NCBI GenBank assembly: GCA_002698425.1
Contig: NZXU01000115.1
Coordinates: 1 to 38,129 of the forward strand
DNA: 38,129 nucleotides
Source: Ahrensia sp.
GTDB taxonomy: Bacteria; Pseudomonadota; Alphaproteobacteria; Rhizobiales; Rhizobiaceae
Direction of reading: 5' to 3'
The notes under the pieces are model-generated. The model was not told the origin of the DNA, did no database searches, and worked only from the letters and a program-made list of their open reading frames with translations. Shown here piece after piece: positions 1-38,129 of the stretch. A program made the position numbers and the translations under genes. Position 1 is the first letter of the stretch; every line of letters starts with the position of its first letter.

Positions 1-85
1 CCTCGTCGCTTGCCCCCTCACCAACTTCGGCTAGCTCGCTGCGCTCACAAGCCTTCGTATCCTCTCCCCCGAGGGGCGAGGACGG
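1..85. repeat. Probable dispersed repeat inserted in frame in a coding region
   Basis: The segment contains short inverted motifs (ctagctcgctgcgctc, and cctctccccc facing gaggggcgagg). Its style matches the GC-rich dispersed repeats I remember from many rhizobial genomes. Read on the minus strand in the frame of the host gene it stays open and encodes SSPLGGEDTKACERSELAEV and a few further residues, unlike the helical, Arg-rich sequence before it. Its left boundary is outside the window, and copy number cannot be judged here. Confidence 0.4.
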
Positions 86-331
86 GTTGGCGGCCCCGCC
101 TCGGCGCAGCGGCCCTATATCGAGGGGCAATTTGCACGCGGCCATGGCGATGAGGCGGCGGGCGGCGAATTCGGCGGGGCGGAGGATGGCGAGGATGCGC
201 AGGTAGAGGTGGCGCGGCAGGGTCTCAGCCGTCCGTCCGGCCTCGATCCCGGCCATGACGATCAGCCGGAATGCGATGTCGCATAGTGTCTCGCAATTGC
301 GATCGATCGCTCCGCGCCAGTTGAACTCCAT
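1..331 (-). CDS. Conserved rhizobial hypothetical protein (5' part, runs off window)
   Basis: An open frame on the minus strand runs 110 codons without a stop from an ATG at 331 to the window edge. It begins MEFNWRGAIDRN and contains TLPRHLYLRILAILRPAEFAARRLIAMAA. From memory, this arrangement (an FNW start, a short hydrophobic stretch, then LPRHLxRxxLRxLRPAExAxRRLI) is typical of an uncharacterised protein found throughout the Hyphomicrobiales. About residue 70 onward the sequence changes to a Pro/Gly/Ser/Glu-rich segment that looks like a translated inserted repeat (see separate entry). No catalytic motif is visible and no function is proposed. The 165 bp between this start and the TSUP gene upstream hold only a short hairpin. 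Confidence 0.6.
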   Translation of the reverse strand, partial: MEFNWRGAIDRNCETLCDIAFRLIVMAGIEAGRTAETLPRHLYLRILAILRPAEFAARRLIAMAACKLPLDIGPLRRGGAANPSSPLGGEDTKACERSELAEVGEGASDE

Positions 332-473
332 GCCTTGCCTCCGGTTGGTGCGGAGATTGTGGGGGGAGATTGAGGGGCGGTGGATAAATTTGGTGCGAAT
401 TGCAGGGGAATCGGCGATTTGCCGCGAGGTTTATCCCTCGCGCCGTGATCCTTGTCTGTTGACGGGCTTGTTA

Positions 474-492
474 GGCGACTCCGCCAGTCGCC
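474..492 (-). terminator. Hairpin just downstream of the TSUP permease gene
   Basis: A perfect 7-bp inverted repeat (ggcgact / agtcgcc, loop ccgcc) lies 5 nt past the stop codon of the permease gene. It could end the recR-HAD-permease transcript, but no T-tract follows on the minus strand, so this is tentative. The remaining bases from 332 to 473 show nothing else recognisable. Confidence 0.3.
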
Positions 493-496
493 GACA

Positions 497-1231
497 TCAC
501 GCCGTCCACCACATCGCCATCGCGCCCTTGTAGACCAGGCGCAGCGCGGCGAAGGTGACGAGCCAGCGGAAGACCACACGGAAGGCGGTTTCGGAGACAT
601 GGACGGTGACGCGCTTGCCGATCCATGCGCCGGCGAAGCCCGCGAAGGTGGCGAGGATGATGTGCGGGATATAGTCCTGATAGCGGACGCCGACGCTGAC
701 ATAGGAGGTCATCTTCAACACATCGAGCGACAGCATGCAGGCGGCGAGCGTGCCGGTGATCTGCATCTTTTTCAGCTCGGTGCGGATGATGAAGGACTGC
801 AGGATGCCGCCGACGCCGAACATGGTACCGACGAAGGAGTGCACCATGCCGACATAGATGAAGGGATGCTTGATCCGGCCGGCATTGCCCGGCTTGGGCA
901 GCCAGATCAGCGCCATCAGCAGGACGCCCAGCAGCATCTGCAAAAGCGCGTCGGAGGCGGCGACGAAGGCCTGTGCGCCGAAATAGACGCCGAAGAGACA
1001 GCCGAACAGGAAGGTGCCGACGATGCGCCACTGGATGTCCTTCCAGAACAGGCCGATGCGCGCGGCCAGCGAACCGGCGGACAGCGGCGATTGCAGCGGG
1101 ATCGCCGCGGAGGCGGGCAGGACGGAGAGCGTCGCCAGCAGCAGGACGTAAACCCCGCCGGTGGCGAAGGCGGCGTTGACGAAGGACGCGGCGAAGGCGC
1201 CGAGCGTGACGACGATTAACGTGTTATCCAT
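497..1231 (-). CDS. TSUP (TauE/SafE) family membrane transporter
   Basis: The 244-residue protein is almost entirely hydrophobic, with about eight predicted membrane segments. It opens with DNTLIVVTLGAF followed by the Gly/Ala-rich turn typical of the TauE/SafE family (PF01925). A second internal GxGGG-like turn (VGTMFGVGGILQSF, about residues 127-140) marks the pseudo-repeat of this fold. Members export sulfite, sulfonates or other small organic anions; the substrate here is unknown. The chosen ATG at 1231 places the first membrane helix at the N-terminus as usual. An in-frame TTG at 1261 would add ten polar residues. It is the last gene of a recR-HAD-TSUP run on the minus strand, with 45 bp from the HAD stop to this ATG. 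Confidence 0.85.
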   Translation of the reverse strand: MDNTLIVVTLGAFAASFVNAAFATGGVYVLLLATLSVLPASAAIPLQSPLSAGSLAARIGLFWKDIQWRIVGTFLFGCLFGVYFGAQAFVAASDALLQMLLGVLLMALIWLPKPGNAGRIKHPFIYVGMVHSFVGTMFGVGGILQSFIIRTELKKMQITGTLAACMLSLDVLKMTSYVSVGVRYQDYIPHIILATFAGFAGAWIGKRVTVHVSETAFRVVFRWLVTFAALRLVYKGAMAMWWTA

Positions 1232-1276
1232 ATCGTCGGTTTCGGCCCCGGAGACGGCCAAGTCAATGGGGCGGTG

Positions 1277-1921
1277 TTATCCAAGGAAGCGCGCCAGGCG
1301 CGGATGATCCCGGATGACATGGGCGCCGGTGAAATGCACCGCGTCCCAGCCGGCGGCGTTTGCCTGTTCGACGATGCGCGGCGTGTCGTCGAAGAAGAGC
1401 GGCTTTTCCTCCGGGCCGATGCCCAGTTCCGCGTTGATGGCCTCGAAGAAGCGCGGTTCGTGTTTCAGGCAGCCGATCTTCGCGCTGTAGAACATGCCGG
1501 AAAAATGGTGCGAGAAGCCGAGATCGTCCCACAGATGACGGGCGCGGTAATGTTCCTGGCCGGTGGCGACGTAGAGCTGCGTGTCGTCGCTTTCGGCGAG
1601 CCGCGCGACGATATCGAACACCTCGGGGTCGAGGTTGGAATCCTTCTCGAACCAGTAGGCGACGAAATCGTCGACCGTACCGGCATAGCCCGTCTCGGGA
1701 AGCACCTCGGCGAGCGCGTCCTTCAGGTCGCGGCGGCCGGAGACGCATTCCAACATCGGCGAGAGGGGACGCTCGGCCGACTTCGCGAAGAACAGCCGGC
1801 CGAAGGCCTCGCGATCGACGCCGAGATCCTCCTCGATGGTTGCGTCCCACGGTTTGCGGCGGGCCGGATCGGCATGCCAGCCGTCGATCAGCACGCCGTC
1901 GACATCGAAGAAGATCTTCAT
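1277..1921 (-). CDS. HAD-superfamily hydrolase
   Basis: The 214-residue protein starts MKIFFDVDGVLIDGW. Asp6 and Asp8 form the HAD motif I DxD: Asp6 is the nucleophile and Asp8 the acid/base. YVATGQEH supplies motif II (Thr), a Lys follows in GCLKHEP, and LFFDDTPR supplies the acidic motif IV. The helical cap between motifs I and II, and YFxKxSN-like features, resemble HAD-IA phosphatases and epimerase-type hydrolases. It probably dephosphorylates a small cytosolic metabolite; the substrate cannot be read from the sequence. The ATG at 1921 lies 5 nt after the recR stop, so the two are likely cotranscribed and translationally coupled. The upstream extension of this frame is only the reverse frame of recR. 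Confidence 0.85.
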   Translation of the reverse strand: MKIFFDVDGVLIDGWHADPARRKPWDATIEEDLGVDREAFGRLFFAKSAERPLSPMLECVSGRRDLKDALAEVLPETGYAGTVDDFVAYWFEKDSNLDPEVFDIVARLAESDDTQLYVATGQEHYRARHLWDDLGFSHHFSGMFYSAKIGCLKHEPRFFEAINAELGIGPEEKPLFFDDTPRIVEQANAAGWDAVHFTGAHVIRDHPRLARFLG

Positions 1922-1926
1922 TTCCG

Positions 1927-2535
1927 TCAGAAGCTGGTGCGCGAACGGAGCGCCGCCGACAGGGTGCCCTCGTCGAGATAGTCGAGTTCGCCGCCGACCG
2001 GGACGCCGTGGGCGAGACGGGTGATCTTGACGTCGAAGCCGGCGAGCTGGTCGGTGATGTAGTGGGCCGTGGTCTGGCCCTCGACCGTGGCGTTGACGGC
2101 GAGGATCAGTTCGGAGACGCCGCCTTCGGCGACGCGGCCGACCAGCGATTTGATGTTGAGATCGTCCGGGCCGACGCCATCGAGCGGCGACAGGGTGCCG
2201 CCGAGCACGTGGTATTTGGCGTTCATCGCGCCGGCGCGCTCCAGCGCCCAGAGATCGGAGACGTCCTCGACGACGATCAGGGTGGCGCCGTCGCGGCGCG
2301 GGTCGGAGCAGATCGAGCAGGGGTCGACCGTGTCGACATTGCCGCAGACCGAGCACTCCGTGACCTTGTCGACCGCCTCGGCGAGCGCGGCGGCGAGCGG
2401 ACCCATCAGCTGGTCCTTCTTCTTGATCATGTGCAGGGCGGCGCGGCGGGCCGAGCGGGGGCCGAGCCCCGGCACCTTGGCCAGAAGCTGGATCAGTCGC
2501 TCGATCTCGGGTCCGGCGATTCGCTTGGTGGACAT
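1927..2535 (-). CDS. recR: Recombination mediator protein RecR
   Basis: The 202-residue length matches the RecR family. In order it has an N-terminal helix-hairpin-helix ([17 protein letters not shown], about residues 20-36), a four-cysteine zinc finger (Cys61, Cys64, Cys73, Cys76), a Toprim domain beginning at LIVVEDVSD, and a Walker-B-like C-terminal segment with [17 protein letters not shown]. RecR works with RecF and RecO to load RecA on gapped DNA. The ATG at 2535 gives the canonical [14 protein letters not shown] start; longer extensions are non-coding. In many bacteria recR follows dnaX-ybaB directly. Here about 3 kb of other genes separate them, and recR heads its own short transcript with a HAD hydrolase gene. 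Confidence 0.97.
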
Positions 2536-2651
2536 GGCAAAGATGTATGGGTTTCGGGCCCGGCGGAAAAGGGAAAACGTTGCGGTGACAAGAATCGGGT
2601 GGCGCGAATGACGCCGTCTTGGCAGGGTCGGCACGATCACCGGAGAGTTCA

Positions 2652-3572
2652 ATGCCGACCGCCCGCACATCGATGACGCCCGCCGAATGGGCCATGCTGA
2701 TCGCGCTTTCGCTTCTGTGGGGCGGGTCGTTCTTCTTCAACGGCGTCGCGGTGAAGGACCTGCCGCCGCTGACCATCGTGTTCGCGCGGGTGGCGCTGGC
2801 GGCGCTGACGCTGCATCTGTTCATGGCGGCGACCGGCAGGCGGATGCCGGGCGGAAGGCAGGCCTGGTTCGCCTTTGCCGGGATGGGCCTCCTCAACAAT
2901 GTGGTGCCGTTCTCGCTTATCGTCTGGGGACAGGGCCAGATCGCCTCGGGGGTCGCCTCGATCCTGAACGCGACGACGCCGCTCTTCACCGTGCTGGTGG
3001 CGCATGCCTTCACCGCCGACGAGCGGCTGACGCCGCTGAGAATCGGCGGCGTCGCAGCGGGGTTCGCCGGCGTGGCGGTGATGTTGGGCGGCGGTCATCT
3101 GGCCGGCGGCGCGCCGGTGCTTGCCTATACGGCCTGTCTCGGCGCGGCGCTCTCCTACGCGTTTTCCAGTGTTTACGGGCGGCGGTTCCGGGCGCTCGGC
3201 ATCGCGCCGCTGTCGGTGGCGACGGGGCAATTGACCGTGTCGAGCCTGATCATGGCGCCGATGATGCTTGTCGTCGACCATCCCTGGGCGCTGGCGATGC
3301 CGGGCATAGACACGGTTCTGGCGATCGTGGGGCTGGCGACGGTGTCGACCGCCCTCGCCTACCTCCTGTTCTTCCGCATCCTCGCAGGCGCGGGCGCGAC
3401 GAATATCTCGCTCGTCACCTTCCTGATCCCGCCGAGCGCGATCCTGCTCGGGATCCTCTTCCTCGGCGAGACGCTGCTGGCGCGCCACGTGGCGGGGCTG
3501 GCGCTGATCGGGCTCGGGCTGGCGCTGGTCGACGGGCGGCTTATGAAAAAGCGGCGGCGTCAGGCGGCCTGA
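2652..3572 (+). CDS. EamA-domain (DMT superfamily) transporter
   Basis: This 306-residue protein has ten predicted membrane helices arranged as two EamA repeats. The first begins [32 protein letters not shown], the second near [23 protein letters not shown]. It ends with a short Lys/Arg-rich cytoplasmic tail (KKRRRQAA). The LWGGSFF signature is characteristic of drug/metabolite exporters such as RhaT/YdcZ/RarD relatives. Substrate is unknown; amino-acid or metabolite efflux is the usual role. ATG 2652 was chosen because of the cggagag ribosome-binding site just upstream. It is divergent from recR (116-bp gap) and convergent with the membrane-protein gene at 3634, with a terminator in between. 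Confidence 0.88.
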
Positions 3573-3582
3573 AGCCGGACGA

Positions 3583-3614
3583 AAAAACCCCGGCCGTGGC
3601 GGCCGGGGTTTTTC
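3583..3614. terminator. Bidirectional Rho-independent terminator
   Basis: A nine-base-pair GC stem (ccccggccg / cggccgggg, loop tgg) is flanked by an A-run on the left and a T-run on the right. It can therefore terminate both the EamA transcript (+) and the convergent membrane-protein transcript (-). The stem is perfectly paired. Confidence 0.9.
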
Positions 3615-3633
3615 ATTCACGACGGCTGTTCTG

Positions 3634-4344
3634 TCAGGAGCGCTTGAACCGCTCACGCAGGTAAGGCGGAACGACGCCGTGGATCGCGGTGCCCTCGTCG
3701 CGGTGCGACCCGCCGGTGGTGGCGGCGAACCATGCGGCGGCGGCGGCAAGCGCAGCGCCGGCGGCGGAGGCGAAGTTGAAGACGACGCCCGCGGCGGCGG
3801 TATTGGCCAGAACCTCCGCGGCGATTTCGGCCGAGCCGGTATCCGCGACCGCTCCGATGCCGGCCAGCGCCGTGGCAACGGAGACGGCGAACATGGCGAC
3901 CACGCCGGAAACGGCCCAGACGACGAGCCCGTGCACGCCGTCGCGGAACTCCACCTCGTCCTCGGTCGCGTCATAGGCACGGGTGCGCATGCGGCCGGCG
4001 AGATAGCCGCCAGCCGAGGCGCTGGCCAAGGCGACCAGAACAAGCCAGAGCCCGGCGATCAGCGGGTTCCAAGACGCGCCGCCGCCTTCCAGCGTGGCGT
4101 CTGCCGCGGCGGTCAGGCCGATGCCCGCACCGAACTGGGTCAGCAGCATGGTGATGGCGAGCGCGACAGCCGCGCCGCCGAAGACGGGACCCCATTCAAG
4201 ATAGGAGCCGGTGGCCGACGACGCGACGGGGACGTCGGCGGTGACAACGGGCGCGTCGGCCTTCGCCGCGCGCACGGTGCGTTTCCTTGCCGTGGTCGCG
4301 GTCTTGGCCGCGGCGGTGGTCCTGGTTGCTGGTTTGTCTGCCAT
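3634..4344 (-). CDS. Four-helix integral membrane protein (PhnA-like annotated family)
   Basis: The 236-residue protein has a positively charged, Ala/Thr/Lys-rich N-terminus of about 50 residues. Four hydrophobic segments follow (around VFGGAAVALAITMLLTQFG, LIAGLWLVLVALASASAGGY, LVVWAVSGVVAMFAVSVATAL and a Gly/Ala-rich last helix). The GGYLAGRMR turn and the SYLEWGPVFGGAAVA start match a widespread rhizobial family usually labelled PhnA-like, for which no biochemical function is known to me. The ATG at 4344 is 5 nt after the stop of a 24-residue membrane peptide gene, and both sit behind an EcfG-type promoter. A general stress or envelope role is therefore inferred from context only. Confidence 0.7.
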   Translation of the reverse strand: MADKPATRTTAAAKTATTARKRTVRAAKADAPVVTADVPVASSATGSYLEWGPVFGGAAVALAITMLLTQFGAGIGLTAAADATLEGGGASWNPLIAGLWLVLVALASASAGGYLAGRMRTRAYDATEDEVEFRDGVHGLVVWAVSGVVAMFAVSVATALAGIGAVADTGSAEIAAEVLANTAAAGVVFNFASAAGAALAAAAAWFAATTGGSHRDEGTAIHGVVPPYLRERFKRS

Positions 4345-4349
4345 AGGGC

Positions 4350-4424
4350 TCACCGAAGGCCGAGCAGCGACAGGATGAACATGACGACGACGACGAGGCC
4401 GACGAGATAGATGATAGCATTCAT
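4350..4424 (-). CDS. 24-residue single-helix membrane peptide
   Basis: The minus strand has ATG at 4424, a strong ribosome-binding site (cgggaga, 9 nt upstream), 24 codons and TGA at 4350. The peptide starts MNAIIYLVGLVVVVMF and ends SLLGLR: one uninterrupted hydrophobic helix with a single terminal Arg. I remember similar ~24-residue peptides of the form MxxIIYxVGxxVVVxxxLSxxGLR in other rhizobia. It lies directly downstream of an EcfG-type promoter and 5 nt upstream of the four-helix membrane protein gene. Function is unknown; a membrane-stress peptide or a leader setting translation of the next gene are both possible. Confidence 0.7.
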   Translation of the reverse strand: MNAIIYLVGLVVVVMFILSLLGLR

Positions 4425-4459
4425 GATGATGTCTCCCGAGCTTGTTGGACTGCCCAACC

Positions 4460-4485
4460 AACGGCGGAAGACGCGATTAGGTTCC
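4460..4485 (-). promoter_or_regulatory. EcfG/RpoE2-type general stress promoter
   Basis: On the minus strand GGAAC (4485-4481) and CGTT (4463-4460) are separated by exactly 17 nt, the known form of promoters recognised by the alphaproteobacterial general stress sigma factor EcfG. The CGTT element is 35 nt upstream of the ATG of the 24-residue peptide, giving a short leader. Confidence 0.75.
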
Positions 4486-4575
4486 GTGGCGGGATCGGCG
4501 ACCCGCCCCGGCGACGGAAAAAAGTGCGGTGGGTGCGGCGTCCGGGAAGATGCGGTCGATGCCGGGCTTGACGAG

Positions 4576-4606
4576 AAAAGCCCCCGCCGCTTGTGCGGCA
4601 GGGGCC
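4576..4606 (-). terminator. Rho-independent terminator of the Gly/Asn-rich exported protein gene
   Basis: Read on the minus strand, a GC-rich stem (gcccctgccgc / gcggcgggggc, one unpaired base, loop acaa) is followed by TTTTC. It begins about 27 nt after the stop codon at 4633. Confidence 0.85.
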
Positions 4607-4632
4607 GATGATGCGTGGTCGAAATCTATGCT

Positions 4633-4998
4633 TTAGTGGCGGCCGCCGCCGTTTCCACCATTGCCTCCGCCGCCACCATTGCCGCCGCCGCCATTGCCGC
4701 TGCCGGCACTGTCACGGCCGGAGCCTTGCATGGAGGAGGAACCGCCCTGGTCGATGTCGACCGTATCCGGGCGGCCCTGGCGCATGGCCGAGATGAAATC
4801 GACCAGCGTGCCGCCGCCCGCAAGGCCTCCGCCGGCGAAAGGCTCATCTCCCGCCGTGTCGAGACTGTCGAACCGCGCGTCATGAATGCCGAGCGGGTCG
4901 AAAGCGGTGCCTTCGCCCCATTTGGAGTTGTGGTCGGCCAGCGCCGCGCCTGAACCTGCGACGAGAAGGGCGAGAGCGAGAGCGATTTTCGTGGTCAT
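4633..4998 (-). CDS. Exported Gly/Asn-rich hypothetical protein
   Basis: The 121-residue protein begins with a clear Sec signal peptide (MTTKIALALALLVAGSGAALA, likely cleaved before DHNSKWGEG). A central acidic region follows (AFDPLGIHDARFDSLDTAG and a VDFISAMRQGRPDTVDIDQGG stretch). The last 25 or so residues are Gly/Asn only, ending in Arg-His. The mature start with HNSxWGEG and an IHxxR motif resembles small secreted hypothetical proteins I remember from rhizobia; no enzymatic motif is present. The start at 4998 is set by the signal peptide. It has its own terminator downstream and a 13/15-nt palindrome upstream. A periplasmic or surface role is inferred; function is unknown. Confidence 0.7.
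   Translation of the reverse strand: MTTKIALALALLVAGSGAALADHNSKWGEGTAFDPLGIHDARFDSLDTAGDEPFAGGGLAGGGTLVDFISAMRQGRPDTVDIDQGGSSSMQGSGRDSAGSGNGGGGNGGGGGNGGNGGGRH
4636..4707 (-). repeat. Gly/Asn codon repeat
   Basis: The 3' end of the exported-protein gene is a run of GGC/GGT and AAT codons giving GGGGN-type units. Units are multiples of three, so slippage would change tail length without breaking the frame. Confidence 0.7.
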
Positions 4999-5071
4999 GT
5001 CATGATCCTCGGGTTGATTGGACATTTTACATTCCGTTTTTGGAATATGAATTGTGACCAAGCCGGGACCG

Positions 5072-5086
5072 GATTTCCCGGAAATC
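5072..5086. promoter_or_regulatory. Perfect 15-nt palindrome upstream of the exported-protein gene
   Basis: GATTTCC-C-GGAAATC lies 74 nt upstream of the ATG at 4998. A second short inverted repeat (ATTCC / GGAAT) lies at about 5032-5046, nearer the gene. Both have the size of dimeric regulator sites, but no regulator can be named. The rest of 4999-5172 shows no further gene. Confidence 0.4.
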
Positions 5087-5172
5087 ATGCCAAATGGTCG
5101 CAGACCCCCGCCCTGACAGCGCCGTGACGGGCAGTTGTCAGCCGGGCGTCAGCCAAAGGTAAACGAAAGCTT

Positions 5173-5205
5173 TCAGAACGGCAGCTTCATGCCGGGCGGG
5201 ATGGG
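5173..5205 (-). pseudogene. Remnant of the ybaB 3' end (displaced copy)
   Basis: Read on the minus strand this stretch encodes [10 protein letters not shown] followed by TGA, identical in amino acids to the last ten residues of the intact YbaB at 5579. The two copies differ at four codon third positions (CCG/CCC, CCC/CCG, AAG/AAA, TTC/TTT) and in the stop codon (TGA/TAG). Upstream the sequences no longer match. AAG and TTC fit host codon use better than AAA and TTT, so this looks like the original chromosomal end of ybaB, cut off by insertion of the segment carrying the RraB-like gene. Confidence 0.75.
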
Positions 5206-5227
5206 CGACGGTTGCGGAGATCGGCTT

Positions 5228-5554
5228 CTATCGGTCAGCCTTAAAAAAGCCCCAACCATCGCTGCTACCGGCGTGAGAATTCGCAAAGCTGGCCAGTCGC
5301 AATTCGGCCGAGGTGATGTTTTCGCATGTCGGCGTCATCGCCCTACTTGCGGTAACAACCCACGGGTTATCCTCGTTTTCGGTTACATTAATCGTTGTTG
5401 AGAAGCCCTCTTTCTCGGCAGCCCGCGCAAACGATTCAGCGGCGGACTGATTTGGAAAGATGCAGGAAAAATCGACCGGACGAATGATACTCAGATCGAT
5501 GCCATTTTCTGCGAGGTTCTCCAGGACCCGGCGATTTTCCTCAAACAAAGACAA
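5228..5554 (-). CDS. RraB-like protein (ribonuclease E inhibitor B domain)
   Basis: The 108-residue protein begins SLFEENRRVLENLAENGIDL and continues with RPVDFSCIFPNQSAAESFAR, VTENEDNPWVVTASRAMTPT and, at the end, SSDGWGFF. The DFxxxFP, WxVTxxxxMxPT and DGWG elements are those of the RraB family (PF06877), whose E. coli member binds RNase E and modulates RNA decay. Only TTG codons (5554 or 5548) can serve as start. The frame is the same as that of ybaB, with just nine codons between the ybaB TAG and the TTG. G+C is about 50% over 5341-5520 (90 of 180 bases counted), well below its neighbours. It lies between two copies of the ybaB 3' end, pointing to acquisition. Whether it acts on RNase E here is inference. 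Confidence 0.75.
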   Translation of the reverse strand: MSLFEENRRVLENLAENGIDLSIIRPVDFSCIFPNQSAAESFARAAEKEGFSTTINVTENEDNPWVVTASRAMTPTCENITSAELRLASFANSHAGSSDGWGFFKADR

Positions 5555-5578
5555 TTTCCCGGGTCGACCGAAAGTTGC

Positions 5579-5611
5579 CTAAAACGGCAGTTTCATGCCC
5601 GGGGGGATGGG
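5579..5611 (-). repeat. Repeat copy at the live 3' end of ybaB
   Basis: This is the functional counterpart of the displaced copy at 5173-5205: the last ten codons plus stop of ybaB. The repeat spacing is 406 bp, and the enclosed DNA carries only the RraB-like gene. Confidence 0.75.
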
Positions 5612-5902
5612 GAGGCCGGCGGTCATTTCCTGGGTTTTCTCGGCGACGATCGCCTCGATCTTGCCCTTGGCGTCGTTGTGGGCGGCGATGATGAGGTCTT
5701 CGAGGATCTCGACATCGTCCTCCTTGAACATGGAGGGGTCGATCTTGACGGCCTGCAGGACGCCCTTGCCGGTGAGCGTGACGGTGACCATGCCGCCGCC
5801 GGCCGTACCGTCCGCGGTCATGGTTTCCATTTCCGCCTGCATGGCCTGCATCTTTTCCTGCATTTCCTTGGCCTTGCTCATCAGGCCCATGATGTCGCGC
5901 AT
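5579..5902 (-). CDS. ybaB: YbaB/EbfC nucleoid-associated protein
   Basis: The 107-residue protein has the full family layout. An N-terminal Met-rich helix ([25 protein letters not shown]) is followed by a short beta sheet with [11 protein letters not shown], then a helix and the conserved C-terminus [12 protein letters not shown]. YbaB/EbfC forms dimers that bind DNA as nucleoid-associated proteins. The ATG at 5902 is preceded by GGGAGAA on the minus strand and lies 18 nt after the dnaX stop, the usual dnaX-ybaB arrangement. The last codons are duplicated 406 bp downstream. The live copy uses AAA and TTT where the remnant has AAG and TTC, suggesting the 3' end itself came with the inserted DNA. 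Confidence 0.95.
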
Positions 5903-5920
5903 CGCTAATTCTCCCAAAAT

Positions 5921-7774
5921 CTAAAGATCGTCGGCCTCGTCGGGATCCAGCGGGATCTCCTGATCGTCGGGCGCCTGTTCCAGCATATCGTCTTCGCTCG
6001 GCTGATCGGCAAGGCGCACATCGATGATTTTCGCGCCGGGAAAGGCGGCGAGGATGGCGGCGACCTCGGGATCGCGGCTGGCGTCGGCGACGGCGGATTC
6101 GCGGCGCTCGGTCTCGATCTCGTCCAGCGTCGCGCCGCCCGGTTCGCGCGACAGCGAGACGATCCAGCGCACGCCCGTCCAGTCCTGCAGGCGTTTCGAC
6201 AGATCGCCGAGCAGCGAGCGCGGCGCGTCCTCGGTGAGCGAGACGGCGAGCTTGCCCGGCTCGATGGAGACGGGGCGGATGCATTTGCGCAGATTGACCC
6301 GCATCAGCGGGTCGCGGTTTTTCTCGGCGAGATCGACGAGATCCTGCATGGAATAGACCGGCACGGAGGGCTTTGCCGGCTCGGGCTCAGGTTGCGGCTG
6401 GGCTTCGTGGCGAACGGGCTCGGGCTCCGAGGAGATGAGGCGCACGGCCTGAGCCGGGCCGCCGTGGCTGGCGGTCGGCTGGGGCGCGTGGCTTTCCGCG
6501 GAGACCGGGGCCGAGGATTGCGCGACGGCATGTGCGCCCCCGTTGCCGGGGGATGCGGCTGAAGAGGATGAGGACAAGGCCGGGCGCGTCGGCTCGCCGG
6601 CGGGCGCGTCGTCGAGCGCCTTCAGCGCCTCGTCGAGCGTCGGCAAGGTGGCAGCGTGGGCGAGCCGGATCAGCACCATCTCGGCGGCGGCGACCGGGCG
6701 CGACGACAATTCGGCCTCGGGAATGCCCTTCAGCAGCATCTGCCAGGCGCGCGACAGGACCTTGACCGGCAATTGTTTCGCGAAGGCGAGGCCGCGCGTC
6801 TTTTCGTCAGGGGTCAGGGACGGGTCGTTCTCGGCCGCCTCCGGCACGAAGCGCAGGCGGGTGACGAGATGGGTGAAATCGGCGAGATCGGTCAGCACGA
6901 CGGCAGGATCGGCTCCGACATCGTATTGGGCGCGGAACTCGTCCAGCGCCGCGGAAATGCGGCCGGCCATCAGATGCTCGAACAGGTCGATGACGCGGGC
7001 GCGGTCGGCGAGGCCCAGCATGGAGCGGACGGCTTCCGCGTCGACCGTGCCGGAGCCATGGGCGATCGCCTGGTCGAGGATCGACATGGAATCGCGCACC
7101 GAGCCCTCCGCCGCGCGGGCGATCATGGCGAGCGCCTGCTCGTCGGCGGTGACGGATTCCAGATCGGAGATCTTGCGCAGATGGGCGGCGAGTTCGGCGG
7201 TGTCGATGCGGCGCAGGTCGAAACGCTGGCAGCGCGACAGGACGGTGATCGGGACCTTGCGAATCTCGGTCGTCGCGAAGATGAACTTCACATGTTCCGG
7301 CGGCTCCTCGAGCGTCTTCAGCAGGCCGTTGAAGGCCTGCGTAGAGAGCATGTGGACCTCGTCGATGATGTAGACCTTGTAGCGCGCCGAGACCGGGCGG
7401 TAGCGCACCTGCTCGATGATCTCGCGGATGTCGTCGATGCCGGTATGGGAGGCGGCGTCCATCTCGATGACGTCGACATGGCGGCCCTCCATGATGGCGG
7501 CGCAGTGCTCGCCCATCTCGGCAAGCTCGATCTGCGGCTGGTGGACGCTGTCGGTCTCGTAATTGAGCGCGCGGGCGAGAATGCGCGCCGTCGTCGTCTT
7601 GCCGACCCCGCGCACGCCGGTCAGCATCCAGGCCTGGGCGATGCGGCCGGCGGCAAACGCGTTTTTCAGCGTGCGCACCATCGGCTCCTGGCCGATCAGG
7701 TCGGAGAAATCGCGCGGGCGGTATTTGCGCGCGAGAACGCGATAGGGGGCCTGCGATGCGGGGGTGTCGCTCAT
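5921..7774 (-). CDS. dnaX: DNA polymerase III subunit gamma/tau
   Basis: The 617-residue protein starts with the AAA+ clamp-loader ATPase domain. Walker A is GVRGVGKT (residues 53-60), Walker B is VYIIDEVHML, sensor 1 is FATTEIRKVP, and the arginine-finger motif is SRCQRF. A Pro/Ala/Ser/Glu-rich linker (about residues 390-470) leads to a C-terminal tau region (VYSMQDLVDLAEKNRDPLM onward) that contacts the polymerase and helicase. Only one Cys (Cys90) is present where E. coli DnaX has four zinc ligands, as I recall for rhizobial homologues too. No A-rich slippery heptamer of the E. coli type was seen, so gamma may not be made by that route. It lies just downstream of the SRP RNA gene and upstream of ybaB. 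Confidence 0.97.
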   Translation of the reverse strand: MSDTPASQAPYRVLARKYRPRDFSDLIGQEPMVRTLKNAFAAGRIAQAWMLTGVRGVGKTTTARILARALNYETDSVHQPQIELAEMGEHCAAIMEGRHVDVIEMDAASHTGIDDIREIIEQVRYRPVSARYKVYIIDEVHMLSTQAFNGLLKTLEEPPEHVKFIFATTEIRKVPITVLSRCQRFDLRRIDTAELAAHLRKISDLESVTADEQALAMIARAAEGSVRDSMSILDQAIAHGSGTVDAEAVRSMLGLADRARVIDLFEHLMAGRISAALDEFRAQYDVGADPAVVLTDLADFTHLVTRLRFVPEAAENDPSLTPDEKTRGLAFAKQLPVKVLSRAWQMLLKGIPEAELSSRPVAAAEMVLIRLAHAATLPTLDEALKALDDAPAGEPTRPALSSSSSAASPGNGGAHAVAQSSAPVSAESHAPQPTASHGGPAQAVRLISSEPEPVRHEAQPQPEPEPAKPSVPVYSMQDLVDLAEKNRDPLMRVNLRKCIRPVSIEPGKLAVSLTEDAPRSLLGDLSKRLQDWTGVRWIVSLSREPGGATLDEIETERRESAVADASRDPEVAAILAAFPGAKIIDVRLADQPSEDDMLEQAPDDQEIPLDPDEADDL

Positions 7775-7852
7775 GGTTCCTGTCTAAAGCGATTCAGCGG
7801 GGAGCGAAAGCTTCGGCGGCGTCGATAGACAGATTTGGATCGGGAAAATGAA

Positions 7853-7955
7853 GGGTGGGAGGCTGGCACGGTGACCCGTGCCGTGGCTCGTTAGGGCTGC
7901 TTCCTTCCGGACCTGACCCGGTTGGCGAGTGGCTCGTCCACCACCAACCTCCCGA
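7853..7955 (-). ncRNA. ffs: Small signal recognition particle RNA (4.5S RNA)
   Basis: The minus strand carries the universally conserved SRP helix-8 motif GTCAGGTCCGGAAGGAAGCA, which forms the Ffh-binding apical hairpin with GGAA-type tetraloop. The ends pair as GGGAGGTTGG with a CCAGCCTCCC counterpart, giving the single long rod typical of the ~100-nt bacterial small SRP RNA. It acts with Ffh and FtsY in cotranslational membrane targeting. The position between the HIT gene and dnaX, about 80 nt upstream of dnaX on the same strand, is common in this order. Ends are placed by the terminal helix and may be off by a few bases. Confidence 0.93.
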
Positions 7956-7959
7956 CCGC

Positions 7960-7988
7960 GATATCGTATGTCGGGCGCGCAAAAGCAA
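7960..7988 (-). promoter_or_regulatory. Candidate promoter of the SRP RNA gene
   Basis: On the minus strand TTGCTT (7988-7983) and GATATC (7965-7960) are 17 nt apart. They would place the transcription start about 7 nt later, at the 5' end of the SRP terminal helix. The -10 match is only moderate. Confidence 0.4.
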
Positions 7989-8022
7989 GCCGTCGGTAAG
8001 AAATTTATGCTATCGTTACGTT

Positions 8023-8439
8023 ATGGAACTCTTCGAGATCGATCCGAAACTGAAAAGCGACACGGTTCCGGTGGCCGAAATCGGCCTGTGCCGGCTGCTG
8101 CTGATGAATGACAGCCGCTTTCCCTGGCTGATCCTGGTGCCGCAGCGGGGCGGCGTCGCGGAAATCCACGACCTGTCGCCGCTCGACCAGACGATGCTGA
8201 CCTTCGAGACCGTGACCGTTTCGGAAAATTTGAAGCGGCTGACCGGCTGCCACAAGATCAATGTCGCGGCGCTCGGCAACCAGGTCCGTCAGTTGCATAT
8301 GCATGTGATCGCCCGCTTCACCGAAGACGCCGCATGGCCGAACCCGGTCTGGGGCTCGGGACCCGCCGTGGCTTACGAGAAGGACGCGGCGGAGAGGTTC
8401 ATCGCCGATTTCAAGGCGGGATTCGAAGACCGGACCTAG
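8023..8439 (+). CDS. HIT family (histidine triad) hydrolase
   Basis: The 138-residue protein carries the HIT-fold signature RQLHMHVIARF near residue 90, preceded by the conserved KINVAALGN strand and RFPWLILVPQRGG. In this alphaproteobacterial subgroup the first triad position is Gln rather than His (QLHxHV), which I remember as normal for the group. HIT proteins hydrolyse nucleoside phosphoramidates or dinucleoside polyphosphates; the exact substrate is unknown. The ATG at 8023 is the first good start; the upstream frame would run into the SRP RNA gene. The protein is cytosolic, with no signal or membrane segment. It is divergent from the SRP RNA/dnaX unit and convergent with the flavin-binding protein gene at 8484. 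Confidence 0.85.
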   Translation: MELFEIDPKLKSDTVPVAEIGLCRLLLMNDSRFPWLILVPQRGGVAEIHDLSPLDQTMLTFETVTVSENLKRLTGCHKINVAALGNQVRQLHMHVIARFTEDAAWPNPVWGSGPAVAYEKDAAERFIADFKAGFEDRT

Positions 8440-8483
8440 CCGGACGTTGCGCCCGGTCTCCATGCAGGACCGACGGCGGGCGA

Positions 8484-9137
8484 CTAATACATCGACTTTG
8501 CGTAGTCGTCCTCGAGAGCCGCATCTATCCTTTTCATTTCATCGGGGTCCTCGGGCGCACCGGTGGTTTGGTCGAGAATCATCTTCGACAAGGACGGCAT
8601 CTCGTCGCGATCCTGAAGCTCGCCCGGATCCCACAGACCGGACCGGCGAAACGCCTTGGCGCAATGCAGGAAAACCTCCTCGATCGCCACGACGATGGCG
8701 ACGGTCGGCGCGCGGCCTTTCATCGCCATGGCCGCAAGCAGGTCCGGATCGCGTGCGATCCATGCCTTGCCGTTCACGCGCAGGGTGTCGTCGAAACCGG
8801 GGATCATGAAAATCAGCCCGACGGAGGGATTGGCCAGTATGTTGGATTGCGTGTCGAGGCGGTTGTTGCCGGGCCGGTCGGGGATCGCCAATGTGGTGTC
8901 GTCGAGAACATGCACGAAACCGCGCGGATCGCCCCGCGGGCTGACGTCGGCGGACCCGTCCGGAGACTGGGTGCCGATGCAGAGGAACGGCGAACGGGCT
9001 ATGAAGTCCTTCGCGTGACGGTCGAGACGGTCCTGACATTTTCTCAGGGCCCTTTCATGGGTCGGCGGAAACAGCGACCTCAGTTCCTCCTCGCTGGTGA
9101 CCCGGTATTCCGGTCTCAAACCTGTCTGGCCCGTCAT
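8484..9137 (-). CDS. Pyridoxamine 5'-phosphate oxidase-family (FMN split-barrel) protein
   Basis: The 217-residue protein begins MTGQTGLRPEYRVTSEEELRSLF. It contains HAKDFIARSPFLCIGT, the flavin-site segment ADVSPRGDPRGF, LAIPDRPGNNRLDTQSNILANPSVGLIFMIPG and an LRVNGKAWI strand. These match the DR2398-like subgroup of FMN-binding PPOX proteins. The subgroup's reaction is not established; members bind FMN or F420 and reduce or oxidise small substrates. It is not PdxH, whose signature is absent. The ATG at 9137 has a strong GAGGGAGG ribosome-binding site; the frame upstream of it is unsupported. It is divergent from nudC (152-bp gap with no other signal). Confidence 0.85.
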   Translation of the reverse strand: MTGQTGLRPEYRVTSEEELRSLFPPTHERALRKCQDRLDRHAKDFIARSPFLCIGTQSPDGSADVSPRGDPRGFVHVLDDTTLAIPDRPGNNRLDTQSNILANPSVGLIFMIPGFDDTLRVNGKAWIARDPDLLAAMAMKGRAPTVAIVVAIEEVFLHCAKAFRRSGLWDPGELQDRDEMPSLSKMILDQTTGAPEDPDEMKRIDAALEDDYAKSMY

Positions 9138-9289
9138 GCTCCGCCTCCCTCGAATTCTCGACGAATTTTCCGGCGACACAGGCCGCCCTGCCGCCGATAC
9201 TAGCAAAGCGCGAGCAACTGGCCAGCCGCCGCGGGACAGCATGGCGAGGCTAGCGGCACACGCTCCCATCTGGCAGAAGGGAGCACGGC

Positions 9290-10276
9290 ATGAAACAGCC
9301 TGAAGGACCGTCGATGATCATGCGCCTTTTTGAAGCGCCCTATCCCGAGCTTTCCAGCGAAACCGGCTTTTCCGGCAACCGGCTGGAGCGGCGGTCGGAG
9401 AAGCGCAGCGAGAATTCGACCCGGGACGCGCTGCAGGACGACCGGGCGCATCTCTATCTCTTCCAGGACGGGCGCGTGCTGCTGAAGCATGACGAGGAGA
9501 TCTTCGACCCGCTGTTTGCGCCGGGTGAACTCTACGATCTCGAGGTCGACCTGGACGAGGCCGTGCTGCTGGGATTCCAGCCGGACGAGACGCCGGTGCT
9601 GGCGGCCGATTGCGGCGGCGACAAGGAGGAACTCCCGCCGCATATCAAGGCGATCGACCTGCGCTCGGTCTATATGCAGGGGCTGGTGCCGCCGGACAAG
9701 CTGGGCGCCATCGCCCAGGCCTCGGCGCTTGTGTCGTGGAACCGCACGCACCGGTTCTGCTCGCGATGCGGCCATGAGAGCGCGATGACCGACGGCGGTT
9801 ACAAGCGCATCTGCCCGAACTGCGAGGCGATGCATTTTCCGCGCACCGACCCGGTGGTGATCATGCTGGCGGTGACGCCGGACGGCGAGACATGCCTGCT
9901 CGGGCGCAGCCCGCATTTTCCCGAGGGCTCCTATTCCTGCCTCGCCGGCTTCGTGGAGCCGGGCGAGACGATCGAGAACGCGGTGCGCCGCGAGACGGCG
10001 GAGGAAAGCGGCATCACCCTCGGCAAGGTCGTCTATCAGGCCAGCCAGCCCTGGCCGTTCCCGCATACGCTGATGATCGGCTGCATCGCCGAAGCGGAAA
10101 CGACGGAGATCAAGCTCGACGAGGAACTGGAGGATTGCCGCTGGTTCGGCCGCGCCGAAGTGCGCAAAATGCTCGACAACAGCCATCCCGACGGGCTGCG
10201 CACGCCGCCGCATGGCGCAATCGCCTCGCTGCTGATCCGCAGCTGGGCCGGGGAAGAGGAGAAGGACGATGCCTGA
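9290..10276 (+). CDS. nudC: NAD+ diphosphatase (Nudix, NudC type)
   Basis: The 328-residue protein has the full NudC layout. An N-terminal beta domain precedes a four-cysteine zinc ribbon (FCSRCGHES and ICPNCEA, about residues 162-184). The Nudix box GFVEPGETIENAVRRETAEE continues with SGI. The NudC-specific SQPWPFPHTLM motif follows the box. NudC cleaves NAD(H) to NMN(H) plus AMP and removes NAD caps from RNA 5' ends. The start at 9290 has a GAAGGGAGC ribosome-binding site 9 nt upstream. Its 3' end overlaps the DUF924 gene by 8 bp, so the two are translationally coupled. Confidence 0.95.
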   Translation: MKQPEGPSMIMRLFEAPYPELSSETGFSGNRLERRSEKRSENSTRDALQDDRAHLYLFQDGRVLLKHDEEIFDPLFAPGELYDLEVDLDEAVLLGFQPDETPVLAADCGGDKEELPPHIKAIDLRSVYMQGLVPPDKLGAIAQASALVSWNRTHRFCSRCGHESAMTDGGYKRICPNCEAMHFPRTDPVVIMLAVTPDGETCLLGRSPHFPEGSYSCLAGFVEPGETIENAVRRETAEESGITLGKVVYQASQPWPFPHTLMIGCIAEAETTEIKLDEELEDCRWFGRAEVRKMLDNSHPDGLRTPPHGAIASLLIRSWAGEEEKDDA

Positions 10277-10817
10277 CGCCGGATGGGAGAGGCAAGTGCT
10301 CGGATTCTGGTTTTCCGAGCTGACGCCGGAGCAATGGTACAAGAAGGACGACGAAGTCGACGCGACGATCGTCGAGCGGTTCGGCGCGCTGCACGAGGCG
10401 ATTGCCGGGACCGACAATGCGGAACTCCAGGAAAGCCGCGAGACCGCGCTCGCCGCTGTCATCGTGCTCGACCAGTTCGCGCGCAACATGTTCCGGGGCT
10501 CGGCGAAGAGCTTTGCCGGCGACGCCAAGGCGCGGGCGCTGTCCAACGCCGCGCTGGAAGCCGGGTTCGACGCCGGGATGAGCGAGAGCGAAAAGCAGTT
10601 CCTCTACATGCCCTTCATGCATTCCGAGACGCTGGCCGACCAGAACCGCTCGGTGGCGCTGTTCGAGGCGCTCGGCAACGAGAACACGCTGAAATACGCC
10701 CTGCTGCATCGCGACCCGATCCGGTTGTTCGGCCAGTTCCCGCACCGCAACGCCGTGGTTGGACGAGCGACCTCGCCGGCGGAACAGGCGTGGATCGACG
10801 AGCATGGCGGGTTCTGA
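10269..10817 (+). CDS. DUF924 family protein
   Basis: The 182-residue, wholly helical protein shows the DUF924 signatures in order: VLGFWFSELTPEQWYKKDDEVD at the N-terminus, VIVLDQFARNMFRG, FLYMPFMHSE and the C-terminal HRDPIRLFGQFPHRN. The fold is TPR-like; biochemical function is not known to me. It overlaps the nudC 3' end by 8 bp and probably shares its transcript. A short GGGGC-gaa-GCCCC hairpin (about 10834-10846) lies 16 nt after the stop without a T-tract and may be a weak transcript end. Confidence 0.88.
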   Translation: MPDAGWERQVLGFWFSELTPEQWYKKDDEVDATIVERFGALHEAIAGTDNAELQESRETALAAVIVLDQFARNMFRGSAKSFAGDAKARALSNAALEAGFDAGMSESEKQFLYMPFMHSETLADQNRSVALFEALGNENTLKYALLHRDPIRLFGQFPHRNAVVGRATSPAEQAWIDEHGGF

Positions 10818-10906
10818 CCAGCGGCGCGGATGAGGGGCGAAGCCCCGCGGCGAAATTGTGAGGGAGAACCGCGCATGAGACGCCGCTGCGGGCCCTGTGA
10901 GTGACG

Positions 10907-10922
10907 TTTACGTTTACGTAAA
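10907..10922. promoter_or_regulatory. Operator-like palindrome upstream of fadD
   Basis: TTTACGT-tt-ACGTAAA has two perfect 7-nt arms around a 2-nt spacer, 115 nt upstream of the fadD ATG. Its form resembles sites I associate with LiuR-type MerR regulators of branched-chain and acyl-CoA catabolism. TTGCAT (10928-10933) followed after 16 nt by ATATGT could be the promoter it controls. The match is from memory and untested. The rest of 10818-11037 is non-coding apart from the weak hairpin near 10840. Confidence 0.5.
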
Positions 10923-11037
10923 AAACCTTGCATCGCCCGGCACCGCGAAATATGTCAGCATGACAAAGCCGCAATGCGCGGCGAAACTGACAGCGTTTCG
11001 GGAGAAAACGCTCATATATCGCCCCGGGAGGAACCGT

Positions 11038-12732
11038 ATGGCAGAGATCAAGCAGCCCCCTTCGGCCTATGCCGCCAAACCGTGGGTCGCATCCTATCCC
11101 GACGACGTGCCGGCGGAGATGGACCCCGTCCCCTACGCGTCGCTCGGCGACATGGTCGACAGCTGCTGCGCCTGGAACGCCGATGCGACCGCCTATAGCT
11201 GCATGGGCAAGTCGATGACGTTCGGCGAGCTCGACGCCGCTTCCAAGGCGTTCGCCGCCCATCTGCAGTCGCTCGGGCTCGAAAAGGGCGACCGGGTGGC
11301 GCTGATGATGCCGAACATCCTGCAATATCCGGTGGCGCTCTATGCCGTGCTGCGCGCCGGCATGACGGTGGTCAACATCAACCCGCTCTACACGCCGCGC
11401 GAGCTGGAGCACCAGCTCAATGATTCCGGCGCGAAGGCGATCGTGATCCTGGAGAACTTCGCCCACACGCTGCAGCAGGTGATCGGCCGGACCCAGGTCA
11501 AGCACGCCGTCGTCGCCTCGATGGGCGACCTGATGGGGCTGAAGGGCCATCTCGTCAATCTCGTCGTGCGCAAGGTGAAGAAGATGGTGCCGGCATGGTC
11601 CCTGCCCGGCCACGAAACGTTCAAGGCGGCGCTTTCAGCCGGACGCGGCAAGACGATGCGGGCGGTGGACCTCGACCACAGCGACATCGCCTTCCTGCAA
11701 TATACGGGCGGGACGACCGGCGTCTCGAAGGGCGCGACGCTGACGCATGGCAATATCCTCGCCAATGTGCAGCAGACCTCGCACTGGGTCTCGGCCGCCT
11801 ATCTGGCGCGCGGCAAGCCGGACCAGATCATCTATATGTGCGCGTTGCCGCTCTATCACATCTTCGCGCTGACGGTGAATTCGATCGTCGGCATGCATTG
11901 GGGCGGGCACAATGTGCTGATCCCCAATCCGCGCGACATCCCGGCCTTCGTCAAGGAGATGCAGAAATACGACTGGAACTTCTTCGCCGGGCTCAACACG
12001 CTGTTCAACGCGCTGTTGAACAACGAGGATTTCCGCAAGCTCGACTTCTCCAACGTGAAGCTGGTGATGGGCGGCGGCATGGCCGTGCAGAAACCGGTGG
12101 CCGACCGCTGGCAGGAAGTGACGGGCTCGATCATCTATGAGGGCTACGGCCTGTCGGAGACCTCGCCGGTGGCGACCGCGAACCGCTTCGACGCGCCGGA
12201 ATTCACCGGCACGATCGGGCTGCCGCTGCCCTCGACCGACATCGCGATCCGCGACGAGGACGGCGCCGACCTGCCGCTCGGCGAGGTGGGCGAGATCTGC
12301 ATTCGCGGGCCGCAGGTGATGGACGGCTACTGGAACCGGCCGGACGAGACCGCCAATGTGATGACCGAAGACGGCTTCTTCCGGTCCGGCGACATGGGCT
12401 TCATGGACGAGGCCGGCCGCACCAAGATCGTCGACCGCAAGAAGGACATGATCCTCGTCTCCGGCTTCAACGTCTATCCGAACGAGGTGGAAGAGGTCGC
12501 GGTCTCGCATCCCGGCGTCATCGAGGCCGCGGCGGTCGGCGTGCCGGACGAGAAATCCGGCGAGGTGGTGAAGCTCTTCGTGGTGCGCAAGGACGACACC
12601 GTGACCGAGGACGTGGTCAAGGCGCATTGCGCCGCCAACCTGACTAACTACAAGCGGCCGCGCTTCATCGAATTCCGCGCAGAACTGCCGAAAACCAATG
12701 TCGGCAAGATCCTGCGGCGGGAACTGCGGTAA
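11038..12732 (+). CDS. fadD: Long-chain fatty acid--CoA ligase
   Basis: This 564-residue member of the ANL adenylating superfamily has the P-loop-like motif YTGGTTGVSKGA, the A5-type motif YEGYGLSETSPV, the GEICIRGPQVMDGYWN and GFFRSGDMGFMDEAG segments, and IVDRKKDMILVSGFNVYPNEVE with the hinge Asp-Arg. The final KRPRFIEFRAELPKTNVGKILRREL carries the catalytic Lys of the mobile C-terminal domain. Length and motif order fit FadD, which activates exogenous long-chain fatty acids to acyl-CoA at the inner membrane for beta-oxidation. The ATG at 11038 follows GGGAGGAACCGT. No other beta-oxidation gene is adjacent. Confidence 0.92.
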   Translation: MAEIKQPPSAYAAKPWVASYPDDVPAEMDPVPYASLGDMVDSCCAWNADATAYSCMGKSMTFGELDAASKAFAAHLQSLGLEKGDRVALMMPNILQYPVALYAVLRAGMTVVNINPLYTPRELEHQLNDSGAKAIVILENFAHTLQQVIGRTQVKHAVVASMGDLMGLKGHLVNLVVRKVKKMVPAWSLPGHETFKAALSAGRGKTMRAVDLDHSDIAFLQYTGGTTGVSKGATLTHGNILANVQQTSHWVSAAYLARGKPDQIIYMCALPLYHIFALTVNSIVGMHWGGHNVLIPNPRDIPAFVKEMQKYDWNFFAGLNTLFNALLNNEDFRKLDFSNVKLVMGGGMAVQKPVADRWQEVTGSIIYEGYGLSETSPVATANRFDAPEFTGTIGLPLPSTDIAIRDEDGADLPLGEVGEICIRGPQVMDGYWNRPDETANVMTEDGFFRSGDMGFMDEAGRTKIVDRKKDMILVSGFNVYPNEVEEVAVSHPGVIEAAAVGVPDEKSGEVVKLFVVRKDDTVTEDVVKAHCAANLTNYKRPRFIEFRAELPKTNVGKILRRELR

Positions 12733-12741
12733 GAGCCTTGC

Positions 12742-12954
12742 TCAGTGGCTCGGCGTCGCCGGGCCACTCTCCCCGCCATCGCCGAAAGCCGGCAGCGTTT
12801 TCAAACGGTCGAGGTCGCCGCCGAAATAGGCCGCGATCTCGTCTTCGGTCAGGCCTAGATCGAGGAACACCTCGCGGGAAAGGCGGCGGAGCTTGTCCAG
12901 CGCCATATGAGGGGCGTGGCCGGACTGCGGATGCAATCTGTTCGCATTTTCCAT
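12742..12954 (-). CDS. Small helical hypothetical protein (70 aa)
   Basis: The ATG at 12954 has an excellent AAGGAGGATGTC ribosome-binding site, and the 70-residue product is soluble. A disordered His/Pro-rich N-terminus (MENANRLHPQSGHAPHM) precedes an amphipathic two-helix segment, LDKLRRLSREVFLDLGLTED plus EIAAYFG. The sequence closes with a Gly/Pro/Ser-rich tail. The LxxLxxEVxxDLGLTxxxIAxYF pattern reminds me of short rhizobial hypothetical proteins with unknown role. A longer reading from 13095 exists but lacks a ribosome-binding site. It converges on fadD with only 9 bp between the stops. Confidence 0.65.
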   Translation of the reverse strand: MENANRLHPQSGHAPHMALDKLRRLSREVFLDLGLTEDEIAAYFGGDLDRLKTLPAFGDGGESGPATPSH

Positions 12955-13194
12955 GACATCCTCCTTGTCCCCGGCAATGGGGCCGACTTTCTTCGCCGCG
13001 CGCTGACGGCGAAACCGTGGCTTCTTGTCTGCATTGCCGAGATGCCAATTGGATGAAGAAACCAAGGCCGAAAAAAGACGGCCGGCATTTTTCATCCGTT
13101 CATCACGTCCGAACGTCTAGGCATAAACCGGTAATATTCGGTGAATACAAGTATATCCGCCCCGGGCGGCCACGCGGCGCGGGCGATCGGGTCC

Positions 13195-13223
13195 TTGAAC
13201 CTTCCACGCGCCAAGGCTAGGAA
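13195..13223 (+). promoter_or_regulatory. Candidate promoter of the STAS-domain gene
   Basis: TTGAAC (13195-13200) and TAGGAA (13218-13223) are 17 nt apart, about 90 nt upstream of the STAS ATG. The whole 12955-13313 interval is otherwise free of a convincing gene. The minus side must also hold the promoter of the 70-aa gene, which I could not identify. Confidence 0.35.
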
Positions 13224-13313
13224 ATCGCACGGGGATTTGCGGACATATACCGCCGCTTGCATGGAAAACAGCCCGGCGTCATGATCCGTTTCGACGACCA
13301 GGAGGAGGGTCAC

Positions 13314-13649
13314 ATGGAAATTTCAAAACAGGAACTGGACGGCGGAATCGTGAAGCTCACGCTGAATGGCGACCTCGACGTGGACGGCTCGGCGACCGCC
13401 GATGCGCAGATCTCCAGCTTCATCGAGAAATTCGACCGGATCATCGTCGACCTGAAGAATGTCGACTTTCTCGCCTCGGCGGGAATCCGCGTTCTCGTCA
13501 AATCCGCCAAGGCGCTTGCCGCGAAAGGCGGCAAACTCGCAATTGCCCATCCAAACGACGCCGCGCGCCGCGTCATGTGGACGACCGGCCTCGAAAAGAT
13601 CGTGCCGGTCGCCGATGACGATCAGGCGGCGATCGCCGCCGTTTCCTAG
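13314..13649 (+). CDS. STAS-domain anti-sigma factor antagonist
   Basis: The 111-residue single STAS domain begins MEISKQELDGGIVKLTLNGD. It carries VDLKNVDFLASAGIRVLVK, in which Ser55 is the residue phosphorylated in SpoIIAA-type proteins. HPNDAARRVMWTTGL and a final VADDDQAAIAAVS complete the fold. Such proteins bind an anti-sigma kinase of the SpoIIAB/RsbW type when unphosphorylated. The ATG at 13314 has a near-perfect AGGAGGAGGG site 7 nt upstream. No kinase, phosphatase or sigma gene lies next to it, so its partner is encoded elsewhere. Confidence 0.88.
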   Translation: MEISKQELDGGIVKLTLNGDLDVDGSATADAQISSFIEKFDRIIVDLKNVDFLASAGIRVLVKSAKALAAKGGKLAIAHPNDAARRVMWTTGLEKIVPVADDDQAAIAAVS

Positions 13650-13657
13650 CGCCACGC

Positions 13658-13684
13658 CCGATCCGATTGAAACAATCAGATCGG
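13658..13684. terminator. Hairpin between convergent STAS and MBL-fold genes
   Basis: Twelve-base arms (ccgatccgattg / caatcagatcgg, one mismatch, loop aaa) lie 8 nt after the STAS stop and 47 nt before the stop of the convergent gene. The structure is stable but has no T-tract on either side. Confidence 0.5.
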
Positions 13685-13731
13685 CAGACTTGCCGCGCCA
13701 GTTCCAATTATGGACCGGTAATGGCGGCCGG

Positions 13732-14508
13732 TCAGCCGCCGTACCAGTCGCCCATCTTCACCTCGGTGGCGTCGCCGACCAGGCTCGCGAATTCCTGCGG
13801 GTCCTGGGTGCCGCCGTCGCGACCGCGATAGTGATAGGGGTAGACGAATGTCGGCTTGAACTCGGCCACCGCCGAGGCGGCCTGCTCGACATCCATCGTG
13901 AAGGGCAGGTTCATGCAGACGAAGGCGAGATCGATGTTTTCCAGCGCCCGCATTTCCGGGATGTCCTCGGTGTCGCCGGAAATATAGACGCGGAAACCGT
14001 CGAAGCTCAGCACATAGCCATTGTCGCGGCCCTTCGGGTGGAAGTCGGTGCGGCCCTCGGTGGTGTTGTAGGCGGGGATGGCGTCGATCGCCACGCCGTT
14101 GAACTCGGACGATTCGCCATTGGCGATGGCGCTGGCCTTGGCCTTCAGATCGTCGGACAGCATGCCGTGGACGGCCGGATTGGCGATCAGCACGGTGTTC
14201 TCGCCGACAAGCGCGGCAAGCGTCTCGGCATTGTAGTGGTCGCCATGCTCATGGGTGACGAGGACGAGGTCCGCCGCCGGGAAGTCGGCATAGGAGGCCG
14301 GATCGCCGACGGGATCGACATAGATGACGCCGGCCGGCGTCTCCATCACGAAGGACGCATGCGCGACCGGGTGCACGGAAACGTCGCCGGCGCCGGTCGA
14401 AAACATGTCGCCCTCGGCCTTCTGGGCGCGGGCCATATAAGGAAGGAAGGTAACGGTGCCTGCCGCGGCGGCGGTCGTGGTTACAAAACGGCGTCGTGTC
14501 AGTCTCAT
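13732..14508 (-). CDS. Tat-exported metallo-beta-lactamase-fold hydrolase
   Basis: The 258-residue protein begins MRLTRRRFVTTTAAAAGTVT, a twin-arginine signal peptide with an Ala-rich hydrophobic core and probable cleavage near ARAQ. The mature part carries the metal motif VTHEHGDHYN (HxHxDH type), further ligands around YISGDTEDIPEM, and late His residues in YPYHYRG. The short size and lack of a lactamase insertion place it with UlaG-like MBL-fold hydrolases (PF13483 type). The Tat signal suggests export after cytoplasmic metal loading. Substrate unknown. The ATG at 14508 follows CGGAGGACC. It lies 117 bp downstream of the alcohol dehydrogenase gene on the same strand. Confidence 0.87.
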   Translation of the reverse strand: MRLTRRRFVTTTAAAAGTVTFLPYMARAQKAEGDMFSTGAGDVSVHPVAHASFVMETPAGVIYVDPVGDPASYADFPAADLVLVTHEHGDHYNAETLAALVGENTVLIANPAVHGMLSDDLKAKASAIANGESSEFNGVAIDAIPAYNTTEGRTDFHPKGRDNGYVLSFDGFRVYISGDTEDIPEMRALENIDLAFVCMNLPFTMDVEQAASAVAEFKPTFVYPYHYRGRDGGTQDPQEFASLVGDATEVKMGDWYGG

Positions 14509-14625
14509 TGCGGTCCTCCGGTTGACGTGGCGTGATGAGCGTGAGGTAGCGCCGTACCGCTTTTCTTCAACCGGGCCGTGACGGAGGCGCTGCCTCATCA
14601 CCGAAATGTGAACTGCGGCGAATGA

Positions 14626-15663
14626 TCAGAAGGAGGTGATGACCGGGATACCCGTCGCGGTGGACGCATCCATGGCGGTCAGCACGTCGATGGATTGCGC
14701 AAGCGTGATGCGGCTGCCGATCATCTTCTCGGGCTGCAGGCGGCCGGATTCGATCAGCGCGAGGGCGGCGTCGTAGCGGAAAGCCTGGATGCCGTGGGAG
14801 CCGTGGATTTCCAGCTCCAGCGCGATGACGCGGGCCATCGGCGCGACCGGGTTCAGATGCTCGCCGAGCAGCAGGCCGACCTGGACATGGCGTCCGCGCG
14901 GGCGCAGGCATTTGACCGAATTGGCGAAGGTCGTCGCATGGCCGAGCGCGTCGAGCGACAGATGCGCGCCGCCGCCGGTCGCCTGGCGGATCGCCTCGAC
15001 CGGGTTGCCGGACGCGCCGTTGACGGTGACTTCCGCGCCCAGCGCTTTCGCCATGGCGAGCTTCTCGTCGGTCACGTCGACGGCGACGACGCGGGCGCCG
15101 GAGGCAGCCGCGATCATGATCGCCGACAGGCCGACGCCGCCGCAGCCATGCACGGCGACCCATTCCCCGGCCGAGACGCGGCCCTTGTCGACGACGGCGC
15201 GAAACGAGGTGACGAATCGGCAGCCGAGGCTTGCCGCCGTCTCGAAGGCCATGCTTTCGGGCAGGCGAACGAGGTTCTGGTCAGCATATCGAAGAGCGAC
15301 GAATTCGGCGAAGGAGCCCCAGCCGGTAAAGCCCGGCTGATACTGGTCAGGACAGACCTGCTGGTTGCCCGACGCGCATTCGGCGCAATGGCCGCAGCCG
15401 GCAACGAAAGGAATAGTGACCCGGTCGCCTTCCCGGAAACGGCGGACCTCCGACCCCGCCGCGACGACGACGCCGGCCAGTTCGTGACCCGGGACATGCG
15501 GCAAGCGGACGTCGCTGTCATGTCCCATCCATCCGTGCCAGTCGGAGCGGCAGACGCCTGACGCCTCGACTTTCACGACGACGCCGTCCGGCTCCGGCGA
15601 CGGGTCCGGCACCGTCCGCAGTTCCGGGCGCTTGCCGAATTCCTCGAAGACTACCGCGCGCAT
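14626..15663 (-). CDS. Zinc-dependent alcohol dehydrogenase (MDR family)
   Basis: The 345-residue medium-chain dehydrogenase has catalytic zinc ligands Cys38 ([11 protein letters not shown]), His60 and Glu61 (VPGHELAG). The structural zinc site is four Cys in [16 protein letters not shown], and the NAD(P) Rossmann motif is [10 protein letters not shown] (about residue 170). Sequence style ([21 protein letters not shown]) fits zinc alcohol dehydrogenases of the AdhA/threonine dehydrogenase-like group that oxidise small alcohols to aldehydes. Exact substrate unknown. The second of two nearby ATGs (15663) has GGGAGA at proper distance; ATG 15669 abuts it. Divergent from pgi across 168 bp. Confidence 0.9.
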
Positions 15664-15744
15664 CGCCATTCTCCCACTGACCGGCCAAGCCATAATGCGG
15701 AACGCGCGGAAAGGGAATTGGCGGCGTTACGGGGCCGGGACATC

Positions 15745-15775
15745 TTGCATTCGCGCCGCCCAGGTCCTTTATAGC
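15745..15775 (+). promoter_or_regulatory. Candidate sigma70-type promoter of pgi
   Basis: TTGCAT (15745-15750) is followed by TTTATA after 17 nt or TATAGC after 19 nt. This gives a leader of about 50 nt before the pgi ATG. Confidence 0.45.
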
Positions 15776-15831
15776 TCGTGGCCGCCCTCGCGCATCCGCG
15801 CCACCGCCGCGGTCCGACCCGGAGAGCCATC

Positions 15832-17469
15832 ATGCCGACGAAGACCGACGCCATCGACGCCCTGAAACGCCATTTCCAAAACGGTGCGCCGACCGACATG
15901 CGCGCCGCCTTTGCCGACGACTCCGGGCGTTTCGGCAAGCACAGCGCGCAGTTCGAGGACATGCTGCTCGACTGGTCGAAATGCCGGGTGAACGACGAGA
16001 CGATCACGCTTCTGGAAGGCCTCGCCGGCGCCTGCGACGTCGAAGGCCGTCGCGATGCGATGTTCGCCGGCGAAAAGATCAACACGACCGAGGACCGCGC
16101 GGTGCTGCACACCGCCCTGCGCAACCGCTCGAACACGCCGGTCATGGTCGACGGCGAGGACGTGATGCCGGACGTCAACGCGGTGCTGGCGGCAATGGCG
16201 GATTTCTGCCACGGGGTGCGCGCCGGCACGATCAAGGGCGCAACGGGCGCGCCTTTCACCGATGTCGTCAATATCGGCATCGGCGGCTCCGATCTCGGCC
16301 CGGCGATGGCGGTACTGGCGCTTTCGCCCTTCCATGACGGGCCGCGCTGCCATTTCGTCTCCAATGTCGACGGGGCGCATATGGCCGACACGCTTTCCGG
16401 CCTCGACCCGGCGCGCACTCTGTTCGTCGTCGCCTCGAAGACCTTCACCACGATCGAGACCATGACCAATGCCGCGACGGCGCGGGCATGGCTGGTCAAT
16501 GCGCTGGGCGAGAGCGCCGTGGCGAGCCATTTCTGCGCGGTCTCGACCGCCCTGCCCAAGGTCGCCGCCTTCGGCATCGGCGAGGAGCGCACCTTCGGCT
16601 TCTGGGACTGGGTCGGCGGACGCTACTCGCTGTGGAGCGCCATCGGCCTGCCGATCATGCTGGCGATCGGCCCGGAGAATTTCGGCCGGCTGCTCGACGG
16701 GGCGCATGCGATCGACAATCATTTCCAATCCGCGCCGGTGCGCGAAAACCTGCCGATGATGCTCGGCCTGATCGGCTACTGGAACCGGGCGATTTCCGGC
16801 TATCCGTCGCGGGCGGTGATCCCTTACGACCAGCGGCTGGCCCGCCTGCCCGCCTATCTGCAGCAGCTCGACATGGAATCGAACGGCAAGGGCGTGACGG
16901 TCTCCGGCGAACCGGTGGACGGCGTTTCCGGGCCCGTTGTCTGGGGCGAGCCCGGCACCAACGGCCAGCACGCCTTCTTCCAGCTGCTTCACCAGGGCAC
17001 GGATATCGTGCCGGTGGAGTTCCTCGCCGCCGCCAATAGCCACGAGCCGGGGCTGCGCCAACATCACGACCTGCTGCTCGCCAACTGCCTGGCGCAGTCG
17101 GAAGCGCTGATGAAGGGCCGGACCTTCGAGGAAGCCAAGGCGCAGCTTGTCGACAAGGGCATGGACGAGGCGAAAGCGGCGGAGCTGGCGCCGCACCGGG
17201 TCTTCACCGGCAACCGGCCGTCGATCACCATCCTCTACGACACGCTCGATCCCTATGCGCTCGGCCGCATCATCGCGCTCTATGAGCATCGTGTCTTCGT
17301 CGAGGCGCAGCTCTACGGCATCAACGCCTTCGACCAGTGGGGCGTGGAACTCGGCAAGGAACTGGCGACCGCGCTTCTTCCGGTCGTCGAGACGGGAGAC
17401 GGCGCGGACAAACGCGACAGCTCGACCGCCGCGCTGGTGGCGCATCTGCGCGGTCTGAAGAAGCCGTAA
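15832..17469 (+). CDS. pgi: Glucose-6-phosphate isomerase
   Basis: The 545-residue length is normal for bacterial Pgi. Recognised family segments include [46 protein letters not shown], the [14 protein letters not shown] phosphate-binding loop, [20 protein letters not shown] (PGI signature 1), [20 protein letters not shown] with the catalytic Glu, and [13 protein letters not shown] near the C-terminus (signature 2). It interconverts glucose-6-phosphate and fructose-6-phosphate in the cytosol. The ATG at 15832 follows CGGAGAGCC; the frame continues upstream without a ribosome-binding site. No zwf, pgl or classical edd lies beside it. Confidence 0.97.
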
Positions 17470-17514
17470 CCGCATCGTTGCGCGGAGCGCATCGAGCGGA
17501 AAACGGGGTATCGG

Positions 17515-17540
17515 GGAACCAACCGCGGCCTAAGGCCGTT
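17515..17540 (+). promoter_or_regulatory. EcfG/RpoE2-type general stress promoter
   Basis: GGAAC (17515-17519) and CGTT (17537-17540) are 17 nt apart, the same geometry as the site at 4460-4485. The CGTT ends 34 nt before the ATG of a 59-residue membrane protein. Confidence 0.75.
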
Positions 17541-17574
17541 CCTTTCACGGATACGATCCGAAAAGAGGAACGTC

Positions 17575-17754
17575 ATGATGCCAAGGCAGAACAGGTTCGA
17601 CACCCATGTTCCGCTCTCCGCGGCCAACACCATGGGACGGCTCCGGCTGCATAATCGCCAAAAAGCCGTCTCCGAAACGGGAACAGTGGCCGCCGGCCTG
17701 ATCTTCGCGATCTCTCTCGGCGCGCTCAGCATGATGCAACTCGCCCTCTCCTGA
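17575..17754 (+). CDS. 59-residue single-helix membrane protein
   Basis: The product begins MMPRQNRFDTHVPLSAANTM, has a basic stretch (GRLRLHNRQKA), and ends in one hydrophobic helix (VAAGLIFAISLGALSMMQLALS) running to the C-terminus. This gives a likely N-in, tail-anchored layout. Two adjacent ATGs (17575, 17578) follow AGAGGAAC; the first is used here. The gene sits directly behind an EcfG-type promoter. A 7-bp GC hairpin (ggcgggc / gcccgcc, about 17763-17789) follows the stop and could end the transcript. I do not recognise the family; a role in the general stress response is inferred only from the promoter. Confidence 0.6.
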   Translation: MMPRQNRFDTHVPLSAANTMGRLRLHNRQKAVSETGTVAAGLIFAISLGALSMMQLALS

Positions 17755-17851
17755 CCCGAACCGGCGGGCGCCCGTCTATCCTGCCCGCCCCTCCCTTGCG
17801 GCTTTCGACGCCTTGGCCTAACGCTGAGGCGAGACGAACCGGGAGGGCGTG

Positions 17852-19651
17852 ATGGCCGAATCCAAGACAACCAAGCTGCGCAGCCAGCAATGGTTCGACA
17901 ATCCGGACAATCCCGGCATGACCGCGCTCTATCTGGAGCGCTACCTTAATTTCGGACTGACGCGCGAGGAACTGCAATCGGGCAAGCCGATCATCGGCAT
18001 CGCGCAGACCGGCTCCGACCTTTCGCCCTGCAACCGCCACCATGTGGAACTGGCGAAGCGCGTGCGCGCCGGCATCGAGGCGGCGGGCGGCATTCCGTTC
18101 GAATTTCCCTGCCATCCGATCCAGGAAACCGGCAAACGGCCGACCGCATCGCTCGACCGCAACCTGGCCTATCTGTCGCTGGTGGAGGTGCTTTACGGCT
18201 ATCCGCTCGACGGCGTGGTGCTGACGATCGGCTGCGACAAGACCACGCCGGCGCTGCTGATGGCGGCGGCGACCGTCAACATCCCGGCGATCGCGCTGTC
18301 GGTCGGGCCGATGCTGAATGGCTGGCATCGCGGCGAACGCACCGGCTCGGGCACGATCGTGTGGAAATCGCGCGAGCGGCTGTCGGCGGGCGGGATCGAT
18401 TATGACGAGTTCATGGATATCGTCGCCTCCTCGGCGCCGTCGGTCGGCTATTGCAACACGATGGGCACGGCGACGACAATGAATTCGCTCGCCGAAGCGC
18501 TCGGCATGCAATTGCCGGGTTCGGCGGCGATCCCGGCGCCCTATCGCGAACGCGGGCAGATCTCCTACGAGACCGGCAAGCGCATCGTGGCGATGGTGCA
18601 TGAGGACATGAAACCGTCCGACATCATGACGCGTGAAGCCTTCGAGAACGCCATCGTCGTCAATTCCGCCATCGGCGGCTCGACCAATGCGCCGATCCAC
18701 CTGAACGCCATCGCGCGGCATCTCGGCATCGCGCTGACCAATGACGACTGGCAGGCGGTCGGGCACAAGATCCCGCTGCTGGTGAACCTGCAGCCGGCGG
18801 GCGAATATCTCGGCGAGGACTATTGCCATGCCGGCGGCGTGCCGGCGGTGGTGATGGAGCTGATGAAGGAAAAGCTGCTGCCGCATCCGGACGCCCTGAC
18901 GGTCAACGGCAAATCGATCGGCGCAAATTGCGGTTCGGTCGAGAACCTGAATACCGACGTCATCCGCACGGTCGCACAGCCGATGGTGGCGCATGCGGGC
19001 TTCATCAATCTGCAGGGAACGCTGTTCGATTCCGCGATCATGAAGACCAGCGTGATCTCCGAGGAATTCCGCACCCGTTATCTCTCCAATCCGGACGATC
19101 CCGACGCCTTCGAAGGCAAGGTCGCGGTCTTCGACGGGCCGGAGGACTATCACGCGCGCATCGACGATCCGGCGGAAGGGATCGACGAACACACGATCCT
19201 GATCATGCGCGGCACCGGGCCGATCGGCTATCCGGGCGCGGCGGAGGTCGTCAACATGCAGCCGCCGGACTATCTGATCAAAAAGGGCGTGCACTCGCTG
19301 CCCTGCATCGGCGACGGACGGCAATCGGGCACGTCGGGTTCGCCCTCGATCCTCAACGCCTCGCCGGAAGCGGCCGCCATGGGCGGGCTGGCGCTGCTGA
19401 AATCCGGCGACCGTATCCGCGTCGATCTCGGCAAGGGCGAGGCGAATATCCTGCTTTCCGACGAAGAGCTTTCGGCGCGACGCACGGCGCTGGAAGAAGC
19501 CGGCGGTTACGCCTATCCGGACAGCCAGACGCCCTGGCAGGAAATCCAGCGCGGCATGGTCGACCAGTTGTCGGAAGGCATGGTGCTGAAACCGGCGGTA
19601 AAATACCAGAAAATCGCCCAGACCAAGGGCATGCCGCGCGACAATCACTAG
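17852..19651 (+). CDS. IlvD/Edd family sugar-acid dehydratase, D-xylonate dehydratase-like
   Basis: The 599-residue protein carries the three Fe-S cysteines of the IlvD/Edd family: Cys60 ([11 protein letters not shown]), Cys128 (TIGCDKTTP) and one in GYCNTMGTA at about 201. It also has [13 protein letters not shown] and the C-terminal [20 protein letters not shown] with the catalytic Ser region. The [21 protein letters not shown] start and full length resemble Caulobacter XylD (xylonate dehydratase), and less so IlvD or 6-phosphogluconate dehydratase. It should convert an aldonate such as xylonate to its 2-keto-3-deoxy acid. No xylXABC genes are adjacent. ATG 17852 follows GGGAGGG; a GTG one codon earlier is possible. 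Confidence 0.85.
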
Positions 19652-19733
19652 GCGCAGGACCCGTGCGGCTTTGCCTGACCGGCGACTGACGCTAGGTTCG
19701 TTTTAAAGACGCCCTATCCGTGACGGAGCCGCC

Positions 19734-20924
19734 ATGTGGATTCGCCTGATTGCCGCCTTCTGCGCGGCGCTGCTGCTGCCTGCCGCCGCGCATGCCGACA
19801 TCGAGGACACGATCGCCAAGCTGGCGCCGAACGGGCTGGTGCTGGTTCTGGACAAAGACGGCAAGGAGCTGGTGGCGCAGAACGCCGACGAGCCCTTCGT
19901 GCCGGCCTCCGTCGCCAAGATCGTCACCGCGTGGCTCGCCATGGAGGTTCTGGGCGGGGATTACCGGTTCGAGACGCGTTTCCATATGGACGACAAGCGC
20001 GTGCTTTATGTGCGCGGCGGCGGCGACCCGATGCTGGTTTCAGAAGAGCTAGACCTGCTGGCCCCTGCGCTTCTCGCCGCGACCGGCAAGGCGCCTTTCA
20101 CCGGCATGGTGCTCGACGGGAGCTACTATCCGGTGGATCTCGAAATCCCGGGTATCGAGGGGACCGACGAGGCCTATGACGCGCTAAACTCCGCGCTTGC
20201 GGTGAATTTCAACACGATCAATGCAAGGCGCAGCGGCGACACGGTGACGTCCGCCGAAGCACAAACGCCTATCACGCCGCTGGCGATCAGCCAGTTCCTG
20301 GCGCGCGGGCCGAAGGGCAAGGGCCGCATCAGCCTGGCGCAGGAAGACCCGAGCATCAGCATCCTTTATGCAGGCGAGCTGATCGCCGCCTTTATCGAGA
20401 AAGCCGGCGGCAAGATCGATGGCGGGATATCGCTCGGCTCCGTGCCGGACGGGCTGAAGCCCGTCTATGTGCATCGCCAGTCGCGCGACCTCGCCGAAAT
20501 CCTGCGGCTGTTGCTGCTCGGCTCCAACAATTACATTGCCAACCAGGTGTTTCTCGAAATCGGCACCGATCTGCTCGGCGGTCCCGTGAGCCTCGACAAG
20601 TCGTTGCGGGTCGCCAACCAGATCCTCGCAAGGCACGGGCTCGCCAAGGCGATCCATCTGGAGGAAGGTTCGGGGATCAGCCGCGACAACCGCTTCACGG
20701 CGCGCGGCCTTGCCAAGGTGCTCGACTTGTTCGCGCCGCATGCCGAGCTGATGCGCCGGACCAAGAGCGGATCGCGCTACAAGACCGGCACGTTTTCCGG
20801 CGTGCGCACGCTGGCCGGTATCGCGAAGACGAAGGAACACGGCGACGTGCGCTTCGTGATCTCGCTGAGCGGCGGGGGGAAATTGCGCTTCCGGCTGCTC
20901 GAGGCGATCGAGCGCGAATTGTAG
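19734..20924 (+). CDS. dacB: D-Ala-D-Ala carboxypeptidase/endopeptidase (PBP4, peptidase S13)
   Basis: The 396-residue protein starts with a Sec signal peptide (MWIRLIAAFCAALLLPAAAHA). It contains the three penicillin-binding motifs: SVAK (Ser59 nucleophile, Lys62), SNN in LLLGSNNYIANQ, and KTGT in SRYKTGTFSGV. Domain order and size match class C PBP4/DacB, a periplasmic enzyme that trims or cleaves peptidoglycan crosslinks. It is somewhat shorter than E. coli PBP4 (about 480 aa), with a reduced insertion between the first two motifs. ATG 19734 is preceded by GGAGCC. It converges on aglK with 24 bp between stops and no clear terminator. Confidence 0.92.
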   Translation: MWIRLIAAFCAALLLPAAAHADIEDTIAKLAPNGLVLVLDKDGKELVAQNADEPFVPASVAKIVTAWLAMEVLGGDYRFETRFHMDDKRVLYVRGGGDPMLVSEELDLLAPALLAATGKAPFTGMVLDGSYYPVDLEIPGIEGTDEAYDALNSALAVNFNTINARRSGDTVTSAEAQTPITPLAISQFLARGPKGKGRISLAQEDPSISILYAGELIAAFIEKAGGKIDGGISLGSVPDGLKPVYVHRQSRDLAEILRLLLLGSNNYIANQVFLEIGTDLLGGPVSLDKSLRVANQILARHGLAKAIHLEEGSGISRDNRFTARGLAKVLDLFAPHAELMRRTKSGSRYKTGTFSGVRTLAGIAKTKEHGDVRFVISLSGGGKLRFRLLEAIEREL

Positions 20925-20948
20925 GTCCGCGCCCGCGCCAGCGCCGTC

Positions 20949-22061
<1,113 letters not shown>

Positions 22062-22075
22062 GATGTCTCTCCTCC

Positions 22076-23743
22076 CTAACCGACGCGGCCGACATATCCG
22101 CCAAGCGCTTTCAGTTTTACGACGCCGTCCTCCCCGGCCTCACCGTCGAGCGGCGCGGCGAGCCGGGTCAGGCTCAGTCCAGTGCCGAACTCCGCCGGCC
22201 CGTGGCCGAGATTGAAGGCGCACAGGATCCTCGTTTCCCCGTCGTCGCGAATATAGGCGACCACATCGTCCGGCGTGTCGATGAAGGAAATGCCTCCCTT
22301 GACCAGCGCCGGATTGGCGCGCCGGAACTCGAGGAAGTCGCGATAGAATTCGAAGATGCTGCCCTTGCGCCCCTGCTGCGTGTCGACGGCCATGGCGCGG
22401 TGGATGTCAGGCACGGGAAGCCAGGGCTTGCCGGTGGTGAAACCGCCGCTCGGCAGGTTCGACGACCAGACCATCGGCGTGCGCGCGCCGTCGCGGCCCT
22501 TGAATTTCGGCCAGAACCGGATGCCATAGGGATCCTGCAGGTCCTCGTAGGAGATGTCGGCCTCCGGCAGGCCCAGTTCCTCGCCCTGATAGATCGAGAC
22601 CGAGCCGCGCAGGGTAAACAGGATGCCGGCGATCACCGCTAGATAGCGCTCCGGATCGCGCTCGAAGGCGCCCCAGCGCGAAGCGTGCCGCACGACGTCA
22701 TGGTTGGAGAAGGCCCAACAGGACCAGCCGTCCGGCGCGCCGACCTCGAATTTTTCGGCGACCTCGCGCACCTTTTCCGCCGTCAACGGATCGGGCGCGA
22801 GGAAGTCGAATGCGTAGCACATGTGGATGCGGTCGTCGCCGCGGGTGTATTCGGCGAGGATCTCCATGTCCCGCTGGCTGTCGCCGACCTCGCCCACCGC
22901 GGCGGCGGCCGGGAATTCGTCGAGCACGGCGCGGAAGCGCTTCAGGAACCCGACGTTCTCCGGCTGGCTCTTGTCGTAGAGATGGTCCTGGTAGTTGTAG
23001 GGATTAACCGCCGGCGCCGTCTTGGCGTTGCGCTGCTCGGGCGGCAACGGCGGATTGTCCTTCAGCGTCTGCGAGTGGAAATAGAAATTGATCGTGTCGA
23101 GGCGGAAGCCGTCGACGCCGAGCTCCAGCCAGAACCGCACCATGTCGAGCAGCGTGTCCTGGACGTCCGGATTGTGGAAGTTCAGATCCGGCTGGCTCGT
23201 CAGGAAATTGTGCATGTAATATTGCAGGCGGTTGGAGTCCCACTCCCACGCCGAGCCGCCGAAGATCGACAGCCAGTTGTTGGGCGGCGAGCCGTCCGGC
23301 TTCGCATCCGCCCAGACATACCAGTCGGCCTTGTGGTTATCGCGGTTCGAGCGACTCTCCGTGAACCAGGGATGCTGGTCGGAGGTATGCGACATGACGA
23401 GGTCGATCATCACCTTCAGGCCGAGATGATGGGCGTCGTCGACGAGGACCCGGAAATCCTCGACGCTTCCGAACATCGGATCGACGCCGCGATAATCGGT
23501 CACGTCATAGCCGAAGTCCTTCATCGGCGACGGGAAGAAGGGCGAGATCCAGATCGCGTCCGCGCCGAGGCCGGCGATATAAGGCAGGCGCTGACGGATG
23601 CCCGCCAGATCGCCGATGCCGTCGCCGTTGGAGTCCTGATAGGAGCGCGGATAGATCTGGTAGATCACCGCGCCGCGCCACCAGTCGGGATCGGGCTTGA
23701 CCTGATCCTCTGTCCTCTGGGCCGCGGATGCAAATACGCTCAT
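22076..23743 (-). CDS. aglA: Alpha-glucosidase (GH13)
   Basis: The 555-residue GH13 enzyme has the four conserved regions in order: DLVMSHTSDQHPWF (I), DGFRLDTINFYFH with the Asp nucleophile (II), the AVGEVGD segment with the Glu acid/base (III) and FSNHDVVRHASRWG with the transition-state Asp (IV). It begins near WWRGAVIYQIYPRSYQDSNGDGIGDLAGI. No signal peptide is present, so it acts in the cytosol on imported sucrose, maltose, trehalose or related alpha-glucosides, releasing glucose. The ATG at 23743 lies 15 nt after the aglG stop. The QIYPRSY and DLAGI motifs point to oligo-1,6-glucosidase/alpha-glucosidase subfamilies rather than amylases. Confidence 0.94.
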   Translation of the reverse strand: MSVFASAAQRTEDQVKPDPDWWRGAVIYQIYPRSYQDSNGDGIGDLAGIRQRLPYIAGLGADAIWISPFFPSPMKDFGYDVTDYRGVDPMFGSVEDFRVLVDDAHHLGLKVMIDLVMSHTSDQHPWFTESRSNRDNHKADWYVWADAKPDGSPPNNWLSIFGGSAWEWDSNRLQYYMHNFLTSQPDLNFHNPDVQDTLLDMVRFWLELGVDGFRLDTINFYFHSQTLKDNPPLPPEQRNAKTAPAVNPYNYQDHLYDKSQPENVGFLKRFRAVLDEFPAAAAVGEVGDSQRDMEILAEYTRGDDRIHMCYAFDFLAPDPLTAEKVREVAEKFEVGAPDGWSCWAFSNHDVVRHASRWGAFERDPERYLAVIAGILFTLRGSVSIYQGEELGLPEADISYEDLQDPYGIRFWPKFKGRDGARTPMVWSSNLPSGGFTTGKPWLPVPDIHRAMAVDTQQGRKGSIFEFYRDFLEFRRANPALVKGGISFIDTPDDVVAYIRDDGETRILCAFNLGHGPAEFGTGLSLTRLAAPLDGEAGEDGVVKLKALGGYVGRVG

Positions 23744-23758
23744 TTAATCTGACAGTCC

Positions 23759-24916
23759 CTATTTCACCGAGCCGGCCAGCAGGCCGCGCACGAGATATCT
23801 CTGCATTGCGAAAAAGACGACGAGCGGAACGGCTATCGACACGAAGGCCGCCGTCGCGAGGATTTCCCAGTTGCCGCCGCGCGTGCCGAGCAGTTCGACG
23901 ATCTGGTTGGTCATCACCGTGGTCTCGCCGGTCGCATCGATCAGGAAGACCTTGGCCACCAGCAGGTCGTTCCAGGTCCACAGGAACTGGAAGATCGCGA
24001 AGGAGGCGAGTGCCGGGAAGGACAGCGGCAGGACGATCCGCGTGAAGATCTGGAAATCCGTCGCGCCGTCGACCTTGGCGCATTCGATGATGTCGCGCGG
24101 CAGGCCGACCATGTAGTTGCGCAGGAGATAGACCGCCAGCGGCAGGCCGAAGCCCGTATGGGCAAGCCAGACGCCGAGATAGCCCTTGCCGATACCGATC
24201 CCCAGATGGAGGCGCAGAAGCGGAATCAGCGCCAGTTGCAGCGGCACCACGAGAAGCGCGACGACAGCGGCGATCAGCAGGGCGCGTCCGGGAAAACGCA
24301 TCCAGGCGAGCGCGTAAGCCGCGAAAGCGGCGATGACGATCGGAATGACGGTCGCCGGAATGGTTACGGTCAGCGTGTTGAAGAACGCCTTGGCCATGTT
24401 GTCACGCGCCGTGCCGCTGAACAGGACCGTTTCATAGTTGCCGAGCGTGAATTTCGGCGGCGACTTGGCCGTCACGAAGACGCGTTCGCCGCGCCGTCCG
24501 GAAAATTCGGCGTCGTTTTCCAGCCGGTAGTCGCCATTGGCCTGCACGGTAATGCGTCCGTCCTCGCCCATATCGGCAGTATCGCCCGGCACGTAATCGT
24601 CGATGGCGCGCGAGGACACACCCCAGACCGAAATCGCGGATTCCTGGCTCTCGCCATTGTCGGCGAAGATATTGCCGGAGATGACGTAAAGGGCGCCTTC
24701 CTGTTTCTGGGTGTCGGGCGCGGCGGTGCGCAGGACCAGGTTCTGTTCCTGCGGGAAGAGAGATTTCCACCAGCCGCTGGACGAGATCTGGTCGGCGGTG
24801 CGGAAGGACGAGACGAACAGCCCGATGGTCGGAAACAGCCACAATATGACCAGCGCGGCGACGGAGATGTGGACCGCCCAGGTCAGGCCGGATTTGGTCC
24901 CTGCGATCGATGACAT
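23759..24916 (-). CDS. aglG: Alpha-glucoside ABC transporter permease AglG
   Basis: The 385-residue MalG-type permease starts with a membrane helix (LTWAVHISVAALVILWLFPTIGLFVSSFRTADQI). About 115 extracytoplasmic residues follow, with beta-like sequence (LYVISGNIF, ISVWGVSSRAIDDYVPGDTAD, GRRGERVFVTAK). The usual binding-protein-dependent permease core comes next, with EAA-loop sequence YMVGLPRDIIECAKVDGATDFQIFTRIVLPL. The loop between helix 1 and 2 is far larger than in MalG and recalls the P2 loop of MalF. I recall the same layout in other alphaproteobacterial AglG proteins. It forms the channel with AglF. Start 24916 is 13 nt after the aglF stop. Confidence 0.93.
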   Translation of the reverse strand: MSSIAGTKSGLTWAVHISVAALVILWLFPTIGLFVSSFRTADQISSSGWWKSLFPQEQNLVLRTAAPDTQKQEGALYVISGNIFADNGESQESAISVWGVSSRAIDDYVPGDTADMGEDGRITVQANGDYRLENDAEFSGRRGERVFVTAKSPPKFTLGNYETVLFSGTARDNMAKAFFNTLTVTIPATVIPIVIAAFAAYALAWMRFPGRALLIAAVVALLVVPLQLALIPLLRLHLGIGIGKGYLGVWLAHTGFGLPLAVYLLRNYMVGLPRDIIECAKVDGATDFQIFTRIVLPLSFPALASFAIFQFLWTWNDLLVAKVFLIDATGETTVMTNQIVELLGTRGGNWEILATAAFVSIAVPLVVFFAMQRYLVRGLLAGSVK

Positions 24917-24929
24917 GGTTCCGGCCTCC

Positions 24930-26171
24930 CTACTTCATTTCCTTGCGCGCGTTGTAGACGTTCCAGACGAGGATCGGCGACACGAGCAGCATGATGACGA
25001 TGGCGCTGGCCGAGCCGACACCCCAGTCATTGGCGCGGAACAGCTTGTCATACATGTAATTGGCGAGGACCTGGGTTTCCCACTGGCCGTTGGTCATCGC
25101 ATAGACGATATCGAAGACCTTCAGCACGACGAGCGTGATCGTCGTCCAGACGACGACGATGGTGCTCATGATCTGGGGCACCTTGATCTTGAAGAAGATG
25201 TCGAACGGATTGGCGCCGTCGATGATCGCGGCCTCGATGGTCTCCTCGGGAATGCCGCGCAGCGCGGCGGACAGAATGACCATGGCGAAGCCGGTCTGGA
25301 TCCAGATCAGCACGACCATCAGGAAGAAGTTGTTCCAGAAGGAGATCGTCAGCCAGGTCTGGGGCTCGCCGAATGGAAGCGCCGCGGTGAAGACGGAATA
25401 GACCGACTTGAGGGCGAGGTAACCGAGCCAGACAGCGCCTATAATGGCGATGCCGCGCAGCAGGATGCTCCAGATCGAAAGGCCGCCGCGCGTCGCGTCG
25501 CGATCGACGATCGGCCGGCCCGCGGTGACGATCACGTAGAGCATCAGGGCGGCGAAGACGAGCAGGATGGCGGCGGGCAGGATGCGCAGGACGACCATTG
25601 ACCATACACCGCCGTCGAAGGTCATCCACACGGCGTTGAGTACGCCGATCTGGTCCTGACCGGCGGGACGGGTGTCGTAGACAAGCTTGAAGATGACCGA
25701 CGCGCCGACGAAGGAAATCGCCATCGGCATGAAGATCAGCGACTTGGCGATGTTGCCCCATTTGATCCGGTCGGTGAGTTGCGCGGCGAGCAGGCCAAAG
25801 GCGGTCGATGCGGCAGGCACGACGATCAGCCAGAGCATGTTGTTGCGCATCGCTTCCCAGAATTTCGGCTCGCGGGACATTTGCGCGTAGTTCGCCAGAC
25901 CGACGAAGGCGCCTCCGGCGCTGCGATCCGTCAGCGACAGACGCAGCGTTTCGAAGACCGGGTAGGCGAGATAGAGGCCGAGGGCGAAGATCGCCGGAAA
26001 CAGGAACAGCCAGGGGCGAACCATGTTGGCGCGGTTGATGTTACGACCGGCCTGCGGCCCGCGCGCGGGGAAAAGGACTTTGTCGATGAAAAGATTGGAG
26101 AGATAGAAATATCCGACGCATCCGCCGACACCGACGATGATCGTTATCAGTCCTTGCAAGGCTGGATGCAT
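24930..26171 (-). CDS. aglF: Alpha-glucoside ABC transporter permease AglF
   Basis: The 413-residue MalF-type permease has an extra N-terminal membrane helix (LQGLITIIVGVGGCVGYFYLSNLFIDKV) before the normal first helix (RPWLFLFPAIFALGLYLAYPVFETL). Two further hydrophobic segments are inserted in the middle (around ILPAAILLVFAALMLYVIV and ILLRGIAIIGAVWLGYLAL). The EAA loop is GIPEETIEAAIIDGANPFDIFFKIKVPQI. With AglG it forms the inner-membrane pore for alpha-glucosides. The ATG at 26171 follows GAGGAAGCC. Eighty-four bp containing a strong stem-loop separate it from aglE, which may reduce its expression relative to the binding protein. Confidence 0.93.
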   Translation of the reverse strand: MHPALQGLITIIVGVGGCVGYFYLSNLFIDKVLFPARGPQAGRNINRANMVRPWLFLFPAIFALGLYLAYPVFETLRLSLTDRSAGGAFVGLANYAQMSREPKFWEAMRNNMLWLIVVPAASTAFGLLAAQLTDRIKWGNIAKSLIFMPMAISFVGASVIFKLVYDTRPAGQDQIGVLNAVWMTFDGGVWSMVVLRILPAAILLVFAALMLYVIVTAGRPIVDRDATRGGLSIWSILLRGIAIIGAVWLGYLALKSVYSVFTAALPFGEPQTWLTISFWNNFFLMVVLIWIQTGFAMVILSAALRGIPEETIEAAIIDGANPFDIFFKIKVPQIMSTIVVVWTTITLVVLKVFDIVYAMTNGQWETQVLANYMYDKLFRANDWGVGSASAIVIMLLVSPILVWNVYNARKEMK

Positions 26172-26205
26172 GGCTTCCTCCCCAAACCACGTGGCTAGCG
26201 AAACG

Positions 26206-26233
26206 CCGCCCGGAGCGCGAAGGCCCCGGCCGG
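26206..26233 (-). promoter_or_regulatory. Intercistronic stem-loop between aglE and aglF
   Basis: Eleven-base arms (ccggccggggc / gctccgggcgg on the minus strand) pair with one mismatch and one G-U around a six-base loop. No T-tract follows, so it is not a full terminator. It more likely stabilises the aglE mRNA or attenuates transcription into aglF. Confidence 0.5.
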
Positions 26234-26255
26234 CCGATTTTCACCGGTAGGCTAC

Positions 26256-27608
26256 CTACTTGGCGGCGTCCCAGGAAGCCTGGATTTCCTTGGCGACATC
26301 CTCGGCGGACTCGCCGCCCACATAGTCGACCATACCCGTCCAGAAGGATCCCTGGCCGACAGCCGCCGGCATCAGGTCGGAAGCGTCGAAGCGGAACGTG
26401 TCGGCGCCGAGCAGGATGCTACCCAGACCACGCTGGGTATCGTCGATGTAGACATCGAGATTGACGTCCTTGTAGGGCGTCAGGAAGCCCGCCTGCGCCA
26501 TCATGATCTCATGCGCGATCGGCGTCTTGAGGAATTCCATGAAGACGCGTGTCGCCGGGCTGTCGTTGGTGATCGCCAGAAGCGTGCCCGCGCCGAGAAC
26601 CGGCTTGCCGAGATCCTTGTCCGAGTAGGACGGGAAGTAGAAGAAATCCGCATCCTCGCCGACCATGGTCCCTTCCGGGAAATAGGCCGGAATGAAGGAG
26701 GCCTGGCGATGCAGGTAGCACTGCGGCGGCGACGAGAAGAGGCCCTTTGGCGAGTCGCGGAAGTCGGTCGAAGCGACAGTATCCGCTCCGCCGGCGACGA
26801 AATCGTCGTTGCGCGCGAACCAGCCGAATTCGTTGATGGCATTGATGACGCGCTCGTCGGTGAAGGGCATCTCGTTCGACACCCACTGGTCGTACACGTC
26901 CGGCGTCTGGGTGCGCAGCATCAGGTCTTCCACCCAGTCGGTGGCCGGCCAGCCGGTCGCCGCGCCGGAGCCGAGGCCGATGCACCACGGCGTTTCGCCG
27001 TCGGCGACGATCTGCTCGGTCAGCGCCTTGAGATCTTCCATCGTCTCCGGCACTTCGTAGCCGGCATCCTCGAAATTCTCCGGGACGTACCAGACAAGCG
27101 ACTTCACGTTGACGTTGAAGAAGAAGCCGTAGAACTGGTCCGCGCCGCCCTGGTCGGCATAGGTTCCCAGATCGACCCAGGACTGGCCGGCGGCGTAATG
27201 TTCGCGCACCCAGCCGGCCATGTCGTCGCCGAGCGGAGACAGGAAGCCGCGGCTGGCGAGACCGGCGGCGAGGCCGGGCTGCGGGAAGGCGGTGATGTTC
27301 GGGGCGGAGCCGGCTTCGGCGTCGATGACGATCTGCTGCTCAAGGCTGTCCGAGCCGGTGTAGCGGATATCCGCGCCGGTCGCCGCGGCGAAATAGGCGA
27401 CAAGGTTCTCAATGGATGTCGCCTCGCCGGCCAGCCACGGCCCGAAGAAGGTGATCTGCTGACCGGACAGGTCGTTGGCGTCCGCGAAGGCGTTGTAGCT
27501 GTCCCAGTTGAAGCCGCCTTCGCCTATCGGAAATTTGAGATCCTGCGCCTGCGCCGAAACGGCGGTCAGGGCAAAGGCGGCAACGCCCGCCAACAATAAC
27601 TTTTTCAT
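26256..27608 (-). CDS. aglE: Alpha-glucoside ABC transporter substrate-binding protein
   Basis: The 450-residue protein has a Sec signal peptide (KKLLLAGVAAFALTAVSAQA, cleaved before QDLKFPIGEG). It carries the body of a family-1 sugar-binding protein: IENLVAYFAAATGADIRYTGSDSLEQQIVI, QPGLAAGLASRGFLSPL, PETMEDLKALTEQI and WPATDWVEDLMLRTQ. This is the periplasmic receptor that delivers sucrose, maltose or trehalose-type sugars to AglFG. Start 27608 has AGGATTTTCG upstream. It is the first gene of the agl operon. An operator-like palindrome and a TTGACT element lie about 75 nt upstream, divergent from aglR. Confidence 0.93.
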   Translation of the reverse strand: MKKLLLAGVAAFALTAVSAQAQDLKFPIGEGGFNWDSYNAFADANDLSGQQITFFGPWLAGEATSIENLVAYFAAATGADIRYTGSDSLEQQIVIDAEAGSAPNITAFPQPGLAAGLASRGFLSPLGDDMAGWVREHYAAGQSWVDLGTYADQGGADQFYGFFFNVNVKSLVWYVPENFEDAGYEVPETMEDLKALTEQIVADGETPWCIGLGSGAATGWPATDWVEDLMLRTQTPDVYDQWVSNEMPFTDERVINAINEFGWFARNDDFVAGGADTVASTDFRDSPKGLFSSPPQCYLHRQASFIPAYFPEGTMVGEDADFFYFPSYSDKDLGKPVLGAGTLLAITNDSPATRVFMEFLKTPIAHEIMMAQAGFLTPYKDVNLDVYIDDTQRGLGSILLGADTFRFDASDLMPAAVGQGSFWTGMVDYVGGESAEDVAKEIQASWDAAK

Positions 27609-27680
27609 CGAAAATCCTCCCAGGATCGGTTTTCAAACGAGTAACAAGACTCATAGAGCATTCATGTGCTCATAGCCAGT

Positions 27681-27692
27681 CAAAGCGCTTTG
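27681..27692. promoter_or_regulatory. LacI-type operator in front of aglE
   Basis: CAAAGCGCTTTG is a perfect 12-nt palindrome with the central CG/GC form typical of LacI-family sites. On the minus strand its right end overlaps TTGACT, a good -35 element for aglE, so binding would block transcription. A further short inverted repeat (GAGCA / TGCTC) lies between it and aglE. Confidence 0.7.
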
Positions 27693-27858
27693 GCTGCGCC
27701 CGAGCTTTCGCGTTGAGCCACTTTGAGTCAAGCGAAATATTTGTCACACCGCCTTGTCGGCCATCAATGGCGGGGCCTGTTTTTCCGTCCTTCCCAGGAT
27801 TTCGGTTTTTCACGCAAAACGAAAAAACTGGCTTTCAGCGCCGGAATTATGCACTATC

Positions 27859-27870
27859 CAAAGCCCTTTG
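27859..27870. promoter_or_regulatory. Second operator-like site next to aglR start
   Basis: CAAAGCCCTTTG differs from the site at 27681 by one base and ends 25 nt before the aglR GTG. This suggests autoregulation or looping between the two sites, which are 178 nt apart. Confidence 0.55.
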
Positions 27871-27895
27871 AATGCCTTTGGGAGGAGGGCATCCA

Positions 27896-28927
27896 GTGAA
27901 TCTCAAGGAACTTTCGGACAAACTCGGCCTGTCGCAGACGACGGTCAGCCGCGCCCTGAACGGTTATCCCGAGGTGAGCGAGGAGACCCGCAAGCGGGTC
28001 CAGGCTTTCGCGCGCGAGATGAACTACCAGCCGAATTCCAATGCGCGGCGGCTGGCGACCGGCAAGTCCAACACGATCGGCCACGTGGTGCCGCTTTCGC
28101 ATCACGACATGATCAATCCGCACTTCTCCGACTTCATCGCAGGCGCAGGCGAAATCTACAATCAGCGCGGCTACGACATGCTGATCTCGGTGGTGAATGC
28201 GGGGGCGGAAAAGTCGGTCTACGAGACCCTGCACCGCAACCGGCGCGTCGACGGCGTGATCGTGCATGGGCCGCGCGTCGAGGACGAGCGGCTGGACCTG
28301 CTGCGCAAGCTGAAACTGCCCTTCGTGGTGCATGGCCGCAGCAACGATCCCGAGGACAGCTATTCATGGGTGGACGTGAACAACCGGCGGGCGTTCCACA
28401 CGGCCGCAAAATATCTGCTGGACGCCGGCCACCGGCGCATCGCGCTGATCAATGGCTGGGAGTACATGACGTTCGCGGCCAAGCGCCGAGAGGGGCTTGA
28501 AACGGCGATGCGTGAGCATGGGGTCGAGCCCGATCCGCAGATCATGATTTCCTCCGAGATGATCGAGCCGGTGGGCCATGACGAGATGAAGCGGTTTCTC
28601 GAGCTCGACAATCCGCCGACCGCAGTGCTGTGCTCCAGCGTGCTGAACGCGATGGGCGCGATGCGGGCGATGCACGAACTTGGCTGCAGGCCCGGAGAAG
28701 ATGTCTCGCTGATCGCCTATGACGATTGCCTGTCCTTCCTGCCGACAACGGGCGAGCGCCCGGCGATCACCGCCTTGCGGTCGAGCATCCGGCTCGCCGG
28801 CAAGCATTGCGCCGAGATGCTGATCGACCTGATCGAGAAGGAGACCGGGCCGCGCAACCTGCTGCTGGAGGCGGAATTCGTTGTCGGCGCGTCCACAGGC
28901 CCGGCGCAGCAGACGGCCACCGCTTAA
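27896..28927 (+). CDS. aglR: LacI-family transcriptional regulator of the agl operon
   Basis: The 343-residue protein has an N-terminal LacI helix-turn-helix (NLKELSDKLGLSQTTVSRAL then NGYPEVSEETRKRV) and hinge helix (NARRLATGKSNTIGHVVPL). A periplasmic-binding-protein-like sensor domain ends with a DVSLIAYDD segment and an LTxLRSSI-like stretch. It would repress aglEFGAK until a sugar ligand releases it. GTG 27896 is chosen: it directly follows GGAGGAGGGCATCCA and gives the exact HTH start. It is divergently transcribed from aglE across 287 bp containing two near-identical operator palindromes. A 9-bp hairpin follows 22 nt after its stop. Confidence 0.92.
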   Translation: MNLKELSDKLGLSQTTVSRALNGYPEVSEETRKRVQAFAREMNYQPNSNARRLATGKSNTIGHVVPLSHHDMINPHFSDFIAGAGEIYNQRGYDMLISVVNAGAEKSVYETLHRNRRVDGVIVHGPRVEDERLDLLRKLKLPFVVHGRSNDPEDSYSWVDVNNRRAFHTAAKYLLDAGHRRIALINGWEYMTFAAKRREGLETAMREHGVEPDPQIMISSEMIEPVGHDEMKRFLELDNPPTAVLCSSVLNAMGAMRAMHELGCRPGEDVSLIAYDDCLSFLPTTGERPAITALRSSIRLAGKHCAEMLIDLIEKETGPRNLLLEAEFVVGASTGPAQQTATA

Positions 28928-28948
28928 CCGTCTTCTCCCAAAGTTCCG

Positions 28949-28970
28949 GTCTGTGCGATTGCGCACAGAC
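28949..28970. repeat. Perfect 9-bp inverted repeat after aglR
   Basis: GTCTGTGCG-attg-CGCACAGAC lies between aglR and the DUF3307 gene. It may be a transcript end without T-tract or a regulator site for the next gene. Nothing else was seen in 28928-29045. Confidence 0.45.
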
Positions 28971-29045
28971 AGCGACTGCGATTATGAAAGGATTCGCCCG
29001 TGGCGAAACGCCCAGTCGCCACTGGAAGGGGTCATTCGAAGTCGC

Positions 29046-29426
29046 ATGCCAATACTTTTCCTGATGTTCTCCGGTCTGCTGGTCAAACACTACCTGGCAG
29101 ACTTCGTCCTGCAACCGCACTGGATGTTATCGGCAAAGGGCAGGCTGGACGCTCCGGGCGGTTATGCGCATGCGGCCGTTCACGCGGTGGGCAGCGGTAT
29201 CGTGCTTCTTGCCTGCGGCATCGGCGCCGCCATGATCCTGGCCGTCATGGCCGCCGAACTCGTCGTGCATTTCGCGATCGATTTCGCCAAGGACCGCTAC
29301 ACGAAGGCCTCCGACGTGGACCGCAATCCGGCCCGCTACTGGCAATTGCACGGGCTCGACCAGCTCGCCCACCAGATGACCTATGTGGTTATCGCCTGGG
29401 TCACGCTCGGCGCGGTCACCGGCTGA
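29046..29426 (+). CDS. DUF3307 domain membrane protein
   Basis: The 126-residue protein has about four predicted membrane segments and the DUF3307 (PF11750) features: a short first helix (PILFLMFSGLLVKHYLADFV), LQPHWMLSAKG, HAAVHAVGSGIVLLA, and ELVVHFAIDFAKDR, with conserved Lys/His/Asp in KHYLADFVLQ and HFxxDFxKD. It ends with a membrane helix after HGLDQLAHQMTY. Function of the family is not known to me. ATG 29046 is the first in-frame start giving the family N-terminus. Its last 11 bp overlap the 3' end of the convergent dehydrogenase gene. Confidence 0.85.
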   Translation: MPILFLMFSGLLVKHYLADFVLQPHWMLSAKGRLDAPGGYAHAAVHAVGSGIVLLACGIGAAMILAVMAAELVVHFAIDFAKDRYTKASDVDRNPARYWQLHGLDQLAHQMTYVVIAWVTLGAVTG

Positions 29427-30303
29427 CACCGTTCAGGTCGAGCAACTCCAGATAAAGCGCACAATGGTCGAGATCGGCGCCGCCGAGCTCGGCGCACAGA
29501 CGCGTGAAGCGCTCGCCCAGCATTTTCGACATCGGCAGGTCGAGGCCGAGCTTTTCCGCTTCGGCGAGGATATTGCCCATGTCCTTCCTGTGCAGCGCGG
29601 CGCGTCCGCGCGGCTCGAAATCGCCGGCCGCCATGCGCGCGCCATGCATCTGCAGGACCTTGGAATCGGCATAGCCGCCGGTCAGCGCGTCTCGGAAGGC
29701 TTCGGTGTCGCCGCCGCCTTCCTTCACCAGAAGGATCGCCTCGGCGACCGCGCCGATCGCCGCGCCGACGATCAGCTGATTGGCGAGCTTGGCTAGCTGG
29801 CCCGTTCCGACGGGGCCAAGACGCACGGGACGCCCCATGGCGGACAGGACCGGGGCGATCTTTTCGAACACCGCTTCGTCGCAGCCGGCCATGATGGCGA
29901 GCGTTCCGGCTTCGGCGCCGGGCGGGCCGCCGGAGACCGGCGCATCGCAAAAGCCGACACCGCCTTCGGCAAGGATCGAGGCGAGCCGCGTCGCCTCCTC
30001 CGGTTTCGCGGAACTCATGTCGACGAAAGCGGCGCCTTGCGGCAGCGCCTCGGCAAGGCCGTTCTGTTCGACCAAAGCGAGGACGGCGGGACCGTCGGTC
30101 AGGATGGAGATGGCGATATCGGCGCCCTCGGCCGCCTCGCGCGCATCCTCGACGGCGACAACATTGCCGCCCTCGACCGCCCTCGCCTTTTCGAAGGTGC
30201 GGTTCCAGGCGCGCACATGATGGCCCGCCGCGGCGAGCCGGGCGATCATCGGAACGCCCATCTGGCCGACCCCGTAAAACGCGATTGTCCTGCCGGTTTC
30301 CAT
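29416..30303 (-). CDS. NAD(P)-dependent beta-hydroxyacid dehydrogenase
   Basis: The 295-residue protein belongs to the 3-hydroxyisobutyrate / tartronate semialdehyde reductase family. The nucleotide-binding start is IAFYGVGQMGVPMIARLAAAGH, the substrate motif FCDAPVSGGPPGAEAGTLAIMAG, and the catalytic Lys lies in GTGQLAKLANQLIVGAA. The helical C-terminal domain includes RKDMGNILAEAEKLGLDLPM. Substrate may be 3-hydroxyisobutyrate, tartronate semialdehyde or a related acid; sequence alone does not decide. ATG 30303 follows GAGGAGGATTTT. Divergent from the FAH-family gene (132 bp), which could share an organic-acid pathway with it. Confidence 0.88.
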   Translation of the reverse strand: METGRTIAFYGVGQMGVPMIARLAAAGHHVRAWNRTFEKARAVEGGNVVAVEDAREAAEGADIAISILTDGPAVLALVEQNGLAEALPQGAAFVDMSSAKPEEATRLASILAEGGVGFCDAPVSGGPPGAEAGTLAIMAGCDEAVFEKIAPVLSAMGRPVRLGPVGTGQLAKLANQLIVGAAIGAVAEAILLVKEGGGDTEAFRDALTGGYADSKVLQMHGARMAAGDFEPRGRAALHRKDMGNILAEAEKLGLDLPMSKMLGERFTRLCAELGGADLDHCALYLELLDLNGVSR

Positions 30304-30435
30304 AAAATCCTCCTCTGGCCAGCCGGGGCGAAAGAGACCCTGCGCCGGCAATTGTCAATCGCCGCCGGCAGGCTTGGTTTCGCGCCGCATTGCGATTACG
30401 GTCCGCCGCCGGGAGAACGAACCAGGGAAAAACCG

Positions 30436-31281
30436 ATGAAACTTCTACGCTTCGGGCCGGCCGGCCAGGAAAAGCCGGGTCTTGTCGACGAGAACGGCGT
30501 GATCCGCGACCTCACGGGCCATGTCGGCGACATCACGGGCGAGGTGCTCGGCGACGATGCGCTGGCGCGGATCGCGGCGATCGACCCGGCTTCGCTGCCG
30601 GCGGTCGACCCCGCCACGCGGCTCGGACCCTGCGTCGGCGCTATCGGCAAGTTCCTGTGCATCGGGCTCAACTATTCCGACCACGCCGCCGAATCCGGCC
30701 TGCCTCTTCCCGATCATCCGATCCTGTTCATGAAGGCGAATTCGGCGATCGTCGGCCCCAATGACGACGTGGAATTACCGCGTGGCTCGACCAAGACGGA
30801 CTGGGAAGTGGAACTCGGCGTCGTCATCGGGACCAAGGCGAAATATGTCAGCAAGGGCGAGGCGTTGAACCATGTCGCCGGCTACTGCGTCGTCAACGAC
30901 GTGTCGGAGCGGCATTTCCAGACCCAGCTGACCGGCCAGTGGACCAAGGGCAAGTCCTGCGACACGTTCGGCCCGGTCGGCCCCTGGATGGTGACGCGCG
31001 ACGAGGTGTCCGATCCGCAGGCGCTGGATTTGTGGCTCGACGTCAACGGAACACGCCGCCAGACCGGCACGACGGCGAAGATGATCTTCGACGTGGCGAC
31101 GATCATCGAGCATCTGTCGCAGTTGATGACGCTGCATCCGGGCGACGTGATCTCGACCGGCACGCCGCCGGGCGTCGGCATGGGGATCAAGCCGGAGCCG
31201 GTCTATCTGAAGGAAGGCGACGTGATGGAACTCGGCATCGCCGGACTCGGCGCGCAACGGCAGACCGTGGTGCAGGGCTGA
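30436..31281 (+). CDS. Fumarylacetoacetate hydrolase (FAH) family protein
   Basis: The 281-residue protein has the FAH-fold core: FLCIGLNYSDHAAESGLPLP, ILFMKANSAIVGPNDDVELP, TDWEVELGVVIG with the metal-binding Glu pair, VNDVSERHFQ, GKSCDTFGPVGPWM and the final VISTGTPPGVGMG. Proteins of this size are often annotated ureidoglycolate lyase, 2-hydroxyhepta-2,4-diene-1,7-dioate isomerase or 2,4-diketo-3-deoxy-sugar-acid hydrolase; I cannot choose among these. The last would fit a sugar-acid pathway with the dehydratase at 17852. ATG 30436 opens the standard MKLLRFGPAGQEKPG start. It converges on pheA, 7 bp between stops. Confidence 0.88.
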   Translation: MKLLRFGPAGQEKPGLVDENGVIRDLTGHVGDITGEVLGDDALARIAAIDPASLPAVDPATRLGPCVGAIGKFLCIGLNYSDHAAESGLPLPDHPILFMKANSAIVGPNDDVELPRGSTKTDWEVELGVVIGTKAKYVSKGEALNHVAGYCVVNDVSERHFQTQLTGQWTKGKSCDTFGPVGPWMVTRDEVSDPQALDLWLDVNGTRRQTGTTAKMIFDVATIIEHLSQLMTLHPGDVISTGTPPGVGMGIKPEPVYLKEGDVMELGIAGLGAQRQTVVQG

Positions 31282-31288
31282 CGCCCCC

Positions 31289-32143
31289 TCACATGCCCGT
31301 TCGGGAAGCCGACGCCTTGTAGACGCCGAGGATGCGGAAATCCTCGGAGAAGAAACCCAGCTCCTCGAAGGCGAGCCGGACATTGGCGTCGTCCGGGTGG
31401 CCCTCAATATCGGCATAGAACTGGGTGGCGAAGAATTTGCCGCCCAACTGGTAGCTTTCCAGCTTGGTCATGTTGACGCCGTTGGTGGCGAACCCGCCCA
31501 TCGCCTTGTAGAGCGCGGCGGGGATGTTCCGCACGCGGAAGACGAAAGTGGTCATCATCAACTCGTCCGCCGTCTCGCGCGCCGGAACGTGCTTGTCCTT
31601 CGACAGGACGACGAAGCGGGTGACGTTGTTCTCGTGATCCTCGACATCGCGGGCGATGATGTCGAGGCCGTACATTCCGGCGGCCAGTTCCGGCGCAAGG
31701 GCTGCCATGGTCCTGTCGCCGGTTTCGGCGACGAGCTTGGCGGCGCCCGCCGTATCGCCGGCGACCATCGCCTTCCAGCGGTGCTTGCGGATCACCTTGC
31801 GGCACTGGCCGAGCGCATGGATGTGGCTGTGGACCGACTTGATGTCCTTCATGTCCGTTCCCGGCAGCACCATCAGCTGGAAATGGATCGGCAGAAAATA
31901 CTCGCCGATGATGTGCAGGCGCGAATCGGGCAGCAGGTAGTGAATGTCGGCGACGCGGCCGGCGATCGTGTTCTCGATCGGGATCATGGCGAGACGGGCC
32001 TTGCCGCTCTCGACCGCGTTGAAGGCGTCCTCGAAGGTCGGACAGGGCAGCGGCTCCATCTCGGGAAACATGTCGCGGCAGGCCGTGTCCGAATTGGCGC
32101 CGGGTTCGCCCTGGAAGGCGATGAGATTCGCGGAGTCAGTCAT
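31289..32143 (-). CDS. pheA: Prephenate dehydratase
   Basis: The 284-residue protein begins with the usual alphaproteobacterial start (NLIAFQGEPGANSDTACRDM). It contains IPIENTIAGRVADIHYLL, the VHSHIHALGQC stretch and the catalytic NNVTRFVVL motif (TRF). A C-terminal ACT regulatory domain follows (TTFVFRVRNIPAALYKAMGGF, LESYQLGGKFFATQFYADIEGH). It converts prephenate to phenylpyruvate in phenylalanine synthesis and should be inhibited by Phe through the ACT domain. ESYQ replaces the ESRP of enteric enzymes, as I recall for this order. It is monofunctional, without chorismate mutase. It lies 14 nt after kdsB and is likely cotranscribed with it. Confidence 0.96.
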   Translation of the reverse strand: MTDSANLIAFQGEPGANSDTACRDMFPEMEPLPCPTFEDAFNAVESGKARLAMIPIENTIAGRVADIHYLLPDSRLHIIGEYFLPIHFQLMVLPGTDMKDIKSVHSHIHALGQCRKVIRKHRWKAMVAGDTAGAAKLVAETGDRTMAALAPELAAGMYGLDIIARDVEDHENNVTRFVVLSKDKHVPARETADELMMTTFVFRVRNIPAALYKAMGGFATNGVNMTKLESYQLGGKFFATQFYADIEGHPDDANVRLAFEELGFFSEDFRILGVYKASASRTGM

Positions 32144-32157
32144 ATTGCGTTCTTTCG

Positions 32158-32883
32158 CTAGCCCAGGAGCGCGCGGGCGCGCTCCAGATCGGGCTGCGTA
32201 TCCACGCCGAGCGGTTCGGAGTCAATGATGGCGGCGTGGATCTCCATGCCGGCTTCCAGCGCGCGCAACTGTTCCAGGCGCTCGCGGCTCTCCAGCACGG
32301 AGGGCGGCAGGGCGACGAAACGGGCGAGCGCGGCGCGGCGCCAGGCGTAAAGACCGACATGGTGGTAGAGCGGGCCCTCGCCCCATGGCGCGGTGGCGCG
32401 GGTGAAATAGAGCGCGCGCAGAATCGACGGGCCGTGCGGCGCGCCGACGATCTTGACCACGTTCGGATTGGTCTTTTCCTCCTCGACCGTGATCTCGACG
32501 CCGAGCGTCGCGATGTCGCAGGCCGGATCGGCAAGCGGTGAAAGCGCGGCGCGAATGTCGGCCGGGTCGATCGTCGGAAGATCGCCCTGCACATTGACGA
32601 CGACGTTGTGGCCGCCGTCGGGGTCGAGCGCGCCGAGCGCCTCGAAGATGCGGTCGGAGCCGGAAGGATGGTCGGCGCGGGTCATCACGGCGGTGAAACC
32701 GGCGGCGCGAACCGCTTCGGCGACGTCCGCATCATCGGTGGCGACCGCGACCGCGCCGCAATCGGCCTCGCGCGCCCGTTCCGCCACATGGACGATCATC
32801 GGCTTGCCGGCGATATCGGCCAGCGGCTTTCCGGGAAGCCGGGTCGAGGCCATGCGGGCGGGAATCAGGACGAGAGGGCGCAT
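32158..32883 (-). CDS. kdsB: CMP-KDO synthetase (3-deoxy-manno-octulosonate cytidylyltransferase)
   Basis: The 241-residue protein starts [21 protein letters not shown], the CTP-binding motif of the family. It contains [56 protein letters not shown] and a final [13 protein letters not shown] segment. It activates KDO with CTP for lipopolysaccharide inner-core assembly in the cytosol. Length and motifs fit KdsB. Start 32883 is the only good ATG. It is divergent from the cytochrome c gene across 151 bp and upstream of pheA, the common order cycM-kdsB-pheA in rhizobia. Confidence 0.96.
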
Positions 32884-32972
32884 GGAAGCGGGATTTGCCG
32901 ATAGGTGTCAAAAAGTCTCAAATCGAGCGCCCTTATATGTGTTGCATCGTCAGAGCAAAAGACCTAGTTTCC

Positions 32973-33003
32973 GCGCGAATTCGCGCAGAGACCTGTCTGC
33001 GCG
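32973..33003. promoter_or_regulatory. Overlapping palindromes upstream of the cytochrome c gene
   Basis: A perfect 14-nt palindrome, GCGCGAATTCGCGC (32973-32986), overlaps a hairpin with perfect 8-base arms, CGCGCAGA and TCTGCGCG (32982-33003, loop gacctg). The shared bases mean only one can form at a time in RNA. Confidence 0.45.
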
Positions 33004-33034
33004 ACACTGCATGATATCGGGAATTGGCTAAGCG

Positions 33035-33796
33035 ATGAGCTCATCGAACTTTAACATGTATGCTGGCGCCTTCCTGGGCACGGTTTTCGTCATGATGTCG
33101 GTCGGAATTCTCGGGGAAGCGATCTTCCACGAAGAAGAACCCGAACAGGCCGGTTTCGCGATCGCCGTCGAGGAAAGCAGCGGCGGCGGTGAAGCCACCG
33201 CAGCCGCCGAGCCGACGATCGAGCCCATCGGCCCGCTTCTGGCCGATGCCGACATTGCCGCCGGCGAAGCGGTCTACAAGAAATGCGCGGCATGCCACAC
33301 GGACGAAAAGGGCGGCGCCAACAAGGTCGGCCCGAACCTCTGGGGCCTGATCAACCGCCCGGTCGCCTCGCATGAGGGCTTCAAGTACTCCTCCGCCATG
33401 CAGGCTTTCGCCGAGGGCGGCACCGTGTGGGACTATGAGCACCTGAACGCCTTCACCCACAAGCCGAAGGATCTCGTTCCGGGCACCGCGATGGGCTTTG
33501 CCGGGCTGAAGAAGGTGGAAGACCGCGCCAACCTCGTCGCCTATCTGCGCACGATGGCCGACACGCCGGAACCGCTGCCGAGCGCCGACGCGGCGCCTGC
33601 TGCAGAGGATGCGACCGCGACGGAAACGCCGGCCGCCGAGGACGCCACGATGGATGCCACAGAAGAGCCGGCGGCAACCGACGCCTCGGCGACGACCGAA
33701 GATCAGCCGGCAACCGAAGAGACGCCCGCCGCCACCGAGGAAGCCGCGCCGATGGAAGAGACCGCGCCGGCCCCCGAAGGCGAAACGCAGAACTGA
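33035..33796 (+). CDS. Membrane-anchored class I cytochrome c (CycM-like)
   Basis: The 253-residue protein has an N-terminal uncleaved membrane helix ([20 protein letters not shown]), an acidic linker, and a c-type domain. The haem motif CAACH lies near residue 86, followed by [24 protein letters not shown] and [12 protein letters not shown] with the axial Met. About 70 further residues are almost only Ala, Thr, Glu, Pro and Asp. The domain resembles CycM/cytochrome c552, which passes electrons from bc1 to aa3 oxidase on the periplasmic side. The acidic tail is unusual compared with the short CycM proteins I remember. ATG 33035; a strong terminator follows. Confidence 0.88.
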
Positions 33797-33825
33797 CGGC
33801 ACCCCGCCAGTCGTCGAAAATCCAG

Positions 33826-33853
33826 AAAAGCCGGGCATTGCCCGGCTTTTTGT
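33826..33853 (+). terminator. Rho-independent terminator of the cytochrome c gene
   Basis: An 11-bp perfect stem (aaaagccgggc / gcccggctttt, loop att) ends in a T-run, 30 nt after the stop codon. Confidence 0.95.
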
Positions 33854-33914
33854 CTTTGTTTTCCCGCATTCCTCTCTAAGCTTTAGGCCAAGGCAACGAA
33901 GACAGGAGGCTTGC

Positions 33915-35783
33915 GTGCGGTTCCGGACATTTCTTTCGCTTATCGGCTTTGCGGTCCTGACCATTCAGCCGGCCGCGGCTCAGGAACCGGAATGGCACTC
34001 GACCGCCTCGCTGATCGGCGAGAGCAAATATGGCGACGATTTCCAGCATTATGACTACGTCAATCCGGACGCGCCAAAGGGCGGGACGCTGAATTCGACG
34101 GCCACCGGCAGCTTCGACAGCTTCAATCCCTATATCATCCGCGGGACGCCGGCCGCCGGTTTCGCGCGTTTCGGCGGCGGGCTGCTTTACGACACGCTGA
34201 TGGAACAGGCGGTGGACGAGCCGTCGACCAGCCATGCGCTGGTGGCCGAAGCCTATTCCCATCCGGACGATTATTCCTCGGCGACCTACCGAATCAATCC
34301 GAAAGCGCGCTGGCATGACGGCGAACCGGTCACGGCGGAAGACGTCGTCTGGTCCTTCAACGTGCTGAAGGAGAACAGCCAGCTCTACAACCGCTATTAC
34401 GAAAACGTCACCGAGGCGGTGGCGGTGAACGACCACGAAGTGACATTCAGCTTCGACCAGACCGGCAATCGCGAGCTGCCGCATATCATGGGCGACCTCG
34501 TGGTGCTGCCGAAACACTGGTGGGAGGGCACCGGCCCGGATGGCAACAAGCGCGACGTGACCGCGCCGACGCTGGAACCGCCGCTCGGTTCCGGCCCCTA
34601 CCGGATCAAGAGCTTCAACACGGGCTCCGAGATCATCTGGGAGCGCGTCGACGACTACTGGGCGAAGGACCTGCCGGTGAAGGTGGGGCGCGAGAATTTC
34701 GACATCCGCCGCTATGTCTATTTCCGTGACAGCAATGCGGAGTGGGAAGCCTTCAAGAAGGGCGGCCTCGAAGACATCCGGTCGGAACGGCGTTCGCAGA
34801 ACTGGGCGCAGGGCTACGACTTCCCGGCCTTCGTCGACGGCAAGGTGGTCAAGAAGGTCTTTCACACCAAGTCGCCTGAACCCATGCAGGGTTTCGCGAT
34901 GAATACGCGCCGCGACAAGTTCAAGGACCGGCGGGTGCGCGAGGCGCTGACCTACCTGTTCGATTTCGCGACGGTGAACAGGACCCGGCTCTACGGCCTC
35001 AGAACCCGCACCGACAGCTATTTCGTCGGCGACGAACTGGCCTCCAGCGGCGTGCCCGAAGGGCTCGAACTGGAGATCCTCGACCAATTCCGCGACCAGT
35101 TGCCGCCGGAGCTGTTCACCGAACCGTTCAGCCTGCCGGACTACAGCGAACGCGGGGCGCAGCGGGCGAACCAGCGCAAGGCGTTCCAACTCTTCAAGCA
35201 GGCCGGCTGGGTGAGCCGCGACGGCAAGCTGATCAGCGAGAAGACCGGCGAGCAGCTCGCAATCGAATATCTGGGCTCCAGCCCGACCGACGAGATCATC
35301 GCCGGCCAGTTCGTCGAGGACATGCGCAAGCTCGGCATCGACGCCTCGATCCGCATCGTCGACCAGGCGCAGATGATCAACCGGATGCAGAGTTTCGATT
35401 TCGACATGATGACGGTGATGCTGGCGCAGTCTCTCTCGCCCGGCAACGAGCAGCGCGACTTCTGGAGTTCGTCGGCCGCGGACCAGCCGGATTCGCGCAA
35501 CTTTTCCGGCATCCAGGATCCCGTCGTCGACGCGCTGGTCGACAAGGTGATCTTCGCCAAGGACCGCGAGGAACTGGTGGCGACGACCCATGCGCTCGAT
35601 CGGGTGCTGCTGTGGGGCTACTACTATATCCCGCAGTGGTACACGCCCGAGGTCTGGCTGGCCTGGTGGGACAAGTTCGGCATGCCGGACAAGCAGCCCG
35701 AATATATCGGCGCGGACATCGATTCCTGGTGGGTCATTCCCGAGAAGGCAGCCGCCCTGGCCGCGGAGGGCGGCGCGCAGTGA
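33915..35783 (+). CDS. Family-5 extracellular solute-binding protein (Sec-exported, YejA type)
   Basis: The 622-residue protein has a Sec signal peptide (RTFLSLIGFAVLTIQPAAAQ, cleaved before EPEWHS). The SBP_bac_5 body includes YDYVNPDAPKGGTLNSTATG, YRINPKARWHDGEPVTAEDVV, TLEPPLGSGPYRIKSF, VYFRDSNAEWEAFKKGGLED and SPGNEQRDFWSS. These match YejA/microcin-C-type receptors that deliver oligopeptides. The start is a GTG at 33915 after ACAGGAGG; the frame runs far upstream through the cytochrome c gene in another reading and is not coding there. It is followed, overlapping by 4 bp, by a second receptor and then a yejB-type permease. Confidence 0.92.
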   Translation: MRFRTFLSLIGFAVLTIQPAAAQEPEWHSTASLIGESKYGDDFQHYDYVNPDAPKGGTLNSTATGSFDSFNPYIIRGTPAAGFARFGGGLLYDTLMEQAVDEPSTSHALVAEAYSHPDDYSSATYRINPKARWHDGEPVTAEDVVWSFNVLKENSQLYNRYYENVTEAVAVNDHEVTFSFDQTGNRELPHIMGDLVVLPKHWWEGTGPDGNKRDVTAPTLEPPLGSGPYRIKSFNTGSEIIWERVDDYWAKDLPVKVGRENFDIRRYVYFRDSNAEWEAFKKGGLEDIRSERRSQNWAQGYDFPAFVDGKVVKKVFHTKSPEPMQGFAMNTRRDKFKDRRVREALTYLFDFATVNRTRLYGLRTRTDSYFVGDELASSGVPEGLELEILDQFRDQLPPELFTEPFSLPDYSERGAQRANQRKAFQLFKQAGWVSRDGKLISEKTGEQLAIEYLGSSPTDEIIAGQFVEDMRKLGIDASIRIVDQAQMINRMQSFDFDMMTVMLAQSLSPGNEQRDFWSSSAADQPDSRNFSGIQDPVVDALVDKVIFAKDREELVATTHALDRVLLWGYYYIPQWYTPEVWLAWWDKFGMPDKQPEYIGADIDSWWVIPEKAAALAAEGGAQ

Positions 35784-37663
35784 GCGGCGGTTTCCCGGTC
35801 GACCGCAGGCGCTTCCTCGCCCTTGCCGGCGGCATCGCCGCAAGCGCCGCCTTTCCGCCGCTTGGCCGCGCGGAAAATCCGAGCGGCGTGGCGCTGCATG
35901 GCCTGTCGGCCTTCGGGGATCTGAAATATCCGCCCGGATTCGAGCAGTTCGACTATGCCTCGCCGGACGCGCCGACGGGCGGGACATTCAATTTCCAGCC
36001 GGGTTACTGGTTCTACAACCAGAACGTCCAGACCTTCAACACGCTGAACAGTTTCGTGCGCCGCGGGGATGCCCCGCCGCGCATGGAGACATGCTTCGAT
36101 TCGCTGATGGCGGACGCCTGGGACGAGCCGGACGCGATCTATTGCCACCTCGCCGACAGCGTGACGATCTCGGACGACCGCAACCGCTTCACCTTCACGC
36201 TGCGGCCGGAGGCGCGCTGGCATGACGGGACGCCGATCACCGCGCATGACGTCGCCTTCACCTACCGGACGCTGAAGGCGGACGGCCATCCAACGCTGCT
36301 GCTGCCGCTCGGCGTGCTGGAGGGCGCTGTGGCGGAGGATGACCACCGGGTCGCGCTCATCTTCGACGGAACGCAGTCGGCGCAGGCGATCCTGACGATC
36401 GCGACTTATCCCGTCCTCTCGAAGGCCTGGTACGAAACGCGCGAGTTCACCGCTTCGACGCTGGAACCGCCGCTCGCCTCCGGTCCCTACAAGGTCGGCG
36501 ATTTCAGCCCCGGTTCCTATATCGAATATGAGCGCGTCGCGGATTACTGGGCGCGGGATATCGGCACGGCGCGCGGGCTCGATCATTTCCAGACCATACG
36601 ATTCGAGTTCTATGCGGAGCGCCAGGCAGGTTTCGAGGCCTTCAAGAAGGGTGTCGTGACATGGCGCGAGGAGTTCACCTCCAAGACCTGGGCGACGGAG
36701 TATGAATTTCCCGCCATCATCGAAGGCAAGGTGACAAAGCGGCTGTTCGACCGCGAAGCCCGGCCGGCCATGCAGGCGATTGCGACGAACATGCGGCGCA
36801 GCCAGTTCCAACATCGCAATGTCCGCGATGCGATTGCACTCTGCTTTGATTTCGAATGGACGAACCAGAACCTGTTCTACGGCGCCTATTCGAAGAGCCA
36901 TTCGCTGTTCGAAGGATCCGACTATGCCGCGACCGGCAAGCCCGACGCGGACGAGACGGCGCTGATCGAAAAGCTCGCCGGCGATCACGACCTGCCGGAC
37001 GGCATCAAGGACGACGCCTATCTGCAGCCGCAAAGCGACGGAACGGGACGCGACCGCGGCAGGCTGCGGAGCGCGATCGGCCTTCTCGGCGAGGCCGGCT
37101 GGAGCAATGATGGCGGTATCCTGCGCAATGCCGCGGGCGAGACGCTGGACGCTGAGATCCTGATCCGGGCGAGCATCTTCGAGCGCATCTACAATCCCTG
37201 GGTGGAGACGATGCGCTCGATCGGCATCAACGCCTCGCTCAGGCTGGTGGATCCCGCGCAGTACCAGGCGCGCACCACCAGTTTCGATTTCGACATTGCC
37301 GGCCTTGCGATCGGCTGGACCGCGACGCCGACCAGTTCGAGCCTGGAGAGTGTCTTTTCCAGCAAGGCCGCCGCCGAGGACGGCTCGCGCAACTGGACAG
37401 GAACCGCCGATCCGCTGATCGACGCCATTATCGGCGAAATCGGCCGGGCGGAAAGCCGTGAAGAACACCGCACGGCGATGCGCGTGCTCGATCGGGTCTT
37501 GCGTCTGAGGCGAGACTGGATTCCAAGTTGGAATTCGGCGAATCACCGCGTCGCCTATTGGGACATGTTCGGCTTCAAGGAGCCGAAGCCCGACTACTTC
37601 TGGCCCGTGGAGCGGCTGTGGTGGTTCGAGAGGGCGAAAGCAGAGACGCTTGGAAAGGCTTGA
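35780..37663 (+). CDS. Family-5 extracellular solute-binding protein (Tat-exported paralogue)
   Basis: The 627-residue protein begins with a twin-arginine signal (DRRRFLALAGGIAASAAFPP, likely cleaved after GRA). It then matches its upstream neighbour along the length: FDYASPDAPTGGTFNFQPG, LRPEARWHDGTPITAHDVAFTYRTL, STLEPPLASGPYKVGDFSPG, RFEFYAERQAGFEAFKKGVV and IGWTATPTSSSLESVF. GTG 35780 overlaps the stop codon of the first receptor gene (GTGA), so translation is coupled. Both receptors probably feed the same YejB permease complex with different peptides or opines. The Tat signal suggests folding or cofactor binding before export. Confidence 0.91.
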   Translation: MSGGFPVDRRRFLALAGGIAASAAFPPLGRAENPSGVALHGLSAFGDLKYPPGFEQFDYASPDAPTGGTFNFQPGYWFYNQNVQTFNTLNSFVRRGDAPPRMETCFDSLMADAWDEPDAIYCHLADSVTISDDRNRFTFTLRPEARWHDGTPITAHDVAFTYRTLKADGHPTLLLPLGVLEGAVAEDDHRVALIFDGTQSAQAILTIATYPVLSKAWYETREFTASTLEPPLASGPYKVGDFSPGSYIEYERVADYWARDIGTARGLDHFQTIRFEFYAERQAGFEAFKKGVVTWREEFTSKTWATEYEFPAIIEGKVTKRLFDREARPAMQAIATNMRRSQFQHRNVRDAIALCFDFEWTNQNLFYGAYSKSHSLFEGSDYAATGKPDADETALIEKLAGDHDLPDGIKDDAYLQPQSDGTGRDRGRLRSAIGLLGEAGWSNDGGILRNAAGETLDAEILIRASIFERIYNPWVETMRSIGINASLRLVDPAQYQARTTSFDFDIAGLAIGWTATPTSSSLESVFSSKAAAEDGSRNWTGTADPLIDAIIGEIGRAESREEHRTAMRVLDRVLRLRRDWIPSWNSANHRVAYWDMFGFKEPKPDYFWPVERLWWFERAKAETLGKA

Positions 37664-37698
37664 TGTGACCAACCCGCGCCGGATGGAGCCCGCCTGAC

Positions 37699-38129
37699 AT
37701 GGGCGCCTATATCGTGCGACGCCTGCTGCTGATGATCCCGACGATTTTCGGGATCATGGCTATATCGTTCGCGGTCATCCAGTTCGCGCCCGGCGGACCG
37801 GTGGAACAGGTGATCGCGCAGCTGACCGGCCAGGGCGGCGATGCGACCGACCGGATTTCCGGCGGCGGCAGCGATATCGGCGGCGGCGAAGACGTCAGCA
37901 CGCGCGTCGAGGGCGGCTCCGTCAATTCGAAATACCGCGGCGCGCAGGGCCTCGACCCGCAATTTATCGCCAAGCTGGAACAGCAATTCGGCTTCGACAA
38001 GCCGCCGCTGGAGCGCTTCGGCCTGATGTTGTGGAACTATATCCGCTTCGATTTCGGCGAGAGCTATTTCCGCGACATCTCGGTGATCGACCTGATCGTC
38101 GAGAAGATGCCGGTGTCGATCTCGCTGGG
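37699..38129 (+). CDS. yejB: Oligopeptide ABC transporter permease, YejB type (5' part, runs off window)
   Basis: 143 codons are visible from ATG 37699 to the window end. MGAYIVRRLLLMIPTIFGIM and AISFAVIQFAPGGPVEQ form the first helix of a DppB/YejB permease. A Gly-rich periplasmic loop of about 60 residues (with GQGGDATD and SDIGGGEDVST) precedes FGFDKPPLERFGLMLWNYI, RFDFGESYFRD and the start of the core (VIDLIVEKMPVSISLG). The long loop is a YejB feature. It lies 35 bp after the second receptor gene and should be followed outside the window by yejE/yejF-type genes. Confidence 0.92.
   Translation, partial: MGAYIVRRLLLMIPTIFGIMAISFAVIQFAPGGPVEQVIAQLTGQGGDATDRISGGGSDIGGGEDVSTRVEGGSVNSKYRGAQGLDPQFIAKLEQQFGFDKPPLERFGLMLWNYIRFDFGESYFRDISVIDLIVEKMPVSISL

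Follow-up and report, generated by a model that had tools for sequence, protein, structure and literature searches.

The 406-bp unit that separates two copies of the 3' end of ybaB on an Ahrensia sp. contig (NZXU01000115.1) was probably left by a one-sided recombination event in which two versions of the DNA behind this gene took part. The window, by which we mean the whole stretch of 38,129 nucleotides that was analysed, carries an intact ybaB, a single RraB-like gene behind it and a second, displaced ybaB end. The event looks like a known kind of sloppy recombination and not like a new mobile element, and in our judgement it is best read as a real and well preserved footprint of a known process that is seldom so cleanly visible. 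In the proposed course of events, DNA of a related bacterium with an RraB-like gene behind its ybaB would have paired with the resident ybaB, a homologous crossover would have taken place somewhere within ybaB or upstream of it, and the other end of the donor DNA, which lacked homology, would have undergone an illegitimate join immediately ahead of the final ten codons and the stop codon of the resident gene. The resident ybaB end and the genes downstream would have been pushed 406 bp away, and the YbaB protein would have been left unchanged because the donor end encodes the same residues. The live end and the RraB-like gene would then be the newcomers. If this reading is right, one foreign gene can become established downstream of a core gene with no mobile element involved and the host gene unharmed. 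Double gene ends with only silent differences would also provide a searchable signature, so that the natural frequency of this route becomes measurable across genomes.

The features of the locus are given below in the direction of transcription of ybaB.

5921..7774, minus strand: ORF that we take, by its position, to be dnaX, the first gene of the conserved dnaX-ybaB pair; homologous and collinear at loci L001, L002, L118 and L119
5579..5917, minus strand: ybaB, intact, nucleoid-associated protein family (Pfam PF02575, E 3.2e-31; TIGR00103 above cut-off), with a likely ATG start at 5902
5579..5611, minus strand: 3' end of the live ybaB, taken to be the incoming copy; two codons absent from the nine relatives compared
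5555..5578, minus strand: spacer of 24 nt from the ybaB stop to the RraB-like gene, with a terminator-like hairpin match (5573-5557) of chance-level frequency
5228..5554, minus strand: RraB-like gene, 108 aa (Pfam PF06877, E 2.3e-24), read as incoming
5206..5227, minus strand: 22-nt stretch from the RraB stop to the junction, with no further ybaB remnant
5173..5205, minus strand: displaced 3' end of ybaB, taken to be the resident copy, with a non-homologous junction at 5205/5206
4633..5088, minus strand: small secreted-protein-like ORF (likely start 4998), directly behind the displaced end; a 63% identical ORF (G005:C54:31008-31343) adjoins ybaB in genome G005
3634..4461, minus strand: membrane-protein-like ORF, the next gene towards recR, with homologues in the ybaB-recR gap of L001, L002 and L119
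2619..3572, plus strand: EamA transporter gene, overlapping the listed 5' end of recR
1927..2670, minus strand: recR (TIGR00615, E 7.6e-64), the far border of the variable gap

Upstream of dnaX, a small SRP RNA gene was matched at 7855-7952 on the minus strand (Rfam RF00169, 61.1 bits).

The last ten codons and the stop codon of ybaB are present twice in the window, 406 bp apart. The live end (minus strand, 5611-5579) reads CCCATCCCCCCGGGCATGAAACTGCCGTTTTAG and the second copy (minus strand, 5205-5173) reads CCCATCCCGCCCGGCATGAAGCTGCCGTTCTGA. The two differ at 6 of 33 bases (positions 9, 12, 21, 30, 32 and 33), namely four silent third positions and two stop-codon bases (TAG versus TGA), and both encode the same ten residues, exactly as the initial annotation of this DNA had described them. 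When the live 33-mer was compared with both strands of the whole window, two copies were returned (0 and 6 mismatches) and the next best match had 11 mismatches; the double end is therefore not due to chance. At the homologous border of the unit, the ybaB end encoded by the two copies is the same and their differences in the codons are silent; the join at 5205/5206 is sharp. A weak repeat hinted that the ybaB remnant might extend into the 22 nt preceding the second copy; this was rejected, since the mean best match there was 12.2 of 22, against 11.8 of 22 for shuffled sequence.

The G+C content of the unit is 53.7%, falling to 50.0% over 5341-5520, against 64.4% for the window and 61-68% for ybaB, dnaX and two downstream stretches that were measured, making the unit an outlier. 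Of 755 windows of 406 bp sampled at 50-bp steps, six were as low in G+C, two of these lying over the unit itself. The earlier description of a single gene of lower G+C between the copies holds for both the composition and the ORF, which belongs to the RraB family and is the sole gene in the unit. Elsewhere in the window, sampled G+C drops to the level of the insert only at 27451-28006, where, judging from the translations, a solute-binding-protein-like gene begins next to the intergenic space that separates it from a LacI-like regulator.

The cargo protein is, by sequence, a member of the RraB family; binding or limiting of RNase E is not assumed. Its match to PF06877 scored 86.3 bits against a curated cut-off of 23.3 and spanned profile positions 2-101 of 102, its match to the solved VC0424 was weak (E 0.0027), and NCBIfam returned no match at E 0.01. 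The TTG start of the gene agrees with the conserved MSLFEEN start of the family. Other RraB-like members are 46-70% identical to the window protein, P0002-P0008 among them at 52-70%, and the genes occur sporadically, in 5/201, 6/377 and 8/374 genomes of overlapping samples; a large protein search returned eight RraB-like proteins, the window's own included, and no match was found in any of six genomes of the Oricola-group genus. A donor locus, with ybaB adjoining RraB, was not found among the 20 loci fetched for RraB matches (some of them the same place twice and one without a confirmed RraB), each taken with about 1.5 kb of flanking DNA; no ybaB match in them was convincing. At locus L081 an RraB-like gene adjoins a pnp-like gene, a label taken from reading translations. 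At another locus, L082 (G103:C4:99434-99745), one lies among genes that read in translation as phage-like structural genes, which suggests that prophages may carry RraB-like genes. No relatives were confirmed in viral contigs, plasmids or phages; nine viral-contig stretches fitted the peptide pattern and none held.

Judging from the 24-nt gap, it is possible that the RraB-like gene is expressed from the dnaX-ybaB transcript. A consensus scan detected no promoter-like site before the gene, which would fit read-through from ybaB. The same scan gave two terminator-like matches (1.6 expected), one of which, however, sits in the ybaB-RraB gap.

The window YbaB is closest to that of Oricola (95% at L001 and 90% at L002) among the best 80 of 537 confirmed genome-contig stretches, and the genus search around genome G007 covered six genomes, those of L001 and L002 included. 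The order dnaX-ybaB-...-EamA gene-recR is common to the relatives and the genes right behind ybaB vary: G005 has the secreted-protein gene there, G007 has other genes, and L001 and L002, with neither the RraB-like nor the secreted-protein gene in between, have the membrane-protein gene; in L003 and L004 the place is taken by a gene that is presumably agmatine-deiminase-like. The ybaB-recR stretch (window 1927-5578) is thus variable within the Oricola group. In G337, ybaB matches in two overlapping pieces (L162, G337:C334:2634-2938), suggesting a frameshift or an assembly error.

The arrangement without the insert is present in G005, an Oricola congener. Its ybaB ends in TTCTGA and is followed directly by the homologue (63%) of the window ORF 4633-5088, and the region upstream of its ybaB is recognisably collinear with the window. 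The second copy in the window also ends in TTCTGA and is likewise followed by this ORF, with no downstream loss relative to G005 evident behind ybaB. The alignment with relatives that the initial annotation had proposed thus produced a locus free of RraB in which the secreted-protein gene stands right behind ybaB, and from this order the second copy most likely represents the original gene end, still at its original site. Compared with the ybaB tails of nine relatives, the second copy has fewer differences than the live copy for six and as many for three, and it holds no codon unseen in the nine, while the third proline (CCC) and last phenylalanine (TTT) of the live end were found in none. In G007, the relative whose ybaB is nearest to that of the window, the end is three bases away from each copy and other genes follow, so the direction of the event rests mainly on G005. 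The body of ybaB was inspected for a change to foreign sequence, but no clear one was seen, nor was the replaced ybaB sequence recognisable; the donor would accordingly have been a close relative, or the crossover would fall in the last codons.

When three overlapping samples (201, 394 and 387 genomes) were scanned with patterns of the ybaB end, one other linked double end was returned, in genome G042. With the first pattern the end was found in 95/201 genomes and the linked pair in G042 only; a wider pattern matched in 356/394 family genomes and 181/387 order genomes, the latter a draw centred on G042 itself, with the same single linked pair. No match was returned for 106/201, 38/394 and 206/387 genomes, whose tails may be too diverged for the patterns. 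Where genomes had two same-strand tail matches, these were unlinked in 9 of the 10 in one list and 5 of the 6 in another (two being in both), the nearest on one contig lying 78 kb apart. In a profile scan, 94 sequences were usable, namely the window and 93 loci, among them G042 because of its pair. The second end of G042 scored 57.7, that of the window 18.2 and the next best (L096) -16.4, with a maximum of -20.0 for the reverse-complement controls. The search for further inserts bounded by the ybaB end, also put forward in the initial annotation, therefore yielded one more linked pair, with different contents and a repeat of 69 instead of 33 nt.

G042 is an independent, better resolved second case and, with its searchable signature, a new point. 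At 1578-1762 of locus L117 (G042:C55:32500-37216), two 69-nt copies start 116 bp apart with 47 nt between them, a piece that is palindrome-like by eye. They differ at 4 of 69 bases, comprising three silent differences and a TAG/TAA stop change. The first end and the next 47 nt correspond to the version found behind ybaB in the sister genome G219 (3 of 47 differ), with which G042 shares 90% over 1132 bp, through ybaB back into dnaX, and a 100% identical YbaB. The second end and its flank correspond to the version in G283 (83% over 145 bp, 72% over 671 bp and 76% over 318 bp). The two versions switch on AATG, which is present both behind the G219 ybaB and inside ybaB; the probability of a microhomology of at least 4 bp at a random junction is 0.016. 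The two ends differ from G219 by 11 and 9 bases and from G283 by 8 and 7 (of 69), and since they are nearer to each other than to either genome, G219 and G283 are to be taken as carriers of the two versions and the true parents as closer relatives. A doubled ancestor that was later trimmed in G219 could also account for the arrangement. We infer for the window the same mechanism as in G042, together with the direction of the event and a route by transformation or conjugation.

Integrative elements that enter at gene 3' ends carry a silent-site-diverged gene end at one border, by which the gene is restored. The anatomy of the window fits such an integration, in which the element's copy would restore the gene end and the old end would be displaced, and the event could have involved either a non-autonomous element that copied the ybaB end and used an outside integrase, or an integrase-bearing element that lost its interior; we consider this improbable. 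The window differs from these elements in having no motif of a tyrosine recombinase, the class that was scanned for, no fixed repeat length and no free element that could be found. Among 184 loci scanned, the only matches were xerC-like and about 4.5 kb from ybaB (L069, L072 and L074), and the exact degenerate ybaB end pattern was absent from the viral contigs. The repeats of the two cases are unequal (33 and 69 nt) and their contents differ, the joins in G042 are accounted for by two neighbouring versions, and linked double ends are rare. A prophage in a ybaB gene is known, GBSInt8 of group B Streptococcus (PMC7487436), although its listed core looks to us like the 5' end of the gene. Of the original suggestion, insertion of foreign DNA bringing its own diverged ybaB end is upheld by G005 and by the simulation described below, and the absence of an integrase is borne out for tyrosine recombinases by the motif scan of the window. 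The integrating element or non-autonomous cassette, which lacks this motif, a viral-contig match and a constant repeat length, is unsupported. The other possibility raised at that time, recombination with a foreign ybaB-rraB locus, fits best, such a locus itself not having been found.

Short tandem duplications are common in general, and the window's own ybaB end might have been doubled in this way, with RraB inserted between the copies later and the differences arising afterwards. We regard this as very improbable, because all coding differences are silent in both the window and G042. A simulated decay in which the spare copy was free and the live end took silent changes only, with equal rates and no transition bias, kept the reading in 43 of 60000 runs at six differences (the window) and in 1286 of 60000 at four (G042). 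It is moreover the live end, and not the second copy, that holds the two codons unseen in the nine relatives. The same mechanism could also have run in the opposite direction, with ybaB-RraB resident and another strain's ybaB end with the secreted-protein gene as the newcomer. The loci L001 and L002, with neither gene between ybaB and the membrane-protein gene, the equal distance of the G007 end from both copies and the presence of the secreted-protein gene in only one of 13 genomes searched (G005) would all be in keeping with this. We nevertheless find it rather unlikely, since in G005 the secreted-protein gene stands immediately after ybaB, whose stop is likewise TGA, and since RraB is the compositional outlier (unit 53.7% versus 61-68%) and has no match in the six genus genomes.

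One-sided recombination as proposed for the window has counterparts in published systems. In homology-facilitated illegitimate recombination (HFIR), homology acts at one end and an illegitimate join is made at the other; a report on E. coli describes 3-10 bp of microhomology in most cases and a general deletion of resident DNA (PMC3240628). The AATG join of G042 is likewise microhomologous, whereas the window holds a natural footprint and not a laboratory event, with resident deletion not evident. For the sequential displacement of effector genes that goes with orphan immunity arrays in Vibrio cholerae, and for rhs C-terminal displacement, it has been proposed that incoming DNA anchors in a conserved gene and that the former 3' end, or a gene downstream, is moved back yet retained, much as we propose for the window (PMC5361080). 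The 3' region there changes function and the retained immunity may be selected, in contrast to the window, where the protein end of a housekeeping gene is unchanged and an RraB-like gene forms the cargo. Homology-assisted illegitimate recombination has also been proposed, in a study of E. coli dimorphic loci, for short strain-specific segments (PMC2884548); one segment replaces another there, whereas in the window both versions stand in a row with a double gene end.

A broader reading, which we hold to be unlikely, makes the ybaB-recR gap in these Alphaproteobacteria a site that captures genes without a recombinase. Incoming pieces would anchor in the conserved ybaB body and stack ahead of older ones through ordinary recombination, with ybaB ends serving as cassette borders much as in an integron. 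Among the open-licence papers listed by the literature searches, none was on the ybaB double-end arrangement.

A general doubling of gene ends was also considered and rejected. Of 5491 open-frame ends, a number that includes shadow frames and overlapping loci, 14 had a second copy within 3 kb at no more than 7 of 33 mismatches: three rows of ybaB (one from the window and two that are G042 with different locus ids), eight low-complexity Xanthomonas repeats, two at L086 and one at L049. None of the 11 non-ybaB ends was a silent-difference pair, and the reversed-tail control gave 0. Because ybaB was the ground for choosing the loci, and the double end that for choosing G042, the screen says little about other genes. 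A DNA search of plasmids with the unit and with the wider region matched only ybaB (3 and 6 records, respectively). The six plasmid-collection records that hold a ybaB-like stretch belong to Sinorhizobium, Shinella and Paracoccus and are 1.7-4.6 Mb in size; some of these may be chromosomes or chromids.
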